Below, one piece after another: positions 1 through 64,000 of a stretch of DNA of 64,000 nucleotides. Numbering within the stretch: position 1 is the first letter of the stretch; every line of letters begins with the position of its first letter. A program made the position numbers and the translations under genes. The notes below the pieces were generated by a model. That model was not told the DNA's origin and made no database searches. It saw only the letters and a list, made by a program, of their open reading frames with translations. Source of the DNA: a virus; the IMG/VR virus record IMGVR_UViG_3300027779_003464, positions 54,608 through 118,607 of that record; one strand, given 5' to 3'.

Positions 1-569
1 GAGCTGGCAAATCACATCTAGTAAATAATTTCTTCAAAGGAAATAATAATCAAAATATTTTATACTATAAGTTTGCTTTTTCTGATTATATCAAAAAATT
101 ACGAATAGAAGATCATGAATCTGGTCCAGGGGTACATTATTTTAGTATATCTAATATATTAACAATACTTGGAATATCATCAACTTTCTTTAAAGATAAA
201 TGTATAGTATTCGATAGATCAATATTCTCAGCTTACGTTTGGTCAATATATAGAAAAAGAATGGGAAAGGATAGGTTGATTAGTGAATTCGATAAAATAT
301 TAAAAGATATTGAGTATAATAATTGTAAACTGATATATTTAACTAGAGATAGCTCGATATCTAGCATATCTAGGACGAAAGAAGATGTATTTAGTGAATA
401 TGAAAACTATTCAGAAGAAAAGTTAATATTTGATATGGTACTATCTAAATTTAAGAATCACACATCGGATAAAAATAGAAATAATGAATTTTTTGAATTT
501 GTAAATAAATTTGATCAAGATAGTGAAGAAGAATTTAATCGTTTATTAAAAAATATCACAGATAAATAA
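1..569 (+). CDS. P-loop (deoxy)nucleotide kinase-like protein, 5' truncated
   Basis: The frame is already open at the window edge, with its first full codon at base 3. It opens with AGKSHL, the end of a Walker A loop (GxGAGKS), so the true start lies upstream. About 70 residues later VFDRSIFSAYVW resembles the DR(S/Y) substrate motif of thymidylate and deoxynucleoside kinases, and LIYLTRD could be the strand before the lid. The tail is acidic and lysine-rich. A nucleotide-metabolism role in the infected cell is inferred. The exact substrate cannot be read from this part, and a ribosylnicotinamide-type kinase is also possible given the NMN-adenylyltransferase-like gene two genes downstream. 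Confidence 0.6.
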   Translation, partial: AGKSHLVNNFFKGNNNQNILYYKFAFSDYIKKLRIEDHESGPGVHYFSISNILTILGISSTFFKDKCIVFDRSIFSAYVWSIYRKRMGKDRLISEFDKILKDIEYNNCKLIYLTRDSSISSISRTKEDVFSEYENYSEEKLIFDMVLSKFKNHTSDKNRNNEFFEFVNKFDQDSEEEFNRLLKNITDK

Positions 570-570
570 T
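562..570 (+). promoter_or_regulatory. Late-type promoter box ATAAATAAT
   Basis: ATAAATAAT followed by an A-run overlaps the end of the kinase gene and lies 18-26 bases before the next start. The same box precedes several virion genes here and resembles the T4 late box TATAAATA. The role is inferred. Confidence 0.35.
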
Positions 571-587
571 AAAAAATCTTACGTATA

Positions 588-1121
588 GTGAAAAATCGTG
601 TAAATAAATTTAAAGATTATGAGCATCTTAATGAGGATGATGGTAAACAAACTCCTCTGCGAGGATATACCGCATCTGTTATGATATCAAGAATAGAGCA
701 ATTAATGGAAGTTATGCCAGACCGAATTAAGTTTGGAGTTCCGGCGGATATTAAAGGATATTCTACGTCATATAGAGATGCAAATGGTGCTATTCAAAAA
801 ATTATGGACATAAGCCATTACTATTCTGGAAAAGGAGAAGATGTTTCTTTCTACTGTTGGAATGTTAGCTACTCAGGAAGCTGGGATGCAACCAAAGGAC
901 TAAGAGCTAAAATTGATGAATTTGGCGGATTTGGTAGAGAACAAAATATGAATCTAAAAAAAGTAGTTGAATATTTTGGAGATAATACTGAGGATGCTGA
1001 TAACGTGAGAAGTCTATCAATATCTATAGATACTATGTCAATTAGAAAAGCAACAAATAAACAATCAGAAGCAGAAGAGACTCCACCATCTAGAGAACCT
1101 ATTGAAGATAGTGAAGTTTAA
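588..1121 (+). CDS. Hypothetical protein with capsid-targeting-like N-terminus
   Basis: This 177-residue protein of unknown function starts at GTG, because no upstream ATG exists in frame. Its first residues (MKNRVNKFKDYEHLNED) fit the recurring aromatic tag (x-F-x-x-[FYW]-x-x-x-E) found at the ends of many proteins in this window. The middle contains aromatic/glycine-rich stretches and the last 30 residues are acidic with prolines. There is no membrane segment. It sits between the kinase and the ligase-like/NMNAT-like gene and is probably co-transcribed with the latter. A virion-internal role is only an inference from the tag. Confidence 0.6.
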   Translation: MKNRVNKFKDYEHLNEDDGKQTPLRGYTASVMISRIEQLMEVMPDRIKFGVPADIKGYSTSYRDANGAIQKIMDISHYYSGKGEDVSFYCWNVSYSGSWDATKGLRAKIDEFGGFGREQNMNLKKVVEYFGDNTEDADNVRSLSISIDTMSIRKATNKQSEAEETPPSREPIEDSEV

Positions 1122-1142
1122 TATTTAAATATTAACGCGAAC

Positions 1143-2942
1143 ATGGCTGGAATAAATCATTTAAAGCAAATAAAAGAAAGGAAAGGAGACGACTTTTTAA
1201 ATAGTCTACTTAATAATTATGTTATCATTAATAAGAAAACAGACGGCACTTTCTTTGGTATGAAGAAGGATAAAGATACTGATTCCTTTAAATACTATAA
1301 AAAAGCTGGAGAAATTACTTATGTCGATAGAATGTTAATGAAATATTATAATCCGGCAATATCACACTTTGAAAAGCTAGATAAAGATAAAAAACAAAGA
1401 ATCCCTTCTAATTTCTATTTTGGATTTGAATATATGACTAAAAAAGATTCTAATTCTAATAATAGAATAGTATTATCATATATTCATAGATTAGATGACG
1501 AAGGAAAACCTATTGAAACATTTCAAACTAAGCAAGACTTAGAAAAGTGGGCATATTATTTAGGGGTAGATAATCCTCCAATATTATTCGAAGGAATGCT
1601 AGATGATAGTCAAAAGACTAAAATACTAGAATTTGTATACTCGCCATATGAAGAATTAGTAGAAAAATTTAAAACTACGTCATTTAGTAAATATATTATT
1701 TCTATGTTATCGGAAGATCACGAAGATTCAAAGTCTGATACTGAAGATTTAGATATAAGTAGTATTATATTTAGATTTTATGATGAAAATGATGAAAACC
1801 CAAAGCAATCTGCCTTTTTAGCTAAAATAGTAGATCCCTTATTTCAAGAATCTAATAAGTCAAATAAGCAAGAAAATCCTAAAAAATCAAGTGACTATAT
1901 TTGGTTAATTGTAATTGATTTAATGAATCATATAGAGATGTTTAGTGAGGATGATCTAAAAAACATGTGCGGCGATACTGAGTCATATGACTCTAAGTAT
2001 ATCGGATTAATTAACGGCATATTTAAAGAATTTATATCGACTTATGAATATAAGTATGATGGATTGGTTCTAGATATTCCAGAATACCTAAAAAGAGAAG
2101 AATTTGATGTAGATTATAGCTTAATAAATGATGCGAAAGTAACAGATCTAATTAAAGAAAATTCTACGTATCGAGAAATATATCGTATTCTAATAAACTT
2201 CTTTAGAAAAGTAAGAAGGAAATCATCAGCTCCCTTTTTTAATGAAGAGCTAATAGCTCAATTAAACATACAAGTTGGTAAAATAAAAAGAATTGTAATG
2301 GGAGACGTGTTATATGAGGGACTATTTCCGTCATTTAACGAATATATTGGAGCAGATATCAATGACCATATATATGTTGGGGAGCATGAAAATTTTATAA
2401 AGACTAAAAATAAAAAAATAGAACCAATAAAGGTAAACTTATTAATTGGCAAATTTCAACCAATTAATAACGGACATATTAAAGCGGCAGAAAGCCTACT
2501 TAATAAAAATAACCATCCTTGTATATTTGTTTCTGTTATGAATACGCCGAACCCAATATTTAGTGAAAAATCAGTAAATATTATGCTTAAAAAGGTTCAA
2601 CAGGAATATTCTAACGTTATAAAAGACGTTAAAATAGTAAAAGATTCATCAATAAAGAATATATTGAAGTCAATTATGCCAGAATACGAGCCTATCTTAT
2701 GGGCATCGGGCTCATCTAAGATAAAGGACTATGCTTTACAATTAGAATATATTAAAAACAAAGATATCCCATTAAGGATATCCAATAGTTTAAGATTAAT
2801 TGAAATTCCATCCTATTATAAATCTAAGGATGTAATATCTGCAATTAATAGCTTAGATTTTAATAAATTCAAAGAAATGGTACCAAAAAGCATAGCTTCA
2901 GAGTTTTTTAACCTACAACGGGAAATGGAAAGCAATAGGTAA
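1143..2942 (+). CDS. Fusion: putative ligase-like NTase domain + NMN adenylyltransferase-like (cytidylyltransferase-fold) domain
   Basis: This 599-residue protein has at least two parts. Residues ~435-595 look like a nucleotidyltransferase of the HIGH superfamily: LLIGKFQPINNGHIKA gives the GxFxPxxxGH loop, and a late SKDVISAI...P segment resembles the ISxTxIR region, although the usual arginine is replaced. Near the N-terminus NKKTDGTFFG (KxDG), FYFGFEYM and LFEGML fall in the order of motifs I, IIIa and IV of RNA/DNA ligases; this assignment is tentative. The central ~200 residues are acidic and unrecognised. Nucleotidyltransferases of this fold occur in other T4-like phages. NAD metabolism or RNA repair are possible roles. 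Confidence 0.6.
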   Translation: MAGINHLKQIKERKGDDFLNSLLNNYVIINKKTDGTFFGMKKDKDTDSFKYYKKAGEITYVDRMLMKYYNPAISHFEKLDKDKKQRIPSNFYFGFEYMTKKDSNSNNRIVLSYIHRLDDEGKPIETFQTKQDLEKWAYYLGVDNPPILFEGMLDDSQKTKILEFVYSPYEELVEKFKTTSFSKYIISMLSEDHEDSKSDTEDLDISSIIFRFYDENDENPKQSAFLAKIVDPLFQESNKSNKQENPKKSSDYIWLIVIDLMNHIEMFSEDDLKNMCGDTESYDSKYIGLINGIFKEFISTYEYKYDGLVLDIPEYLKREEFDVDYSLINDAKVTDLIKENSTYREIYRILINFFRKVRRKSSAPFFNEELIAQLNIQVGKIKRIVMGDVLYEGLFPSFNEYIGADINDHIYVGEHENFIKTKNKKIEPIKVNLLIGKFQPINNGHIKAAESLLNKNNHPCIFVSVMNTPNPIFSEKSVNIMLKKVQQEYSNVIKDVKIVKDSSIKNILKSIMPEYEPILWASGSSKIKDYALQLEYIKNKDIPLRISNSLRLIEIPSYYKSKDVISAINSLDFNKFKEMVPKSIASEFFNLQREMESNR

Positions 2943-2991
2943 TAATTAAAACCTGGCGCTTCTTAATGATATAATATAACAAAAATACTTT

Positions 2992-4662
2992 ATGAGATTT
3001 AAAGAATTAACACAAAAAGATAAGGACTTTTTCAAGCAAACATACCTTGATAAAACATATAAGTGGGATCAAAGAATAAGCATATTAATGGAATATGCTG
3101 GAGTATCTAGACGTACTATACAAAAATGGCTTTCTAAACTTGAGCTAACTTCGTACATAGAGGCAGAATCCCCGGAGCTTATTAAAGCAAAGGAAAAGAA
3201 ATTTGATAAAAAGAAGAAAAGATTTATTATATCTTGGGCACAGAATAATACTCCGATTCATGAAAAATTTCTAAATAACATTGAAGGGTACGCTGAGTAT
3301 ATAGATGCGAGTATACATATAATTGCAGGCAGATATAGAAATCCTACTTCGATATTCACTGATAGTAAAAAAGATATTTGGCACGATAGAGTAATACAAT
3401 ATTTAGATGCAGCGAGACATGATGTTCATGAGTATGTATCTATAATGTCAGATGTTAAAATTCAACCGACGGCAATTAATCCAATGACTGGTTTACAAGG
3501 AATGAGTGGAATAAATTCTTGTGTATTCGGTTCTCCTAAAACTCAATTTATAACTATTCCAGTATTGGAAGGATGTAAGCCAAAGGCAATGGTTACTACT
3601 GGCGCATGTACTGTTAAAAATTATACAGATTCTAAATCTGGTAAAAAAGGAGAATTTCACCATACTCTAGGATTTGTTGTTGTTGAAATAAAAGATAACG
3701 AAACGTTTTTTATTAGACAAGTCACAGCAATGGAAGATGGAAGTTTTACCGATCTATACTATGACATATCATTTAATGGATCAGAAGATCCTATTGAGTT
3801 CGACACTAAAACTGAAGAGATAAATTGGTCCACTTCTAATTTTGGAGCTGAGCCAATTAAATTAAATGGAGAATCTATAGTTTCTAAAATTAAAGAAATA
3901 GATGCATGTGTTCTTGGAGATATACATTATGGACATGAAGATGGCGAAGTAATGTCATCAACCTTTAAAATGCTAGATATTCTTAAACCAAGTCATGTAA
4001 TTTTACATGATGTATTTGACGGAAGCTCAATAAGCCACCATCAAATGAAAGATCCTTTTATTCAATATAGAAAGGAAAAGCATGGAACTAATAATTTGAA
4101 AAAGGAAGTAGATTACATGATAGATGAACTTTCTAAATTTAAAAAGTTTAAAAATGTAATAATTGTTAGAAGTAATCACGATGATTTTGTAGATAGGTGG
4201 TTAAAAAATACAGATTGGAAAAAACAACCAAGCTATATTAATTCTCCAGAATATATGAGATATAGCCAAATATTATTAACTCAATATGCAGGAGAAGGAG
4301 AAGTAAAAGGAGTTATCCCCGCTCTTATAAATGAAGAATATCCAGAATACATTACATTAGGAAGATCTGAAAGCTATAAAGTCAATGGTTGGGAAGTAGG
4401 TCAACATGGAGACGTAGGATCAGGCGGAAGTAGAGGATCTTTACAGCAATTTAGAAAACTAAATACTAAAATTATAGTTGGACACTATCATTCTCCTGGT
4501 AGATTTGATGGAGCTCTTGCTGTTGGGACGTCATCTAATTTAAGGGTTGGATATAATCTTGGACCGAGTGGATGGTTGCAATCCCATGTTATTATACATA
4601 AAAATGGAAAGGCTCAGCATATTAATTTTATAGACGGAGAATATACTACGTTAAAATATTAA
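2992..4662 (+). CDS. Calcineurin-like metallophosphoesterase with N-terminal HTH
   Basis: Residues ~1-55 contain a helix-turn-helix-like segment (GVSRRTIQKWLSKLEL). From ~300 the protein has the metal-binding series of calcineurin-like phosphoesterases: GDIHYGH, a following D in HDVFDG, RSNHDD (GNHD equivalent), GQHGD and VGHYHSPG. A binuclear-metal phosphodiesterase or nuclease activity follows from the family; the substrate is unknown. The ~240 residues between have no recognised domain. Its stop overlaps the convergent tail-lysozyme gene by 4 bases. DNA processing is plausible because related phosphoesterases occur in other large phages, but that is inference. Confidence 0.8.
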   Translation: MRFKELTQKDKDFFKQTYLDKTYKWDQRISILMEYAGVSRRTIQKWLSKLELTSYIEAESPELIKAKEKKFDKKKKRFIISWAQNNTPIHEKFLNNIEGYAEYIDASIHIIAGRYRNPTSIFTDSKKDIWHDRVIQYLDAARHDVHEYVSIMSDVKIQPTAINPMTGLQGMSGINSCVFGSPKTQFITIPVLEGCKPKAMVTTGACTVKNYTDSKSGKKGEFHHTLGFVVVEIKDNETFFIRQVTAMEDGSFTDLYYDISFNGSEDPIEFDTKTEEINWSTSNFGAEPIKLNGESIVSKIKEIDACVLGDIHYGHEDGEVMSSTFKMLDILKPSHVILHDVFDGSSISHHQMKDPFIQYRKEKHGTNNLKKEVDYMIDELSKFKKFKNVIIVRSNHDDFVDRWLKNTDWKKQPSYINSPEYMRYSQILLTQYAGEGEVKGVIPALINEEYPEYITLGRSESYKVNGWEVGQHGDVGSGGSRGSLQQFRKLNTKIIVGHYHSPGRFDGALAVGTSSNLRVGYNLGPSGWLQSHVIIHKNGKAQHINFIDGEYTTLKY

Positions 4663-5651
4663 GAATAGTTATATTCTATTATCTTAGAATCCCTAGCTGC
4701 TTTTGCCCACATATGATTTTTCCAAGCGTGAAAATACTTATCTGGTTTATTATATTTACCCATCGAATATACGATATACTTATATAAAATATCAGCAGCA
4801 TCCTTAGTATTCTTTGCATTCTTGAAACTATTGAACTTAGATACTCCCATTTCTGACTTGATAAACTTAATCATTTCTAATATAGTATCGTATGTACTTC
4901 CTATAATCTTATTATCTTTATATACTCCAGATTCAGCTAGTTTAACTAAAAGAGATTTTCTACGAGATCCCTGCCAACTTATTATTCCAAAATTAGTAGC
5001 ATGATTTTTTGGATCAGAATGGCTAGATGTTATTTTAGACCATCTTAAATTATTTTCTCTTCCTACGTTTCCTATTAAAGCTGCTATTGAATTAGTGTTC
5101 ATTCCTAAACTTTTACCTCCTTTTCTAATAGATTCAGCTACCTCCTTTTGTTTATCTGAATTTCTAGAAATATATAATTTTGCCATTTCGAAATTACTCT
5201 GTTCTTTTTTGCTAGAAAAAACTAACTTATTTGAATCAGAGTCATATACCTTTAAGCTTTTAGAGTATTTCTCATTTAATTCCTTTACACTTTTTTTGTT
5301 TTCAACAAGAGTCCACGACGTAGATCCCATTTTTTGATATTCCCAATATTTCTTAGACGAATCTATCTTATAATAAAAATTAGCCCTGCTTGATATTTTG
5401 TGCTTATCATATCCAGGTTTAGCATATACTCCTAATTTCTTATTATATTTTGAATTTAATGCAGATACACTTTGCTCATTCTGAACAAAGAACCAACTAT
5501 CAGCATCCTTTTTCTTATACGCCCAATATTTTTTACTACTAGATACTTTGTATACATGGCTTGGACGCGAAGGTATAGTATACTTCTCTTCATTATCTTT
5601 AGATACTTCTTTTTGTTCAAATATTTTAGTAAACGATATTATTCTTTTCAT
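4659..5651 (-). CDS. Phage tail-lysozyme-like protein with two N-terminal repeats and a targeting-like tag
   Basis: The C-terminal ~170 residues carry a muramidase-like core: IGNVGRENNLRW with a candidate catalytic glutamate, then FGIISWQGSRR, as in phage tail lysozymes. Upstream are two ~57-residue repeats, each containing SSKKYW and ending in LNxKYxKxLxVY, probably binding modules. The first residues MKRIISFTKIFEQ match the head-targeting-like tag. The expected job is peptidoglycan cleavage during entry. There is no signal peptide and no holin neighbour, which argues against a lysis endolysin. Confidence 0.75.
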   Translation of the reverse strand: MKRIISFTKIFEQKEVSKDNEEKYTIPSRPSHVYKVSSSKKYWAYKKKDADSWFFVQNEQSVSALNSKYNKKLGVYAKPGYDKHKISSRANFYYKIDSSKKYWEYQKMGSTSWTLVENKKSVKELNEKYSKSLKVYDSDSNKLVFSSKKEQSNFEMAKLYISRNSDKQKEVAESIRKGGKSLGMNTNSIAALIGNVGRENNLRWSKITSSHSDPKNHATNFGIISWQGSRRKSLLVKLAESGVYKDNKIIGSTYDTILEMIKFIKSEMGVSKFNSFKNAKNTKDAADILYKYIVYSMGKYNKPDKYFHAWKNHMWAKAARDSKIIEYNYS

Positions 5652-5666
5652 ATCTTAATTAAGAAT

Positions 5667-5750
5667 TTAATTTAATAGATCCTCCTGCTTTTTTAACCAC
5701 TCTTCGGACACTGCTTCATTTAAACTATCGAAGGTTATTACTCTTTTCAT
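5667..5750 (-). CDS. 27-residue mini-protein consisting almost only of the tag motif
   Basis: An ATG at 5750 opens a 27-codon frame that starts MKRVITFDSLNEA and ends with a charged helix. It lies directly upstream of the lysozyme gene on the same strand, whose own N-terminus (MKRIISFTKIFEQ) it resembles. It is either a truncated duplicate of the lysozyme start or a free-standing tag peptide. It is too short for composition statistics, so the call rests on the similarity. Confidence 0.45.
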   Translation of the reverse strand: MKRVITFDSLNEAVSEEWLKKQEDLLN

Positions 5751-5772
5751 ATATCAAAGTTAGCTTTTATTA

Positions 5773-5780
5773 TATAAATA
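5773..5780 (+). promoter_or_regulatory. Late-type promoter TATAAATA
   Basis: An exact match to the T4 late-promoter box lies 39 bases before the 5819 start, at the head of the plus-strand baseplate run. Function is inferred from position and from the other copies. Confidence 0.5.
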
Positions 5781-5818
5781 TTTATTAGAATTATGATAAA
5801 TAAAATAAAAGATTGCAA

Positions 5819-6025
5819 ATGGCTAAAAAGAAAAATTCGTCATACAATAATTATCTAAAATATTTAAATGGAACTGAGAAATTATCTAATGCTGTATTGC
5901 AGCATCCTGATGAGGCCGATGATAATAGTTCAATGTATTCATATATGAAGGGAGAAGTTAAAAGAAACATATGGATAATGCCGTGGAAGAAATTTAGAAA
6001 TATAGGTCTACCTAAAAAGAAATAA
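5819..6025 (+). CDS. Small basic hypothetical protein
   Basis: This 68-residue, lysine- and asparagine-rich protein begins MAKKKNSSYNNYLKYL. The ATG at 5819 is preferred to an in-frame TTG two codons upstream. It is the first gene after a late-type box and lies 9 bases before the next virion gene, so it is probably a late structural or assembly protein. No domain is recognised. Confidence 0.6.
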   Translation: MAKKKNSSYNNYLKYLNGTEKLSNAVLQHPDEADDNSSMYSYMKGEVKRNIWIMPWKKFRNIGLPKKK

Positions 6026-6034
6026 ACTTATTAC

Positions 6035-7990
6035 ATGAATGTTAAAGATGCTATAAAATTAATGTCCAATAAAGTAGGAGGTAAGTCGAGTAATCAGGTG
6101 AGCCGACAGGCATCACTAGATGCTGTCAAAAAGACATTTGATGTACTACCTAATAATCTATTAGAAGTTGAACCGAATGACCCGAATATACAAAGGTTAT
6201 TTTTCTATTTAACTGATCCTAAAAAATTAGAATATATTGAGGAATTTACTAAAAGCGAAGCATATGCTTTAGAACAAATAATAAAAAAAGAAGATCCTTC
6301 TGGTGGTTCTAAAAAAATAGAAAATAATGATAAAGAGTATGCTAATTCATTTAGTGCCGCAGCTGTTCTGCTTGCTAGATTAGAAAAACTATATAAAATA
6401 TATTCTAAAGGAATAGAGCAGATAGAAATAGACAGGGATAAGCACCTAATTTCCTCTCTTAGAAACATGGGAATAGTATTAAATTTAGAGCCAATTTTAG
6501 GTAAAGGCAATGTTGGTACCATCGGTAAAATTGGAGGTATTGATAGTGATATAGATAAAGACTCATTTGAGCTAATTGTAAAGAGAGAATCTCACATCAC
6601 ATCTAAAAAAGATATACATAAAATTCTTAAAAAGCTTCCGGCAAGCAGTAATCTAAATAGTAGATCTAGGGGTAACCACCTAAAGACAATGAGCGATATT
6701 AAGAAAACTAGCTCTGACTCTATAAAGAGTTGGTATGAATGGGCATCAAAGACATTTGAAAAAACAATAGATACAATAGAAGCAGATGTAGAAGAAGATG
6801 CAGTAATAAAAATAGAAAACATAAAAGATTTTTCAGAAAGAGTTGGAGGAGATATTATATTAAATTTAGTAGTCAACCATAAAGGAAAAGAAACTAGTTT
6901 TGGATCCAAAATTAAAGAAAAGGAATTATCTTTACCTAGCTCTAAAAATTTAAAGGAAAAAAGGCAATTATTAACTAGAATTAGACGAGTTCTTGGCGTA
7001 GCAGAGCTTCCTGCATTTGACGATAATCAAATACAAAGACAGGGAGATTACTTTAGATTGTTTAATACGTTAAGAAATGAGAATATTGGATGGATGGATA
7101 CAATACTATTAACTGATATATTTAAAGGAGAAACTAATAAGTTTAATGGGTTTAAACAATACATTGAAAACGAAAGTGCTGAAGAGGCCGAGCAACTTAA
7201 TTACTTAACAGCATCTGAGCTTTGGATACTTAAATTTATTGAAAGCGACTATCTCGGGGATTTTAGTCCAAGGGAAATAAAGCAACATACTGCTACAATT
7301 CAATCCATGACTCTTGATAAATCTAAAGATATTAAAAACTCATATCTTTCAAAAGGATTTAATCTAGGTAACTTTAACTCTGTTCAAATTAACCCAGAAA
7401 TAAGTTTACCTTTATATAAAAAAGTTAAACTAGCAGTAAACGAAGCCGATAGAAAAAAAGAAAATCCCTTTAGAAATATAATGTCTGGGATTGGATCAGT
7501 AATAATGGGAATTATGCCAACTAAACTAGATAATTTTGATGCGGGCAGAGCAAAACAAAATAATGACCAAAATAAAGCAGTATTTAAAGGAATAAGTAAT
7601 GTAGTTAAAGGACTTGTTGGAATTACCGGAGGAAAAGATGCTGCTAGAAAATATGAAAAAGGTATGAAAAAAGTAACTAATAATATGGTATCAAAATCTA
7701 TAGGTGCAACCACGTTTGATCAAAACGATAATTCTATAAAAGAGGATATGGTAGCTCCACTTGACAGCGGACCTGGGGCGTTTCACCAAACTGGTCCAAG
7801 TATGGGAGGGGGATTTTCCCATCCTGATGGAACACCGGATCCATTTGCACTGATTGGTCCAGCTAGAAACACCACAACAAATAAGAAGAAAAAGAAGAAG
7901 AAGACTAAACCGGTTGACTGGAGAAAGTCTAGTTCTTTTGCAAGTAGCAAAGTACTTTCTTTTTCAGATTTTATAAACAGAGACAGCTAA
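6035..7990 (+). CDS. Large virion-associated hypothetical protein
   Basis: This 651-residue protein is not recognised by domain. It is rich in charged helices. Residues ~490-560 include a hydrophobic glycine/methionine stretch (NIMSGIGSVIMGIMPT). The C-terminal ~75 residues are low in complexity (proline/glycine), contain a run of seven lysines, and end SKVLSFSDFINRDS, which has the tag pattern normally seen at N-termini. Its place at the start of the baseplate cluster suggests a late virion protein. Confidence 0.65.
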   Translation: MNVKDAIKLMSNKVGGKSSNQVSRQASLDAVKKTFDVLPNNLLEVEPNDPNIQRLFFYLTDPKKLEYIEEFTKSEAYALEQIIKKEDPSGGSKKIENNDKEYANSFSAAAVLLARLEKLYKIYSKGIEQIEIDRDKHLISSLRNMGIVLNLEPILGKGNVGTIGKIGGIDSDIDKDSFELIVKRESHITSKKDIHKILKKLPASSNLNSRSRGNHLKTMSDIKKTSSDSIKSWYEWASKTFEKTIDTIEADVEEDAVIKIENIKDFSERVGGDIILNLVVNHKGKETSFGSKIKEKELSLPSSKNLKEKRQLLTRIRRVLGVAELPAFDDNQIQRQGDYFRLFNTLRNENIGWMDTILLTDIFKGETNKFNGFKQYIENESAEEAEQLNYLTASELWILKFIESDYLGDFSPREIKQHTATIQSMTLDKSKDIKNSYLSKGFNLGNFNSVQINPEISLPLYKKVKLAVNEADRKKENPFRNIMSGIGSVIMGIMPTKLDNFDAGRAKQNNDQNKAVFKGISNVVKGLVGITGGKDAARKYEKGMKKVTNNMVSKSIGATTFDQNDNSIKEDMVAPLDSGPGAFHQTGPSMGGGFSHPDGTPDPFALIGPARNTTTNKKKKKKKTKPVDWRKSSSFASSKVLSFSDFINRDS

Positions 7991-8021
7991 CTAATTTGTA
8001 ATATCCTATTCTGTATTTTTT

Positions 8022-8031
8022 AATAAATAAT
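8022..8031 (+). promoter_or_regulatory. Late-type promoter box AATAAATAAT
   Basis: AATAAATAAT followed by AAAAAG lies 17-26 bases before the 8048 start. The near-identical string precedes the genes at 18754 and 19791. A late promoter is inferred. Confidence 0.45.
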
Positions 8032-8047
8032 AAAAAGAATCTATAAT

Positions 8048-10096
8048 ATGGGCAATATGCCAACTTTACCATTAGTACCCATGATTAATGACTTGGCTAG
8101 CGGTGTATCCTTATCGCTTGGTGACGAAGCCGGCGATCAATTTCATCTTCTGCAAGAAGCATATAGAGAGAAAGGTGATGCAATCGTTGATAAACATGAA
8201 CCTGTTCCAGGATCTCAGTCTCTATTTAATCCATTTAAAATATTTAAATATAGTAAATTTGGATTAAGTGATTATAATTTAGATTTACATTTTGATACTC
8301 CAAATAGTTCAATGAACCAAAATGATAGAGCAGCAATGTCTGGTTTATCAAACGGGGATTCATATTCTGCTCCTGGTGAAGGAGGAGGAACTGTAACTTC
8401 TGGCGGATATGGAGAAATGGCAGCAAATTTCCAACCGTTTTCTGATACTAGACGGTGGATGGAAAATCCAACAGCTACAAATATTATACAATGGAGTAAT
8501 CTTCAAACTCAAGCGGATAACACTGCAATTAGCCCTACACCATATGCTACTACTGATTTCCTATGGTGTAAGCATTATGGTAAAGTTCCAAATAATAGAA
8601 TGCTAACTCTTAGGAGATATGCTCTTCCAGTTGAAGATAACTTACAGATTAGACCGGATAAAGGTCCATTAGTTCCGACTGCCCAAGCAGTAAGCTGGTA
8701 TGGAACTGATCTTGGAAATCCGCTTAATAGTATCTTAGGATTAAGTTGGGGAATGAATTGGACTGAAGATAAATCTAAAGTTCAAGATATAACAGGTAAT
8801 GAAATATCAGTAGAAGATATTGCGGCTGCTGCTGGCGTAGATGACCCAAAAGTCATAAATATCCTTAAAACTCAAGTTTTTTCTGGGAGTGGAGGAAAAG
8901 TAGACATACTTAAACTCGCAGGATACGATACAGAAATTCAAAAGTATATTAGAGAAGCATATTCTAACGATGGTCCATATTGGAATAGAGTACTTGGTCC
9001 GGTCAACGTAATTGATAGTACTAAAAGAAGAGATAGAGGATTCACAAAGCAAAAGGGAATAACTATGAAATTTCATTATTCTCTTAGATCATATGCTGGA
9101 ATTAATCCTAAAATTGCATTCTTAGATTTATATTCTAATTTCTTGAGCTTGACTATGAATACTGCGCCGTTCTGGGGAGGAGGAGCTAGGTATTTCCAAA
9201 AAACTGGAGTAACTCTTCCAGGTTTTGGTATAGAAAATAAAATGTTAGATGGCGATGTAATTGGAGCAATATCCTTAGGATCTAAGCAAATACAACAAGC
9301 TGCACAACAAAATATTGAGCAATTAGTTGCTTTTGCTCAATCAATTAATGCAGGTAATTATAAAGGATCAAATTCAGATAAGGCAATTGAAGAAAGAAGA
9401 AAGGAATTAGATCAGGGCTTTTTAGATAACGTTCCAGAAGGAGAAACGGATCCAATATCTAAGCTTCTTGCTCCTAGGGTAGGTGAACTTCTTAGAAAGC
9501 CTCTTATATATCGAGCAATATTAGACGGTAGAGCAGTTGGAGAATGGCACCTAACTGTAGGTAATCCTATGAATCCAATGGCGGTAATTGGAAATCTATG
9601 TTTAACTACGGCATCTGTTGAGTTTGGGGAAGTGCTAGGAATAGATGATTTTCCAACAGAAGTAACATTTACAGTTAATCTAGATCATGGTAGACCGAGA
9701 GCAAAACAAGACTTAGAATCAATATTTAACTTAGGTAATGGGGCATTAGGATATTCTCAATTACCTCCACCTCCGTCGGCATCAAATAGCTATGGCGATA
9801 ATAATACACAGAAAATGAATTCGGCCTATGGAGGTAGGGTAGATGCAAGCACGAATCCTGATCAAATTGGAAACAAAGTCACTGAATCAGTTGACGATGC
9901 TGGAATGGGATATGAGGGAGTAACTAATACAAACTTAAACAGTAACGTATCTGATTCAGAAAATGCTGTAAATTCAGAACAGTTAGACGCCCTAGTGAAG
10001 CATTATGGAAAAAGAGTTACTGCAATGTATGGGGAAGGATTTGGAAATAGTCCAATACTTAAAGATTATTTCACAGAATTAAAAACTAAAGATTAA
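8048..10096 (+). CDS. Baseplate/tail virion structural protein
   Basis: The protein has 682 residues without recognised enzymatic motifs. It has the character of a large beta-rich structural protein, with many G, N, P and aromatic residues. The segment EWHLTVGNPMNPMAVIGNLCL followed by EVTFTVNLDHGRPRA (residues ~500-560) looks like a conserved core. The last ~110 residues are low-complexity linker. It is directly followed (2 bases) by the LysM/gp53-like gene and the hub gene, so it belongs to the baseplate operon. The exact T4 equivalent is not clear. Confidence 0.65.
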   Translation: MGNMPTLPLVPMINDLASGVSLSLGDEAGDQFHLLQEAYREKGDAIVDKHEPVPGSQSLFNPFKIFKYSKFGLSDYNLDLHFDTPNSSMNQNDRAAMSGLSNGDSYSAPGEGGGTVTSGGYGEMAANFQPFSDTRRWMENPTATNIIQWSNLQTQADNTAISPTPYATTDFLWCKHYGKVPNNRMLTLRRYALPVEDNLQIRPDKGPLVPTAQAVSWYGTDLGNPLNSILGLSWGMNWTEDKSKVQDITGNEISVEDIAAAAGVDDPKVINILKTQVFSGSGGKVDILKLAGYDTEIQKYIREAYSNDGPYWNRVLGPVNVIDSTKRRDRGFTKQKGITMKFHYSLRSYAGINPKIAFLDLYSNFLSLTMNTAPFWGGGARYFQKTGVTLPGFGIENKMLDGDVIGAISLGSKQIQQAAQQNIEQLVAFAQSINAGNYKGSNSDKAIEERRKELDQGFLDNVPEGETDPISKLLAPRVGELLRKPLIYRAILDGRAVGEWHLTVGNPMNPMAVIGNLCLTTASVEFGEVLGIDDFPTEVTFTVNLDHGRPRAKQDLESIFNLGNGALGYSQLPPPPSASNSYGDNNTQKMNSAYGGRVDASTNPDQIGNKVTESVDDAGMGYEGVTNTNLNSNVSDSENAVNSEQLDALVKHYGKRVTAMYGEGFGNSPILKDYFTELKTKD

Positions 10097-10098
10097 TT

Positions 10099-10680
10099 AT
10101 GTTACTTAGCGATATTTTAAATAGTAAGAAAACAATATATAACAATGGATTTAGATCCACTGATATAGTTAGTGGAACTTTTAGATATCCTACTAATTCT
10201 AAATCAAATTTAGTATTGGTTGGATTCGACGAAAATATGAGACCTGATCTTGTTGTTAATAGAATATACGGTAATCAGATGATGTGGGATATTCTTTTAA
10301 AGTTTAATGGAATATCTAATCCATTCTCAATAGAACAAGGAGATTTATTATATGCTATGCCATTTGGTGATGGAGCGGGAGCTATTAAAAAACCACTCAA
10401 TATAATAAGTAGAGATAAAGGAAAAAGTGAACTTCCAGTAAGTCCTCTTTTAGATCCTAAGACAAAGAAAGATAAAGATAGATTAAAAAATCTTCAAAAT
10501 AAGATTGGAGAAGTAGTTCCGCCTAATGTAAATAGAGCAGGAGATAAAAACGTTAAGATAAAAAATGGAAAGGTAATATTTGGCGAAGATGTAACTACCA
10601 TCAAAAAAGATAATTGTCCAGTTCCTATATCTAGAAATAGATTACAAGCTGCCCTATTAAAAGATAAAATATTTATTTAG
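10099..10680 (+). CDS. Baseplate wedge protein, gp53/LysM-like
   Basis: A 193-residue protein whose N-terminal half has the LysM-like arrangement seen in T4 gp53-type wedge proteins (VVNRIYGNQMMWDILLKFN, then an aspartate-containing LLYAMP strand). The second half is lysine-rich and less ordered. It is tightly packed between the large structural gene and the hub gene. The role in joining wedges to the hub is inferred from family and position. Confidence 0.6.
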   Translation: MLLSDILNSKKTIYNNGFRSTDIVSGTFRYPTNSKSNLVLVGFDENMRPDLVVNRIYGNQMMWDILLKFNGISNPFSIEQGDLLYAMPFGDGAGAIKKPLNIISRDKGKSELPVSPLLDPKTKKDKDRLKNLQNKIGEVVPPNVNRAGDKNVKIKNGKVIFGEDVTTIKKDNCPVPISRNRLQAALLKDKIFI

Positions 10681-10681
10681 T

Positions 10682-12154
10682 ATGTCGTATTCTGATACTA
10701 TAAAAGGAGTATTACTCCCAAAGATTGCTACAAAGGAAATATCAGTAAGTGATACGGGTTCAGTAACTTCTGAAAATATCCAGTATAAACAACAGGGAGA
10801 TACTGGAGCCCCAGAAGATAAGCAGGGATCGGATGCACCTCTGGTATTTGTAAATAAGATTAGTATTACTCCTCAGTACTTATGTATTGATGAAACCGGA
10901 TATTTACCTAGAATTAAGTTAATATTTAAAGATCCAAGTGGAGCATTAACTGGTCCTAATTATCCTAAAAAAGATCCAATACTCAGTGTTTATATTAAAT
11001 CAGGTAATCCTAAACTTAAACCAATAGCATGTGATTGGCTGATAACTAATATTAAAACATCGCTGGACGAGGTTCTCGATGTAGATGACCCAGAAGGATT
11101 AACTATATTCACCGTAACAGGAGAATTGTTTATACCTAAAATATATGATAATAAATCAACCGCATATCCTAATCTTAGTTCAAAAGATGCACTAGAAAAA
11201 TTAGCAGGGGATTTAGATTTAGGTTACGCAATCAATAACGTTAGTACCGATGATTCTATGACTTGGATAAATACCAATAGAAATTCTCTTGATTTCATAA
11301 GGCATATATCTATGCATTCTTATTTAAACGAGGATTCCTTTTTCAATTCATTTATTGATAAGTATTACTATTTAAATTTTATTAACGTATCTGAACAGAT
11401 GAAGGGAGGTCATGATTTAAATTTAACCTATGATAATCAGGTTGATTCTAGTGAATTCTCTAAATCTTCAGCAATGAAGAATGCTGATTCTACAGATACT
11501 TCAGAACAACTTTCAGCAATGATGCTTACTAATAAACCAAGTAATAAGGGGAAACCTGATTTTATTATAAAGTATTCTTTACAGGGATCAAACGGAAGAG
11601 TTCTTAAAACTAAAGGATATAGAAAGAAAATATATTATTATGATCATACTCTAGATTCCGATGATAAGTTTACTAGTTTTTACATGAGCCCTCTTAGAAC
11701 AAGTGGAGACAATGACGATCTTGCTCTAATTCCAGAAAATGAATTTTTAAAAGATAGTATGATTAAGAAGTGGATGAATATTGACTATGGTAATAATCAT
11801 AGAGAATATAATGCAGCTGCTTTAATCAATAACCATAATATTAATGAATTAAATAAGATAAAGTTTAAAGTAGAAACAGCCGGTATTAATTTTCAAGTTG
11901 TTAGAGGAGCAGCCCTTCCGGTTGCAATATATCAACCTTCTCTTGCTGCACAGCAGAGAGAAGCAAAAACTGAAAAAATAATAGAAGAAGAAAAGAAGTT
12001 GACCGAGGGAGGTCTTGAAACGGATGATGTATTAAGTGGAAGATACTATGTAATGGGAACAAGATACATATATGATGAATTAAATGGAGCATTCCCATTT
12101 AAAACTGAATTTACACTAGGAAGAGTTGAATGGCTAGGAGAAAATAATATTTAA
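10682..12154 (+). CDS. Baseplate hub protein, gp27/gpD-like
   Basis: This 490-residue beta-rich protein starts one base after the preceding stop. Residues ~55-160 have alternating hydrophobic strands around PRIKLIFKDP, and ~190-235 contain the helical SLDFIRHISMHSYLNEDSFF segment typical of gp27/gpD hub proteins. Near the C-terminus is GRYYVMGTRYIYDELNG. Position two genes before the gp5-like spike, as in many contractile-tail clusters, supports the call. It would form the trimeric hub holding the spike. Confidence 0.7.
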   Translation: MSYSDTIKGVLLPKIATKEISVSDTGSVTSENIQYKQQGDTGAPEDKQGSDAPLVFVNKISITPQYLCIDETGYLPRIKLIFKDPSGALTGPNYPKKDPILSVYIKSGNPKLKPIACDWLITNIKTSLDEVLDVDDPEGLTIFTVTGELFIPKIYDNKSTAYPNLSSKDALEKLAGDLDLGYAINNVSTDDSMTWINTNRNSLDFIRHISMHSYLNEDSFFNSFIDKYYYLNFINVSEQMKGGHDLNLTYDNQVDSSEFSKSSAMKNADSTDTSEQLSAMMLTNKPSNKGKPDFIIKYSLQGSNGRVLKTKGYRKKIYYYDHTLDSDDKFTSFYMSPLRTSGDNDDLALIPENEFLKDSMIKKWMNIDYGNNHREYNAAALINNHNINELNKIKFKVETAGINFQVVRGAALPVAIYQPSLAAQQREAKTEKIIEEEKKLTEGGLETDDVLSGRYYVMGTRYIYDELNGAFPFKTEFTLGRVEWLGENNI

Positions 12155-12156
12155 AT

Positions 12157-13287
12157 ATGCATAATTTTACAGGATTAAATTTAAAACACGATAATTTTAG
12201 AAAAAGTACATTCATTGACCCGTTTGATGAGCCTACTTATCTTACCTTTGCTCTTGATTTTATGTTTGAACATACTCCTTCTTCTAGTAATGTTGACGAA
12301 ATAAACCTATGGAATAGCCCGTTATTTAATAAGGAGTCAGGGGCAATTGATTTTTTAGTTAATAGAGGATATAACCCGCAAGCCGATGGTCTTGTTACTT
12401 TTAGAGAAATATTAAGATACCTAACATTTCAAGCACCTTGGTATTTCCAATCAATTAGTGGGTTAGATAAATTATATGCAGCAGCAACTGATCTAGATAA
12501 GAAATCACTTAGATCAGGTGGAATAAGTTTAGGAATAGAAACATTAGAAGCAATAGATTTAAGAATAAACGAATTAGCTGGAATTTATCGTAATTCAGTA
12601 TACGATACTAAATATAGAAGAGAAAGAGTTCCTGATAATTTAAGATGGTTCTCAGTTGATGTATATATTGCAGAATTTAGAAATATGAGATATAGATTAC
12701 CTGGAGTGGCTCAAAATGCTGGAAATTTGTTAGGAATAAATACTGCCGCCATTGGTAATATTATGGGTGGAGGTAATATATTATCTAATGTATTAAAACA
12801 ATACGGATATGTTAAATTTAGATTAAGACAATGCGAGTTTGATTTCAGTGGAACTTTACCAATTGGCTCAACTGTAAAGGTTGGATCAGATGGAAGATCT
12901 ATGGAAAAGAATAATTTTAATATTAAAGTAGGGTGGGTTGAAGAAGAATCAAAATTTGGAGATGGCACTATCGTGTATGATGATCCTATGAAAACTGATA
13001 TAAGAAACCCATGGGGAACTAGAAATATTGGAACTTCAGTTCAAAATGCAGGATCTTGGCTAAGCGGCTTACCTGTAATTGGAGATTCTATATCTGGGTT
13101 TGGAGAAAAAATAGGAGATGCATTGGGAAGTGTTGGCGGGTTAATTAATCCAGCTTTAAATGCAGCAAGTAATTTTATAGATCCTCCAATAACTGAACTA
13201 GGGGATATATATCAAACTGGATACCGATCAAATGGAGATACTCCACCTACACCACCACCGGAGCCAAGTGGAAACCTGTATCCTTAA
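12157..13287 (+). CDS. Tail-tube-fold baseplate protein (gp48/gp54-like)
   Basis: A 376-residue protein. The middle (~165-275) has the beta pattern of tail-tube folds: WFSVDVYIAEFRNMR, YGYVKFRLRQCEFDFSG and NNFNIKVGWVEEE. The C-terminal ~100 residues are G/N/P-rich and probably flexible. Such proteins cap the hub and nucleate tube polymerisation in T4. Placement between hub and spike genes fits. Which of gp48 or gp54 it matches cannot be told from sequence alone. Confidence 0.65.
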   Translation: MHNFTGLNLKHDNFRKSTFIDPFDEPTYLTFALDFMFEHTPSSSNVDEINLWNSPLFNKESGAIDFLVNRGYNPQADGLVTFREILRYLTFQAPWYFQSISGLDKLYAAATDLDKKSLRSGGISLGIETLEAIDLRINELAGIYRNSVYDTKYRRERVPDNLRWFSVDVYIAEFRNMRYRLPGVAQNAGNLLGINTAAIGNIMGGGNILSNVLKQYGYVKFRLRQCEFDFSGTLPIGSTVKVGSDGRSMEKNNFNIKVGWVEEESKFGDGTIVYDDPMKTDIRNPWGTRNIGTSVQNAGSWLSGLPVIGDSISGFGEKIGDALGSVGGLINPALNAASNFIDPPITELGDIYQTGYRSNGDTPPTPPPEPSGNLYP

Positions 13288-13308
13288 AAATAGTATAATT
13301 TTTATTAT

Positions 13309-14112
13309 ATGAGTATTGACAATCACGAAATAGAAAAAAGAAAAGAGGATTACGTTGACAAGAGTTACATGGGAATTGTCGAAGATCCTAATGATCCTAG
13401 AAAGGAAGGAAGATGTAAGGTAAAGATATTTGGAATTCACGATGATATTGAGACAGAAGATTTACCGTGGGCTTATCCTAAACAGAAGAGTGCGTTTTTT
13501 GGACAGGACGGTAAAGCAGGATCATTATCTATTCCTAAGAAAAATTCAATAGTTGCTGTTCAATTTAATAACGGTAACATATATTCTCCAGAATATTATT
13601 CTATACATGAGCTTGCCGATGATGCAAAGGAACAGTTAGAAAAAGATGGAGAATATCTAGGATCTCATATTATTTTATTTGACGGAGATGAGGAGTTAAA
13701 AATATGGTTCAGTGTAAATAAAGGATTGACTATTGAATTAAAGAAATCTAGAATAAACATTGGACAAGATAGTGCAATAACAATAGAGCACTCTGACTAT
13801 AATTCTTCACCCTCATCAATTGAATTAAGGGGAAGTGAAATCAATATAACAACAAAGAGTACTATTAACCTAACAGCCCCGAGTGAGATCGAGTTAGCTT
13901 CAAATGATATACATGTTAATGGAAATACTGTAAAGGTTGGACATAGTCCAATTCAAGGAAGTGCAGTATTAGGAGATCAATTATTTATATTATTAAAAGC
14001 AATGGCTTCTTTAATTGATGCAAAAGTTCCAACAAGTTTAGGAGCAGCAACTGCTCTAGTTGAGATGTATAAAACAATGGCTCTATCTGAAACGGTCAAG
14101 GTTTCTAAATAA
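13309..14112 (+). CDS. Baseplate central spike, gp5-like without lysozyme domain
   Basis: A 267-residue protein. Residues ~20-110 form a gp5-type OB fold (MGIVEDPNDPRKEGRCKVKI, then IPKKNSIVAVQF). Residues ~120-220 show short alternating strands (INIG, ITIEH, IELRG, INITT, INLTA, IELAS, IHVNG), the signature of the triple beta-helix needle. The T4 lysozyme insert between the two parts is absent. Its role is membrane piercing by the contracted tail. The peptidoglycan-cutting activity may be supplied by the separate lysozyme gene at 4659. Confidence 0.85.
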   Translation: MSIDNHEIEKRKEDYVDKSYMGIVEDPNDPRKEGRCKVKIFGIHDDIETEDLPWAYPKQKSAFFGQDGKAGSLSIPKKNSIVAVQFNNGNIYSPEYYSIHELADDAKEQLEKDGEYLGSHIILFDGDEELKIWFSVNKGLTIELKKSRINIGQDSAITIEHSDYNSSPSSIELRGSEINITTKSTINLTAPSEIELASNDIHVNGNTVKVGHSPIQGSAVLGDQLFILLKAMASLIDAKVPTSLGAATALVEMYKTMALSETVKVSK

Positions 14113-14482
14113 ATTTAATCAGTATAATATTTTATTAAAGGAAGATTGGAAAGATACTTCATGGGAAGATGATGATGGCAAAATAACCATAGAGGATGTA
14201 TTAGATTATATAGGAGATAATTTGGTTGATATTCCCATTAGTTATTTGAAAAAGGTATTGAAAACACAATTAGATAAAGTTACAAAGGAAGACGATAGGA
14301 TAATGCGAGCTGATTTACAATATCCCATTATAGTAGTTAAAAAAGATGGGTACATTTCTTACGTGTTAGACGGAAACCATAGACTACAAAAAGCAATAAT
14401 TATAGGGGTAAAATATATTAAAGCTAAGGTATTGGATATGAACAATCCAGATACTCCAGAAGAATTTAAAAGGTTATTATAA
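14060..14482 (+). CDS. ParB-like nuclease-fold protein; start unclear
   Basis: The frame has a ParB/sulfiredoxin-type core: YPIIVVKKDGYISYVLDGNHRLQKA followed by VKYIKAKV. No ATG exists in frame before that core. The earliest start is a TTG inside the spike gene, giving a 52-base overlap. After the spike stop the frame continues FLNKFNQYNILLKED, which resembles the tag motif. The product could be made from a rare start or by frameshifting from the spike gene. Related phage proteins have uncertain functions. Confidence 0.55.
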   Translation: MRCIKQWLYLKRSRFLNKFNQYNILLKEDWKDTSWEDDDGKITIEDVLDYIGDNLVDIPISYLKKVLKTQLDKVTKEDDRIMRADLQYPIIVVKKDGYISYVLDGNHRLQKAIIIGVKYIKAKVLDMNNPDTPEEFKRLL

Positions 14483-14504
14483 AGCCATATCTAAGGGTTG
14501 ATAG

Positions 14505-14705
14505 CTAGTCTCCCACATATGCCTTAACCTTTTCTCTTTTACTAGAAATAAGGTGATCTAACTCAGATTTATCTAAAAGACTTTCAAATCTATTATAAAA
14601 AAGTTCGACATATTTTTCTGCACCAGATAGTTGCTCTAGGGTTTCGCAGCTCTCTATTACTTTTTCTGCTTTAACTTTTGCGTTTATTAGTTCTAGAATT
14701 TCCAT
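14505..14705 (-). CDS. Small charged helical protein downstream of phoH
   Basis: This 66-residue protein is almost wholly alpha-helical and rich in E, K and L. Its start lies inside the end of phoH (35-base overlap), so the two are translated as a unit. No domain is recognised. Confidence 0.6.
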   Translation of the reverse strand: MEILELINAKVKAEKVIESCETLEQLSGAEKYVELFYNRFESLLDKSELDHLISSKREKVKAYVGD

Positions 14706-15477
14706 TTCTTTTTCCGTTTAATTGTTCTTGCTCTTCTATATCGTCAAAAACCTTGATTATTTTTTTAATTATTGGATGACGCTGTACATCATCTCCACTT
14801 AATTCAACTATACCAATTTCTGGTATATTATTAAAATGCTCTAATAATATTTCTAATGCACTTTTTTGATTTTTATTTACAGATTTTTGAGAAACATCTC
14901 CTAAAAATATCATTTTAGAGCTTGGCCCAATTCTAGTTATCAACGTTCTTAAATTATCTTTAGATATTTGTTGAGCTTCGTCTACAATAACAATTGAATC
15001 ATCTAAAGTTACACCTAGAGCGAACTTTATTGGGAGAATATCGATTGCACCACTCGCCCTCAACTCCTGTGTTGCTGCTTTTCCTATAACCTTTTGAAAG
15101 TTATGTATAAATGGATATATATAAAGCTCCATCTTCTCTTCCATAGTTCCCTTTAAATATCCAATCTCTTCGTCTTTAGGAACATTTACTGACTTAACTA
15201 ATACTATTCGCTTATATGTTCTAGGTTTTTCCTTTAGTAGTTTTAGGGCCTGTGCACAAGATAAAAAAGTTTTACCGGTTCCAGGAGGCCCTATTACGAT
15301 AGTTATATCTTTATCCTTTATGGACTTTATTACTTCTTTTTGTGTTACTGATCTGCATTTAATGCTAACTTTGTTTTCTTTTAATGTTTTATTCATAATT
15401 TGATTTTTTCTATCCTGTTCCCATCCTTCGATCTCCTCGCGTAGCTCTTCATCGGTTAAGCGGTGTTTATTTTTCAT
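14671..15477 (-). CDS. phoH: PhoH-like P-loop ATPase
   Basis: 268 residues. Walker A is IGPPGTGKTFLSCAQAL (~67-83), Walker B is IVIVDEAQQ, and there are sensor-like MIFLGDVSQ and late QRHPIIKKI segments, all diagnostic of PhoH. The lineage is widespread in large phages and in the host phosphate-starvation set; its proposed activity is an ATP-driven RNA helicase or nuclease partner. It is transcribed against the flanking baseplate and replication genes. Confidence 0.9.
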   Translation of the reverse strand: MKNKHRLTDEELREEIEGWEQDRKNQIMNKTLKENKVSIKCRSVTQKEVIKSIKDKDITIVIGPPGTGKTFLSCAQALKLLKEKPRTYKRIVLVKSVNVPKDEEIGYLKGTMEEKMELYIYPFIHNFQKVIGKAATQELRASGAIDILPIKFALGVTLDDSIVIVDEAQQISKDNLRTLITRIGPSSKMIFLGDVSQKSVNKNQKSALEILLEHFNNIPEIGIVELSGDDVQRHPIIKKIIKVFDDIEEQEQLNGKRNGNSRTNKRKS

Positions 15478-15513
15478 ATTATAGTTAATATTTTTTTAAA
15501 AAGTCATATATAA

Positions 15514-16125
15514 TTAGTATATTTTTATAGAAATGACAATACCTAATAATATTTTTAGGTGATGTAAGTGTAAATCATAAAAAGACGTAATGATAGATTC
15601 TTCAGTTTTACCATATTTATGTTCAGCTGCCTTTATTTTTTTTAGTTTAATATCTTTAATCGATTCGCGGCTAAATGAATGCTCGTTATGCTCAAGTAAA
15701 TCATCTAATAATTTATTAAATGATGATCCGGCAACTAAGCTTTTTCCTATTTTTTTAATAAAGCGTTCACCAATCTTTATGGATTTTAATTTAATATGTA
15801 AATCACTAGAATCTAATCCGTTATCTAATGATTTTCTTACGTCATCAAATTTTAGAATGTCTACTGAATTATTAACTATAAAATTAATATCGTATGTATA
15901 AAATGAAAGGGTTATTCTATTATCTTTTCCGGTGTGCAGAAAGTTTACAAAGTCAGGAGCAGCAATTCCGCCTCCACCTGCACTCAAGACAATTGGGTCT
16001 ATTCCTAAATCGTCTAAGTAATCGGCTCCCTGTTCTAATGTAATAGTATAATCATCAAAAGGGAAGGACAATAGGAATGGAAATATATCGAATATGCTTG
16101 TATCTTTTTTATAAGCCTTTTCCAT
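15514..16125 (-). CDS. Hypothetical protein
   Basis: 203 residues, unrecognised. It has an aromatic/hydrophobic N-terminus (IFDIFPFLLSFPFDD), a GGGG loop near residue 53, basic helices in the second half and a hydrophobic C-terminal end (LKILLGIVISIKIY). A TATAAATA box lies about 31 bases upstream on the minus strand, suggesting late expression. Function unknown. Confidence 0.6.
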   Translation of the reverse strand: MEKAYKKDTSIFDIFPFLLSFPFDDYTITLEQGADYLDDLGIDPIVLSAGGGGIAAPDFVNFLHTGKDNRITLSFYTYDINFIVNNSVDILKFDDVRKSLDNGLDSSDLHIKLKSIKIGERFIKKIGKSLVAGSSFNKLLDDLLEHNEHSFSRESIKDIKLKKIKAAEHKYGKTEESIITSFYDLHLHHLKILLGIVISIKIY

Positions 16126-16155
16126 TTTTCCGCGTATTTAAAACCTCCTTTTAAT

Positions 16156-16163
16156 TATTTATA
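16156..16163 (-). promoter_or_regulatory. Late-type promoter TATAAATA (minus strand)
   Basis: An exact TATAAATA on the minus strand about 31 bases before the 16125 start, within the divergent gap shared with the polymerase gene. Confidence 0.45.
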
Positions 16164-16191
16164 TAAGATACGTACAAACAATAAGTAATAT

Positions 16192-17601
16192 ATGGACTTA
16201 AGTAAAGAAAAAAACATAAAAAAATTAGGACTTCAACAAGGGGCAATAAAAATTCTTATTAACTCAATATATGGAGCATTTGGAAATAAGTGGTTTTATT
16301 TCTATGATCCAGATATTGCACAGTCAATTACTCTTCAGGGACAAGATATGATTAAATTTGCAAATCAAGCAATTGACTTCTATTTTAAGAATAGGTGGCA
16401 TATTGATTCTGAATTACATGAAAAATTAGGAATATCTGACAAAACAATAATTCCAATAGAAAAAGATGAAAATATTGCTGTATATACAGATACAGATTCT
16501 ACATATGTAAACTTTGGCCCGGCAATAAGATCAATTCAAGGATTAGATTTAACCGAAGACGAGAGCGTAAAGCTAGTTATTGCAATCGATGATAATAGAA
16601 TTAGTGAATTCTATGATAAGGCATTCATAAAATGGTCAGAACGATTTAATACAACAAATAGACAAACATTTAAGCTAGAGAATATATCAACCGAAGGAAT
16701 ATGGATTAAGAAAAAAAATTATAGCTTACGTGTAGTTTACGAACCTAACCCAAAACAAGAATTATTTCAGTTAAAAGAGCGGTATCTTCTCATTAAAGGA
16801 TTAGAGCCGATTAAATCATCTTATCCAATTTGGGCAAGAGAACATCAAAAGAAATTTCTAGATTACATTATGAAAAATGGTAAAGAGTTTGACTTAGAGG
16901 AAGATCTTATTCCAATGATAAAGAAAGTTAATGATGAATTCAATACCTTAGATCCGGATGATATAGCTATGAATTTTAATATACGCCAATATGATAAGTA
17001 TGTGGAAAGCGAAGAAGACTGTTTATTTAAAAAAGGAGCAACTACTTACCCAAAAGCGGTAATCCATCATAATCACCTAGTTATTAAAAATCAATTAGAA
17101 GGAAAATATCCTAAACTTAGACAAGGTAACAAAATTAAATTTTTATACTGTGAACCCGGTCCTCAAGAAATAGATGTATTTGCATATAATCCTGGCAACT
17201 ATCCTGAGGAATTTGCGCCAGATATTGATACTAGGCAGCAGTTCTTCATATTAATAGTTGAGCCAATTAATAGAATTTTAGGAGCAATTGGACTAAATAA
17301 ATTAGATGAAAATCTAAAGAGAGCAGTTGAGTTTAAAACAACTAAAAGTAAAAAACCTCTTACTGATGCACAAAAATATCCGTTTCATGTAATTAATAGC
17401 GAAACTTTGGAACACGAAGAAGTAGATGAAAAATTCTGGAGCTTAATTGAAAATAAAGATTCAGACATACCGGAAGACATGTTTGATGAATATCTTCAAA
17501 CTATAACAAGATATGGATTAAATACAGTTATTCTAATAAACAAGAATTTAACTCCTTATAAAAAAAGAATATCTAAAAAGCTAGAACTTGATGTTTCATA
17601 A
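16192..17601 (+). CDS. DNA polymerase family B, C-terminal part (split gp43-like)
   Basis: 469 residues beginning just before motif B (KILINSIYGAFGNK, ~20-33). Motif C YTDTDS follows at ~98-103 and then the thumb region. The 3'-5' exonuclease domain and motif A (DxxSLYPS) are missing; T4 gp43 has 898 residues. An in-frame TAA sits at 16186-16188, and no N-terminal half occurs elsewhere in the window, so the gene is split between motifs A and B. The partner must be encoded elsewhere. It overlaps the primase start by 11 bases, as in a replication operon. Confidence 0.85.
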   Translation: MDLSKEKNIKKLGLQQGAIKILINSIYGAFGNKWFYFYDPDIAQSITLQGQDMIKFANQAIDFYFKNRWHIDSELHEKLGISDKTIIPIEKDENIAVYTDTDSTYVNFGPAIRSIQGLDLTEDESVKLVIAIDDNRISEFYDKAFIKWSERFNTTNRQTFKLENISTEGIWIKKKNYSLRVVYEPNPKQELFQLKERYLLIKGLEPIKSSYPIWAREHQKKFLDYIMKNGKEFDLEEDLIPMIKKVNDEFNTLDPDDIAMNFNIRQYDKYVESEEDCLFKKGATTYPKAVIHHNHLVIKNQLEGKYPKLRQGNKIKFLYCEPGPQEIDVFAYNPGNYPEEFAPDIDTRQQFFILIVEPINRILGAIGLNKLDENLKRAVEFKTTKSKKPLTDAQKYPFHVINSETLEHEEVDEKFWSLIENKDSDIPEDMFDEYLQTITRYGLNTVILINKNLTPYKKRISKKLELDVS

Positions 17602-18724
17602 AGAAAATTATAAAATACAAGATTTTGTAGAAGATTTATTAAAGCAAAGGTTTCCTCGGATTACATTGAAGCAGTCAATAAATGATGAAGATCCTACTAA
17701 ATTAAATTTTGCATGCCCATACTGTGGGGATTCGGAAAAAGATAGCTCTAAGAAAAGAGGGAATCTATACTTAAATACTAATTCGTATAAATGCTTTAAT
17801 GATGGATGTTTAACGTGGGTTCCGCTCCATAAGTTTGTTTCTAAATTCTCGCTAGAATATTCTTTATATATTCCTAATATAGATATGACTTCTAAAATTC
17901 CGTCTATTGACTTAGGCAATAATAGAGGATCTATAATAGAGGCAATAGTTAATCCTAAAGTAAGAAATAGCTTGCTTGATTTTGCGTATGTGTCTGATAG
18001 GTTTTCCTTAATACCATGTAAAGATGCGAATCCTAATAGCAAAATAGGAGAGTATGTAAATAGCAGAAACCTTACTGGCCTTCCAGCGTTTGATAAGTCC
18101 TGTTATTATGACAGTAGAGAAAATAAAATATACATATTTAACCTTGATCTTATATCCGGTAAAGTTCTAGGATTAGCCATAAGAAAAATAGACGAGGACG
18201 CGTATGGACCGAAATATAATATAAAAAATTATACCGACCTTAAAAAAAATAATATAGTATCTGAAATAGATGAAGATATTTTAAATAAAATAAATGCGAT
18301 TAATAACTATTTTAATATTCTAAATATTAATTTTAATGCTCCAGTAATAGTAACTGAAGGACAAATAGATTCTATGTTTTTAGATAACTCTATTGCTACA
18401 ACCGGGGTATCTAAAAGTAAAACAATATTAGGGGCAGTTATTTCTAAAAAGAATGCTAGAATATTATTTGACAACGATAAAGCAGGTAAGCAAGAGTCTT
18501 TGAAATTTATAAATCAAGGATATAGAGTATTCATGTGGTCTAAGCTAATATCTGAGCTGAAAATTAAATATCCTAATAATATTAAAGATATAAACAATAT
18601 AAAGGATGTAAACGATTTATATTCTTTTTATAAAAAGATAAATTATGATATTAGATTTTTAGAGTTCAATGAAATGATATCTAATAATTTTACTGAATCA
18701 ATGTACGATTTACTACACATATAG
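17591..18724 (+). CDS. DNA primase, gp61/DnaG-like
   Basis: About 377 residues. The N-terminal zinc finger is CPYCGDS...KCFNDGC (~residues 37-73). The Toprim core is PVIVTEGQIDSMF (~257-269), followed by ARILFDNDKAG. These give RNA-primer synthesis for lagging-strand replication. The ATG at 17591 is chosen; it overlaps the end of the polymerase fragment, implying translational coupling. The helicase-like ATPase at 54.5 kb could be its partner. Confidence 0.85.
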   Translation: MFHKENYKIQDFVEDLLKQRFPRITLKQSINDEDPTKLNFACPYCGDSEKDSSKKRGNLYLNTNSYKCFNDGCLTWVPLHKFVSKFSLEYSLYIPNIDMTSKIPSIDLGNNRGSIIEAIVNPKVRNSLLDFAYVSDRFSLIPCKDANPNSKIGEYVNSRNLTGLPAFDKSCYYDSRENKIYIFNLDLISGKVLGLAIRKIDEDAYGPKYNIKNYTDLKKNNIVSEIDEDILNKINAINNYFNILNINFNAPVIVTEGQIDSMFLDNSIATTGVSKSKTILGAVISKKNARILFDNDKAGKQESLKFINQGYRVFMWSKLISELKIKYPNNIKDINNIKDVNDLYSFYKKINYDIRFLEFNEMISNNFTESMYDLLHI

Positions 18725-18727
18725 TCA

Positions 18728-18737
18728 AATAAATAAT
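18728..18737 (+). promoter_or_regulatory. Late-type promoter box AATAAATAAT
   Basis: AATAAATAAT plus an A-run, 17-26 bases before the acidic protein gene, the same context as at 8022 and 19776. Confidence 0.45.
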
Positions 18738-18753
18738 AAAAAATTCTAATACT

Positions 18754-19167
18754 ATGAATAACGGAAGAATTATAACAAACTTTAGTAATTTTACTAATGA
18801 GGCCGATGGGTCTAACGTAGAAGTAGACACTAAAATCTTAGATGTTCTAATTGAACTAGTAGGATCAGAAAAAGATGTAGAGATATGTGCCAAATCCGCA
18901 TTTAAAGATCTTAGAGAATCCTTTGAAAAAAATGAAGTAGAAGTAGATGGCAAAGAGCCTGCTGATAAATTAGCAATGGCCTCTTTAATTGTTAAACTTG
19001 TTGAGAGTGGAAAGTTAGGACCTGAAGATGCCGATACTTTTATAGAAGAGCACTTGGCAGGATCTGAAGAAGAAGCAGGAGATGAGGAAGAAGAAGCAGG
19101 AGATGAGGAAGAAGAAGCAGAAGAAGCAGGAGATGAGGAAGAAGAAGAAGCATCTAATAAATCTTAA
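18754..19167 (+). CDS. Acidic low-complexity protein, prohead-core-like, with tag
   Basis: 137 residues. The N-terminus IITNFSNFTNEA fits the targeting-like tag. Residues ~20-105 are helical, and the last ~35 residues consist of EEEAGDEEEE repeats. Very acidic small proteins with such tags resemble T4 prohead core components (for example gp67/gp68), which are cleaved and lost or retained inside the head. The DNA of the tail shows matching short tandem repeats (gatgaggaagaagaagcagg type), so length may vary. Confidence 0.55.
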   Translation: MNNGRIITNFSNFTNEADGSNVEVDTKILDVLIELVGSEKDVEICAKSAFKDLRESFEKNEVEVDGKEPADKLAMASLIVKLVESGKLGPEDADTFIEEHLAGSEEEAGDEEEEAGDEEEEAEEAGDEEEEEASNKS

Positions 19168-19187
19168 AAATAAAATACTTAATAAAA

Positions 19188-19469
19188 ATGGTAGAAGTTT
19201 TAACCTTTGAAAAATTTAATGAGAGTCATCAAGACACGAACTTCGATGAATTTATGGATAGTTTAAATGTTGATAGTAAAGAGTCTAGTTTATTAGAAAT
19301 TCCATCTGGTGTTGATTCTAATTCAGATACAAGAAGACAGCTTGAGGTTGATTTATCTAAAATACAAAAGAAATATGAATCCTCATTTCAACCAGATTCA
19401 TATGCTTCAATTGACGAAATGTATTCGGCTCTAGACCGAATGTATGAAAAAGTGGAGATAAGGAGATAA
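19188..19469 (+). CDS. Small protein with capsid-targeting-like N-terminus
   Basis: 93 residues, beginning VEVLTFEKFNESHQD, one of the best matches to the shared tag. The rest is charged and helical. It follows the acidic protein and precedes the gp4-like and portal genes, so a head-core or internal protein is likely. It ends in a 9-bp inverted repeat. Confidence 0.6.
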   Translation: MVEVLTFEKFNESHQDTNFDEFMDSLNVDSKESSLLEIPSGVDSNSDTRRQLEVDLSKIQKKYESSFQPDSYASIDEMYSALDRMYEKVEIRR

Positions 19470-19485
19470 AAATAAATTTTATCTC
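19463..19485 (+). terminator. Inverted repeat at the gene end
   Basis: GAGATAAAA (19463-19471) pairs perfectly with TTTTATCTC (19477-19485) around a 5-base loop. It spans the stop codon of the 19188 gene. No U-run follows directly, so it may stabilise an mRNA 3' end rather than terminate. Confidence 0.4.
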
Positions 19486-19538
19486 GTAAAACCTTTTTCA
19501 ATTTAATTATATAAAAGACATATTAATACTAACTAATT

Positions 19539-19751
19539 ATGAAAAGACTCACTGTTCATTTAAGCAGCGTAAGAAAGAAATCAGAAGAAGTAGTTGTGGA
19601 TGGCCAAAAGAAAATTAAGAGTAAGATATACAATACTCTATCATTCAGTGTTAAGGGCGAAGAGGATGCAAATCTAATAGTATCAAACATCAATGACCAT
19701 CAACAGCCAAGGAATAATGTAAAGTCTTGGCATATATCTAATATTAGATAA
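19539..19751 (+). CDS. Small hypothetical protein
   Basis: 70 residues, starting MKRLTVHLSSVRKKSEEVVVDG, with alternating strands, so probably a small beta/alpha fold. It has no Cys motifs or membrane segment. It lies between head-related genes. Unknown function. Confidence 0.55.
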   Translation: MKRLTVHLSSVRKKSEEVVVDGQKKIKSKIYNTLSFSVKGEEDANLIVSNINDHQQPRNNVKSWHISNIR

Positions 19752-19775
19752 TACATGTGTTATAATTTCTGTTCG

Positions 19776-19785
19776 AATAAATAAT
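19776..19785 (+). promoter_or_regulatory. Late-type promoter box AATAAATAAT
   Basis: AATAAATAAT directly upstream (6-15 bases) of the gp4-like start. The short distance would give a very short leader if it is a promoter. Confidence 0.4.
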
Positions 19786-19790
19786 AATAT

Positions 19791-20294
19791 ATGGCGGACA
19801 AGAAAAAAAATATAAAAGACTTTCTTAAACCTAGAAAGGGAAGAATTAGACAGGGATATTTTAAACCTAAAAATCCTCAAAAATATAAAGGGGATCCAAC
19901 TAATGTAATATATAGATCAGGCTGGGAATTCAAATTCTTCAAATACTGTGATGAAAACGATATGGTTTTAGAATATGCTGCTGAGCCAGTTGGGATTCCA
20001 TATTGGAACTCAGTTAATAAAAAACAATCTACATATTGGATAGATTGTTATATGAAAACAATAGATAAATCAGGAAATACGAAGGAGTGGCTAGTTGAAA
20101 TTAAACCTAATAAGTATATACATCCACCTGAAGCTCCAAATAGGTTAACTGAGAAGCAAACTTATAGTTATGTTAGACATGCTAAAACATATATAATTAA
20201 CACCGAAAAGTTTAAAGCGGCTAAGGCATATGCTAAAGCACATAACATGAAGTTTGGTATAATAACTGAGAACTTTTTGTTCGGAAAGATGTAA
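19791..20294 (+). CDS. Head completion nuclease, gp4-like
   Basis: 167 residues. SGWEFKFFKYCDEN, then YWIDCYM and EWLVEIKPNKY, give the D...ExK metal-binding core (D in YWIDCY, E-I-K in VEIKP) of the PD-(D/E)xK fold seen in T4 gp4/gp50. T4 gp4 has 150 residues. It acts in finishing the filled head before tail joining. Location two genes before the portal supports the call. Confidence 0.85.
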   Translation: MADKKKNIKDFLKPRKGRIRQGYFKPKNPQKYKGDPTNVIYRSGWEFKFFKYCDENDMVLEYAAEPVGIPYWNSVNKKQSTYWIDCYMKTIDKSGNTKEWLVEIKPNKYIHPPEAPNRLTEKQTYSYVRHAKTYIINTEKFKAAKAYAKAHNMKFGIITENFLFGKM

Positions 20295-20304
20295 AATACA
20301 GTAT

Positions 20305-20952
20305 ATGATAAAGTTAGACGAAATATTAACTAATAATAGAGAAAGAAATTATTCTCAAATATTTGAAGAACACGGAGAAAAGGTAGTAAGGAATGAATTA
20401 TTACCAGGATACTATTATAGTATAGGTATACGATATGAGAACTTTAATGAGGATAGAATACCATCTTCTCTAGAGCAGTGGAAGGATAATCCAAGTTTTT
20501 ACTTAACGACAGAAAAGCACTTAGATTTTAATCCAACAGGATTAGTGTTCAACCATGATGATTGGAAAAACAGTGTATTAATGCTCAACTTAAAAATTAT
20601 TCCGCCTAAATATAGAGCTAAGCTTATAATAACTCATTTAAACCTAATAGAAAGTGACTTAGATAGAATAGATGCATTTTCAAAGGATGACAAGTTATCT
20701 TTTGTTGAAAGATCAAAGATTAATCTTTCAATGTATAAGATAACTCCAAAAATATTAGAACACCAAACAGGTATAAAGATAGGATACGCAATGAATAGAT
20801 ATAAAATAAACAAGATAAATAATGTTAGAGTACTGGACTGGAATAACATAGGAGAACTTCCCCTTGCTAATATAGAAACAAACGGTTTCAAATTCGCATC
20901 AGGAGCTTATGATATATCTACAGTTTTTAATACTTTTGAAGCAAAACAATAA
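20305..20952 (+). CDS. Hypothetical protein upstream of portal
   Basis: 215 residues, not recognised. The N-terminus (MIKLDEILTNNRERNYSQIFEE) loosely fits the tag series. The middle has beta-like segments (SVLMLNLKIIPPKYRAKLIIT). It sits 10 bases after gp4 and 14 bases before the portal gene, so it is a head-operon member. Confidence 0.6.
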   Translation: MIKLDEILTNNRERNYSQIFEEHGEKVVRNELLPGYYYSIGIRYENFNEDRIPSSLEQWKDNPSFYLTTEKHLDFNPTGLVFNHDDWKNSVLMLNLKIIPPKYRAKLIITHLNLIESDLDRIDAFSKDDKLSFVERSKINLSMYKITPKILEHQTGIKIGYAMNRYKINKINNVRVLDWNNIGELPLANIETNGFKFASGAYDISTVFNTFEAKQ

Positions 20953-20966
20953 AAAATTAAAATAAA

Positions 20967-22685
20967 ATGGCAGGATTCGGAGACAATATTCAAGGTAACA
21001 GCACAACAACGGCTCTTTCTAATCTAAGTAAATTTGGATCTAGATATGACGACTTACTTCTTAAAAATTCAAAAGCGATAGGGTTCGTTGAAGGACAACT
21101 CTCATCTAGATCAACCACTTTGAATAGTGGAAATGATCTTTTAAAGTTCTCAATGGCAATTGCGGATACCACATCTCAATTGAGAACGAAGGCAATCGCC
21201 TTCTTTCAGCTTGATTATGCAGTAAAGAGAGAAAGACTTAGAGATATTGCGTCTAACGGAGAAATCGAATTTGTCTTAGATACTATTGCAGATGATATGA
21301 TAGTATATGATGAAGAAAATAGGTGGTGTAGCCCAAATGATATAACAGGTAAAATACTATATAAAGGATCCAATAAAAAAGATAGACTTAATTATCAAGA
21401 AAATATAGTAAATAAGTATACTAATAATTTTGAAAATATTTACAATACTTGGGGATTTGGCGAAGGAATTGCAGCTTGGCAATATGCTTTTCAATTTTTA
21501 ATTGAAGGTCATTTATCCTTTGAAATCATATATGATAATCCAGAAAAACCTATGAAGGTTATTGGATTTAAGGAGCTCGACCCTGCTTCAATTGCGCCTC
21601 AACTAACTAAAGACGCCAAGGGAAAATTATATCTACAGTGGATGCAATATGATAATGGAAGTGGAAATACACGTACATTAACAGATTCACAAGTAATATA
21701 CATATCTTATGCTAATCACTTCAAAACAAAAAGAATTAGTTTTGTTGAAAGAATGATTAGATCATTTAATCTACTTAGAATAATAGAGCATAGTAAAGTT
21801 ATATGGCACGTAATGAATGCTCCTATTAGATTACAAACAAGTGTTCCAACTGGATCTAAGAGCTTTCAAAAAGCACAGGAGGATGTTAAAGAATTCTTAA
21901 ATCTATTAAAAGAAGATGTATTCTTTAATGGAGATACTGGTGAGTTAACCGTTGATGGAAAACCAAATATGCTATTCTATAAAAACTACGTTACTCCAAT
22001 AAACGATCAACAGCAGCAGGTTAAAATAGAGCCACTATCTTATCCCGGACCTAATTTATCTAGCTCTGAGTTACTTGGATATTTTACTAAAAAATTAAAA
22101 ATGGATTCTAAAATTCCTTACTCTAGATGGGAAGGACAATCCGGTATGGGAGCATTTACTTTAAACGCGGAAGGAATAACTAGAGAAGAAGTTAGATATC
22201 AAAAATTTATAAAAAGATTAAGATCGGCTTATTCTGAACTAATGGTTAAGCCTTGGTTTTTACAAATGTGTTTGGATTTTCCAGCACTTAAAAATGATTT
22301 TAAATTTAAAAATGCGATCGGTATAAACTACCACAATGATAACGTATTTGAAGAAATGAAAGAAAAAGAGTTAGAAGCTAAAAGAATAGCGTCATTTACT
22401 GCTAAGAAAGGCATAATGAAAGATGATGGAACTCCATTCTTCTCAACTGATTATTTAATTAGAACTGAATTGAGGATGACCGAATCTGAAATAAATGCAA
22501 ACGAAGAATGGTTTGAGATGAAAGAGCAAGCGATGGATACACCTCCTGGAGATATGGGAGCAGCAGCCGGAGGAGGAGACATGGGAGGAGGAGCAGGAGC
22601 AGCTGGAGCCGGAGGAGCAGAACCAGCAGCCGGAGGAGCAGAAACAATAGATGGCGGAGAAACTGGAGCCGACGGTTCATTATAA
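20967..22685 (+). CDS. Portal vertex protein, gp20-like
   Basis: 572 residues against about 524 for T4 gp20. Portal-like features include the early DDMIVYDEENRWCSP region, the central FLIEGHLSFEIIYDNPEKP-type wing, VIWHVMNAPIRLQTSVPTGS, and the helical crown region after ~residue 420. The C-terminal ~60 residues are a G/A/E-rich tail not found in T4. It forms the dodecameric DNA gate of the head. The major capsid and protease genes are not in this window. Confidence 0.85.
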   Translation: MAGFGDNIQGNSTTTALSNLSKFGSRYDDLLLKNSKAIGFVEGQLSSRSTTLNSGNDLLKFSMAIADTTSQLRTKAIAFFQLDYAVKRERLRDIASNGEIEFVLDTIADDMIVYDEENRWCSPNDITGKILYKGSNKKDRLNYQENIVNKYTNNFENIYNTWGFGEGIAAWQYAFQFLIEGHLSFEIIYDNPEKPMKVIGFKELDPASIAPQLTKDAKGKLYLQWMQYDNGSGNTRTLTDSQVIYISYANHFKTKRISFVERMIRSFNLLRIIEHSKVIWHVMNAPIRLQTSVPTGSKSFQKAQEDVKEFLNLLKEDVFFNGDTGELTVDGKPNMLFYKNYVTPINDQQQQVKIEPLSYPGPNLSSSELLGYFTKKLKMDSKIPYSRWEGQSGMGAFTLNAEGITREEVRYQKFIKRLRSAYSELMVKPWFLQMCLDFPALKNDFKFKNAIGINYHNDNVFEEMKEKELEAKRIASFTAKKGIMKDDGTPFFSTDYLIRTELRMTESEINANEEWFEMKEQAMDTPPGDMGAAAGGGDMGGGAGAAGAGGAEPAAGGAETIDGGETGADGSL

Positions 22686-22691
22686 TATAAA

Positions 22692-23063
22692 ATGGAAGTA
22701 TCAATTATCATATCAATATTATTAATAGGAGTTGTTTGCTTTTGGGCTGGGCATAAGATCGGGTTGAATGCTCAAAGTAAAGCAGTAAAATCTGTCCTAG
22801 ATTCTTGGAAAGCAAATTATACGTTTACCTCAATTAATCATAAGGATAACTTATCAAATCATATTATGAATTCTGAATATGATGAGTGGGACTCAACTTC
22901 AACCTTCTCTAAAGATAATTACTTTTATAGTATATGTAAAGATTCTAGAAAAACTATTGAAGATAAGATGAATAAGGCATTAGAGCTAGAGGACTATGAA
23001 AAGGCTGCAAAGTACAGAGATATTTTAAAGAATATTAAAAAATCTGGCGGTTGTTCTAAGTAG
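22692..23063 (+). CDS. Membrane-anchored protein with C-terminal UVR-like motif
   Basis: 123 residues. Residues 2-20 are a hydrophobic segment (VSIIISILLIGVVCFWAGH), a likely membrane anchor. The end (ALELEDYEKAAKYRDILK) matches the UVR motif of UvrB, UvrC and ClpC-type proteins, a small protein-interaction hairpin. It is the last gene before the structured leader of the T9SS substrate. Function unknown. Confidence 0.6.
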   Translation: MEVSIIISILLIGVVCFWAGHKIGLNAQSKAVKSVLDSWKANYTFTSINHKDNLSNHIMNSEYDEWDSTSTFSKDNYFYSICKDSRKTIEDKMNKALELEDYEKAAKYRDILKNIKKSGGCSK

Positions 23064-23089
23064 GCTTACTAAAAGTCCGTATAATTCTT

Positions 23090-23097
23090 TATAAATA
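23090..23097 (+). promoter_or_regulatory. Late-type promoter TATAAATA before the T9SS-substrate leader
   Basis: An exact TATAAATA lies 10 bases before the first leader hairpin. A transcript starting near 23105 would begin at that hairpin. Confidence 0.5.
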
Positions 23098-23106
23098 AAT
23101 ATATAG

Positions 23107-23243
23107 TGGATAGTTAAACTATCCATAGGTGATAAGAAAGAAGCTGGAAGGGTAGAATGAAATTGTCACGTTCATTGTTTGTGCTGGAGAATAGAAGCCT
23201 TTTTTGGTTTCTCAATTAGATCCTAAATCTAAAAAAGCACAAA
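23107..23243 (+). ncRNA. Structured 5' leader (hairpins plus three-way junction) of the T9SS-substrate mRNA
   Basis: Four helices can be drawn by hand. TGGATAGTT/AACTATCCA pairs 23107-23115 with 23117-23125. AATGAA/TTCATT pairs 23156-23161 with 23171-23176. TTTGTGCT (23178-23185) pairs with AGCACAAA (23236-23243) and encloses two hairpins: AGAAGCC/GGTTTCT (23193-23199, 23206-23212) and TTAGAT/ATCTAA (23216-23221, 23227-23232). The closing helix ends 4 bases before the start codon. No known riboswitch class is recognised. Confidence 0.5.
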
Positions 23244-23247
23244 AGAT

Positions 23248-26200
23248 ATGAAAAAACTATTCACATTAGTATTACTTATACAGTTATTATTAGTCAATAA
23301 CTCAATTTCCCAATGCACACATACATTTACAGGATACGATTCTTATGGAGATGGGTGGAATGGAGCAAGTGTAACAGTTATGGTTAACGCTCAGCCAGTT
23401 GGGATGATTGCAATGGCTACTGGCGCACAAGAATCTCTTACATTTCAAGCAAACGATGGAGACTTAATTAAATTAGATTGGATTTCTGGAACATATGATT
23501 ATGAAATATCTTGGGATTGCCTAGATGGCGGAAATAATACTATTGCGATGGGAGTATATGGAACCGTTGGAGTCGGAACTGGAGCTTGTCCCGCACCTAC
23601 GCCCTGTGCTACATTAGATTATGTTCAAGACTTTGAAAGTGGAACTACACTACTCGCTGCTACAACTGGCGCGGGGTCAAGTGTTACGATCGATGGCACA
23701 TCCGCTAATTCTAGTGTTTATGGATTACATATGCAAGGAAATACTTCGTCCGGTTGGGGATCATCTTATGCCACAGGATTAGCCGCATTTACAAATTCTA
23801 CTAGCCACATTGCTTCTGTTAGCAGAGAGATATGTGCTCCTTTACAACCTACTGTTAAGATGACTTTTAATAAAATGCAGACATATACTTATAATGTAAA
23901 TTATTCATGGTTCAGAGTTACAGTTAACGGTACCCCTATACCAGATATAAATGGCAATACTTATTTTAATGGTTCTAGTAATATTTGGGAATCAATGGAA
24001 TATAATTTATCAGCATATACAGGAGCAGCTTTTACTTTAGCTTTTGAAACATGTAACAAATATTATACAGGTTATACAACCACTGGAATGGGCGGGGACG
24101 CATCTTATATAGATGATATTCTTATTGCTCAGTCATCAAGCCTATCACCTCCGACTGCCCCTGGATCGATATCAGGAAATAGTTATCCAAACTCCGGAGA
24201 AGTTATAACATATAGTATATCACCAATACAAGGAGCAGATTATTATACATGGACTACTCCTATAGGATGGTCAATAACTTATGGCCAAACGACAACATCC
24301 ATTACTGTGGCTACAAATAATAACTCAGGAACATTATCAGTAACTGCAACTAATCAAGCCGGCACCTCTTCGGCTACGACATTAGCGGTGACATCAGCAG
24401 TTTTAGTAACATCATATCCTTATGAAACAGCTTTCGAAAATGAAACAAATGATGTTACTACAGGCTCCGCTACAGGCTTTACCTTTACAGAAAATGGTTG
24501 GAGAAACGTTAGTGGTGATGATGGGGATTGGAGAACAGATGCAGGTGGAACGGGAAGTACTAATTCCGGTCCTGGTGGTGGAGCATCAAGTGGTGTATCC
24601 GATCATTATCCAGGAACATCATCTGGTAAATATATTTATACGGAAGCGTCAACACCTAATTATCCCTCTAAAGAATTTCATTTATGGTCACCACCCTTTA
24701 ATTTAACTTCTCTAACGGCGCCGACATTGACATTTTGGTATAGTATGTATAGTGTAAGCGGTGCATCCCTAGCCTTACAATATTCTCTTGATAACGGAGC
24801 TAATTGGGCAAATAATATTGCCTTCATGTGTACTACTACATTTCCAATCGCGGTTATTTATCAAGATATGGGAACTAATTGGAGACAAGGATTTGTCGAT
24901 CTATCTGCGTTACAGTCCAATTCGAACATCATGTTTAGATTTATAGTTACTACAGGTACTAGTTGGGATGGCGATATTTGTTTAGATGATATCAAATTAG
25001 TAGATGCTGCTAACACATCAGTGGATGTAGGAGAAAATATTACATTAGGTTCTAGTGCATATGATGGTGCTTATGGATTAGTATTAAATGGAACATCATC
25101 CCAAATAATTAATCCAGAAGGATATAGTATTTCAAATATAACAATTAATAATTCAGATGGAGTAACGGTAGATGGGAGCGATTTAAAGATAGATGGTATT
25201 CTTACATTAACTGATGGAGTAATAACTACCGGATCTAATAAAGTAATAACTACTGCTGCTCCAACTGGATCTATATCAGGCGGTAGTGCAACATCTTTCA
25301 TAAATGGAACACTGAGAAGATATATTGCTACTAGTTCAGCAACTTATATATTCCCTATAGGTAATGGAACTGGAACTTCAAACTACCAAAGAGCTGATTT
25401 AATAAATGGAAACTTAGTTGGAATAAGCTATATAACCGCTTCAACTACTGATATGGCTGGAGGTAATATGACTCAATTAAGTCCAGGCCTTACTCAAAAT
25501 ACTTCGGTATTAGCTGAGATCTTCGATAAGAGTTGGACATTAACTCCTAATGCACAACCGTCAGGCGGAACATATGGCGTGAATCTATATCTTAATGGAG
25601 TTGGTGGAGGAACAATAGCAGATGATAACTTTACAATTGTTAAACGACCAACTGGTTCTACAACATGGAATGATTGGGATTCATTTGAATCAACCACAAC
25701 TATACCGGTTGGGGGAGATCCGGGAAGAACTGTTGCTGGTGGATATATGCAAAAATCAGGATTTACATCATTTAGTGACTTTGGCGGCGGCGGATCCGGC
25801 GGAGGACCCTTACCGATAGTTTTAATTAGTTGGGATGCTGAAATAGTTGGAGAATCTACTTCATTAACTTGGTCGGTAGCTTCACAGGTAAACAATGATT
25901 TTTATTCAATACACAGAAGTTTAGATTGTGAACATTGGGAAGAGGTTGCTAAAATACCTGGAGCAGGTAATGCTAATTCATTAATGAACTATCATATTTT
26001 CGATGAGAATCCTTATATAGGACAATCTTATTACAGATTAATGCAAACCGATTATGATGGTAAAACTGAGAAATTTAGTTTATTGGGAGTATTTTACGAC
26101 AAACCAATTATACTAAGTATCAATCCAAATCCAGTTGAAGAGGTATTAACATTATACTTATCTGAAACGCTAAAAGGAGTAACTCACGTTACTATCTACA

Positions 26201-26349
26201 ATACAAGAGGACAACAACTTTACACCAAAGGTTTTATCGGAAATTGGAAAGTAATTGAATTAGATGTGTCAAACTATAAAAAAGGTTATTATCTACTAGA
26301 CGTAGATCACAACCACCGCAAGGGAACATTAAAATTTATAAAAGAATAA
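23248..26349 (+). CDS. Secreted multidomain protein with type IX secretion sorting domain
   Basis: 1033 residues. Residues 1-22 are a clear signal peptide. A DSYGDGWNG module follows (~30-40, common in flavobacterial secreted proteins), then MAM/lectin-like beta domains, and a PKD/Ig-like segment near 300-380. From ~855 there is the stretch LISWDAEIVGESTSLTWSVAS...YYRLMQTDYDGK that habitually precedes T9SS tails. From ~953 is a type A sorting domain (INPNPVEEV ... VTIYNTRGQQLY ... YKKGYYLLDV ... KFIKE). Export across both host membranes and surface attachment or release is expected. Codon use is slightly richer in G+C than its neighbours, suggesting host origin. It could be an adhesin, a surface-blocking protein or a virion fibre. 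Confidence 0.85.
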   Translation: MKKLFTLVLLIQLLLVNNSISQCTHTFTGYDSYGDGWNGASVTVMVNAQPVGMIAMATGAQESLTFQANDGDLIKLDWISGTYDYEISWDCLDGGNNTIAMGVYGTVGVGTGACPAPTPCATLDYVQDFESGTTLLAATTGAGSSVTIDGTSANSSVYGLHMQGNTSSGWGSSYATGLAAFTNSTSHIASVSREICAPLQPTVKMTFNKMQTYTYNVNYSWFRVTVNGTPIPDINGNTYFNGSSNIWESMEYNLSAYTGAAFTLAFETCNKYYTGYTTTGMGGDASYIDDILIAQSSSLSPPTAPGSISGNSYPNSGEVITYSISPIQGADYYTWTTPIGWSITYGQTTTSITVATNNNSGTLSVTATNQAGTSSATTLAVTSAVLVTSYPYETAFENETNDVTTGSATGFTFTENGWRNVSGDDGDWRTDAGGTGSTNSGPGGGASSGVSDHYPGTSSGKYIYTEASTPNYPSKEFHLWSPPFNLTSLTAPTLTFWYSMYSVSGASLALQYSLDNGANWANNIAFMCTTTFPIAVIYQDMGTNWRQGFVDLSALQSNSNIMFRFIVTTGTSWDGDICLDDIKLVDAANTSVDVGENITLGSSAYDGAYGLVLNGTSSQIINPEGYSISNITINNSDGVTVDGSDLKIDGILTLTDGVITTGSNKVITTAAPTGSISGGSATSFINGTLRRYIATSSATYIFPIGNGTGTSNYQRADLINGNLVGISYITASTTDMAGGNMTQLSPGLTQNTSVLAEIFDKSWTLTPNAQPSGGTYGVNLYLNGVGGGTIADDNFTIVKRPTGSTTWNDWDSFESTTTIPVGGDPGRTVAGGYMQKSGFTSFSDFGGGGSGGGPLPIVLISWDAEIVGESTSLTWSVASQVNNDFYSIHRSLDCEHWEEVAKIPGAGNANSLMNYHIFDENPYIGQSYYRLMQTDYDGKTEKFSLLGVFYDKPIILSINPNPVEEVLTLYLSETLKGVTHVTIYNTRGQQLYTKGFIGNWKVIELDVSNYKKGYYLLDVDHNHRKGTLKFIKE

Positions 26350-26356
26350 TATATAT

Positions 26357-26605
26357 ATGGATAATTTAAAAAATGCGTTATATGCTGGTCTAGGACTGGC
26401 TAAACAAACAGAAGATCAGGTAAAAGAAAAATTTGATTTACTAGTTGCAAAAGGAAAAAGAGTTGATACAGAAGGTAAACATTTAATTTCTGATTTATTT
26501 GAAGCTTTAACCGAAGTCAAGAAAAAACATGATGAGAAGTTTGTAGAAACTTTAAATGATAGTATTGATAAAGTAGAGGAATTACTTCAAACATTAAAAA
26601 AATAA
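26357..26605 (+). CDS. Phasin-like coiled-coil protein
   Basis: 82 residues, one long amphipathic helix pair (YAGLGLAKQTEDQVKEKF ... LFEALTEVKKKHDEKF), the pattern of the small phasin-like family common in Bacteroidota. It starts 7 bases after the T9SS-substrate gene, so it is in the same unit. Phasins coat polymer granules, but the small bacteroidotal members have no known role. Likely acquired from the host. Confidence 0.65.
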   Translation: MDNLKNALYAGLGLAKQTEDQVKEKFDLLVAKGKRVDTEGKHLISDLFEALTEVKKKHDEKFVETLNDSIDKVEELLQTLKK

Positions 26606-26621
26606 AATAAAATACATAACG

Positions 26622-27095
26622 ATGCAGAATCTTCCTAGCTACACTAACCTATTAATTAGATTAGTTTTAAGCGCATCTGGAATATTTTCAATGTTTATGC
26701 TTCCAATTATATTTGGACGCATGGACAGTTATAGTAGCTATTATATTTGTTCTCCTATATTATTTACATCATTATTTAGTATACTTGCAGTCGGGCTGTA
26801 TATACATAGTAATATACAATGGAGGTATCCAGCAATACTATTAATAATATTGTCTATATTTAATATGCATGACGCCCCATTGCTTCACTACGGCGCCGCC
26901 ATTCTATTTTTTATAAGCTCAACATATTCTATGTGGAATGATAAGAGAGTAGGTGGATTTGGAAAAATTTCTGCTATATTATATGGATTATTCTTTATAG
27001 ACTTATTAATATTTGAATTAATTCAAGTTATTATAATATGCTCATTTCATCTAATATACATATTTAAGATGATTAAAATTAAAGCTAAATCTTGA
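26622..27095 (+). CDS. Integral membrane protein, about five segments
   Basis: 157 residues, with hydrophobic stretches near residues 8-28, 40-58, 65-82, 88-104 and 117-150. There are no catalytic motifs. It closes the cargo block begun by the T9SS substrate and ends one base from the convergent gp25 gene. A role in the host envelope, such as superinfection exclusion, is only conjecture. Confidence 0.6.
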   Translation: MQNLPSYTNLLIRLVLSASGIFSMFMLPIIFGRMDSYSSYYICSPILFTSLFSILAVGLYIHSNIQWRYPAILLIILSIFNMHDAPLLHYGAAILFFISSTYSMWNDKRVGGFGKISAILYGLFFIDLLIFELIQVIIICSFHLIYIFKMIKIKAKS

Positions 27096-27096
27096 A

Positions 27097-27471
27097 TTAT
27101 TTATATAATATAGAATAAGGGCTCTTATCTCCATCTACTATAATATTTAAAACATATAGTTTATTTCCATTTGAATCCTTAGTATAATATGGGGATACAC
27201 TGATATTTCTTCTTTTTCCTTCAGATACGAATTGATTCATTTGGCTATTTGCCTCATCTGCTAATTGGAATGGATTAAGATCGAAATCAAATAGGTATTT
27301 TTCTACTTGTAATCCAAAGCTAGGCTCACCTAAAACTTCTCCTTTATTAGTTAGTAGTGTCATTCTAACTTGGGTAATACATGCTTCCAAATCATCATAC
27401 ACTTCTACTTGATCCTTTCTAAATTTAGGGTCTTCTTCTGATCTTGTATAAAAATCTCTAACGTTTGCCAT
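27097..27471 (-). CDS. Baseplate wedge protein gp25-like
   Basis: 124 residues, close to T4 gp25 (132). The core (TQVRMTLLTNKGEVLGEPSFGLQVEKYLFD) has the gp25 pattern, including the glycine-rich GEPSFG turn. It forms part of the wedge near the tube. It is the last gene of the minus-strand virion operon running from 35.1 kb. Confidence 0.85.
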   Translation of the reverse strand: MANVRDFYTRSEEDPKFRKDQVEVYDDLEACITQVRMTLLTNKGEVLGEPSFGLQVEKYLFDFDLNPFQLADEANSQMNQFVSEGKRRNISVSPYYTKDSNGNKLYVLNIIVDGDKSPYSILYK

Positions 27472-27477
27472 ATAATA

Positions 27478-28074
27478 TTATTTATCTTCTCTGTATTGTG
27501 CTGCTGTCTTACCTAATATACCTAGCTCATCTAGCATATCTATATCAGATTGCTCCCATTCTTCTTCTCGTGCCCACTTAGCAGCAAACACTTCAATTAA
27601 TATAGGATCTGTAAGTACCCATCGCTTTTGATCATTCTTAGTACAGTGTGCATATAAAATACCGACCTGTCCATCTCCACTCCAACGTCCAGAATTTCCT
27701 GTTAAAAAGGAAGAGCCAAATCCTCTATCTTCAGTTGGGTTCCATTTTCTATGATCTGGGATATCTACCTTCTTATTCCAATCATATCCTCCTCTATCTC
27801 TTTTTCCTTCTTTATCGGCTCCCATTTCATAGTATAATCTACTTAAATCACTATATCTTACTCCTTCTTTTCCTGATTTATATATAAGTTCAAGCATATT
27901 AAGAGCTACACTTGTTTTATTATTTTTATATCTCTGTACCTTTTCTTTGTCACTTCCCTTATCAAAATCAGTATAAATATAGCTACCCATAAAATCAAAG
28001 AACTTTCCATCTTGTTGAATAGTTCCCTCTGTTATAAATTCACTAAAATCTGATATTGCTTTATGTTTGCTCAT
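27478..28074 (-). CDS. Virion/head protein candidate with targeting-like tag
   Basis: 198 residues, N-terminus KAISDFSEFITEG, a strong tag match with a glutamate suited to a prohead-protease (L/I-x-E-like) cut. The body contains WNPTEDRGFGSSFLTG and a winged-helix-like first half (LNMLELIYKSGKEGVRYSDLSRLYYEMG). Function unknown. It lies 5 bases from the neighbouring 244-residue gene. Confidence 0.6.
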   Translation of the reverse strand: MSKHKAISDFSEFITEGTIQQDGKFFDFMGSYIYTDFDKGSDKEKVQRYKNNKTSVALNMLELIYKSGKEGVRYSDLSRLYYEMGADKEGKRDRGGYDWNKKVDIPDHRKWNPTEDRGFGSSFLTGNSGRWSGDGQVGILYAHCTKNDQKRWVLTDPILIEVFAAKWAREEEWEQSDIDMLDELGILGKTAAQYREDK

Positions 28075-28078
28075 ATTC

Positions 28079-28813
28079 TTATTGATTATATAAATACATC
28101 CAGTCTGTTGTATTTTCTCCTTTCATCATCGCTTTTACATCTTCCATTTCCTTTTCAGCAGTTGCTACTATACTTTGATAATTAAGAGTAACATCTCCTG
28201 GAAGTTGATAATTGAATGTCTGTAGCATATGCGATAATCTTACTTTAGCATGAGCCCTTACATATCTTTGAAATAATTCATCCTCATACAATTCTTCCTT
28301 TTCTATTTTCTTAAATACTCTAGCTACTGCGTTAGCTTTTGGAGTTCTCCCGATAAATCCTAACATTTTAGTATTTTTATTAAAGTCATATGCTATAGTA
28401 TCAAGTATTAAACCTCTAGTTAAATCTAAGAATGAAAACATAATAGTTCTATACATTATAGATTCTCCCATAAATGGAGTAAGGTATATCTCAGATCCAA
28501 TAAATTTTTGTTCAGAAAAGTCTCTATCAATTGTTGCAAAAATAGAAGCGCCCTTTGCTTCCTTTAGATCGGCAACAAATGCCACACAATCCGGCATCTG
28601 TATTTGTCTCTTTTCCTTAAAGCATTGATTCTTCATAAGCTCAGTTGGTATGATAATATATTGGGATTCTACAGCATGTCTCCAGTTATCATAGAAATAC
28701 TTAGAGTCTATTTCTAAAACCCGCTTTAATTCTTTTTCAGGTAAAGAATATGGAAGTGCTCCTGAGAATGTTATCTCATCTTGAATGTCTTGTAAAAGGT
28801 CTTGTTCAGTCAT
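28079..28813 (-). CDS. Hypothetical virion-operon protein
   Basis: 244 residues, mostly helical, with a short central hydrophobic part (ESIMYRTIMFSFLDLTRG). No tag and no known motif. An AATAAATAAAAA late-type box lies just upstream (28816-28826). It may be a neck or baseplate component, judged from its position between gp25 and the tagged proteins. Confidence 0.55.
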   Translation of the reverse strand: MTEQDLLQDIQDEITFSGALPYSLPEKELKRVLEIDSKYFYDNWRHAVESQYIIIPTELMKNQCFKEKRQIQMPDCVAFVADLKEAKGASIFATIDRDFSEQKFIGSEIYLTPFMGESIMYRTIMFSFLDLTRGLILDTIAYDFNKNTKMLGFIGRTPKANAVARVFKKIEKEELYEDELFQRYVRAHAKVRLSHMLQTFNYQLPGDVTLNYQSIVATAEKEMEDVKAMMKGENTTDWMYLYNQ

Positions 28814-28825
28814 ATTAGTTTTTAT

Positions 28826-29281
28826 TTATTGATTTGAGCCAGGTCCTCCAGAGTTATTGTCTCTACTGTGGCCCTGGTTTCCTAATTTTATAATATCAGT
28901 ATAGTTATCTTTTTTCTTACTAAATGCCCGTAGTGCTCTTTGATTTTTCTTATTTGACCGGTCATCCGCTTTTCCTGCTCTTTCCATACATATCTTAACC
29001 CATTCTTGTATATTATGGTCCTTTAATAGTTTTTTCCAATTACTATGAAATATTAAATTTATAGCTCTAGTTATATCTACTTCTTGTATCTCCGGAGTCT
29101 TAGAATATCTATATGGATTTCTAGCTGCTTTTTCATTAGCTAGCTCTTGAGCTATTGCTAAAATTTGAGAATGTATACTAGACACTGCTCCTTGCACCAT
29201 ACCTGCAAAATTAGTAGGATATACTGTTTTAATTTCAGTCTCATTAATATATTCCTTATATGTCTTTATACTTTTCTTCAT
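28826..29281 (-). CDS. Tagged internal/virion protein
   Basis: 151 residues. KSIKTYKEYINE is the closest match in the window to the T4 internal-protein leader as I remember it (MKTYQEFIAEA). After the tag comes a helical, basic body (RKNQRALRAFSKKK) ending in a G/N/S-rich tail. A basic, tagged protein suits an internal head protein bound to DNA. It could equally be a structural adaptor. Confidence 0.6.
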   Translation of the reverse strand: MKKSIKTYKEYINETEIKTVYPTNFAGMVQGAVSSIHSQILAIAQELANEKAARNPYRYSKTPEIQEVDITRAINLIFHSNWKKLLKDHNIQEWVKICMERAGKADDRSNKKNQRALRAFSKKKDNYTDIIKLGNQGHSRDNNSGGPGSNQ

Positions 29282-29287
29282 AATTTA

Positions 29288-29575
29288 TTAAGCGACAACG
29301 GTTGCTTGATCAGCATTAGATTGAGCCTGATTTGCTTGGTTAGCCAAATCTACTGCTGTATCTGCCGCTACCTTATCAACCTTTGCCATTTCTTGATCTA
29401 GTAATATTCTTTTTTCCTTTACATTAGCTAATCTTTTTAATAGTTCAGCTTCTTCTTGATTTAAGGCATCATATTGTGATTGAAATTCTGGGTTTGCCCC
29501 CATTACCAACTGATCTTCTTTAATTTCTTTAGCTTTATTATTAGTATAGCTTTTAAATGATTTTACATGTGGCAT
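29288..29575 (-). CDS. Tagged coiled-coil protein
   Basis: 95 residues. HVKSFKSYTNNKAKE is the tag region, followed by a long heptad-like coiled coil (YDALNQEEAELLKRLANVKEKR) and an A/Q/N-rich end. Part of the tightly spaced minus-strand series 27.1-30.3 kb. Confidence 0.6.
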   Translation of the reverse strand: MPHVKSFKSYTNNKAKEIKEDQLVMGANPEFQSQYDALNQEEAELLKRLANVKEKRILLDQEMAKVDKVAADTAVDLANQANQAQSNADQATVVA

Positions 29576-29584
29576 TACTTTTAG

Positions 29585-29869
29585 TTATTTTTTTCTATTG
29601 GAAAAAGAATTACTTTTTCCTATAAAATCCTTATAAGTAAGAACTTTATTTTTTTTATCTTTAGACTTAGGATTTGCTCCAAGGTTAATTCCTGTTCCTC
29701 CTGACATAGCAGGAGAATTAGACCAATGTCTTGGAACCGCCGATCCTCTTGATGTAGTTATAATGTTCGTCCTAGGTCGAATATGGTCCGGCTGAAATAA
29801 ATGATCCGATGCATTTCTTCCAATTGTAACTTTTCCTTCTCTAATATATTTGTCAAATCCTTTTACCAT
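29585..29869 (-). CDS. Small basic protein tagged at both ends
   Basis: 94 residues from the ATG at 29869, which overlaps the upstream stop (TAATG-type coupling). A longer start at 29911 is possible but would overlap the neighbour by 38 bases. The N-terminus VKGFDKYIREGK and the C-terminal NKVLTYKDFIGKSNS both resemble the tag. The body is rich in R, G and P. No domain is known. Confidence 0.6.
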   Translation of the reverse strand: MVKGFDKYIREGKVTIGRNASDHLFQPDHIRPRTNIITTSRGSAVPRHWSNSPAMSGGTGINLGANPKSKDKKNKVLTYKDFIGKSNSFSNRKK

Positions 29870-29873
29870 ATCA

Positions 29874-30254
29874 TTAAAATTCAAAATCGTCAGCTGAACT
29901 ATTATTTTCATCGTTACCAGATTCTCCTTGAGACCAGGTTGGAGCAGATACTGGAGTATCTTTCGCGTATTCTGGGGTCACCTGATCATCACCAACCTCT
30001 ACTGTCTCAGTACCATCAATATTTATAGCGGAGTCTCCCTCGTGTGATCCTGAGGATACTCTAGCGCCTACTGCGTCTAATATCGATTTTAATGCCTCAT
30101 ATTCAGCATCTCCTTCAGAATCAAAGGAAGCTACCTTATCTAATAAATCTTTAATTGTCATATTTAATAGTTCCTGTGGCATAGGATCATCTGGATTATT
30201 ACCGTAAATGTGTTCTCCTTCTAAAAGTCTGTCTATAGTAGTATAGTCTTTCAT
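29874..30254 (-). CDS. Acidic hypothetical protein of the virion operon
   Basis: 126 residues, strongly acidic, starting MKDYTTIDRLLEGEHIYG (tag-like, ending in LLEG). The rest is S/D/E/G-rich and low in hydrophobic residues, so probably disordered. A late-type AAATAAATAAA box lies about 14-24 bases upstream. Confidence 0.55.
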   Translation of the reverse strand: MKDYTTIDRLLEGEHIYGNNPDDPMPQELLNMTIKDLLDKVASFDSEGDAEYEALKSILDAVGARVSSGSHEGDSAINIDGTETVEVGDDQVTPEYAKDTPVSAPTWSQGESGNDENNSSADDFEF

Positions 30255-30267
30255 AATTACTTTTATT

Positions 30268-30278
30268 TTTATTTATTT
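30268..30278 (-). promoter_or_regulatory. Late-type promoter box (minus strand)
   Basis: The minus strand reads AAATAAATAAA here, upstream of the 30254 start. Same family as the boxes at 32481-32490 and 35131-35140. Confidence 0.4.
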
Positions 30279-30337
30279 GAACCATTAAGTATCTTTTAGT
30301 ATAATAATATAGTACGTTAAAAGAAAATACTAAAAAA

Positions 30338-30550
30338 ATGATAAATGAATTAAAAATAGTTCAAGATAAGCTAGAAAAGGATATTTTATCTAAAATAGAT
30401 GAGATACGAGAAAATATAATAATTGGAAAAGGACCGGGAGAAGTTGCTCAAATAGCCATGCTAGATGTAATAAGTGAAGAGCTATCTGATGTATTATTAA
30501 ATTGGGAACCATTACCTTATAATAGTAACATCGGAGATGATAAGTTTTAA
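30338..30550 (+). CDS. Small helical protein on the opposite strand
   Basis: 70 residues, charged, two helices, no known motif. It is the only plus-strand gene in this stretch, preceded by AGTATAATAATATAG, a possible promoter. It overlaps the convergent 30547 gene by 4 bases. Confidence 0.5.
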   Translation: MINELKIVQDKLEKDILSKIDEIRENIIIGKGPGEVAQIAMLDVISEELSDVLLNWEPLPYNSNIGDDKF

Positions 30551-30942
30551 AGATCCATTAATCTAAGATATCCTTCTTTAAAGTATTTAAATGACTTCTC
30601 AAATTGTCTCTGTATATATGGACTTATTGATCTTTTAGATATTGCAGAATATTTACTTAAAGCTGCATCTGTTAATGCGTCAAATGATTCTAGTATAGAT
30701 TTAATATCATCAATGTCATCTGCAATCTCAGGTCTTTCTTCTAAATTAAATGGGAGTTCATACTGATTTTCAATATCTTCTTCCTCTTCTTCATCTGGAT
30801 TTGCGCCTAACTCATAAAACCTAGAAGAAACATCAGGACGCTGGTGAGTTTCTGCACTCAGTAAAAACATCCTTAAATTCTCATGAAGTTCCTTTTTAAA
30901 ATTAGTTATCTCAACTTTACTATATTTCTTATTTGACCCCAT
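30547..30942 (-). CDS. Hypothetical helical protein
   Basis: 131 residues with an acidic centre (NPDEEEEEDIENQYELP) and helical ends. It starts 1 base after the stop of the GAF-like gene. Unknown function; possibly a scaffold or neck component. Confidence 0.5.
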   Translation of the reverse strand: MGSNKKYSKVEITNFKKELHENLRMFLLSAETHQRPDVSSRFYELGANPDEEEEEDIENQYELPFNLEERPEIADDIDDIKSILESFDALTDAALSKYSAISKRSISPYIQRQFEKSFKYFKEGYLRLMDL

Positions 30943-30943
30943 T

Positions 30944-31540
30944 TTATAAATATCCTGGTAATTTTATTATTTTAACTTTTAAGTTTTCTAAATCTTCTTC
31001 TTTTAATTTTCTTTTTCTTTTGACAAAGTCTAAAGTCATCATACCTATACATTTCTTTTCTAAGTCAAACAGTCCCCAATGGTATGTAGATTTATTTCCC
31101 GCTTCTATTTGATGAACCTTACATAGTGAATTTGGAAAATCAGCATTTACATCATAATAAGGACAACACCAATTTTCAAATAAAGGTAGTAATGAAGCAT
31201 TACATGAAGAGACTGGTAAATCCTTGGATATATCCGACATTCTTTGTATTCCAGATGCGGCTACCTCATAGGTCATTGAAAGCTTTTGCATAGATTTTCC
31301 AGTATAAAATTCTCCTCCATTATGAAATTGTAATATAGTTAAACGATCGGCGTTAAATTTATCTCTAATCTCTTCTAAATTATCTAATAATTCTTGATCT
31401 TCTTTTATTTGAACATGAATTTTGCATTCCTTCTGATTTATCTTTCTAGACAGATAATTCTTATACCAAACTACGCTTAGTGCTGTTGCTGATCCAATGA
31501 TCGCTGTTAATATCGGCACTAAATATTCTTCTCCAAACAT
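30944..31540 (-). CDS. Membrane-anchored GAF-like sensor protein
   Basis: 198 residues. Residues ~5-24 form one transmembrane helix (LVPILTAIIGSATALSVVWY), then a charged coil, then a GAF-like alpha/beta domain (ADRLTILQFHNGGEFYTG ... WGLFDLEKKCIGMMTLDF). Related phage proteins with an LQFHNGG motif exist in other large phages, but their function is not known to me. It has no catalytic output domain. Confidence 0.6.
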   Translation of the reverse strand: MFGEEYLVPILTAIIGSATALSVVWYKNYLSRKINQKECKIHVQIKEDQELLDNLEEIRDKFNADRLTILQFHNGGEFYTGKSMQKLSMTYEVAASGIQRMSDISKDLPVSSCNASLLPLFENWCCPYYDVNADFPNSLCKVHQIEAGNKSTYHWGLFDLEKKCIGMMTLDFVKRKRKLKEEDLENLKVKIIKLPGYL

Positions 31541-31565
31541 TCCTTTCTTCTAATTTTTTATAAAA

Positions 31566-32462
31566 TTAACTATCAGTAGGACATCCACAATGAACTCCAT
31601 ACTCTGCTCCTTGCCACCATGACTCAGGATCTTCTGCTTTATCAAATGAAAATGGATTATCTCCGGGTTCTACTGCTTGAGTTGAACCACAATGTTGACA
31701 CTTAACGAAGCAACTATCATCTACTTGATCAGATACTTGATAATCACTTTCAATATCTTTAATATCTAAATCATCGTCATTAAATAATAATTCAGCGTCA
31801 CTACCAGAATACATATCGTCTGTTTCATCTTGCCAATTATATTCCTCATCATCTTCCGTATCTAAATGAGATAAATCAAGATTATTAGTAATATCCATAT
31901 CATCCTTAATGTTAAAATCATCAAAGGATTCTAATACAAAAGAATTGGATGTCTTCCACTTAAAGGATTCATTAGATTCTTCATCTTCATCTTCGTCCTC
32001 ATCGTCGTCCTCATCGTCGTCCTCATCGTCCCCTTCAGGATTTCCATATGAACCATCATCCTCAGTATCTTCTTCATCAGATTCTTCATCCTCAGTATCT
32101 TCTTCATCAGATTCTTCTTCATATTCGCTATCAGATTCGTCCTCGTTTCCTTCAGCTTCTATTTCTTCATCTGAATCTTCACAATCTTCACATTCTTCTT
32201 CTTCCGGTTCCTCTATTCCATTATTTGAAGAACTAAAGGAAGGAGCGCCAGCATCTCCAGGTTGAGCGATTGATTCCTCAGATCCAATATCTACTGGTTT
32301 ATTTGGTCCTAACTCAGACTTATCATAGGTAGTCTCATCAAATCCTTGTGAGAAATTATCAGAAGCAGAAGCAATATCCTGTACGCTAGCTGCTTGATTT
32401 TGTTCAGAATCCACTGAAAACTTATCAGAAAACTCTTTAAAATTTAAAACTCTATCTGCCAT
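31566..32462 (-). CDS. Very acidic tagged protein with C-terminal zinc ribbon
   Basis: 298 residues. The N-terminus RVLNFKEFSDKFSVD is a strong tag. Residues ~85-165 are runs of D/E/S coded by short tandem DNA repeats. Residues ~255-298 contain CxxC...CGC (KCQHCGST and VHCGCP), a probable zinc ribbon. Acidity plus tag suggests a prohead core or internal protein. The late-type box AATAAATAAA lies about 20 bases upstream. Confidence 0.6.
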   Translation of the reverse strand: MADRVLNFKEFSDKFSVDSEQNQAASVQDIASASDNFSQGFDETTYDKSELGPNKPVDIGSEESIAQPGDAGAPSFSSSNNGIEEPEEEECEDCEDSDEEIEAEGNEDESDSEYEEESDEEDTEDEESDEEDTEDDGSYGNPEGDDEDDDEDDDEDEDEDEESNESFKWKTSNSFVLESFDDFNIKDDMDITNNLDLSHLDTEDDEEYNWQDETDDMYSGSDAELLFNDDDLDIKDIESDYQVSDQVDDSCFVKCQHCGSTQAVEPGDNPFSFDKAEDPESWWQGAEYGVHCGCPTDS

Positions 32463-32480
32463 TTTTAAATAGTATTTTTA

Positions 32481-32490
32481 TTTATTTATT
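32481..32490 (-). promoter_or_regulatory. Late-type promoter box AATAAATAAA (minus strand)
   Basis: The minus strand reads CGAATAAATAAATAAAAATAC, starting 28 bases before the 32462 start. It matches the divergent boxes at 35131-35156. Confidence 0.45.
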
Positions 32491-32521
32491 CGTGTAATTT
32501 TGACGCGTTTGATAAACGTAT

Positions 32522-33463
32522 TTAAAATCTATTGGAGTAAGAGAACAGAGCGTATCCATATAAACTAGAAAGAACATTATCTAATAGCGGGATATTAGAT
32601 TTGTTATTAGATATAGCATCAATCATCATTTTAAATATTCCTCGCATAGTAGATCCCTCAATTATTAAGTCATCGATTACTAAATATGACGGGCTCATCT
32701 TAACTATATTATTCATCGATACTTTATTAGAATATGAATTACTTTTAAAGTAACCTTCATATTCATTTTGTTCATCTTCAATCGTTTTTATAATATATGA
32801 GTCAATAATGTGACCTGGCTTTAATAATCTCCTTACTCCAGATTTAAGACCTGCTGATTTCTTTATAAGTCCTTTAAATGAAGAAGAGTTATTCTTAATA
32901 AATATATCCATCATTCTTTTAGTTTCAGGATCTGCTTTTTCATACGCATCCTTATCTATTATATCATACATATCTATTCCATAATATGCTTTCATGATAT
33001 CTACTACTTTTGCCTTTGGGTAGTATAAAGATTTAATTGTATCAGCTACTCTTGATGCAAGAGGTGAGCCGGATCCTGTAACAAATAGTACCTTAACCGG
33101 TCTATTTTTAAGTTCACTAGGGTAGGAGTGATTAATTAAAGTACTCAAATCAGAATCACTGATAGATTCCCACTCTTTCATATATTCAGAAAATTGTTTC
33201 TTTTTATCTTTTAAATTTTCTATCTTATATCCGGAAAAAGTAAGTATTTTATTTAAGCGGCTAGGTTTTTTATCTCTAACTTGAGCTAATTTAATGATAT
33301 CTTCTTCTGTATCATTATCATAATCTATATTTATATTGCTATCTAAATATGAGTGAGTTCCGTGATTGAAGGTTATTCCTTCATTGACCCCATAAGATAT
33401 TTTATTCCAACCAGATATGAAATTCTTAATCTTATTAAATATCCTATAAGATAAAATATTCAT
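32522..33463 (-). CDS. Phosphoribosyltransferase-like protein
   Basis: 313 residues. VKVLFVTGSGSPLASRVAD (~100-118) and YLVIDDLIIEGSTMRG (~255-270) fit a type I phosphoribosyltransferase, the latter being the PRPP-binding loop with DD and GST. The acceptor base is unknown. Upstream ~90 residues are not recognised. It sits between two proteins suspected to enter the head, so it may be a virion enzyme or a salvage enzyme. Confidence 0.6.
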   Translation of the reverse strand: MNILSYRIFNKIKNFISGWNKISYGVNEGITFNHGTHSYLDSNINIDYDNDTEEDIIKLAQVRDKKPSRLNKILTFSGYKIENLKDKKKQFSEYMKEWESISDSDLSTLINHSYPSELKNRPVKVLFVTGSGSPLASRVADTIKSLYYPKAKVVDIMKAYYGIDMYDIIDKDAYEKADPETKRMMDIFIKNNSSSFKGLIKKSAGLKSGVRRLLKPGHIIDSYIIKTIEDEQNEYEGYFKSNSYSNKVSMNNIVKMSPSYLVIDDLIIEGSTMRGIFKMMIDAISNNKSNIPLLDNVLSSLYGYALFSYSNRF

Positions 33464-33472
33464 GAATAAGAA

Positions 33473-35101
33473 TTATTTTTTGCCGTTAAAAAAGTTATCT
33501 AGATTATCTTGTAAACCGTTAGACATTTTCATGAAATCATCAAAAGAATAAATAACAGATTCGTTAAATTTTTCTTCCTTCTTCTTCTTTCTGTTAATCT
33601 TCTTAATTAACCTCTTTTTCTTACGATCAGCTTTTCTATTTTTACGTTTTTTCCTTTTAGCATCTTTTAAATCACCTTTAGTATCTTCCAATTCCTTTTC
33701 TAATTCTTCTAATGACATATCGTCTAAAGATTCTTCTTCTTCTTCTTTCTTAGGCTCTTCCTTCTTAACTTCTTCTTTCTTAGGCTCTTCCTTTTTAACT
33801 TCTTCTTTCTTAGGCTCTTCCTTTTTAACTTCTTCTTTCTTAGGCTCTTCCTTTTTTGCTATTATATCAACAATCTTTTTAGCAGTGTTTGGTCCAACAA
33901 TACCATCTTCTGTTAGGCCATTTTCTTTTTGCCAAGCTTTAACTGCTTTGTCTGTACCTGGTCCAAATTTTCCATCAGCCTCTACTCCTAAAAATTCTTG
34001 AAGAGCTTTAACCGCTTCTCCGTTTCTTCCTCGTCTAAGAGATCTTTTAGTCTTTATTATATCTGATATTGTTCCATCAACTGTTTTAGATCCACTTGAC
34101 TTTTTAGTACTAGCAGTAGGAGTAACCGGTGTTAAAAATGAATCGGCTGTAGCCTTTCCTGCATTTGCAATCGCTAATTCTACTTTACCATCTTCGAGTG
34201 GAGTAGAAGATCCTTTAAGTTTAAGCTTAGATATTAGTTGTTTATATTTGTCAGGACTTGAAATATAATATGCTTTATTATTAGTAACATCTAATAACCA
34301 TCTAGTATTTCCTGCTGATGTTTTTCTAATTAATTTATATTCAATATTTTCTAGAATAGATCCAACCATTCTATCTACTTCTTGAGGACTAAAAAAATAT
34401 TTATTTGATTCAGAAATTCCTGCTGGAGTTCCTGGATGTTCCATATGAGCGTCTACATCTACTGAAATATCAATTGGAGTTTCAGAATCTACCGCTGGAT
34501 CAGGTAAATCTAATTTTTCAGCAGCATCTTTTAAATTATCACCTCCATGATATATTACTTCTTCTGATCTCCACATTTCTAAACTATGTTCTGTGCTTAC
34601 TCCCGATTTTAAAAAGGGGGTGGTAACTGCAACTCTTACTGAATTAGTAATATTTACAGCAGTATCTAAAGCATTAGTTAATTCATCAGATGATGTTGTA
34701 TATACAACATATTCTCTATCTGGCTCTGATTCAACTGGATTATGTTTATCACTTTTATTAGCAGTGACTTTAACTCTAAGATAAACTGGCTTATCTCCAA
34801 TCATTGCAGCTTCTCCGTCTTTACCATCTGCCCAAAGTTTAAGAGGTTCCGGTGAAGACCATACTCCTGCACCAGATGCAGCAATTGATCTTAATTCTTG
34901 TTCAACGTCTGAACCGATTGGCCATGCGTACATTCTACCAGACATTTTTTGTTTTTTAAGTGTTTCAAGGTCACCTTCATGTTGAACTGCTTCTTCAGAA
35001 CTGACATCATCAGCTCCGACTGGCATATCATCTCCGTCTAAATCAGGTGAAATACCCGTGTTCTCATAAAGTTTTTTCAAATCTATCTTTCTATAAAACA
35101 T
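33473..35101 (-). CDS. Peptidoglycan-binding-domain protein with lysine/glutamate repeats and C-terminal tag
   Basis: 542 residues. Residues ~355-415 form a PG_binding_1 domain (RGRNGEAVKALQEFLG...DGKFGPGT...DGIVGPNT). Then come nearly four KKEEPKKEEV repeats, a strongly basic K/R helix region, and a C-terminal YSFDDFMKMS tag-like end. The N-terminal ~340 residues are unrecognised. It may bind cell wall during entry or package as a DNA-binding internal protein; both are inference. Confidence 0.65.
   Translation of the reverse strand: MFYRKIDLKKLYENTGISPDLDGDDMPVGADDVSSEEAVQHEGDLETLKKQKMSGRMYAWPIGSDVEQELRSIAASGAGVWSSPEPLKLWADGKDGEAAMIGDKPVYLRVKVTANKSDKHNPVESEPDREYVVYTTSSDELTNALDTAVNITNSVRVAVTTPFLKSGVSTEHSLEMWRSEEVIYHGGDNLKDAAEKLDLPDPAVDSETPIDISVDVDAHMEHPGTPAGISESNKYFFSPQEVDRMVGSILENIEYKLIRKTSAGNTRWLLDVTNNKAYYISSPDKYKQLISKLKLKGSSTPLEDGKVELAIANAGKATADSFLTPVTPTASTKKSSGSKTVDGTISDIIKTKRSLRRGRNGEAVKALQEFLGVEADGKFGPGTDKAVKAWQKENGLTEDGIVGPNTAKKIVDIIAKKEEPKKEEVKKEEPKKEEVKKEEPKKEEVKKEEPKKEEEEESLDDMSLEELEKELEDTKGDLKDAKRKKRKNRKADRKKKRLIKKINRKKKKEEKFNESVIYSFDDFMKMSNGLQDNLDNFFNGKK
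33741..33856 (-). repeat. 30-bp tandem repeat, about 3.8 copies, inside a CDS
   Basis: Copies at 33741, 33771, 33801 and 33831 (last partial) are identical apart from one base in the first. Each encodes KKEEPKKEEV on the minus strand. Near-identity suggests recent expansion by slippage or recombination. Confidence 0.85.
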
Positions 35102-35130
35102 ATCTTGTTATTATTATTTTCTATTATAGT

Positions 35131-35156
35131 TTTATTTATTCACGTGAATAAATAAA
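35131..35156. promoter_or_regulatory. 26-bp perfect palindrome with divergent late-type boxes
   Basis: The whole interval is its own reverse complement, centred on CACGTG, with AATAAATAAA on both arms. Genes start at 35101 (minus) and 35160 (plus), 30 and 4 bases away. It looks like one site serving two divergent late transcripts, although the plus-side leader would be extremely short. Confidence 0.6.
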
Positions 35157-35159
35157 AAT

Positions 35160-36626
35160 ATGAATAAGCACGTTTTAACATTCTCACAAATAATTAATGA
35201 ATCAGTTGGATTTGGATCTGTTTTATTAATAAAAGGTAAATCATCAGATGCCGGAAGATATTTATACGCAACTACAGTCAAAGGAAGTGTAGAAATAAAG
35301 CCAGGTCTTAGAATGGTGTTCATTGGCGATGAGGTATATAGAGTTATTAATAAAGAAGGAAAGTTTTTTGGTAGAAAAATATCATATGGATCAGAAGATG
35401 GACTCAAAGGAATATTTAATATGAGAAATCCTGGAAAGCCTAGTATTGTTTTAAATCACAATAAAACTCCATTTCATTGGATTACTCTTAAGCTTAATGA
35501 TATTGGATCAGCGCTAAGAGAACTTGGACCTAGATTATTTAGTCATGATTTAATACTAGAATCAGAAAATGATATTGATGCTGATGGAATAGAAGATTCT
35601 CAAGACGATGAAATATCAGTTCCAATAGATAATATGGATCAGAGAATTCAATCAGAAGAAAATTATGATGAATCTAAGAGAAAACAAGAATTATATGATA
35701 CAATATGTTATGAAGTAATTAAAGCTATTTCTGGAAAAGAATCAAACGTAAATCCTAAATTAATTGAGATGGAAGAAGTTGATTGGGAAGATGATTATCA
35801 AGAGCTTGAAGATAATTATGAATCATATGAATGGAGTATGCGTATGGAAGTTTACTTAGATCATTCTAAATTTAAAGACTTTGAAAAAGAATTAGCTGAT
35901 CTAGAAATAGCAGGAGATTTTATGGAAATGCTCGATGTCCAGCCTAGTATAGAAGTAGTTATAGGATTTAGTAGTGATATTGAAATTAGACACGAATATG
36001 AAAAAGGAGATCACTATGAACCTGACTATTCAGAAGTAACAATAGCTTCGTGCAATTCTTCAATAGATGATATAATAATAGAAGATATTTCAGGAAATGA
36101 ATCAATTTTAACAAAACCTGCTCCTTTACAAGAATTAGTTAAAAATTTAGAATATAGATTTAATGATAGTGAAGGATTTCTTCCAAGTGATATATGGGGA
36201 GAGTTTAAACATAATATAATGAAATCTAATGGATCCCATATTAATTTAGAACCTTATGAACAAGAAAAGTATATAAAACAAGAACTATTAAATAAAAAAT
36301 CTGATAAAGTTAGACTATTAAAAATATCTTTTGGTAAAAACTATAATAGTCAGAAAACAGAAATTCATATTCAAAATGCTAAAGATATATCTAAGTATTG
36401 GAAAGATAAGCTTAACATAAGTGAAATATCCGATAATGAATTATATAGATTACAAAAGATTACATATGAAATAGAGTATTTTGATGAGCTTATACCTTCC
36501 ATGGAAGGGAAAGTCCCAAAAATTATGGTGAACAGGAAAGGTTGGATGACTAAGCGAAGAGATAGATATGCAGAGGATCTTAAAGAAGAAATCAAAAAGA
36601 TAAAGTCCTCTAACAATTCTAAATAA
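35160..36626 (+). CDS. Large tagged protein of unknown function
   Basis: 488 residues. The N-terminus KHVLTFSQIINESVGFGS is a strong tag with a glutamate at the expected position. Residues ~20-125 look beta-rich (an OB- or SH3-like start), followed by long acidic and helical parts and a basic C-terminus. It is followed by a clear terminator hairpin at 36632. Candidate internal head protein. Confidence 0.6.
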   Translation: MNKHVLTFSQIINESVGFGSVLLIKGKSSDAGRYLYATTVKGSVEIKPGLRMVFIGDEVYRVINKEGKFFGRKISYGSEDGLKGIFNMRNPGKPSIVLNHNKTPFHWITLKLNDIGSALRELGPRLFSHDLILESENDIDADGIEDSQDDEISVPIDNMDQRIQSEENYDESKRKQELYDTICYEVIKAISGKESNVNPKLIEMEEVDWEDDYQELEDNYESYEWSMRMEVYLDHSKFKDFEKELADLEIAGDFMEMLDVQPSIEVVIGFSSDIEIRHEYEKGDHYEPDYSEVTIASCNSSIDDIIIEDISGNESILTKPAPLQELVKNLEYRFNDSEGFLPSDIWGEFKHNIMKSNGSHINLEPYEQEKYIKQELLNKKSDKVRLLKISFGKNYNSQKTEIHIQNAKDISKYWKDKLNISEISDNELYRLQKITYEIEYFDELIPSMEGKVPKIMVNRKGWMTKRRDRYAEDLKEEIKKIKSSNNSK

Positions 36627-36631
36627 TAATT

Positions 36632-36652
36632 AAAACAGAGCTCTGTTTTTTA
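36632..36652 (+). terminator. Intrinsic terminator
   Basis: AAAACAG-AGCT-CTGTTTTTT: a 7-bp stem with a 4-base loop running into six Ts, six bases after the 36626 stop. The A-rich left arm makes it potentially bidirectional. Confidence 0.7.
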
Positions 36653-36679
36653 GTATAATATATTAAACTTTATAAAAAT

Positions 36680-37591
36680 ATGAAAAATGTATTAGTAACA
36701 GGAGGAGCAGGATTTGTAGGAAGTAACTTAATTAGTAAATTAAAAGCTAATAATCCAGATATTAAAATCACATGCCTAGATAATTATTTTACAGGTAAAG
36801 AAGAAAACCATATACCCGGCGTAAACTATATTAAGGGTAATACTTGGGAAGCAGACCTAATCTTTGAAGATAAACGAATTTCGTTCGATACAGTATTTCA
36901 TTTCGGAGAATACTCTAGAATTGTTCAATCCTTTGACGATATTCAATATGTTGCTAAGACTAATATGGGAGGGACTCCTATCATTTTAGAATTATGTAGA
37001 CAGTGGGGTGCTAAATTAATATATTCTGCATCTTCTTCTAAATTTGGTGACGATGGAAAAGACGAAAATCTTTCTCCTTATGCTTGGATGAAAGCAAAAA
37101 TGGTAGAATATATTAAGAATTATAATGATTGGTATGGATTAGAATATCAAATATGTTATTTCTTTAATGTATATGGTCCCGGCCAGATTATGAAAGGTGA
37201 TTATGCTACGGTTGTTGGTATTTTTGAAAGACAACATAATTTGGGTCAAAAATGTACAGTAGTTGAACCTGGAACTCAAAGCAGAGATTTTACTCATGTT
37301 GATGACATAGTAAGTGGGGTTGTAAAATCTGCTGAATATTTACATAAATCAGCAAATGATCCATCAACTATAAGTATTGAAAGAGAATGGTATTTAAAAT
37401 CAGGAAAAGAAAGAACTATAGTTGACGTTGCTGAGATGTTTGGTGATTGGGAATTTATTCCCGAAAGAAAGGGAGAAAGGCGTAATAGCGCAACTATTGA
37501 TAACAATACTTGTGAAAGATTAGGATGGGAACCAACTCATTCGTTAGAAAAATGGATAGTTAAACAAAAATGTACTAAAAGCTTAGTGTAA
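36680..37591 (+). CDS. NAD-dependent sugar-nucleotide epimerase/dehydratase (extended SDR)
   Basis: 303 residues, near the family length. GGAGFVGSN (~7-15) is the NAD-binding GxxGxxG loop; DTVFHFGEYS, YSASSSKFG and YAWMK (the YxxxK catalytic pair, ~138) follow, then NVYGPGQ. UDP-glucose 4-epimerase-like enzymes alter host or phage glycans; the substrate is not deducible. AGTATAATATATTAAAC ~15-35 bases upstream may be its promoter. Confidence 0.85.
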   Translation: MKNVLVTGGAGFVGSNLISKLKANNPDIKITCLDNYFTGKEENHIPGVNYIKGNTWEADLIFEDKRISFDTVFHFGEYSRIVQSFDDIQYVAKTNMGGTPIILELCRQWGAKLIYSASSSKFGDDGKDENLSPYAWMKAKMVEYIKNYNDWYGLEYQICYFFNVYGPGQIMKGDYATVVGIFERQHNLGQKCTVVEPGTQSRDFTHVDDIVSGVVKSAEYLHKSANDPSTISIEREWYLKSGKERTIVDVAEMFGDWEFIPERKGERRNSATIDNNTCERLGWEPTHSLEKWIVKQKCTKSLV

Positions 37592-37872
37592 TGAGTAGAT
37601 ATTCATCAACAGTTATTAACCCAGAAGGTACACTCCTTGAATTATCATGGGGATTTGATCACGCATTAGGATATTGGTACGATATATTCGATCGTGATAA
37701 AGGTACAGAAGAACATGAGCAATTAGTAGAATCATGGTCATCAACATTAGGATTTTTACCTAAACAACCAGGAAGAACAAGTAATAGCAGAAGTGTTATA
37801 TTGGAATTCCTTATTAAGTATGATCTTTCAGAAGAACATAGAGGTGCAGTCGGATCAGATTACCCGTTTTAA
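37591..37872 (+). CDS. Small hypothetical protein
   Basis: 93 residues, starting at the last base of the epimerase stop (TAATG coupling). It contains SWGFDHALGYWYDIFD and many E/H residues. Conserved-looking but not identified. Confidence 0.6.
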   Translation: MSRYSSTVINPEGTLLELSWGFDHALGYWYDIFDRDKGTEEHEQLVESWSSTLGFLPKQPGRTSNSRSVILEFLIKYDLSEEHRGAVGSDYPF

Positions 37873-37885
37873 AAGTAAATATAAA

Positions 37886-38251
37886 ATGAAAATTAAAAGA
37901 AGAATCGCAACAGAATGTAAAAAGATTAGAAGAAGTAAATCTAATCCAGGTTATTTCAAATATGAAGTAACAATTCAAGAAAAGGATGGAACTATTGATA
38001 CTCATCCAGCTTATGGTAAAGATATGCAAGGGGCTTTATCTAGATTATTAAAAAAAGAAATAACTACTAAAATAGAAAGAAAATTAAATGCAGGCTGGGT
38101 ATTTGTAGCTTGGATGATATTGATGGGATGGCCAACTCTAATTATGCCAAATATCGCTAATTCTCCTATATATATTGTTTACTCCTTTAGCTCAATTGCA
38201 ATAACTTTAATGTTTGCAGCAATATGGTATAATTACGTAAATAAAGAATAA
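37886..38251 (+). CDS. Small membrane protein with basic N-terminal domain
   Basis: 121 residues from the ATG at 37886. The frame extends 31 codons upstream into the neighbour with a non-ATG start, which is disfavoured. Residues 1-65 are basic with a beta-like segment (FKYEVTIQEKDGTID); ~70-88 and ~95-113 are two transmembrane helices. Confidence 0.6.
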   Translation: MKIKRRIATECKKIRRSKSNPGYFKYEVTIQEKDGTIDTHPAYGKDMQGALSRLLKKEITTKIERKLNAGWVFVAWMILMGWPTLIMPNIANSPIYIVYSFSSIAITLMFAAIWYNYVNKE

Positions 38252-38252
38252 T

Positions 38253-38489
38253 ATGTCAGGAAAATTTAAAGTAGGAAATCAATATAGAAATAATCCGCTA
38301 TCCAATAAACCTTCTTCTGTAATAGTTGAATTACATGAAAGAAATGGAACAACTAAAGTATACGATAATATACACAACGCGACAGCTTTTATAAATAGGG
38401 CATTTCAAAATCTATCTATAATATCAGCTACTGTAAAAGATTTATCAGATGACTCTTCTCCTAAACTTATATCAAACTATAATTTGTGA
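38253..38489 (+). CDS. Small hypothetical protein
   Basis: 78 residues, starting 1 base after the previous stop. The sequence is polar with SSVIVELHERNGTTKVYDN, a probable beta hairpin. No motif is recognised. Confidence 0.55.
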   Translation: MSGKFKVGNQYRNNPLSNKPSSVIVELHERNGTTKVYDNIHNATAFINRAFQNLSIISATVKDLSDDSSPKLISNYNL

Positions 38490-38716
38490 TGGGTTTTCAC
38501 AGGAGATACATTGGCACGGATATTATAATAAGTAATTATAAAAGTGGAGGATCTAAATCAATTTTTGAAATGTATACTAGCGGGGTTGACGCATTAATAT
38601 TAAGCGGGGATTTATCTAGTGATCTAAATTCTATTATAAATGATATTAAATTAGAGGAAAAAGAAGTGCTTAGGGAAATATCTAGAATAGTAGAATCATC
38701 TAAAGATTTCAAGTAA
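38489..38716 (+). CDS. Small hypothetical protein
   Basis: 75 residues from the ATG that overlaps the previous TGA. Second half helical and acidic (IKLEEKEVLREISRIVESS). It overlaps the convergent GNAT gene by 21 bases. Unknown function. Confidence 0.5.
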   Translation: MGFHRRYIGTDIIISNYKSGGSKSIFEMYTSGVDALILSGDLSSDLNSIINDIKLEEKEVLREISRIVESSKDFK

Positions 38717-39205
38717 TTCATCTTTCATAGGATTCTTATCGCTTATGCAAATATCTCCTAATTCATTACTTTTACAGGTAACTCCTAAAGCTGATTTTAA
38801 TCTTGCCCAGACTTTATTAATAATTGGATTGTGGCGCCTTCCAATTCCAGAATAAAGATGTCCTAGCCAGTCTACTAAACTTCGATATATCTTAGTTCCT
38901 AATCCAAGTCCTCTAAGTTCTTCTGCCAATGTTATATGAATTTGATAAAGAATTCCTTGTATTATTTGAATATCTACTATTACTCCTTTCTTTATAATAT
39001 CTGTTTCTAATGGTATATCTAATTCTAACCAAATAATATTCCTGCCGTTATCTCCAATTTGTTTCCAATCTAAATCTCGCCAGCTTATCTTCTTTACCCA
39101 ATCTATATCTGATTTATCTATGTCAATTTGCTCTGGAAATCTTAATCCTCCGAGCTCTTCAAAGGATTCCCATAATTTATATTGCATTGCTTTATGGCTA
39201 GCCAT
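38696..39205 (-). CDS. GNAT-family N-acetyltransferase-like protein
   Basis: 169 residues. Strands IDIQIIQGILYQIHITL followed by EELRGLGLGTKIYRSLVDWL match motif A of GNAT enzymes (R-G-x-G-x-G/A acetyl-CoA loop). The acceptor is unknown. Upstream ~75 residues carry W-rich segments. Two-gene minus operon with 39208. Confidence 0.65.
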   Translation of the reverse strand: MASHKAMQYKLWESFEELGGLRFPEQIDIDKSDIDWVKKISWRDLDWKQIGDNGRNIIWLELDIPLETDIIKKGVIVDIQIIQGILYQIHITLAEELRGLGLGTKIYRSLVDWLGHLYSGIGRRHNPIINKVWARLKSALGVTCKSNELGDICISDKNPMKDELLEIFR

Positions 39206-39207
39206 TG

Positions 39208-39522
39208 TTATATACTTTTATTTTTTCTTATCATATATAAAGATGCAGCTTCCTTTAAGCTTTCACTCCAGTCGCTTAACTTTAAAACATTATCCTGTAT
39301 AGAGAATCCGTTCTCTTTAAATTCTTCAAACATATGATGGTTTAATATATTATTCTTTTTTATTTTTATAGCCGTTTGTATTTCAATATCCTCTTTCTCA
39401 TGAAAAGGATTAGCCGATTTAATAAATTCTACTAGATCAGACAACATACCCATTAATTCTCTTTGGTCGTCCATTTGATTTTCAGACTCTCGTATTAGTC
39501 TGCTGTTTTGTCTATTTGCCAT
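39208..39522 (-). CDS. Hypothetical helical protein
   Basis: 104 residues, charged, no recognised domain. It is first in the two-gene minus unit with the GNAT. An AAATAAATA box lies ~30 bases upstream on the minus strand. Confidence 0.5.
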   Translation of the reverse strand: MANRQNSRLIRESENQMDDQRELMGMLSDLVEFIKSANPFHEKEDIEIQTAIKIKKNNILNHHMFEEFKENGFSIQDNVLKLSDWSESLKEAASLYMIRKNKSI

Positions 39523-39610
39523 AGTTTAAGATTATTGTATATTACTATTTATTTTAATTATACCGAGATAATTAGTATAATATTTAGATAAATCATTAAA
39601 ATTACTATTT

Positions 39611-40045
39611 ATGAAATTACAATTGAATAAAGTTGAGATGTTAAAGGTATTACATAGTGCTTTCTGTAACGGAGGATTAAATGAATTAAGATATTGTGAT
39701 GTTGAATTAAACGTATTAGAAAAAGAATATGTAAATGCCAGAAATAGATTAGAAAAACAAATATTAAAGGGCAATAATGAAAACGTGTACTATGTTGGCA
39801 CAGATGGACCAACAGTTTGTTTAGAAGATGTATATTTAGAAATATTAAGAGAAGGAGAGGCAATTAATTTCATAGATCATAATAATGGTAAAAAAATAGG
39901 CTTTACTCTTAGTAAAGCAATAAAATCCTTATCCAGAGAAGAATTTGCGTCTGATGTATTAAAAACTGTAAAGGGTGGAGATGATGCTTGGACTGGATTT
40001 AATCTTATTCAAGGATGTTTATACGGAGAAGTAGTTTATGGATAA
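39611..40045 (+). CDS. Hypothetical protein opening the plus-strand small-gene array
   Basis: 144 residues. A helical first half (YCDVELNVLEKEYVNARNRLEKQI) is followed by a mixed region with VYYVGTDGPTVCLEDVY. No known motif. A promoter-like TTAGTATAATATTTAG lies ~35 bases upstream. First of a run of co-directional genes reaching 48.5 kb. Confidence 0.6.
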   Translation: MKLQLNKVEMLKVLHSAFCNGGLNELRYCDVELNVLEKEYVNARNRLEKQILKGNNENVYYVGTDGPTVCLEDVYLEILREGEAINFIDHNNGKKIGFTLSKAIKSLSREEFASDVLKTVKGGDDAWTGFNLIQGCLYGEVVYG

Positions 40046-40048
40046 ATT

Positions 40049-40258
40049 ATGATACATAAAGATACACTAATATCGGTTATAGAATCTAATAGAGCGTGGT
40101 CGACTGCTAAGCATAGGTCTGCTGATATGCTATTAAAATATCACAATAGCCAGGAAATAAGAGACTACATTTGGTCTCTTTTTGTTAAAACCAAGGATTA
40201 TTATTATTGTTCAATATTAAAAATGAAGAAGAATGGGAAAGAAGAGAGAAATAAATGA
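40049..40258 (+). CDS. Small hypothetical protein
   Basis: 69 residues, basic, with HRSADMLLKYHNSQEIRDYIW. It starts 3 bases after the previous stop and overlaps the next gene by 26 bases. Confidence 0.5.
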   Translation: MIHKDTLISVIESNRAWSTAKHRSADMLLKYHNSQEIRDYIWSLFVKTKDYYYCSILKMKKNGKEERNK

Positions 40259-40442
40259 ATATAGACAGGTAAAAGATTCAGTATATAAGCGGCCTAAAAG
40301 CCATGGAAATAGAATCAGTAGCTTATGTGGACTAGAGATAGATCTATTTGTAGAAGAAATGGTAAACGAATACCCGAATTACTATAGTCTAGGGCAAGCA
40401 CTCCATCATATCTATCTTGAAAATAAAAAATTAAATGAATAG
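40233..40442 (+). CDS. Small hypothetical protein
   Basis: 69 residues, basic N-terminus (GKKREINEYRQVKDSVYKRPKS) and helical end. Overlaps neighbours on both sides, typical of a compact phage array. Confidence 0.5.
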   Translation: MGKKREINEYRQVKDSVYKRPKSHGNRISSLCGLEIDLFVEEMVNEYPNYYSLGQALHHIYLENKKLNE

Positions 40443-40539
40443 AAATGAACAAGAATTACACAAGGATATTAAGCGTGTGGCTATAGCCTTGGAAAAATTA
40501 GTTAAGTTAATGACAAAAATGATGAAAGAAAATGGATGA
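40435..40539 (+). CDS. 34-residue helical mini-protein
   Basis: ATG at 40435, within the end of the previous gene. The sequence MNRNEQELHKDIKRVAIALEK continues as one amphipathic helix to a stop at 40537. The next gene starts inside its last codons. Reading continuity and overlap favour a real small gene. Confidence 0.4.
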   Translation: MNRNEQELHKDIKRVAIALEKLVKLMTKMMKENG

Positions 40540-40741
40540 TAAAACAACATATAATTACAAAGAAGATAGTTACCCATACATGTATCATTTGTCTAATCAT
40601 AGAAGTAATGATCAGAAGTGGGCATGTATGATAAGGGAAAATTATACTAGCTACTTCAATAACCCAATATCGGTTAAAATAGGATACGGCGAAACTCCAG
40701 AGCTTGCATTTAAAAATGTTAAAGATCTAGAAGATGAATAG
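40532..40741 (+). CDS. Small hypothetical protein
   Basis: 69 residues, rich in Y, N and S at the start (YNYKEDSYPYMYHLSNHRSND), then GYGETPELAFKNVKDL, which looks like a small alpha/beta end. Unknown. Confidence 0.5.
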   Translation: MDDKTTYNYKEDSYPYMYHLSNHRSNDQKWACMIRENYTSYFNNPISVKIGYGETPELAFKNVKDLEDE

Positions 40742-40774
40742 TATAAACATATAGAGATGCATAAAACTGAATAA

Positions 40775-41026
40775 ATGAACACACAAAAGCAATCCTATTA
40801 CGGAAGACATAACTTACCACAAAAGAATAAAATGTCAAAGGCATCAATGATCAATTTAGTTTATTACTATAATCTTAAAAAACTAGGAAGATCTGATGAG
40901 TACATATTTAATCTGATACAACCTGAAAGACGTGAACAGTTCTTTAAGGACATACTACACAGATATACACCAACACCAGTAAAAAAGAAAAATTGGATCC
41001 AAACACTATTTCAAGTAGAAAGATAA
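40775..41026 (+). CDS. Small basic hypothetical protein
   Basis: 83 residues, basic and helical (MINLVYYYNLKKLGRSDEYIFNL-type core), ending in lysines and W. No motif. Confidence 0.5.
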   Translation: MNTQKQSYYGRHNLPQKNKMSKASMINLVYYYNLKKLGRSDEYIFNLIQPERREQFFKDILHRYTPTPVKKKNWIQTLFQVER

Positions 41027-41036
41027 AGTAAAAACA

Positions 41037-41234
41037 ATGAGTAAGAAAAAAACATATCACATTAGAAAAACAATTTTTCCAGAAAAAATTTCAGTTATTA
41101 TTAATGATGGACTAGGAGTTGTAGCCGGTTTTAATTTTGATGAGGCAGTAAAGATGTGTCAATTATTAAACGCAAATTCTAATCATGATTGTAAATATGA
41201 ATTAGTACAAGTAAACCAAAACAAAGATGACTGA
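41037..41234 (+). CDS. Small protein whose C-terminus is coded by the junction repeat
   Basis: 65 residues. A beta-like body (ISVIINDGLGVVAGFNFDEA) ends VNQNKDD; the last residues are coded by the 19-bp repeat at 41212-41230. The next gene's ATG lies in the same repeat, giving an 8-base overlap. Confidence 0.6.
   Translation: MSKKKTYHIRKTIFPEKISVIINDGLGVVAGFNFDEAVKMCQLLNANSNHDCKYELVQVNQNKDD
41212..41230 (+). repeat. Junction repeat copy 1: TAAACCAAAACAAAGATGA
   Basis: Exact consensus. Read in one frame it gives the C-terminal NQNKDD of the 41037 gene; its ATG starts the 41227 gene. Confidence 0.9.
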
Positions 41235-41484
41235 ACAAGAAATAATATCACTAGGCTTTAAGAAGGAGACAGACGAAGACCTTGATGGACCATTCTACTA
41301 TTATGTATTAGACATAGTAGAAGGGCTATACTGTATTACAGATGCAAGTGATGAGGCTGCTCTTGAAAATGATGAGTGGACTGTAGAGCTAAGTTTTGAC
41401 TGTAACCCAAGAATAAAGTTCAGGGATGTTAAGTCATTAACTGAGTTAATTAACTTATTAAACCAAAACAAAGAAGATGAGTAA
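41227..41484 (+). CDS. Small acidic hypothetical protein with repeat-coded tail
   Basis: 85 residues, acidic, with YYYVLDIVEGLYCITD and WTVELSFDCNPRIKF strands. It ends LLNQNKEDE, coded by junction repeat copy 2. It begins in copy 1. A complete cassette between two repeats. Confidence 0.65.
   Translation: MTEQEIISLGFKKETDEDLDGPFYYYVLDIVEGLYCITDASDEAALENDEWTVELSFDCNPRIKFRDVKSLTELINLLNQNKEDE
41459..41480 (+). repeat. Junction repeat copy 2 (with a 3-base insert)
   Basis: TAAACCAAAACAAAG-AAG-ATGA. The extra AAG keeps frame, so the upstream tail becomes NQNKEDE; the ATG starts the 41477 gene. Confidence 0.9.
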
Positions 41485-41683
41485 ATTAGAAGTTAAAAAA
41501 TGTACATTAGAAATAATAGATTATTTAGGTAGTAGAAATGGTTTTGATGATTGGTGGATGCAAGTAGAGGATGATGAAGAAATTGAGATAACTAAAAAGT
41601 TAGAAGATATTATTGAAAGAAGATTAAACCAAAAAGAAGAAACCCTATTATGTACTCCTGATAATTGTAGACATGGATATTAA
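41477..41683 (+). CDS. Small acidic hypothetical protein
   Basis: 68 residues, starting in repeat copy 2 and stopping on the TAA that opens copy 3. It contains FDDWWMQVEDDEEIEI and ends with CTPDNCRHGY. Unknown function. Confidence 0.6.
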   Translation: MSKLEVKKCTLEIIDYLGSRNGFDDWWMQVEDDEEIEITKKLEDIIERRLNQKEETLLCTPDNCRHGY

Positions 41684-41702
41684 ACCGAAACAAAGAAGAT
41701 GA
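41681..41702 (+). repeat. Junction repeat copy 3 (AAG insert, one substitution)
   Basis: TAAACCGAAACAAAGAAGATGA. Its TAA is the upstream stop and its ATG (41699) the downstream start. Confidence 0.85.
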
Positions 41703-41809
41703 AAGAGATAACATTAACCTTAGAAGAATTAGAACAAGAAATTGAACAAGCATTTGTACATGGTCAGGGTAATTCAGTAATGAAAGAGAAGATTATACAA
41801 GTTCTGTAA
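41699..41809 (+). CDS. 36-residue mini-protein between junction repeats
   Basis: Starts at the ATG in repeat copy 3: MKEITLTLEELEQEIEQAF, continuing to VMKEKIIQVL. It forms a probable single helix pair. A further 12-codon frame from 41809 (MSRLINQNKDEK) covers the remaining bases to copy 4 and may be a relic. Confidence 0.45.
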   Translation: MKEITLTLEELEQEIEQAFVHGQGNSVMKEKIIQVL

Positions 41810-41821
41810 TGAGTAGACTAA

Positions 41822-41840
41822 TAAACCAAAACAAAGATGA
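41822..41840 (+). repeat. Junction repeat copy 4
   Basis: Exact TAAACCAAAACAAAGATGA; ATG at 41837 starts the next gene. Confidence 0.9.
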
Positions 41841-42214
41841 GAAATAAAGTAGAAATAGATGGTAAGTGGTATGAATTGGTACCCTTAGAAGAAGTAGAAA
41901 AAAAAGAAAGTAGTCCAGACCCTGTTTTCTATTACGGATGTGATAGTGAATGTGGGATTTTTAGATTCAACATATTATTAAATGATGATGGTGACGAATG
42001 GAAAGGTACTGGGTCATTAGAATACTACTCCAAAGGTGTAAATAATAAAGATGATGTTGAAATCTGGGATAATGACATTTTTTTAAAAGATGTGTTAGAT
42101 AATCCAACAGATACACTTGTCATTGAAGTTAAAGAAATAATAAAACATAATAGTGGGGAATTCGAAGACTTAGTTCATTTACTAAAACAAGTTAGAGAAA
42201 AAGGGTGGATATAA
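41837..42214 (+). CDS. Hypothetical acidic protein
   Basis: 125 residues starting in repeat copy 4. MRNKVEIDGKWYELVPLEE opens it, followed by a beta-rich middle (FRFNILLNDDGDEWKGTGSLEYY) and a helical end. There is no Cys cluster and the function is unknown. Confidence 0.6.
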   Translation: MRNKVEIDGKWYELVPLEEVEKKESSPDPVFYYGCDSECGIFRFNILLNDDGDEWKGTGSLEYYSKGVNNKDDVEIWDNDIFLKDVLDNPTDTLVIEVKEIIKHNSGEFEDLVHLLKQVREKGWI

Positions 42215-42229
42215 TCAAAAAAACAGACA

Positions 42230-42730
42230 ATGGCTAACATTACATTAAAAAATAATCCGGTAACAACCTCAGGAAATTTACCTAACATTGGCGAGAGTGC
42301 AAAAAACTTTTCTCTTATTGGAAAAGATTTGAAAGAAGTAACGTTAAACGATTTTCAAGGCGAAAGAATTGTAATGAACATTTTTCCATCTGTTGATACG
42401 GGAATTTGTGCTATTTCGGTAAAAACATTCAATGAAAAAGCTGCAAACCTTAGCAATACAAAAGTGCTTTGTATTTCAAGAGATTTGCCTTTTGCACAAA
42501 ATAGATTTTGTGGGGCAGAAAACATTGAAAATGTATTGACATTATCCGATTTTGCAAATGGAACTTTTGGGAAAGATTATGGGCTAACCATAATGGATGG
42601 CGCACTAGCAAACCTACATTCCAGATGTATTGTGGTACTGGATGAATCCCACAAAATAATACATACTGAGCAAGTAGATGAAATTACATCAGAGCCAAAT
42701 TATGAAAAAACAATAGCAGCATTAAATTAA
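42230..42730 (+). CDS. tpx: Thiol peroxidase (Tpx), atypical 2-Cys peroxiredoxin
   Basis: 166 residues, the normal Tpx length. The peroxidatic Cys lies in DTGICAISVK (PSVDTGxC motif, ~62) and the resolving Cys in NRFCGAENIENV (~95), so the enzyme should be active in reducing hydroperoxides with thioredoxin. It lacks a junction repeat at its own start, and its codon use (for example many TTTT, GCA and AAC) differs from neighbours, suggesting recent capture from the host. It would protect the infected cell from peroxide. Confidence 0.9.
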   Translation: MANITLKNNPVTTSGNLPNIGESAKNFSLIGKDLKEVTLNDFQGERIVMNIFPSVDTGICAISVKTFNEKAANLSNTKVLCISRDLPFAQNRFCGAENIENVLTLSDFANGTFGKDYGLTIMDGALANLHSRCIVVLDESHKIIHTEQVDEITSEPNYEKTIAALN

Positions 42731-42787
42731 CATTTATAAAAATATACAATTAATTTATTAAAACAAAAAATGTGGTTACAAAGATTA

Positions 42788-42807
42788 TAAAACCAAAACA
42801 AAGATGA
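42788..42807 (+). repeat. Junction repeat copy 5 (one extra A)
   Basis: TAAAACCAAAACAAAGATGA. A 6-codon frame from 42770 (MWLQRL) ends on its TAA, perhaps a remnant of a lost gene; ATG at 42804 starts the next gene. Confidence 0.85.
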
Positions 42808-43022
42808 GTAGAACAGATTACTTACCACTAATTCCTATATGTTCAGATAAAGAACTAAAAGAAATAGCAGAGGATTGGTGTCACCTAGTCAGAGAAGAAC
42901 CCACTAATGCTACAATAAATGCATTTATGATGGGAGCAAAAATAGCTATATCTAATAAAGGATGGGTTCGTCGAGATAAGAAAGATAATATAAATGATTG
43001 TGGTGATGCAAATGAATATTAA
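42804..43022 (+). CDS. Small hypothetical protein
   Basis: 72 residues starting in repeat copy 5. SDKELKEIAEDWCHLVREEPTN and FMMGAKIAISNKGWVRRD suggest a compact helical protein. It ends just before a degenerate repeat (43020-43034). Confidence 0.55.
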   Translation: MSRTDYLPLIPICSDKELKEIAEDWCHLVREEPTNATINAFMMGAKIAISNKGWVRRDKKDNINDCGDANEY

Positions 43023-43038
43023 ACAAAAAGAAAGACTA

Positions 43039-43230
43039 ATGGGTGATAAAGAAATTGATATGGAAAATACAAAAGAAAATATTAAAAAGATATTCAAAGA
43101 AACAAAGGGGTGTACTAAGAACGAATTTATCATGGGAATAGAGAAATATTTTAAAAGGAACAAAATGCTAAGTGATAAGCAGCTTGATTGCTTAATAAAC
43201 TGGTACAAAGATACTAAAATAAAAAATTAA
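43039..43230 (+). CDS. Small helical protein
   Basis: 63 residues from the ATG at 43039, placed after a decayed junction repeat (TAAACAAAAAGAAAG at 43020). The frame is open further upstream, but that would overlap the previous gene. Lysine/glutamate-rich helices, no motif. Confidence 0.5.
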   Translation: MGDKEIDMENTKENIKKIFKETKGCTKNEFIMGIEKYFKRNKMLSDKQLDCLINWYKDTKIKN

Positions 43231-43233
43231 GTT

Positions 43234-43473
43234 ATGGAAACATTATTAACCGTGCTAATTACTTTAGGAGTATGTACAATAGTATATACGTTTGTGAGGG
43301 TGATTAAGTTAAATAGGAAAGTTGAAGAGATCGACATTATAAAACTAGATTTATGCGACTTTGAAGATAAAATTTACAATATGATTGAAAATCTAGAAAG
43401 AGATTCGCGTAAAAATGATGATGATATACTAGCAAAGGTAGTGGAGTTAAAAGATAAGACAAAACAAGAATGA
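43234..43473 (+). CDS. Small single-pass membrane protein with coiled coil
   Basis: 79 residues. Residues ~2-22 are hydrophobic (TLLTVLITLGVCTIVYTFV), followed by an acidic/basic coiled coil. This layout is shared by phage spanin-like and Rz-like proteins, but there is no other support for that. It overlaps the next start by 4 bases. Confidence 0.55.
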   Translation: METLLTVLITLGVCTIVYTFVRVIKLNRKVEEIDIIKLDLCDFEDKIYNMIENLERDSRKNDDDILAKVVELKDKTKQE

Positions 43474-43745
43474 TTGAAGCGACAATTGCAAAATGGCAAG
43501 AATATTTAGGTTTGTTAGACTGGAATATAACTACTGAGCGGATAGATCCTAACCAAGTGATGTATAATGGAGAAACATACTTCATAGGAATATCTACTTT
43601 TCCAGAAACATTAAGCGGTATAATTTACCATGATATAGATTTATATGAAAATGCGATTCTTCATGAGTTATTACATGTTCGTTACCCAGAAAAGGATGAA
43701 AATTGGATAGTGAATAAGACAGATGAAATATTAAAACAGAGATGA
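43470..43745 (+). CDS. Short zincin-like protein (HELLH)
   Basis: 91 residues. ENAILHELLHVRYPEKDE gives an HExxH zinc site with a downstream acidic residue, as in minimal metallopeptidase folds of the SprT/WSS1 or ImmA type. The small size suggests a core domain only. It could cut a host protein or be a non-catalytic relative. Confidence 0.55.
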   Translation: MIEATIAKWQEYLGLLDWNITTERIDPNQVMYNGETYFIGISTFPETLSGIIYHDIDLYENAILHELLHVRYPEKDENWIVNKTDEILKQR

Positions 43746-44221
43746 ATAAAATTATTTTAGTAGGCAAAGCCGCAGCTGGAAAAGATTATATGAGAAAAAT
43801 ACTCGAAGAAAGAGGATTCAAATATGGTGTTTCCTATACCACTCGACCTAAACGTGAAGGAGAAATAGATGGGGAAGATTATTACTTCTTAACTGACGAA
43901 GAATTCGCAGATATGGATGCAGATAATCAATGGTATGAATATGTTCAATTTAACGGTTGGATGTACGGTACAACAAACTCGCAATTCTTAGATAAATGTA
44001 ATCTGTTTATCATGACTCCTGCAGGAATAGATTTTATCGATCCTGTAGAAAGAAAAAATTGTACGATAATTTATTTAGATATTCATCTTGAAGTTAGAAG
44101 AAGGCGATTAGAGGAGAGAGGAGATGTCAATGATAAAATTGAAAGAAGAATAGAGGCAGATGAAAAGGATTTTTCTAATTTTACCAATTTTGATATTATG
44201 GTAAATACTCCTAATTTTTAA
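43742..44221 (+). CDS. gmk: Guanylate kinase
   Basis: 159 residues, slightly shorter than bacterial Gmk (~205). The P-loop is LVGKAAAGKDYM (~4-15). The diagnostic GMP-binding stretch is SYTTRPKREGEIDGEDYYF (~34-52), and the lid lies around RRRRLEERGD. It makes (d)GDP for phage DNA synthesis, alongside ThyX. It starts within the previous gene's stop. Confidence 0.9.
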   Translation: MNKIILVGKAAAGKDYMRKILEERGFKYGVSYTTRPKREGEIDGEDYYFLTDEEFADMDADNQWYEYVQFNGWMYGTTNSQFLDKCNLFIMTPAGIDFIDPVERKNCTIIYLDIHLEVRRRRLEERGDVNDKIERRIEADEKDFSNFTNFDIMVNTPNF

Positions 44222-44269
44222 TCTTATAAAAAACAATAGATATGAAACTAAAATTAAAACAAAAATAAA

Positions 44270-44521
44270 ATGGCAGACATAACGATGTGTACAGGAAAGG
44301 GATGTAATATGACAAATACTTGTTACAGATACAAAGCACCTGTAAATGAATACAGACAAGCATACTTTGTAAATGCTCCCCATAAAGATAAAGTAGATGA
44401 AGATAATAATACTATTTGTGATGAGTATTGGATGGTAGATAAACTTAGGGGATATAAAACAGGAATACCTGTTGAGGTGAAGGACACTTCTAAGGAGATA
44501 AACCAAAACAAAGATGAGTAA
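44270..44521 (+). CDS. Small cysteine-containing protein with repeat-coded tail
   Basis: 83 residues with CTGKGCNMTNTCYRY near the start, possibly metal binding, and TICDEYW later. It ends EINQNKDE coded by repeat copy 6. An 8-codon frame at 44242 (MKLKLKQK) precedes it and may be a relic. Confidence 0.6.
   Translation: MADITMCTGKGCNMTNTCYRYKAPVNEYRQAYFVNAPHKDKVDEDNNTICDEYWMVDKLRGYKTGIPVEVKDTSKEINQNKDE
44499..44517 (+). repeat. Junction repeat copy 6
   Basis: Exact TAAACCAAAACAAAGATGA. The ATG at 44514 opens only a 12-codon frame (MSKATPVAKTTK, stop at 44550), which looks like the stump of a deleted gene. Confidence 0.9.
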
Positions 44522-44575
44522 AGCTACTCCAGTAGCAAAAACTACTAAATAAACTAAAAATAGCTACTATAGTAT
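44522..44575 (+). repeat. Composite AGCTACT element, copy A
   Basis: AGCTACTCCAGTA-g-CAAAA at 44522-44540 and ATAGCTACTATAGTAT ending at 44575, directly joined to junction repeat copy 7. The same pair with nearly the same 40-base offset occurs at 46123. GCTACT-CC-AGTAGC is a small inverted repeat. Confidence 0.75.
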
Positions 44576-44593
44576 AAACCAAAACAAAGATGA
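44575..44593 (+). repeat. Junction repeat copy 7
   Basis: Exact TAAACCAAAACAAAGATGA; ATG at 44590 starts the 50-residue gene. Confidence 0.9.
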
Positions 44594-44742
44594 AGATAAG
44601 CATACATAAAATAGAATCACAACTCTATCTATTGCCATTTGTTAAAGTAACATATGATAAGGTACTTAACGGTAGCTACGAATTTGTAATAGGGTGGTTC
44701 AATATTGGGCTATCAATATCTTATAAACCAAAACAAAGATGA
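44590..44742 (+). CDS. 50-residue protein bounded by two junction repeats
   Basis: Starts in copy 7 (MKISIHKIESQLYLLPFVKV) and ends SYKPKQR with its stop in copy 8. Here the repeat is read in another frame (KPKQR rather than NQNKD). Hydrophobic/beta content is high. Unknown function. Confidence 0.5.
   Translation: MKISIHKIESQLYLLPFVKVTYDKVLNGSYEFVIGWFNIGLSISYKPKQR
44724..44742 (+). repeat. Junction repeat copy 8
   Basis: Exact TAAACCAAAACAAAGATGA; its ATG (44739) or the next ATG (44742) starts thyX. Confidence 0.9.
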
Positions 44743-45428
44743 TGAGTAGAGTAAAGCTAATAACACATACTCCAGATGCTGAGGAAACTATTGTAGAAAT
44801 TGCAAGAGTAAGCTCCAAGAGAACAGATAAAAAATCAAAGCCGGAAGGACTTATTAATTATCTTATTAAGCACAAACATTGGTCACCATTTGAGCATGCT
44901 TCGATGACACTAGAGATTAATACTTCAAAAGCTATTGGTATTCAATTGATTAGACATAGAAGCTTTACGTTTCAAGAGTTTTCTCAAAGATATCAAGACG
45001 TAAATATTTTAGGAGAAATATTTGAACCAATAGAATTAAGAAAGCAAGCAGAAGATAATAGGCAATCTTCTACCGAAAGCTTTGATCCTAATATTAAAAA
45101 ATATATTAACAAAGATATTAATGGGTTTTTGAATGTACCTGCATCTGATTTAATTAATACTCATTTAGAAAATACTAAAGCCCTATATTCAGATCTTCTT
45201 GAAGTAGGAGTAGCGAGAGAAGTAGCTAGAATGGTTTTACCTTTATGTACTAAGACAAAGATATACATGACGGGTACATTAAGAAGTTGGATACACTTTT
45301 TTGATTTAAGAGATGACGGACATGCTCAAAAAGAAATACAAGAAATAGCAAAAGAAGGCAAAGAGATATTCGCCAACCAATTTCCAATACTATCTAAAGC
45401 ATTAAAATGGAAGATAATAAACGTGTAA
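44739..45428 (+). CDS. thyX: Flavin-dependent thymidylate synthase
   Basis: 229 residues. IRHRSFTFQEFSQRY (~68-82) is the ThyX signature RHRxxSxxExSxRY, with T and F variation. The C-terminal RSWIHFFDLRDDGHAQKEI carries the conserved substrate-binding arginines. It converts dUMP to dTMP using FAD and methylene-THF without ThyA. Start in junction repeat copy 8. It overlaps the GIY-YIG gene by 22 bases. Confidence 0.95.
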   Translation: MMSRVKLITHTPDAEETIVEIARVSSKRTDKKSKPEGLINYLIKHKHWSPFEHASMTLEINTSKAIGIQLIRHRSFTFQEFSQRYQDVNILGEIFEPIELRKQAEDNRQSSTESFDPNIKKYINKDINGFLNVPASDLINTHLENTKALYSDLLEVGVAREVARMVLPLCTKTKIYMTGTLRSWIHFFDLRDDGHAQKEIQEIAKEGKEIFANQFPILSKALKWKIINV

Positions 45429-45709
45429 CAAACAAATCCCAGGTGAGTGAAAAACTTTGGTATCTCTATGTTGTGGAATGTTCCGATAATTCACTCTACA
45501 CTGGTATCACTACTGACTTGAATAGAAGAATCACTGAACATAATTCATCAAACAAAGGTGCGAAATATACACGACCAAGAAGGCCCGTTACTTTAGTCTA
45601 TTCAGAAATACACCCGAACCGTTCGGCCGCATCAAAATCTGAATATCGAACTAAGCAACTTTCAAAACAAAATAAACTTTTACTAATCCAAAACAAAGAT
45701 GATGAGTAA
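45407..45709 (+). CDS. GIY-YIG nuclease-domain protein (YhbQ/UPF0213 type)
   Basis: 100 residues. WYLYVVECSDNSLYTGIT holds the GIY-YIG pair (LYV...YTG), followed by the catalytic R (LNRRITEHN) and the AKYTRPRRPV block typical of the small stand-alone family. It ends IQNKDDE coded by a junction repeat, meaning the original stop has been replaced. Codon use differs from neighbours (TCC, CCG, GGC), suggesting recent entry. It is unlikely to be a homing nuclease of T4 type because it lacks a DNA-binding tail. Confidence 0.85.
   Translation: MEDNKRVTNKSQVSEKLWYLYVVECSDNSLYTGITTDLNRRITEHNSSNKGAKYTRPRRPVTLVYSEIHPNRSAASKSEYRTKQLSKQNKLLLIQNKDDE
45684..45702 (+). repeat. Junction repeat copy 9 (one substitution)
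   Basis: TAATCCAAAACAAAGATGA. The ATG at 45699 opens a 19-codon frame (MMSKHMSLQNLIKVNRFVY, stop at 45756), possibly a truncated gene. Confidence 0.9.
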
Positions 45710-45794
45710 ACATATGAGTTTACAAAACCTTATAAAAGTAAACAGATTTGTTTACTAATGGTTAGTACTGATTAATAATACAAAACTTAAATAA

Positions 45795-46082
45795 TTGGAT
45801 TTACCAACAGATTACACAAAATTAGATTGGAGGAAAGGAGAAAAGGCTAAAGTTAGAGAGCAATATATTATAGAGCAAAACAATAAATGCTACTACTGTA
45901 ACGAATCTTTAAGTGAAGAACCACCTAAAAGAATAACAGATAATAAAATTAACTTAGAATTATTCCCTCCAAATATGTTAGCACACCCTATACATTTACA
46001 ACATAACCACGAAACAAATATGACAGAAGGAGCAGTACACGCTTATTGTAATTGTGTGCTATGGCAATATGAAGGACGATAG
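45795..46082 (+). CDS. HNH-like endonuclease
   Basis: 95 residues. CYYCNESL gives the first CxxC; HPIHLQHNHETNMTEGAVHAYCNCVLW gives the H-N-H-like core with a second Cys pair. The frame starts with TTG and no ATG is available, so the start is unsure. It may be a free-standing homing-type nuclease, consistent with the mobile look of this array. Confidence 0.65.
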   Translation: MDLPTDYTKLDWRKGEKAKVREQYIIEQNNKCYYCNESLSEEPPKRITDNKINLELFPPNMLAHPIHLQHNHETNMTEGAVHAYCNCVLWQYEGR

Positions 46083-46122
46083 TATTAATGGTAACATAGA
46101 AATAAACCACACTAAGCCATAT

Positions 46123-46177
46123 AGCTACTCCAGTAACAAAAGATAATCAGTAGTTAAAGAAATAGCTACTATAGTAT
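46123..46177 (+). repeat. Composite AGCTACT element, copy B
   Basis: AGCTACTCCAGTA-a-CAAAA at 46123-46141 and ATAGCTACTATAGTAT at 46162-46177, then junction repeat copy 10. It lies in a stretch of ~110 bases without a gene. The second unit could also act as a promoter (TATAGTAT). Confidence 0.75.
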
Positions 46178-46181
46178 TAAT

Positions 46182-46200
46182 TAAACCAAAACAAAGATGA
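46182..46200 (+). repeat. Junction repeat copy 10
   Basis: Exact TAAACCAAAACAAAGATGA. The ATG at 46197 opens a 22-codon frame (MSNNLRYYLKRLDIYKYKN..., stop at 46263) that may be a relic or a tiny gene. Confidence 0.9.
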
Positions 46201-46270
46201 GTAATAATTTAAGATATTATTTAAAACGATTAGATATTTATAAGTATAAGAATATTATAAATTAATTAAG

Positions 46271-46498
46271 ATGAGCAGATTAGATATTAACGAGTGGACT
46301 AAAATAACCGATAGGTTTACAGAATTGTGTAAGTTAGGAAAAAGTCGACCTGGTGAATGCTATTTTCAAGCATTGGAAGAAATTAAACCTGATTTACATT
46401 CTAAACTAGTAAATACAGAGTATGATAGTTCAACATCAGAGCATAATCTAATAACTTTATTACACTATTTAAATGACTCAAATGAAATCAAGAGCTAA
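46271..46498 (+). CDS. Small hypothetical protein
   Basis: 75 residues, helical, with WTKITDRFTELCKLGKSRPGEC. It is just outside the repeat array and overlaps the next gene by 26 bases. Unknown. Confidence 0.5.
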   Translation: MSRLDINEWTKITDRFTELCKLGKSRPGECYFQALEEIKPDLHSKLVNTEYDSSTSEHNLITLLHYLNDSNEIKS

Positions 46499-47843
46499 GT
46501 TAGAAAAATTTATAAATTCTTTATTAAAAGATATAAAATCTAAAGTAGGACAAGATGCTGAATTTCCAAAGTATGGAAGTTTCTTTAATAAAAAGTCAGG
46601 CCGAGTAAAAGATATTAAATTAGACTGGGAATCATATGAAGAGGTTGACAAAGAAACGAATACTAATCATATTAACTTTGTATCTAATATAAAAGTTAGA
46701 GGTAAAGAATATAAAATAAGATTACATGGGCGACTCAACGAAAAAGAAATACATAATCTAGAAATAGATTTTGAACTATTAAATACAGAAGATTTAGATG
46801 GAAGATCTACGACTGGAACAGGTGATTCATTCCAAGTACTAGGTAAAATTTTTAGTGGAATAACTGAATTTATCAAAGATAATACAAAAATTCTATTATC
46901 GTTTCAATTCTCAGTAAAAGGAGTAAATAGAATAAGACTATTTAAATCCTTAGTCGAAACCATTACTTTACCGCAAATAAACTATACATATATCCTAGAT
47001 AATCACCCAACCGAAGATGCTATTATTTTTAGATTTCGTAGAATATCAAACAATCAACCTAAAGATTCTGTAAGAATTAATGATATAGATATATTAATTA
47101 ATCCAAACAGTAATGATGATATACCAGATACTATTTTAAAGGTTATATCAGTTCTTAAAGATAAACATAATATATTCACTAGTATAAAATGTGACCATCA
47201 TCCATATATCTATTCTAAAAAATATACTATTTCAGGAATAAAAAAACTAAAGATAGAAGAAAGTGCTTTGTCTAGAATTAAGGAAATATTAGAATTAAAT
47301 AAGGATTCAGAATCTCATGAAATGATAAAGTCAATACTTTCAAAAGAATTATCTCTAATTTGGAAAGAAGCTGATATAAAAACAGGATATAAAGAATATA
47401 ATAAAGATAAGATATCTTTTAAGGACGCTTTAAAGTTTAATGAGGATTATCATTCTTTAAATCTACATCAAGAATGTGTAATAAATTCTGAATATTTAGA
47501 TACTCCTATAAAAATTAGAGTAAAAACTAAAGATCTTATATCCATAACTTCGTCTCAAGAATATTTAGATCATTGGAATACTCAACTTGAAACTAATCTG
47601 CTATATAATAAATATTATGATATGTATAAAATCATTAGAAGATTTTGTAATTCTATATTTAAATATAAAATGTTTAAAAGTAATTTTTTTAGCAAAGATC
47701 AAATGCTATATCTAGAAAAATATTATTCGATCTTCGATAACACCATTGATAAGTCAGATAAAAAATTAAATAATATTGTTATGGATGCGTATAACAAATT
47801 TATAGAATTAAAAATATTTAAAACATATGGCAGAGAAAATTAA
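46473..47843 (+). CDS. Large hypothetical protein
   Basis: 456 residues, lysine-rich, alternating alpha and beta, no recognised motif. The alternative ATG at 46482 (MKSRAKLEKFINSLLKD) gives a tag-like start and less overlap. A pair of strand-rich domains (~60-210) is followed by helices. Its C-terminal basic helices and its neighbours (a zinc-ribbon protein) give no clear job. Confidence 0.6.
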   Translation: MTQMKSRAKLEKFINSLLKDIKSKVGQDAEFPKYGSFFNKKSGRVKDIKLDWESYEEVDKETNTNHINFVSNIKVRGKEYKIRLHGRLNEKEIHNLEIDFELLNTEDLDGRSTTGTGDSFQVLGKIFSGITEFIKDNTKILLSFQFSVKGVNRIRLFKSLVETITLPQINYTYILDNHPTEDAIIFRFRRISNNQPKDSVRINDIDILINPNSNDDIPDTILKVISVLKDKHNIFTSIKCDHHPYIYSKKYTISGIKKLKIEESALSRIKEILELNKDSESHEMIKSILSKELSLIWKEADIKTGYKEYNKDKISFKDALKFNEDYHSLNLHQECVINSEYLDTPIKIRVKTKDLISITSSQEYLDHWNTQLETNLLYNKYYDMYKIIRRFCNSIFKYKMFKSNFFSKDQMLYLEKYYSIFDNTIDKSDKKLNNIVMDAYNKFIELKIFKTYGREN

Positions 47844-48060
47844 AATGTCCGGTCAAGGATATAGATTAGAATATAGAATGGGAACAAGATGGAATGAAAA
47901 AAGTATGGGATGGTATATTGATTGTAAATCTTGTGGAGAACAAACGAGAATAGGATCAGATGAAGTAGATGCAGCAACCTGTTCAAGCTGCGTAAACGCT
48001 CAAGTAAATTCGATATTCCCAACAACAACCTTTAAAATTGAAGATAATGAAGATGCATGA
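47827..48060 (+). CDS. Small zinc-ribbon protein
   Basis: 77 residues with CKSCGEQ and CSSCVNA 19 residues apart, a four-cysteine zinc ribbon. It begins inside the end of the preceding gene (17-base overlap) and its end overlaps the next gene by 14 bases. Possibly nucleic-acid or protein binding. Confidence 0.6.
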   Translation: MAEKIKMSGQGYRLEYRMGTRWNEKSMGWYIDCKSCGEQTRIGSDEVDAATCSSCVNAQVNSIFPTTTFKIEDNEDA

Positions 48061-48349
48061 CGGAATATCTATAAAGAACAAAAGAACTCTAACTTTAGAT
48101 TTTGGAGATCATATTGTCAACGTAGTAAAACAAGGAAAAGTAGATAGAAAATTATATTATTCATGGAGTACAATGGGAGCAACTGAATGCGGTCCAGAAT
48201 ATTCTAGTGAATTATTAACAGAAAACGAAGTAATAACTAGATTAGAATTAATTACGGATTCTAACTTAGATTCTCTTTCTTCTGAAGAATATTTAGCTGT
48301 CTCTCTATTATTAGGAAAAGGCGCAAATGTTTCATTATCAAACCTTTAA
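48047..48349 (+). CDS. Small hypothetical protein
   Basis: 100 residues from the ATG at 48047, with a second ATG two codons on. Beta-rich start (IKNKRTLTLDFGDHIVNVV), then acidic and helical. Unknown. Confidence 0.55.
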   Translation: MKMHDGISIKNKRTLTLDFGDHIVNVVKQGKVDRKLYYSWSTMGATECGPEYSSELLTENEVITRLELITDSNLDSLSSEEYLAVSLLLGKGANVSLSNL

Positions 48350-48371
48350 AAATGCCTCAAATTAAATACTG

Positions 48372-48572
48372 ATGTCTAAGCCTCTTACTCAAATAGATTA
48401 CGATCATATCAATATGATATTAGAAGAATCGGCTAAGTATGGAGTAAAGCGAGAAGTTTGCGAAAGCGTATCTGAACTATTAAAAACGAATCCTGATATT
48501 GATATAATTGAAGCATATAACTCAGCCTTTAAATGGTGTCTTCCTGGTTCTTCCATCGAGTCCACAACTTAG
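48372..48572 (+). CDS. Small hypothetical protein
   Basis: 66 residues, helical, ending WCLPGSSIESTT. It is the last plus-strand gene of the array and overlaps the convergent zincin gene by 44 bases, so its 3' end is uncertain. Confidence 0.45.
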   Translation: MSKPLTQIDYDHINMILEESAKYGVKREVCESVSELLKTNPDIDIIEAYNSAFKWCLPGSSIESTT

Positions 48573-49644
48573 ATAATTTTCTAATCGACTTTCTTCCAGC
48601 TAAGTTAAATTTCTTTTCCCAAAACTTTAGAAATATCTTAGGAGAAGATACCATTTTACTAGATAGTTCAGGAATATTAATAACTTCACCGTCAGATATT
48701 TGATTGGCCATATCATTATAACTGTATTCCCAGTTATCTATCAATTGTCTTAGGACTACATCTTTAATTTCTTCAATTGAAGTTTCTTTCTTATCATGTT
48801 TCCTTACTCTTTTAATTACTCCATCTGGAACTTTAAATGATTTAATGTATTCGTTTGATTTCCAATCTTTTAGATCTGTTGCCTGTCTCCATGCTCTAGT
48901 TTTCTTTATAAGATTAATAAACTCTTCATCAGTTTTTGGAGATTTTGCTCTTATTTCTCCCCATGCTTCGGATGTTCTCGCATTTAATTCAAATGATAAT
49001 TGCAAATATATTAAGAACATTAATCTATCCCAGTCGGCAACTGCTCCCATCTTATTCATTCTAGAAACATCTCCAGACATAGTATTAAAATCAGGAAGTG
49101 TACTTCCACTTTGAATTCTTTTATAGAATTCATATACATGAGTAAGTTCATGGAATAATACTGATTCTATTCTATACTTAAGGTGTGATTCCCATTCTTC
49201 TTCAAAGTTACTTAATACCTTATCAGCATCTATTGAGATCTCTAATGTTATCTTTCCTCCAACTAATAACGGAATTACTTCTCCACCTTCAAATGTAGCA
49301 TCAACTATATCAATATCTATATTATCAAACTTAGCATATTCAATATCATGAGACTCTCCCTTTACAATACTAAAATTAAATTCAGGTTCAACTAAAGGAA
49401 ATTCTTTAAGATACGGAACTTCTTCTATATTCCAGCCAAAATCAACAGCCAAGTTTTGAAGATCTTTTCCGGATATAGATACATCAATATCCAACATGGC
49501 GCTTTCTCCATGTTTTTTTACAAAGTCTGCAATTAATCCCTCTACTGTATGAGATAAAAAATCTACCCAGAATTCTATTCCAGACGGAACCCCTTGGGCC
49601 TCGTTAATTCTTGTCCATTTATAAAAATCAGTTAAATGCTTCAT
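48529..49644 (-). CDS. Tagged zincin-like metallopeptidase-domain protein
   Basis: 371 residues. The N-terminus KHLTDFYKWTRINEA is a tag match ending in NEA. Residues ~165-180 contain LFHELTHVYEFYKRI, an HExxH site, with no obvious third ligand. The C-terminus is basic (RKSIRKLSKLWTRWK). With the tag it may be a protease packaged in the head and delivered with DNA; a structural zinc fold cannot be excluded. Confidence 0.6.
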   Translation of the reverse strand: MKHLTDFYKWTRINEAQGVPSGIEFWVDFLSHTVEGLIADFVKKHGESAMLDIDVSISGKDLQNLAVDFGWNIEEVPYLKEFPLVEPEFNFSIVKGESHDIEYAKFDNIDIDIVDATFEGGEVIPLLVGGKITLEISIDADKVLSNFEEEWESHLKYRIESVLFHELTHVYEFYKRIQSGSTLPDFNTMSGDVSRMNKMGAVADWDRLMFLIYLQLSFELNARTSEAWGEIRAKSPKTDEEFINLIKKTRAWRQATDLKDWKSNEYIKSFKVPDGVIKRVRKHDKKETSIEEIKDVVLRQLIDNWEYSYNDMANQISDGEVINIPELSSKMVSSPKIFLKFWEKKFNLAGRKSIRKLSKLWTRWKNQEDTI

Positions 49645-49657
49645 GCTTTAATTTGTT

Positions 49658-50068
49658 TTATATACTATAGTCAGCTTGTTTTAAAGCAAACTCAATATCA
49701 TCTAAAGCTATAGTTGAAACGGGCTGTCCCTCTGCTATACTAAAATACATAGTATTACCTTTACTGTATATAGAATTAATATAAAAATCTAAATTAGTAA
49801 ACTTATGTTCACTTACAGATATCCCCTGTTTAATTTTAGTATATACTTGAAACATTTCATGAATTGGAATACTTACTCCGTAACTTGTTTCTAAATTGAG
49901 CTTATCTTCAGATAAGCGTGCAGCTCCATCCAATACGAGGCCGCTTATTGGATCAATAGTAGGAGACTCTGCTCTTCTATATTGATAAAAATCTTCGAAC
50001 CCTTTTCTTAATTGGATTTTAGTTTTTCTTATTTCTTCTTTTCTGATGTTAGGAATGTTTCTAGACAT
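49658..50068 (-). CDS. Hypothetical protein
   Basis: 136 residues. Basic N-terminal helix (IRKEEIRKTKIQLRKGFEDFYQYRR), then a strand-rich part (NTMYFSIAEGQPVSTIALDDIE). It lies between a coiled-coil gene and the zincin gene in a minus operon. Unknown. Confidence 0.55.
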   Translation of the reverse strand: MSRNIPNIRKEEIRKTKIQLRKGFEDFYQYRRAESPTIDPISGLVLDGAARLSEDKLNLETSYGVSIPIHEMFQVYTKIKQGISVSEHKFTNLDFYINSIYSKGNTMYFSIAEGQPVSTIALDDIEFALKQADYSI

Positions 50069-50077
50069 AATGTTTAA

Positions 50078-50425
50078 TTATTTTATATTAAGTAATTCTT
50101 TTAATTTATAATATGCTTTTTCAAAGATTGAACTAAAGTTAGACTTGACTTCTTCTTGAGCTCTTTCAGATACTTGTTCTAAGTCTTCGTCCGATGGAGA
50201 TTGATTATTTATATCTTCAGAATATTCAGCAAGTAGAGAATCTAATTCTTCCTGAAACTTTTGAACTGATGTAGATACATGTTTAGCAACAAGCATAGCA
50301 GAGTTTACTCCAAGATCAGCTCTAGCTATAAGTTCTTCATAGGTAGATCTAAGTTTCTTCTTATATTCAACACTAAGCTTTACTGTTAATGCATCTAATT
50401 GCTCTAAAATCTCGTCAACCGACAT
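50078..50425 (-). CDS. Coiled-coil protein
   Basis: 115 residues, almost all amphipathic helix with acidic patches. The late-type box AATAAATAAT lies ~20-30 bases upstream, suggesting that it heads the late unit 50425-48529. Could be a scaffold or virion component. Confidence 0.55.
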   Translation of the reverse strand: MSVDEILEQLDALTVKLSVEYKKKLRSTYEELIARADLGVNSAMLVAKHVSTSVQKFQEELDSLLAEYSEDINNQSPSDEDLEQVSERAQEEVKSNFSSIFEKAYYKLKELLNIK

Positions 50426-50444
50426 ACTATATAGATTATTTTTT

Positions 50445-50454
50445 ATTATTTATT
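50445..50454 (-). promoter_or_regulatory. Late-type promoter box AATAAATAAT (minus strand)
   Basis: The minus strand reads AATAAATAATAAAAAATAATC, ending ~10 bases before the 50425 start. Confidence 0.45.
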
Positions 50455-50479
50455 AAAGAAAAATCCTCTATCCTAAAGT

Positions 50480-51298
50480 TTATTTTAAAGAATCTTCGTC
50501 TTTTATAATAAGTAGATAGGTTAAACATGTGTATAGATCTGCGAACCATACTGGCGCTTCATGTGGATAAAACATTCTCATTGATTGATCCAGCTTCTCC
50601 ATTCTTTTAGTATAGGTTAAACTAGGATTTTGTTTACTTATTGACTCGAATAGTATTAGCATTTTCTTAAGATATGGATATCCCGTCGTAAGTTCTACAT
50701 TAGTTCTACCGGTATGGCAGTCATGTCCATATGGATTAGTAGCCTTATTTACTGATTTTATATTATCTAATCCTTTTTTATAGTAGTCAAATATATTATC
50801 GTAGTCCTCGCTTATTTCAAATATATCTTTTCGTTTATATCCAGTTACTTCATATGCTAGGTTTCTCATTTTCTGTAACCACACTGTATCTAAAGTTGAG
50901 GTCATCCTTAATGTTTCTCCTATTCCATTTAATATTTCTATAGAGTCTATTGTGTTTAATCTGCATTGAGTTATAATAATAGGAAATAAAGTAATGATAC
51001 CTCCATAGTTAAGACGACATCCTGTTCTTCCACGTAAAGAATCCTTTTGAGCTTTATAACATAGATCATAAGTAAGAGGAAGTAATGTAGTTTTAGAATC
51101 CTTGGCTTCATTCAATCGCGTAGCCAGTTCTCTGAACGCTTCCCCTATATTTACTCCACCTATTAGGAAATTCTCTAGCTTTACTTCCTCACACATATCC
51201 TTAGATCTAGTAGTTAGACCTGGTTTTTCTGGTATAGGTTCTAGGATAAATGCCAATTGCGCAGCTCTTGCTACTTCATATGCCTCAATCTTATTCAT
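50480..51298 (-). CDS. CitG/MdcB-like triphosphoribosyl-dephospho-CoA synthase family protein
   Basis: 272 residues. LEPIPEKPGLTTRSKDM (~17-33) matches the (T/E)PxPxKPGxVxxxxxxxDM start of the CitG/MdcB family, and a later GCRLNYGGIITLFPI occupies the place of the NTHKGxxFxLG motif, with changes. Family members join ATP and dephospho-CoA to make a prosthetic-group precursor. No citrate or malonate lyase genes are here, so the substrate may differ. It overlaps the upstream kinase gene by 8 bases, so the pair may act together. Confidence 0.6.
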   Translation of the reverse strand: MNKIEAYEVARAAQLAFILEPIPEKPGLTTRSKDMCEEVKLENFLIGGVNIGEAFRELATRLNEAKDSKTTLLPLTYDLCYKAQKDSLRGRTGCRLNYGGIITLFPIIITQCRLNTIDSIEILNGIGETLRMTSTLDTVWLQKMRNLAYEVTGYKRKDIFEISEDYDNIFDYYKKGLDNIKSVNKATNPYGHDCHTGRTNVELTTGYPYLKKMLILFESISKQNPSLTYTKRMEKLDQSMRMFYPHEAPVWFADLYTCLTYLLIIKDEDSLK

Positions 51299-51773
51299 GA
51301 TCTTTATTCAAAAATTTTTTTATGTCACTCCATTCCCACTGTACACCAAACTTCATTTTGGGACCTTTATGATTTTCCCAGAGACTTTTGTGAAAATCTT
51401 TATTGTAGGAAGAAGTTAATATCGCCTGTCTCCATCGTCTGTCATACATATCCCACTGCTTCATGTCTCCTCCGGTTCTTTCAATTTCTCTCTTTAGTCG
51501 GTTGTTGTAGTTTGTTTCAGCATCTAGATCAAGCCATATTAGTATATCAGCATCTTTAGCTATTTCTTTTGCGCCATACTCTTCTCCCCAAGCGCCTTCA
51601 ATTATCCAACTGTCATGTTTAAGATGTTCACGTAAGGAATCAAAGTATTTTCCTTTGTCTTCCCAAGGTTTTAATTTGTCAAGATGCAGAATAGAGATAT
51701 CGTAATCTTTAAGTATTCTATTTGCTAGCTTAGTTTTGCCGTTGCCCTTCTTTCCGAATATGTATATCTTCAT
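51291..51773 (-). CDS. P-loop kinase (topology-modulation/adenylate-kinase-like)
   Basis: 160 residues. Walker A is IFGKKGNGKTKLA (~4-16), then LHLDKLKPW, SWIIEGAWG and ILIWLDLD, the set seen in the small FlaR/adenylate-kinase-like family. The phosphate acceptor is unknown. A TATAAATA box (minus strand) lies ~8-15 bases upstream. Cotranscribed with the CitG-like gene. Confidence 0.75.
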   Translation of the reverse strand: MKIYIFGKKGNGKTKLANRILKDYDISILHLDKLKPWEDKGKYFDSLREHLKHDSWIIEGAWGEEYGAKEIAKDADILIWLDLDAETNYNNRLKREIERTGGDMKQWDMYDRRWRQAILTSSYNKDFHKSLWENHKGPKMKFGVQWEWSDIKKFLNKDHE

Positions 51774-51779
51774 CTAGTT

Positions 51780-51787
51780 TATTTATA
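51780..51787 (-). promoter_or_regulatory. Late-type promoter TATAAATA (minus strand)
   Basis: Exact box on the minus strand, 7 bases from the 51773 start. It is the right-hand end of late-type signals in the window. Confidence 0.45.
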
Positions 51788-51799
51788 GTCTATTGTTTA

Positions 51800-51808
51800 C
51801 TACGGAGT
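51800..51808 (+). repeat. CTACGGAGT copy 1
   Basis: Non-coding; preceded by A (ACTACGGAGT). Confidence 0.9.
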
Positions 51809-52154
51809 AACTCCTTCTACGGCTATCGGGCAACGTAGTTCCTGGTGCCGCGGCCCTACTTAATAATATTAATAAAAAGAATAACTCTATATAAGATAAA
51901 AGAAATTATATTTAATATCCTATAGACATTACTTAACCTATAGCTATCAAATAAAATAACCTTATCTATATAAACATTATCTTATACCGAGTTACTATTT
52001 TTAGATCTAGGTACAGGAATAAAAAAGGATAAAGGAATAACCCTTATCCTTAAGCTATAGAATAAGCTTTCGCTATAGGCTAAAGAAATCCAAAGCTAAC
52101 CCCAAGTATCCGGCTACCACGACCAGCGAGGTCTCAAGATATACAACAGGGGGA

Positions 52155-52163
52155 CTACGGAGT
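52155..52163 (+). repeat. CTACGGAGT copy 2
   Basis: Non-coding, context GGGGACTACGGAGTCCCTGG, giving GGGGACT/AGTCCC pairing around it. Confidence 0.9.
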
Positions 52164-52256
52164 CCCTGGCCTACGCTTACCCTCACGTTGGCCTCTGGGT
52201 ACTATAAAGGTTTTCTAGTGTTGGGCGTCTTTCCCGAGCCGTCTAGAAAAATATTC

Positions 52257-52315
52257 GAGCGAGGGAGCCAACATGTGCTCGCCCTACCCGGTGCTCTAGC
52301 TCGCTCATGTCTTGA
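52257..52315. repeat. GAGCSAAC-type element, copy 1 (degenerate)
   Basis: GAGCGAGG, GAGCCAAC (52265-52272), GTGCTCGCC and GCTCGCTC in alternating orientation. Unlike the other copies there is no A-run terminator beside it. Confidence 0.55.
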
Positions 52316-52368
52316 CAAAAGAATACTATCCCCTTAATAAATAATACTATAGATTATCACAGGTGTGA

Positions 52369-52377
52369 CTACGGAGT
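52369..52377 (+). repeat. CTACGGAGT copy 3
   Basis: Lies 31 bases before the recombinase-like start; context GACTACGGAGTACCTGG resembles copy 2. Confidence 0.9.
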
Positions 52378-52407
52378 ACCTGGTTAATCTCAAATAAAAC
52401 TTATGAT

Positions 52408-52989
52408 ATGACTAAAAAGGAGGCAATAGAAGTTATAGGATGTTCCTGGAGTACCTTGAGACGCTATGTCGGTAGGGGACTGATAGGAACCACCACTCTA
52501 CAGAATGGCCACAAGAACTATTGGGAAGACGATGTCTATGCCATGGTAGGTAAACGAATACCACAAGAACATTGGATAGCTATATACTGCCGGGTCAATG
52601 GTAAGTCTAAGGAGGCCGATGAAAAACTACTAGAACAGAAGAGAATTATCTATAGCTGGTGCGCTAAGCGAGGTATTACTATAGATAAAGTATACGAGGA
52701 GCGAGGTCCTTCTACGGAGTACTCACCGGAGCGTCGCCCTGTACTACATTCACTTATGCAAGATATATTTAGTAAGAAGGTAGATGCTGTTATAGTAGAG
52801 ACTAAAGATAGAATAGCTAGAGTCGGCTGGGACATGTTCCAAGAGATGTTTAAGTACCACGGCGTAGAGCCAATAGTTATTAATAAGGTAATTGAAGATC
52901 CGTTCTATCAAGCTGAACAGGCGGATGATATAACTAAGATACTAGAACAGGCTAAGATAGACCGCCTAGGAGATATCAAGAAAGATTAA
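52408..52989 (+). CDS. Serine-recombinase-like protein (IS607 TnpA type) lacking the catalytic serine
   Basis: 193 residues. Residues ~2-45 form a MerR-type helix-turn-helix (TKKEAIEVIGCSWSTLRRYV). The resolvase domain follows: AIYCRVNGKSKEADEKLLEQK corresponds to the family YARVSSxxQ, but the nucleophilic serine position is Asn. ETKDRIARVGWDMF keeps the DRxxR arginines. Recombination may be lost, leaving a DNA-binding regulator, unless the nearby Ser in GKS substitutes. There is no partner TnpB. Codon use (CGG, GGG, CTA) is unlike neighbours. Confidence 0.75.
   Translation: MTKKEAIEVIGCSWSTLRRYVGRGLIGTTTLQNGHKNYWEDDVYAMVGKRIPQEHWIAIYCRVNGKSKEADEKLLEQKRIIYSWCAKRGITIDKVYEERGPSTEYSPERRPVLHSLMQDIFSKKVDAVIVETKDRIARVGWDMFQEMFKYHGVEPIVINKVIEDPFYQAEQADDITKILEQAKIDRLGDIKKD
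52712..52720 (+). repeat. CTACGGAGT copy 4, inside the recombinase-like gene
   Basis: Coded as part of PSTEYSP on the plus strand. Confidence 0.9.
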
Positions 52990-53144
52990 TAGATCACGCC
53001 TAGGACACTCAATCTTCCATCATCAGTATATCTAGTATAGGATATAAAACATCATCGTCTAATAACAATAAATCACTATTTCCCGAATCACCCCGCGGAG
53101 CTAGTACATCTAGGGATCCAAAGTTCTCGGCGGGCACGGGAACC

Positions 53145-53250
53145 GAGCGAACAGGTATCCCATTGGATTTAAAGTGTCAATTTTTGATACTATACTAGTT
53201 GGCTCGGCCCGAGCGAGAAGTGGAAGTCTACCAGATCGCACTGTTGGCTC
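53145..53250. repeat. GAGCSAAC-type element, copy 2
   Basis: GAGCGAAC at 53145, ACTAGTTGGCTC ending at 53205, GAGCGAGAAG at 53211 (GTTGGCTC-GGCCC-GAGCGA hairpin), and GTTGGCTC at 53243. Lies just beyond the terminator of the 53317 gene. Confidence 0.7.
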
Positions 53251-53262
53251 CTGGCTTGGAGC

Positions 53263-53295
53263 AAAAAAAAGGCCCAACCGAAGTTAGACCCTTTT
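53263..53295 (-). terminator. Intrinsic terminator of the 53317-54495 gene
   Basis: On the minus strand, AAGGGTCTAAC-TTCG-GTTGGGCC then eight Ts: a stem with a stable UUCG loop and U-run, 22 bases after the stop. Confidence 0.8.
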
Positions 53296-53316
53296 CCCCC
53301 TAAAAATAAACAATTA

Positions 53317-54495
53317 TTATAGACTCGCGTATTGTGCGAATTCTAAATCATATCCTTCAGTAGTACCTTTAGCAAATAATTCTCCTGCTCTGTACTTTAA
53401 TTCGTGTTGATTATCCAATGGAAAACCTGCATTGTTAGAACCTAAGAAGGTCATTGAATTAACTACATCCCAAATGGTCATACCCGTTTTGATGAAAGCT
53501 TTCTGGCGATCAGCGAGTTTTGTAGGATCTTTTCCTTTTCTAGAAATTCTGGCTAAAGTATCTCCGTATGAATGGAAATAGTTTCTAGCTATAGAGTTCT
53601 GATATTGTTTCTTAATTGATGCGTCTCCTTCTTCTAGTTTATTTGTTGATAACCTAAAGGCGTTTTCAATTTCTTGTAGACTGGCTTTTGTTTGAGTAGC
53701 CTTATTGATAGCTGCTTCAAAGCCCGCTGGTTGAAACCCGTTCTTCTTCATTAAGTCTATCTTATTAAGAAATATCCTAACATCTTCTGCTCCGGTTCCT
53801 TGTAATCTAAATTTATCTTCGAATACAATAGCACTATTGTTTCCAATAGCTCCTTCACCTAAACTTACTCTTAATCCATTATCACATATGAGCCTTTGAT
53901 TATAGGACTCTACTATGGTATCTTTATTAGTTTGAATAAGAGAGAAACCAAATTTAAAGAACTCGTCTTTACCAGCTTGAGCAAAGCCAACCTCATCGTT
54001 GTTAAGTAGGTTTATACTTGACGTTCCGTTATATGGATTGTAATCGACAGTTTCAAGAGATAATTTAGGATTATCATTTAATATTCTTTCAGTCACATCA
54101 AAGAGGGTATCGTTAGTAACTCTTTTATATCTATTAGGAGAACAAATATCTACAACCTCTTTAGTCTTAGTGTTTGCAATAAGCATTACATCTTTCGTTC
54201 TCTTAGACGCAGCATAATCTTTTAGACCATTGATAAGTAATGATGCGATCTTATGATCTCCTGATTTAAGCATCTCACGTGTAAGACTTGTGTTTAACTT
54301 AAGCATACTTCCTAATTTATAAAAGAACCTATCAGATACGCTGACCTGTTGGCCACTGACTATTATTCTTTGTTTAATTAGACTATTACTATCTACTGAA
54401 ATAGCACCGATCGGAACTTGTCTGACTGCCTGTTCGGCTTGTCCTATCGTTTCTTTAATTTCTGCGAATTGATTTTCGCTAATTGTTTTTTTCAT
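53317..54495 (-). CDS. DUF932-like phage protein
   Basis: 392 residues. SVSDRFFYKLGSMLKLN and the long alpha/beta body with NQRLICDNGLRV, then YFHSYGDTLARIS and VVNSMTFLGSNN, are reminiscent of DUF932-type phage/plasmid proteins of unknown function. Monocistronic, with leader TTAAATTTAAACAAATG and its own terminator. Abundant-protein style codon use (early expression) is inferred only. Confidence 0.55.
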   Translation of the reverse strand: MKKTISENQFAEIKETIGQAEQAVRQVPIGAISVDSNSLIKQRIIVSGQQVSVSDRFFYKLGSMLKLNTSLTREMLKSGDHKIASLLINGLKDYAASKRTKDVMLIANTKTKEVVDICSPNRYKRVTNDTLFDVTERILNDNPKLSLETVDYNPYNGTSSINLLNNDEVGFAQAGKDEFFKFGFSLIQTNKDTIVESYNQRLICDNGLRVSLGEGAIGNNSAIVFEDKFRLQGTGAEDVRIFLNKIDLMKKNGFQPAGFEAAINKATQTKASLQEIENAFRLSTNKLEEGDASIKKQYQNSIARNYFHSYGDTLARISRKGKDPTKLADRQKAFIKTGMTIWDVVNSMTFLGSNNAGFPLDNQHELKYRAGELFAKGTTEGYDLEFAQYASL

Positions 54496-54526
54496 TTGTT
54501 TAAATTTAAAGGTTAATTAATTATAC

Positions 54527-55651
54527 TTATATTTTCTTTTTAATTTCATTAGTTATTTCTAATGGGATATCTACGGAGTCATTTTCGTCTAAGTTAATTT
54601 CTGCTCCTCTAATAAATATGTCCTCAAACTTTTTACTTAGGTCTACTTGACGTACCGACTCAGCACTTTCAATCTCTTTAAGTTCGGCTGTCTCTTCAAA
54701 TCTAGTTTCATCGAATACTATTTCGCCATCCTTTAAGTTAAAGTATAATCTTTTACCGATCGCGGATCCTCCTCTTCTATTCTTAGAAAACTCTACATAT
54801 CTTAACCCAGCCTCATCAAATAATATCTCCATCATTGCAGTAGTAGCATGTTTTAGATAGGTCGACCCAACGTACTGTCCTCCTTTAGTCATATGCTGGA
54901 TCGCAAGGATAGCACATCCACTCTTCTCAGCGGAGTCAATCATAACGTTAGTTAACCATGACGTAGCGAAGGTTGTCTTCCAATTATGAACTTCTTTCAA
55001 TTTAACAAGAACATCTTGGTAGGAGTCAAGTAAAATGATATCATAGCCATCAGTAAAAGTTTGCATCAATACCTGATCGAGCTGTCCGGTCTTTACGTAA
55101 TCCATTAGCAGGAGAGTTGGTACGTCAGCAATAGATGGAGTCTTCTTATAATAGAATAAGATATCGTTTCTAGTCATCTCACTAGATATATAAAGTATCT
55201 TAGCGTCTGGGTTTTCTTTCTTAATTGAAGCTAACATATCAAGTAATAAAGTAGATTTACCTACGCCTGATTCTCCAATAACTATATTAACCGTTCCGCC
55301 ATATAGACCTCCACCTTCTTCGTGGTCAGACAATATATTATCAATTGCCTTGCCTGTCTTATGTAAAGAAAAGCTAGGAAATACCATATCTTTAATTGCA
55401 ATAACTTCTGCCTTGATAGGTTTGACTACTACGGAGTCATCCTTAAACGTTTTAGCTATCTCACTGTGGCCCTCTTCTACTATCTTTTTCATAGTACTAT
55501 TAAGACAACCATAGGAAATTTCAGGATGATCTATCTCAAACTTCCTGAAGACGTCAATTACTTTTGCATTGGTAGGTACTTTACCTTCCATTGTAGTGTT
55601 AAACCATTCTCTAACACGTTGTTCTTTTTTTGTTCCTTTCAATTGGATCAT
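54527..55651 (-). CDS. RecA/DnaB-superfamily ATPase (helicase or recombinase)
   Basis: 374 residues. The first ~75 residues are a helical domain; then NIVIGESGVGKSTLLLDML (Walker A, ~123-141), ILYISSEM, YDIILLDSYQD (Walker B, ~205-215) and CAILAIQHMTKGGQYVGST follow the DnaB/RadA-type order. It could be the gp41-type replicative helicase, too short for full gp41, or a RadA/UvsX-like recombinase. Promoter at 55684 and A-rich leader. Two CTACGGAGT copies lie in its coding sequence. Confidence 0.75.
   Translation of the reverse strand: MIQLKGTKKEQRVREWFNTTMEGKVPTNAKVIDVFRKFEIDHPEISYGCLNSTMKKIVEEGHSEIAKTFKDDSVVVKPIKAEVIAIKDMVFPSFSLHKTGKAIDNILSDHEEGGGLYGGTVNIVIGESGVGKSTLLLDMLASIKKENPDAKILYISSEMTRNDILFYYKKTPSIADVPTLLLMDYVKTGQLDQVLMQTFTDGYDIILLDSYQDVLVKLKEVHNWKTTFATSWLTNVMIDSAEKSGCAILAIQHMTKGGQYVGSTYLKHATTAMMEILFDEAGLRYVEFSKNRRGGSAIGKRLYFNLKDGEIVFDETRFEETAELKEIESAESVRQVDLSKKFEDIFIRGAEINLDENDSVDIPLEITNEIKKKI
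54571..54579 (+). repeat. CTACGGAGT copy 5, inside the ATPase gene
   Basis: Read on the minus strand as DSVD near the C-terminus. Confidence 0.9.
55429..55437 (+). repeat. CTACGGAGT copy 6, inside the ATPase gene
   Basis: Read on the minus strand as DSVV in the N-terminal domain. Confidence 0.9.
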
Positions 55652-55679
55652 GTTTATTATTTTTAGGGATTAATAATTA

Positions 55680-55707
55680 ATTGTAAATATAGAAATAATT
55701 TTTGACA
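55680..55707 (-). promoter_or_regulatory. Early-type promoter (TATATTTA) of the ATPase gene
   Basis: -7 box TATATTTA on the minus strand at 55691-55684, with upstream TTTGTCAAAAATTATTTC. About 33 bases before the start. Confidence 0.6.
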
Positions 55708-55719
55708 AATAAAAATATT

Positions 55720-56175
55720 TTATGAATTATTTTCAGATAATTTTTTAAGAGCTGAGTGTTCCTCATTCGATAAACCTTTTACTCCTACTTCTTTTATTCT
55801 ATCTAATAGATCATCTAAGTACCATACCTTCTTAGCTTCTCCTACTCCATGAAATTCTTCAAATGCTTTCTTCATTTCATTAAATGATATTTTATCAGTG
55901 ATCCTGCCTACACAAAAATCAAACTTGACTGAGCTGTCATATAGTTTAAATATCATATAAGGTAGGATTGAATCAGTCTCTTTCATTAGTATATTAAAGA
56001 CTTCTTCAATTTGTTCTGAGGTGTGATCTGTGTGAATCAGGGATAGTATACCTATAGGTAAAGGCATACCCATTTGCCCATCTAATTTACTATCACATAT
56101 AGCGTGTATTGCGGCTATATCTACTTCTGATGCTTCTTGATCTCCAAATCTAATAATTACATAGGATTCTTTCAT
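55720..56175 (-). CDS. Hypothetical early protein
   Basis: 151 residues with mixed alpha/beta (SYVIIRFGDQEASEVDIAAIHA; DSILPYMIFKLYDSSVKFDF). Ends in a helical acidic tail. No motif. Preceded by an early-type promoter and a GAGCSAAC element. Confidence 0.6.
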   Translation of the reverse strand: MKESYVIIRFGDQEASEVDIAAIHAICDSKLDGQMGMPLPIGILSLIHTDHTSEQIEEVFNILMKETDSILPYMIFKLYDSSVKFDFCVGRITDKISFNEMKKAFEEFHGVGEAKKVWYLDDLLDRIKEVGVKGLSNEEHSALKKLSENNS

Positions 56176-56203
56176 ATTATTTGTTTTTAAGTGTTATTGT
56201 TAT

Positions 56204-56240
56204 ATTGTAAATATACTAAAAATGTTGGGAATAAAAAAAT
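56204..56240 (-). promoter_or_regulatory. Early-type promoter (TATATTTA)
   Basis: -7 box at 56215-56208 (minus strand), T-rich upstream tract TTTTTTTATTCCCAACATT. Serves the 56175 gene. Confidence 0.6.
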
Positions 56241-56279
56241 TTAGGGGAACTTTTTTTCAACTTTTCTACATCCCATCAC

Positions 56280-56390
56280 GAGCGATTGTAAAGCCTAGAC
56301 ATATTTTTTCCCAGGGTATAAGTTGGCTCTATTCCCGAGCGAGAAAATCCTCGCTGTTAACATCTTTTCACATACTAGTTCGCTCTGGAG
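56280..56390. repeat. GAGCSAAC-type element, copy 3
   Basis: GAGCGATT at 56280, GTTGGCTC-TATTCCC-GAGCGAGAA hairpin at 56322-56345, and ACTAGTTCGCTC ending at 56385. Sits between a terminator and the 56204 promoter. Confidence 0.7.
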
Positions 56391-56397
56391 TATAGGC

Positions 56398-56426
56398 AAA
56401 AAAAGACCCAGATTTCTCCGGGCCTA
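56398..56426 (-). terminator. Intrinsic terminator of the 56453-56797 gene
   Basis: Minus strand AGGCCCGGAGAAATCTGGGTCT followed by Ts: AGGCCC/GGGTCT stem with one G-T pair, then a U-run. Confidence 0.7.
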
Positions 56427-56452
56427 ATCAACAGCTATATAGACAGTACGCG

Positions 56453-56797
56453 CTACTGGGGATTTTCTTCTATTCTTTCTTTGTGGTATGTTATCATTCC
56501 TTTCTCTTCTTTTAATTTACCTTCATACCACTCTATACTTTCTCTAATACTTCTACGTTTCTTTCTAGTTTCTCCAGCTGAGGTACCTCTAACCGTATTT
56601 GCAAGAGGTCTAAGCGAACGTAGTTTAGTTTCAATAAACTTTATATTTTCCTTAGATTGTTGTAATAACTCTTCATCAGATATTTCTTCTAACATATGCT
56701 CGGGTAATCTAGTCTTCGGCTTAGCGATAGATTTTACTCTATTGATAGCAAAGGAACCTAGGTCCGCAAATAAAGAGTTTTTTAAAGTGTTTAACAT
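56453..56797 (-). CDS. Basic coiled-coil early protein
   Basis: 114 residues, basic and helical with ETRKKRRSIRESIEWYEGKLKEEKG, so a possible nucleic-acid binder. Single gene with its own promoter and terminator. Confidence 0.6.
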   Translation of the reverse strand: MLNTLKNSLFADLGSFAINRVKSIAKPKTRLPEHMLEEISDEELLQQSKENIKFIETKLRSLRPLANTVRGTSAGETRKKRRSIRESIEWYEGKLKEEKGMITYHKERIEENPQ

Positions 56798-56798
56798 A

Positions 56799-56837
56799 TT
56801 GTAAATATAAGAAAAATATTTGACATAAAAAAATATT
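56799..56837 (-). promoter_or_regulatory. Early-type promoter (TATATTTA)
   Basis: -7 box at 56809-56802 on the minus strand, with upstream TATTTTTTTATGTCAAATA. The box is only ~5 bases from the 56797 start, so the leader may be nearly absent. Confidence 0.6.
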
Positions 56838-56840
56838 ATG

Positions 56841-57005
56841 TTACTTTTTTGTTTTTAATTGTTGTCTTATTGTATTACGTTTTGATATAAGTCTAGAGGT
56901 TTCTTCATCATCATTCTTATATCTTTTTAACTTCTTATCAATAAGGTTTAATTCATTTAGTTTGGCTAGCTGTGTTTTGTTGGTACCATTCTTTCTTCTC
57001 GACAT
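56841..57005 (-). CDS. 54-residue basic helical protein
   Basis: Starts MSRRKNGTNKTQLAKLNELN and stays K/R/N-rich to the end. Basic character and length suggest a small nucleic-acid-binding protein. Not identified. Its stop lies at the edge of the next promoter. Confidence 0.5.
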   Translation of the reverse strand: MSRRKNGTNKTQLAKLNELNLIDKKLKRYKNDDEETSRLISKRNTIRQQLKTKK

Positions 57006-57036
57006 TTTTAAAACTGGTTCTAAATTAATATTATGT

Positions 57037-57228
57037 TCACGCTTCCCCGCGAGTATTAACCGCAGACATTACCATTCCAAGTCTAGCTGGTAACACTACT
57101 CCAGAGTTACATGAGTTACAGCATCTACCTCGATTAACAGGTTCTGCATTATTCCCGTGATCCCATATAACTTCTCCTTCTGAATCCTTAATCTTTTCTA
57201 TTTCTTTTTCGCAAATTGAACACTTCAT
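57037..57228 (-). CDS. Small zinc-binding protein
   Basis: 63 residues. CSICEKE at the start and GRCCNSCNSG further on, with DHGNNAEPV between, form an HNH-like or treble-clef zinc site also seen in many small phage proteins. Nuclease activity is uncertain because the catalytic histidines are not clear. Confidence 0.6.
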   Translation of the reverse strand: MKCSICEKEIEKIKDSEGEVIWDHGNNAEPVNRGRCCNSCNSGVVLPARLGMVMSAVNTRGEA

Positions 57229-57229
57229 A

Positions 57230-57424
57230 TTATTGATTTTTTATTAATTGTATCTCGTTGTATATTTGTTGTAATATTTCTAATTTACCTAAAGTAATAT
57301 CTGCATACATAGTCTCTCCTACTTTTGCTACAGTAACTGATTGTCTGTATTCTTCTTCTAATAAGGTTATGTTATCCTCTATTAGTTTTTTAATTTCAGA
57401 TATTTTATCTTTTTCCTTAGACAT
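57230..57424 (-). CDS. Small helical protein
   Basis: 64 residues, two amphipathic helices (KISEIKKLIEDNITLLEEEY; KLEILQQIYNEIQLI). It sits 1 base from the zinc protein and 3 bases from the lipoprotein gene, so one operon. Confidence 0.55.
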   Translation of the reverse strand: MSKEKDKISEIKKLIEDNITLLEEEYRQSVTVAKVGETMYADITLGKLEILQQIYNEIQLIKNQ

Positions 57425-57427
57425 TGA

Positions 57428-57436
57428 CTACGGAGT
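57428..57436 (+). repeat. CTACGGAGT copy 7, forms the lipoprotein stop codon
   Basis: On the minus strand ACTCCGTAG gives TP-stop, ending the lipoprotein gene. Confidence 0.9.
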
Positions 57437-57730
57437 AGATATAATTAATGAATCTGTTACGTTGCTTACGTTATTAAAGTTAGGTGTTGTTCTAACTAAA
57501 GCAAGTAACTCTCCATTTTCATTGGTAATAAATGATACTCTTCCATTATTATAAGAAGCCTCCCAGGTACAATCCCAAGGTACTTCGTTATTCGGAGACA
57601 TATCTAATATTTCCTCAGGAACATCGCAGGAATATAAATTATATTCAGTCTGTTCTGTTGTACCTGCGTTTGGTGTTGTGCATGCGGATATTAATAATAT
57701 CCCTAATGCTAAGCTTAATATCTTTTTCAT
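57428..57730 (-). CDS. Predicted lipoprotein
   Basis: 100 residues. MKKILSLALGILLISACTT is a signal peptide with lipobox LISAC (Cys ~17), so it should be anchored in the host envelope. The mature part has a small beta-rich domain with two further cysteines. Phage lipoproteins often block superinfecting phage, which is a conjecture here. The stop codon lies in a CTACGGAGT copy (…STP-stop). Confidence 0.7.
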   Translation of the reverse strand: MKKILSLALGILLISACTTPNAGTTEQTEYNLYSCDVPEEILDMSPNNEVPWDCTWEASYNNGRVSFITNENGELLALVRTTPNFNNVSNVTDSLIISTP

Positions 57731-57753
57731 AGTTTGATTTTTAAGGGTTCATA

Positions 57754-57790
57754 TAGTAAATATACTAAAAATTACTGACATAAAAAAATT
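57754..57790 (-). promoter_or_regulatory. Early-type promoter (TATATTTA)
   Basis: -7 box at 57764-57757 on the minus strand, with upstream TTTTTTTATGTCAGTAATTT, almost identical to that at 61655. Serves the lipoprotein operon. Confidence 0.65.
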
Positions 57791-57792
57791 AT

Positions 57793-58044
57793 TTAGTACT
57801 TTTTTATTTTTGCAATGATAACTTCTTTTTCTCCGGCGCCATCTACTATTGTAACAATATTAGAAATCTTCACTCGTTCAAGGGCCGCCTTATATCCAAG
57901 CCTTGGATTTTTTATCTCTCCGATAGACAGAGCCGCGTTATACGCAGCCTTAAAGCTACTCGCCGCTCCACAGTTTTGCCGGATGGTCTCTCCCAAAGGG
58001 GAGTAGATATCAAGAGAACCTAGTATGAAATACATATCCTTCAC
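57793..58044 (-). CDS. Small hypothetical protein
   Basis: 83 residues from a GTG that overlaps the previous stop by 4 bases; an ATG three codons later (58035) is the alternative. FILGSLDIYSPLGETIRQNCGAASSF and repeated AA motifs suggest a small alpha/beta fold. Unknown. Confidence 0.5.
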   Translation of the reverse strand: MKDMYFILGSLDIYSPLGETIRQNCGAASSFKAAYNAALSIGEIKNPRLGYKAALERVKISNIVTIVDGAGEKEVIIAKIKKY

Positions 58045-58316
58045 TCTTGTTTACCTTTTATTTTATCTATAATATTTCTTACTACCGAACAGTTTTCATA
58101 TTCCTCTATTGATACAAAATAATCCATCACCTTAGTAAGAGCCTTAATCTTATCAGCTGACGGTGTAGGATCATCTACCGCATACTCTTTATTATTATTA
58201 ATAGATTCAAATACTAATGAATAAAATCCATGTATATCCTCTTTCTTTAATCGAGCTAATAACTTTAATAGTTTAATATCTGCAGGTAGCAGATGCTTTT
58301 TAAAATCTTCCTTCAT
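58041..58316 (-). CDS. Small protein with UVR-like C-terminus
   Basis: 91 residues, helical. The end FVSIEEYENCSVVRNIIDKIK resembles the UVR hairpin, as does the 22692 gene product. Starts inside the end of the metzincin gene. Confidence 0.5.
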   Translation of the reverse strand: MKEDFKKHLLPADIKLLKLLARLKKEDIHGFYSLVFESINNNKEYAVDDPTPSADKIKALTKVMDYFVSIEEYENCSVVRNIIDKIKGKQE

Positions 58317-58761
58317 ATTCTTTTGTTTTACATTTATTTAAATATTCAGATATAATTGATTCATAGTTATCCTTATAGTATTTTTCATCTAAACATTTAT
58401 GATACATTATACTTCTTTCATCACAATGATTTAAATTAAATACATAGTGGCCTAACTCATGGAATAGTATTACCCTTGTTGTATAGGGTCCACTACGGAG
58501 TTCATCTATATTTAACATTATAATACTATTATACTTATCTGAAACTCCAGCGTGACTACTGCTATTACCAATTATAATATTATCTATTCGTTTAAATCCT
58601 GCCATATATTGAATATCATTATCTTCCATCAACCCTTTCCATTCTTCTACGAGTGAGGTTAATTGTGGATCAACGAACGGTTCTTGCTCGAATTTAGCAT
58701 ATTGCTTTGCTAAAAACAAAGTAACTAATACTATAATGAATATGTATTTAATAGATCTCAT
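58300..58761 (-). CDS. Membrane-anchored or secreted metzincin-like metalloprotease
   Basis: 153 residues. An N-terminal hydrophobic segment (~4-18) is a signal or anchor. LFHELGHYVFNLNHCDERSIMYH gives HExxH, a third His and a SIMY Met-turn, as in matrixin-type zincins, although the HExxH-to-His spacing is one residue longer than classical. Likely a periplasmic or outer-surface protease acting on the host. One CTACGGAGT copy lies in the coding region. Confidence 0.7.
   Translation of the reverse strand: MRSIKYIFIIVLVTLFLAKQYAKFEQEPFVDPQLTSLVEEWKGLMEDNDIQYMAGFKRIDNIIIGNSSSHAGVSDKYNSIIMLNIDELRSGPYTTRVILFHELGHYVFNLNHCDERSIMYHKCLDEKYYKDNYESIISEYLNKCKTKEYEGRF
58493..58501 (+). repeat. CTACGGAGT copy 8, inside the metzincin gene
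   Basis: Read on the minus strand as ELRSG. Confidence 0.9.
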
Positions 58762-58790
58762 GTGTAAATATAATAAATTTTTTTGACATT
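58761..58790 (-). promoter_or_regulatory. Early-type promoter, almost touching the start codon
   Basis: -7 box TATATTTA at 58772-58765, only 3 bases from the 58761 ATG. The transcript would be nearly leaderless. Confidence 0.55.
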
Positions 58791-58796
58791 TAATAA

Positions 58797-59144
58797 TTAA
58801 TTAGACTTTTCTTCTTCAATAGATTTTTGTGCCTGTTTAAATATTAGGTCAGCAGCCTCTTCACCAAACATATCATTAACCATTCCTTCAAGAAAAGTTA
58901 AGCCGTCTTCTACTTTCCTAATATATAGTTTATCTACTTTCTTATCATTTACATTAGTTACTGCTCCTGAAATAATTAGGTCTGCTATATCTTTTATTAC
59001 ATCATAGTATATACTAGTACTGTGGTATAATCCTACTATTTCTGTTGGAGATAAATCCTGTATTTGAGCATCTTGAAAGAAGAAATCCTTTCCGATCTCA
59101 TGGTCATCCTCACCATTAAATATAATTACGCTAGTTGGTCCCAT
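58797..59144 (-). CDS. Hypothetical early protein
   Basis: 115 residues, acidic, starting MGPTSVIIFNGEDDHEIGKDF and ending in helices with KAQKSIEEEKSN. One base from the sigma-factor gene, so it could modulate it (anti-sigma or partner), but only position suggests this. Confidence 0.55.
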   Translation of the reverse strand: MGPTSVIIFNGEDDHEIGKDFFFQDAQIQDLSPTEIVGLYHSTSIYYDVIKDIADLIISGAVTNVNDKKVDKLYIRKVEDGLTFLEGMVNDMFGEEAADLIFKQAQKSIEEEKSN

Positions 59145-59145
59145 T

Positions 59146-59880
59146 TTAAATATTGTTAGTTAATTTATAATTATCTTTCAAAGTCTGTCTAGCTTGATTT
59201 AGGATTTGACATACTCTAACTTGAGTTATTCCTACTCTTTCAGCTATTTCGATAGTAGGTACTTCATGTCCAGTTTCTATTCCATAGTATAATCTTATTA
59301 TCGTTTGGTCTCTATCTTTTAAAGTAGATAATAATGAATTAACTTTTTCCCGAAAGAACTCTCGGTTGTGATCACCGTTTACTGATGGCTCTACTTGAGT
59401 AAGATAATCTGCTCTTGTAGTAGTTGATTCACTTGATACGAAATCATCCATTTTTACGGTACTTAGATTATCTACATCTTCTCCATTTTTAATTGAGAGA
59501 TATCTTTGATATTCTTGATTAACAGGTAACCTAACTATTCTACCACATCGGTCAATTAATTCATTCATCATCTTAAGTATTCTGCTACTTGCAAAAGTAG
59601 CTAATCTTACATTCGAGTCTGGATCAAACCTATGAACTGATTCGTATAGTCCAATATTTCCCTGTTGAATAAGATCATCTACATCTATTCCTCTTCCCCT
59701 ATTCTTATTAGCTATAGTTACAACAATCTTTAGATTATGTTGAACCAACTTGTTTAAAGCAGCTTTGCTACCTTTGTGCGCTTTTCGCGCAAGACTTAAT
59801 TCCTCTTTTTTTGTTAGAGGATCTAAATTCTTAATAGATTTAAAGTATCTATCTAAACTTTCTGATTTTTGATAATACAT
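59146..59880 (-). CDS. RNA polymerase sigma-70 family factor
   Basis: 244 residues, against ~287 for bacteroidotal RpoD. Region 1.2/2: SLDRYFKSIKNLDPLTKKEEL, LVQHNLKIVVTIANKNRGRGI, DDLIQQGNIGLYESVHRFD. Region 4 HTH: PTIEIAERVGITQVRVCQILNQA. Region 3 is shortened. It could redirect host polymerase to the TATAAATA/AATAAATAA boxes of virion genes, as gp55 does in T4; this is inference. No early-type box of the main family is visible just upstream. Confidence 0.9.
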   Translation of the reverse strand: MYYQKSESLDRYFKSIKNLDPLTKKEELSLARKAHKGSKAALNKLVQHNLKIVVTIANKNRGRGIDVDDLIQQGNIGLYESVHRFDPDSNVRLATFASSRILKMMNELIDRCGRIVRLPVNQEYQRYLSIKNGEDVDNLSTVKMDDFVSSESTTTRADYLTQVEPSVNGDHNREFFREKVNSLLSTLKDRDQTIIRLYYGIETGHEVPTIEIAERVGITQVRVCQILNQARQTLKDNYKLTNNI

Positions 59881-59925
59881 GTGTTTGTTTTTAATTGTTA
59901 TTATTATGTTCTTTATTATAAATAT

Positions 59926-60087
59926 CTAGCTTTTCGGTAAAAGCCTCTCCATTATTCCATTATAATCTAATTCATACGTTTTATAATGGTGATGCTCTCC
60001 GTATCTAGTTAATTCCTTTTTTAGTTTGTCAATAGCTTTAATTAACTCTGGTCCAAACTTTTTCTTTTCAATTTTTTTAGGGTTCAT
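59926..60087 (-). CDS. 53-residue basic protein
   Basis: MNPKKIEKKKFGPELIKAID opens a mostly helical protein with a YGEHHHYKTYEL middle. It is a real-looking small gene upstream of the sigma factor. Function unknown. Confidence 0.5.
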   Translation of the reverse strand: MNPKKIEKKKFGPELIKAIDKLKKELTRYGEHHHYKTYELDYNGIMERLLPKS

Positions 60088-60117
60088 GCTTTATTATATT
60101 AAATTAATAATTAGTTA

Positions 60118-60126
60118 CTACGGAGT
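60118..60126 (+). repeat. CTACGGAGT copy 9, forms a stop codon
   Basis: As at 57428, the minus strand gives TP-stop and ends the membrane-protein gene. Confidence 0.9.
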
Positions 60127-60321
60127 TGATGTGGTATCTGCCTCTTCATTGGCTTCATTCCAACCTTCTACCATATAATCAATAGTTTGCTTAGTTGATT
60201 TAGCGCCTTCCTTAACTATATTATAAGGTTCTCCTTTTTCTTTTGAATCGTAATATCCTCCAATAGCACCTATTAGTATAACCAAGAGAATAATAGAAAT
60301 AATGTCTTTAAGTATTTTCAT
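60118..60321 (-). CDS. Small single-pass membrane protein
   Basis: 67 residues. Residues ~5-24 are a membrane segment (KDIISIILLVILIGAIGG), followed by a charged outer or inner domain ending TTSTP. The stop is supplied by a CTACGGAGT copy. Confidence 0.6.
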   Translation of the reverse strand: MKILKDIISIILLVILIGAIGGYYDSKEKGEPYNIVKEGAKSTKQTIDYMVEGWNEANEEADTTSTP

Positions 60322-60578
60322 CTTTTATTATTTTTAGATTGACGGTACAAGGTTTCCGCTTTGCCTAAGTTACCGTTTGCCGTAATGATGGCTCCTAATT
60401 CTACAGAAAAATTCTTCTTAAAGAAACTAATTGTTTTAGAATCTGTAGGATGTAGTATATAAGGAATGCATCCATATAACGAGGTTAATCTATCGGATAT
60501 TCCCATTCGTTTAAGCTTTTTGCGTACTCTATCAGTAGCGCCAATTTTAATTAATGTATCTATTTCAGTTGCTTTCAT
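60318..60578 (-). CDS. Small hypothetical protein
   Basis: 86 residues, basic, with DTLIKIGATDRVRKKLKRMG and a serine/lysine end. Overlaps the membrane-protein gene by 4 bases. Confidence 0.55.
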   Translation of the reverse strand: MKATEIDTLIKIGATDRVRKKLKRMGISDRLTSLYGCIPYILHPTDSKTISFFKKNFSVELGAIITANGNLGKAETLYRQSKNNKR

Positions 60579-60769
60579 ATGTTATTAAATTTTTTAGCTT
60601 CGTTAATCAATTCCTTTGCGTTAGATTTAACTAACTTAATATCATACTGAAGCTCGTGAAAATGTGATTTGAAATAATTAACCACATCTCGAATAGTCAT
60701 CTGTCCAGACTCTGCAATACGTTCTCTAATTTGAGATTCCGTAAATTTTACTATCATAATTTCTGCCAT
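60575..60769 (-). CDS. Small protein with winged-helix-like region
   Basis: 64 residues from the ATG at 60769, preferred to a TTG ten codons upstream that falls next to the promoter. FTESQIRERIAESGQMTIRDVVNYF looks like a small helical DNA-binding element. Confidence 0.5.
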   Translation of the reverse strand: MAEIMIVKFTESQIRERIAESGQMTIRDVVNYFKSHFHELQYDIKLVKSNAKELINEAKKFNNI

Positions 60770-60792
60770 GTTAAATTGTTTTAAGTTATTAT

Positions 60793-60829
60793 AGTACAAA
60801 TATAGAAATAATAATTGGGATAAAAAAAT
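60793..60829 (-). promoter_or_regulatory. Early-type promoter (TATATTTG)
   Basis: -7 box TATATTTG at 60804-60797 on the minus strand, with upstream TTTTTTTATCCCAATTATT. Drives the operon 60769-60118. Confidence 0.65.
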
Positions 60830-60844
60830 CCTGGCGAACTTTTT

Positions 60845-61369
60845 TTAACAAAAGATTACTAATCCTTTATCTGATGCTATCTTCAGCGCGCTCATCCATT
60901 CATTATACTTATCAATATAGTATATAGAATCCTCACTATCATCGCAGTTCTCCTTAACATATTTCTTAAAGATAGTTTTATACTCTTTAAAGTCTCTGTA
61001 TAATTCAGCCGCTACGGAGTAACATATAGTTCCTTCACAATCTGAAAAATCTATTAAAGCTCCAAATGCTTCGCTCCCCCAGTATCTACCTGATGACCAG
61101 AAGTCGTCTGCACTTATACCATGTATTGCTTTACATAATATATCTCTAAATTGATTATATCCACGATAGCTACCTGCTCTAAAACTACCTTCAACGGATT
61201 CTGCAGTAAGATATACTTTTCCCATACCGTTTGTTAGTGGAAAAGAGTGGCATCTTTCCTTAAAATCGTCGCCAACTCCGAACGTAAATTCTTCAAACAG
61301 CTCGCTGCCTAAACCTAATAGTTCGTCCGATGTTTTGACTTTACTTATATACATAATATCTAGTCCCAT
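60845..61369 (-). CDS. Hypothetical early protein
   Basis: 174 residues, aromatic and acidic (GSYRGYNQFRDILCKAIHG; SSGRYWGSEAFGALIDFSDCEG). Conserved-looking protein of the sort found in phages as an uncharacterised family; not identified. Starts at the end of the DUF2693-like gene. Confidence 0.6.
   Translation of the reverse strand: MGLDIMYISKVKTSDELLGLGSELFEEFTFGVGDDFKERCHSFPLTNGMGKVYLTAESVEGSFRAGSYRGYNQFRDILCKAIHGISADDFWSSGRYWGSEAFGALIDFSDCEGTICYSVAAELYRDFKEYKTIFKKYVKENCDDSEDSIYYIDKYNEWMSALKIASDKGLVIFC
61012..61020 (+). repeat. CTACGGAGT copy 10
   Basis: Inside the 60845 gene, read as YSVA on the minus strand. The last copy; none seen in 61.1-64 kb. Confidence 0.9.
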
Positions 61370-61620
61370 TATTCTGGAAGGTATATAGGTTCAACGGCAG
61401 ACACAGATCTCCATGAGTTCTTCTTTAAATCGAAGTATGGAACTTGTTTTGAAGATGATTTTCCTGTACCTTTAGGATGGTCATCTAGAGGAACTAACTC
61501 CATGTTAGTGGTCCCCAAGGCAATCCTTAGGTTCCCGTCCTTCTTCCTAAATGCGAATTGAATTGTTCCTTTAGTAAGTCTTTCCCGTAATGCTGAGGGT
61601 GAAATAGGTTCTAATACCAT
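61369..61620 (-). CDS. SH3-fold small protein, DUF2693-like
   Basis: 83 residues. LTKGTIQFAFRKKDGNLRIALGTT and YFDLKKNSWRSV match the DUF2693-type small protein widespread in Bacteroidota and their mobile elements. It supports the host assignment. Role unknown. Confidence 0.75.
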   Translation of the reverse strand: MVLEPISPSALRERLTKGTIQFAFRKKDGNLRIALGTTNMELVPLDDHPKGTGKSSSKQVPYFDLKKNSWRSVSAVEPIYLPE

Positions 61621-61654
61621 AATATTTGTTTTTAATTGTTAGTTAATTATTATA

Positions 61655-61690
61655 GAGTAAATATACTAAAAATTACTGACATAAAAAAAT
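61655..61690 (-). promoter_or_regulatory. Early-type promoter (TATATTTA)
   Basis: -7 box at 61665-61658 on the minus strand with upstream TTTTTTTATGTCAGTAATTT. Leader contains TTAAAAACAAATATTATG. Confidence 0.65.
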
Positions 61691-61719
61691 TATTTCACAC
61701 TTTTTTTGAAAATAGTTTC

Positions 61720-61840
61720 GAGCCAACAAGCAACTCGCATGCCAAATTTGGCACAAGTTAGAGTTCGCTCAGAAGCCGAGCGAACATTACATTATCCGCC
61801 GAGGATTAACCTAAATCCAAGTTCGCCCCAGGAATCGAGC
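61720..61840. repeat. GAGCSAAC-type element, copy 4
   Basis: GAGCCAAC at 61720, perfect hairpin GTTCGCTC-AGAAGCC-GAGCGAAC at 61763-61785, GTTCGCCCC at 61821, GAGC at 61837. A GCCAAATTTGGC palindrome lies at 61741. Located between terminator and promoter. Confidence 0.75.
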
Positions 61841-61842
61841 AT

Positions 61843-61871
61843 AAAAAAAGGGAAACCGAAGTTCCCCTTTT
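61843..61871 (-). terminator. Intrinsic terminator of the 61893-62162 gene
   Basis: Minus strand GGGGAACTTCGGTTTCCC followed by seven Ts; begins ~22 bases after the stop. Confidence 0.8.
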
Positions 61872-61892
61872 AAAATTAGACTTAGACTAGAG

Positions 61893-62162
61893 TTACGCCT
61901 TTGGTGTTGTTAAAACGTTTTTCATATTACTAGTTTGAAAATCTTTGATTACTTTAAAGTTTTTCTTTCTGTTACGTGTCGTATTGTACGCGACATTAAG
62001 AATCCTTTCGTTAGTTGATTTTCCTTCAATTACTGACTTAACAGTAGTTGAACTCATTCCAACCTTCTTTGCAATCTTAGACATATCTCCGTGTCTAAGT
62101 CTTGAGTTTACCACAACAAGTTTCTGAACTGGTTGTAATTTGGTGTAAGTTGTTTTTGACAT
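61893..62162 (-). CDS. Helix-turn-helix DNA-binding protein
   Basis: 89 residues. MSKIAKKVGMSSTTVKSVIEGK (~27-48) is a clear HTH; both flanks are basic. Probably a small early transcription regulator or DNA-binding protein. It could bind the repeated elements of this region, but nothing shows that directly. Confidence 0.7.
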   Translation of the reverse strand: MSKTTYTKLQPVQKLVVVNSRLRHGDMSKIAKKVGMSSTTVKSVIEGKSTNERILNVAYNTTRNRKKNFKVIKDFQTSNMKNVLTTPKA

Positions 62163-62213
62163 ATATTATAAGTATTTAATTTATATTTTTATACCTTATA
62201 ATTACAAATGGTT

Positions 62214-62381
62214 TTAGCGAAACAGGCTAAAAACGCATTTATCTAATAAAAATAATGAACCTATTGCTAATACACTTGCTATTAAAATAGATCCAAAGAA
62301 AGATAAGGATATTACAAATACAAAGTTTATACATACTAGAAGTACAAATAGTTTAAATACAATTAATGCTAATTTTTTCAT
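62214..62381 (-). CDS. 55-residue membrane protein
   Basis: MKKLALIVFKLFVLLVCINF and the following FVFVISLSFFGSILIASVLA form two close membrane helices, with a short basic end. Likely inner-membrane. Unknown. Confidence 0.6.
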   Translation of the reverse strand: MKKLALIVFKLFVLLVCINFVFVISLSFFGSILIASVLAIGSLFLLDKCVFSLFR

Positions 62382-62399
62382 TGTTTAATTTTTAAGTTA

Positions 62400-62588
62400 T
62401 TATTCATTTAATGCTACAAATTCTCTTGCTAATTCTAATAGCGTCTTAGCAGACTCTATTTCAGAGTCGCTGGTATCAGTACAACGCTCTAGTTCATCTA
62501 CCCTTGTGTTTCGAAGGTCTCCACTATTCATGCAATCGCTGAAGTCAGTGGCTGTATTTTCAATTCTACAATAGCTCATATTTCCCAT
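62400..62588 (-). CDS. Small conserved phage/Bacteroidota protein (GNMSYCR type)
   Basis: 62 residues beginning MGNMSYCRIENTATDFSDC, a start I recall from many small uncharacterised proteins of bacteroidotal phages and mobile elements. Acidic helical rest. Function unknown. Confidence 0.65.
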   Translation of the reverse strand: MGNMSYCRIENTATDFSDCMNSGDLRNTRVDELERCTDTSDSEIESAKTLLELAREFVALNE

Positions 62589-62622
62589 GTTGATTTAATT
62601 TAAAGGTTATTAATTAATTATA

Positions 62623-62658
62623 ATACAAATATAGAAATAATATTTGACATAAAAAAAC
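62623..62658 (-). promoter_or_regulatory. Early-type promoter (TATATTTG)
   Basis: -7 box TATATTTG at 62633-62626 on the minus strand with upstream TTTTTTTATGTCAAATATT. Confidence 0.7.
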
Positions 62659-62687
62659 TTTTACGCATTTATTTTATAATAAATTCA

Positions 62688-62727
62688 GAGCGAACCCGGC
62701 GCGGTAACCGGAAATGCTTGTTGGCTC
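62688..62727. repeat. GAGCSAAC-type element, copy 5 (short)
   Basis: GAGCGAAC at 62688 and GTTGGCTC at 62720 in inverted orientation, with CCGG words between. The central hairpin of the other copies is missing. Lies between the 62742 terminator and the 62623 promoter. Confidence 0.65.
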
Positions 62728-62741
62728 TAGAAATAAGACAT

Positions 62742-62766
62742 AAAAAAACCCTACAAAAGTAGGGTT
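62742..62766 (-). terminator. Intrinsic terminator
   Basis: Minus strand ACCCTAC-TTTT-GTAGGGT followed by Ts; 7-bp perfect stem. Confidence 0.8.
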
Positions 62767-62775
62767 AAAAAGAAA

Positions 62776-62844
62776 AGAGAGTCCATCGAACTGAGTACAT
62801 TGTTTTCGTCGGTCTTCCAGTACTGCTTAGTATCAGGACTCTCT
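62776..62844 (-). ncRNA. Structured RNA element closed by a 9-bp stem
   Basis: AGAGAGTCC (62776-62784) pairs with GGACTCTCT (62836-62844), and AGTAC (62794) with GTACT (62820) inside. On the minus strand it lies between the 28-residue gene and the terminator, followed by a T-rich run. It is tRNA-sized and has a TTCGA, but the arms do not fit a cloverleaf. Shares GTCGGTC with the element at 62979. Confidence 0.4.
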
Positions 62845-62853
62845 AATCTATTT

Positions 62854-62940
62854 TTATCTTCTATACGTAATTAATAGTTCTTTAGCTACCTGTAGTGTAA
62901 TCTCATTCTCACTATATAGTCTCCATATTAGTCTTGCCAT
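62854..62940 (-). CDS. 28-residue mini-protein
   Basis: MARLIWRLYSENEITLQVAK and a few basic residues, one helix. It has an A-rich leader like neighbouring genes. Could be a regulatory peptide or spurious. Confidence 0.35.
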   Translation of the reverse strand: MARLIWRLYSENEITLQVAKELLITYRR

Positions 62941-62963
62941 TTTTATTTAATTTTATTTCTTTT

Positions 62964-63052
62964 TATATTTGTTTTACAAAAGGACCAAACTTTAGGTAAT
63001 TACTCCCAAGTCGGTCCTTTGCACCGTAACCCAAGTGATATCCCATGGTTAC
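62964..63052 (+). ncRNA. Candidate plus-strand RNA with its own promoter
   Basis: TATATTTG at 62964-62971 on the plus strand is followed 7 bases later by AAAGGACC (62979-62986), which pairs with GGTCCTTT (63013-63020). GTAACC (63026) then pairs with GGTTAC (63047). It runs against the surrounding minus-strand genes, towards the 3' end of the 63068 gene. No clear terminator. Confidence 0.4.
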
Positions 63053-63067
63053 AGAGCTCTTAATATC

Positions 63068-63439
63068 TTATTCTAATACATCTAATACTTTTTTTGGTTG
63101 ATATCCTTGGTTACTTTTTACAACCCAGTCTCCATCTTTATTATACAGATATGCGTATTCTTCCCAATCATATGCTTCTTCCCAATAAGTATCCGCATCT
63201 GTATGAACAGTAGGTACTTCTCTTTTTTCTCCTCTTGACTTACCATACTTTTCATAATAAGCTTCATCTACTGTTGACCTACTTCCTTCATTTAAAAATT
63301 CCTCTACTTCATCAGATGAGGTAAATTCTTGATTTAATAAGTCATTACCGACTCCGCTTGGATAACCATCCCAGTGACAGTACACTGATTTTACGGTTCC
63401 ATCGTTTAATTCTACTGCAATTCTTGATCTCGTTGACAT
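63068..63439 (-). CDS. Conserved phage protein (STRSxIxxxxxDG...HWDGYPSGVG type)
   Basis: 123 residues beginning STRSRIAVELNDGTVKSVYC, then HWDGYPSGVGNDLL, a small family found in many large phages and of unknown function. The end is acidic and aromatic. Confidence 0.7.
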   Translation of the reverse strand: MSTRSRIAVELNDGTVKSVYCHWDGYPSGVGNDLLNQEFTSSDEVEEFLNEGSRSTVDEAYYEKYGKSRGEKREVPTVHTDADTYWEEAYDWEEYAYLYNKDGDWVVKSNQGYQPKKVLDVLE

Positions 63440-63478
63440 AATTTATTTGTTTTAAAAGGTTATTGTTATTAATTATAA

Positions 63479-63513
63479 TACAAATATAGACAAAATTATT
63501 GGGATAAAAAAAC
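63479..63513 (-). promoter_or_regulatory. Early-type promoter (TATATTTG)
   Basis: -7 box at 63488-63481 on the minus strand with upstream TTTTTTTATCCCAATAATTT. Serves the 63439 gene. Confidence 0.65.
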
Positions 63514-63519
63514 TTTTAT

Positions 63520-63666
63520 TCATTTATTTTCCTCTGTAATTTTAATATAACCATCACCAGAATAACCATATCCTGCCCATTTATTTCTTTGTTCCTCAGT
63601 TAACATTTGTGCCAATGAATCAATATCGTCAATTGACATACTATCTATTTCTTTTGCTGTATACAT
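63520..63666 (-). CDS. 48-residue hypothetical protein
   Basis: MYTAKEIDSMSIDDIDSLAQ, then TEEQRNKWAGYGYSGDGYIK and a short acidic end. It has its own promoter at 63694 and a standard A-rich leader, which supports it as a real gene. Unknown function. Confidence 0.55.
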   Translation of the reverse strand: MYTAKEIDSMSIDDIDSLAQMLTEEQRNKWAGYGYSGDGYIKITEENK

Positions 63667-63690
63667 ATTAAATTGTTTTAAGTTATTATA

Positions 63691-63727
63691 GTACAAATAT
63701 AGAAATAATTCTTGACATAAAAAAATT
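63691..63727 (-). promoter_or_regulatory. Early-type promoter (TATATTTG)
   Basis: -7 box at 63701-63694 on the minus strand, with upstream TTTTTTTATGTCAAGAATT, nearly identical to 62623. Confidence 0.7.
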
Positions 63728-63745
63728 ATTTCACACTTAATTTAA

Positions 63746-63979
63746 TCATAATTCAACAGGGCAATACTCGTTTGCTAGTTCTATAACTTCATCCATATCT
63801 AATATCATATCTGCTTCATCTTCGCAAAATCCCCAGATTCCGTTATTTCTTATTTGATAATAAGTAATACTACTTAATTCTACTTTATTAATTAGAGCGC
63901 CATAATCCGCTAGGTTAGATAACGCTTGTTCTAAAAGAGTTTCTGTCGTTGGAATGTTGCTGCCATTTAATTTTTCCAT
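63746..63979 (-). CDS. Small acidic hypothetical protein
   Basis: 77 residues with helical N-terminus (ETLLEQALSNLADYGALINK) and a beta segment (LSSITYYQIRNNGIWGFCEDEADMI, split over two strands). Starts 21 bases from the window edge, so its promoter lies outside. Unknown. Confidence 0.55.
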   Translation of the reverse strand: MEKLNGSNIPTTETLLEQALSNLADYGALINKVELSSITYYQIRNNGIWGFCEDEADMILDMDEVIELANEYCPVEL

Positions 63980-64000
63980 GTTTATTATTTTAAGTTATTA

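Follow-up and report, generated by a model that had tools for sequence, protein, structure and literature searches.

Ten exact copies of a 9-bp word, CTACGGAGT, stand on one strand of a viral genome around a gene for an IS607-type serine transposase whose catalytic serine has been replaced, and the same pairing of word array and dead transposase recurs in eight other phage lineages. We propose an undescribed phage system in which the dead transposase would read exact, co-oriented 9-bp words and organize the early region into a polar nucleoprotein domain, with orientation imposed between the sites rather than by the genes, such that the array may face either way; we give this proposal about an even chance of being correct. 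Among the listed matches of a literature search, none described the word as a phage motif.

The window analyzed here is the final 64 kb (64,000 nucleotides) of a 118,607-bp viral record. All ten copies of CTACGGAGT lie on its plus strand between positions 51800 and 61020 (Table 1), and no other copy was found on either strand of the full record, compared with a mean of 0.10 copies and a maximum of 1 in dinucleotide shuffles. By k-mer counting, no short words were more over-represented in the region than this one and its sub-words. Because allowing one mismatch adds just three scattered matches (about 5 expected) and none within the array, the array consists of exact copies. A sequence-only reading of the window had listed the ten copies, and every position was confirmed, on evidence now much stronger than that reader could know. 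It was also right that the sites fall in non-coding DNA, inside genes in different frames and, twice, at stop codons; the longer form that it reported, ACTACGGAGT, is indeed common but is read by seven copies rather than six. Neither an even spread over both strands nor a lack of conservation in relatives, the two outcomes that it had named as refutations, was encountered.

Table 1. Copies of the word and neighboring genes (window coordinates).
Feature	Position	Strand	Remarks
Word 1	51800..51808	+	Non-coding, between gene 51291-51773(-) and tnpA; 608 bp 5' of tnpA start
Word 2	52155..52163	+	Non-coding, 253 bp 5' of tnpA start; context GGGACTACGGAGTCCCTGG
Word 3	52369..52377	+	39 bp 5' of tnpA start codon
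pseudo-TnpA (tnpA)	52408..52989	+	IS607-type serine transposase: MerR-like HTH and resolvase domain; YCRVN; helix-E motif lost; no TnpB
Word 4	52712..52720	+	Within tnpA at +304; codes S-T-E; offset shared with phage G022
DUF932-like (weak)	53317..54495	-	Conserved neighbor, between tnpA and RadA-like gene in most word phages
RadA/Sms-like ATPase	54527..55651	-	TIGR00416 4.1e-13, PDB RadA match; words in both poorly conserved linkers
Word 5	54571..54579	+	RadA-like gene, C-terminal tail (LDENDSVD); position kept in relatives
Word 6	55429..55437	+	RadA-like gene, N-terminal linker (KDDSVVV); position kept in relatives; orientation to gene opposite in G019
Word 7	57428..57436	+	Provides stop codon of gene 57428-57730(-)
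Word 8	58493..58501	+	Within gene 58300-58761(-)
Word 9	60118..60126	+	Provides stop codon of short minus-strand gene ~60118-60321
Word 10	61012..61020	+	Within gene 60845-61369(-)

The gene at 52408, which the earlier reading had called recombinase-like, does belong to such a family: its product is IS607-type by both sequence and fold, with an HTH followed by a resolvase catalytic domain. It matches phrog_6620 (2.7e-26), Pfam Resolvase and the NCBIfam IS607 model (NF033518; 2.3e-27, with scores of 95.8 and 80, under the curated cut-off of 110). The predicted fold resembles the IS607 catalytic domains 3lhk and 6dgc (Foldseek E ~1e-9 to 1e-10), and the predicted DNA-binding head resembles BldC (6amk), though the E-value of 0.055 is weak. 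Residue 64, at the nucleophile position of YxRVS, is Asn. No tnpB was found among the adjacent genes; in annotated phage IS607 copies, a second transposase gene follows TnpA.

Relatives of this protein in eight other phage lineages are 43-48% identical to it. The catalytic serine of YxRVS is replaced (by N, A, P, G or D) in all nine word-bearing lineages and kept in all eight outgroup proteins, and a branch with a support of 100/100 separates the dead proteins from all others in a tree whose outgroups included five annotated or public phage IS607 proteins beside serine-bearing homologues. The helix-E motif of active proteins (IIHxFSxRxYxxR) is replaced throughout the dead clade, three members of which additionally lack the Asp of the DRLxR motif. 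Every dead-TnpA lineage carries a word array, with 10 exact copies in the window's record and 6-18 in those of its relatives; the six records with serine-bearing homologues (L118, L119, L122, L124, L127 and L128; 78-256 kb; proteins 32-34% identical) contain none.

The family was missed by single-protein scans and was recovered by portal, spacing-pattern and alignment scans. Among the sixteen records of the portal-protein scan, the word was found, beyond the window's own record, only in G011 (17 copies), G015 (6) and G013 (3), on a single strand within each; the words of the latter two stand at contig ends (the G013 contig stops about 400 bp past its outermost word), and a gene for a TnpA relative was present in just G011 and G015. 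Scans for a two-word spacing (0.3 kb) and for the aligned family added G017 (16), G018 (14), G019 (16), G020 (9), G021 (18, plus one on the other strand) and G022 (16), and recovered the near-duplicate records G016 and G023. Since the word was part of the spacing query, the word-bearing records from that scan are a biased sample; the portal and protein-family scans did not use it, and in each of them word presence split dead from serine-bearing proteins completely, within a sample of nine lineages, six of them one clade, and few complete genomes. The word is coupled to the dead TnpA clade. The earlier suggestion of a recognition sequence tied to the 52408 product is strongly supported by this phylogenetic coupling, but the recombination, packaging, uptake or Chi-like mechanism offered with it is unsupported, because the word-bearing family members all lack the catalytic serine and the array keeps to a single domain of 5-28 kb. 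A pattern scan of cultivated bacterial and archaeal genomes returned no relative of the dead TnpA.

Some returns of the spacing scan were set aside: isolated word pairs are probably chance, the equally spaced words in a long reading frame of L099/G035 were judged another phenomenon, and so were those of G032/G033. In this 327-kb phage (G032, with loci L089 and L085, and G033, with L101) the word occurs 20 times, apparently as the Shine-Dalgarno element within a conserved leader sequence, CACTACGGAGT, that lies a few nucleotides 5' of ATG; it is probably unrelated to the dead TnpA.

Across ten records there are 134 co-oriented sites, against the one stray copy in G021. The site consensus has A at -1 in 85% of cases, followed by CTACGGAGT and then mostly by AA(A) or CC. 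One-mismatch copies are at background overall; two in G020 have kept their flanks and resemble decayed sites. The sites are depleted within genes, which hold only 59 of the 134 although gene coverage is 79% (by a simple gene caller). Each array is limited to one domain, with no words outside it in the 118.6-kb record, G011, G017 or G019. tnpA lies near one end, and the array extends 8-22 kb downstream and 0.4-8 kb upstream of it; that of G015 reaches 1.3 kb downstream, where the contig ends. From 1.1 kb upstream of the tnpA start to the end of the gene there are 2-6 words, at conserved offsets: one at -123 to -143 in seven of nine, one at +193/196 in six, and one at +304 in two (G000, the window's record, and G022). 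The +196 word codes TTES directly behind the lost serine. Words are single and 0.1-6 kb apart, not adjacent. Periodic spacing was considered and rejected, as gaps are wide and show no clear periodicity, and so was an extended palindrome (GGACT-ACGG-AGTCC, TTACT-ACGG-AGTAA), whose flanks and arms show no significant covariation; the word itself is not palindromic.

Cooperative binding of 9-bp directly repeated motifs, with spreading, has been described for IS1535 TnpA, and the IS607-type TnpA dimer may hold two DNAs (PMC6188088). Protomers of the MerR-like protein BldC line up head-to-tail on 9-bp direct repeats in a fixed direction (PMC5859096). A dead TnpA with a 9-bp word is consistent with this biochemistry. 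By analogy, we suggest that the 52408 product is a domesticated IS607-type serine transposase, bereft of its catalytic serine and TnpB partner, each protomer of which would contact a single CTACGGAGT through its MerR-like head, always in one direction, in the manner of IS1535 TnpA and BldC on their 9-bp direct repeats. The word clusters at the tnpA start suggest autoregulation and nucleation: the protein may control its own gene from this cluster, and a polar bridging or spreading complex could assemble from it and from further co-oriented words. The 5-28 kb spanned by such a complex would take in the RadA-like gene along with the early-type promoters. In the course of infection, the complex would most likely shut down, insulate or compact this early region, acting as an architectural element or a silencer. 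This chain—CTACGGAGT as the binding word of the 52408 product, autoregulation, a polar complex over the domain and control of the early region—is the best explanation that we can offer, and we hold it with roughly half of our confidence. Four points run counter to it: sites 1-2 kb apart would demand spreading over kilobases, beyond the ~70 bp observed with IS1535; uniform orientation is not something that a plain silencer of transcription needs; most promoters have no word at a fixed distance; and recombination or replication may be what the RadA-like gene indicates.

The word domain is rich in TATATTTAC-type promoters, probably early ones to judge from the promoter class and the small-gene context, and TATATTTA[CG] promoter sites cluster within it in four phages, on the strand opposite the words in G000, G011 and G017 and on the words' own strand in G019. 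The promoters suggest a host among the Bacteroidota. Several words fall in the gap that separates an intrinsic terminator from the promoter after it, and words show no fixed distance to most promoters. A promoter-fixed operator was rejected: in G018 and G021, only about half the words stand upstream of an early promoter at ~260 bp or less, and no word of the tnpA/RadA half does. In all nine records with a portal gene, the words are on its strand. The G019 record gave no portal match; flipping the contig makes both its late genes and its word region collinear with those of G017 and puts its words on the opposite strand. Because this array is flipped whole relative to the genes and is still uniform, the words are co-oriented with each other and not with transcription, which argues for inter-site interactions, directional assembly, or an orientation set by a movable feature such as a replication origin, although independent orientation events are few (G019 versus the rest).

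In one rival account, which we regard as unlikely, the words are polar replication sites: a protein-word complex would stop or steer the fork from one side (Tus/Ter-like) or mark an origin-proximal domain, with orientation following fork direction. The strictness of word orientation irrespective of gene strand and the constant agreement with the portal strand speak for it, as does a C-terminal tail, HPGKIxPxWExxP...LSDL(M/I), conserved in six TnpAs (L084, L096, L102, L107, G011 and G015), whose LSDL(M/I) end we take to be reminiscent of sliding-clamp-binding tails. The flipped G019 array would, however, require a moved origin, and Ter-like arrays are not known to be this dense.

The proposed polar complex has partial counterparts among known systems. 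IS607-family TnpA proteins (IS1535, ISC1926, IS607; NF033518) share the fold, the inverted domain order (HTH first) and 9-bp directly repeated motifs, binding being predicted for the dead TnpA; unlike them, the dead TnpA lacks the catalytic serine, the helix-E motif and TnpB and scores below the NF033518 cut-off, and its words are dispersed across 5-28 kb of a phage genome rather than standing at transposon ends. BldC shares 9-bp asymmetric direct repeats, directional binding (predicted here) and, at a weak E-value, the fold of the DNA-binding head, but BldC sites are adjacent repeats at promoters, whereas the phage words are single, 0.1-6 kb apart and in one direction. TldR, a domesticated nuclease-dead TnpB, is a transposon protein made into a regulator via active-site loss; it is RNA-guided, whereas the phage system involves TnpA and a predicted protein-DNA word. 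If the proposal is true, a domesticated serine transposase would serve as a sequence-specific DNA organizer, and the polarity of a site array would be under selection independent of transcription. The system would offer a compact, testable model for co-oriented sites acting over kilobases and, for DNA engineering, a candidate orthogonal pair of protein and site, and the word together with the dead TnpA could mark a large, nearly undescribed group of uncultured phages.

In MatP/matS, ParB/parS and RacA, a dedicated DNA-binding protein likewise works with short sites that recur within one domain only (the protein being predicted here); however, these proteins are unrelated to the dead TnpA, act on cellular chromosomes and use sites that are mostly palindromic or not uniformly oriented. 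We consider it unlikely that the dead transposase binds a centromere in the manner of ParB or RacA and gathers the domain so that it can be segregated, positioned or packaged. Multiple exact sites over a single domain adjoin the gene of the presumed binding protein, whose predicted IS607-type fold belongs to a family that may hold two DNAs together, but the neighbor of tnpA is RadA-like and no ParA-like partner was found beside it; parS and other partition sites are palindromes without orientation, and the word is neither palindromic nor unoriented.

The RadA-like gene carries words in all nine phages in which it was found, in two poorly conserved linkers (both in six phages, one in three) and in the same frame, read as xSVV and xSVE/xSVD; no RadA-like match was found in G001, the closest phage by portal. 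In G019 the gene is reversed relative to the words, and the word of the N-terminal linker is again present, read as TTES. Since this linker keeps the word in the opposite reading, selection acts on the DNA word and not on the protein sequence. A word-bearing RadA-like ATPase gene might instead indicate a recombination-linked word, either Chi-like or a set of direct-repeat sites for another recombinase, working with that ATPase. Direct orientation would suit recombination, and oriented words are Chi-like in appearance, as both Chi and KOPS are short, exact and strand-biased. Those words are genome-wide and read by motor proteins, though, whereas the phage word is confined to one domain, with the rest of the genome free of it, is tied to a dead transposase and can be flipped as a set. 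The sole co-varying recombinase is dead, and deletion between direct repeats would lose conserved genes, leaving this reading quite unlikely. That the words are scars or inserts from a mobile element with no present function is disfavored as highly improbable: the copies are exact and a transposase-like gene adjoins them, but the flanks share no longer repeat, the transposase is dead, and exact words are kept at homologous places in RadA-like proteins only 52-72% identical, for which selection is needed.

The predicted structure of the DUF932-like neighbor gave no informative PDB match. The word domain also includes a gene for a phage-encoded sigma-70 factor with regions 1.2, 2 and 4 (window 59146-59880), relatives of which occur in several word phages. 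Intergenic repeats of GAGCGAG, GTTCGCTC and AGTTGGCTC were observed beside terminators at window positions 53200, 56320-56380 and 61700-61830.
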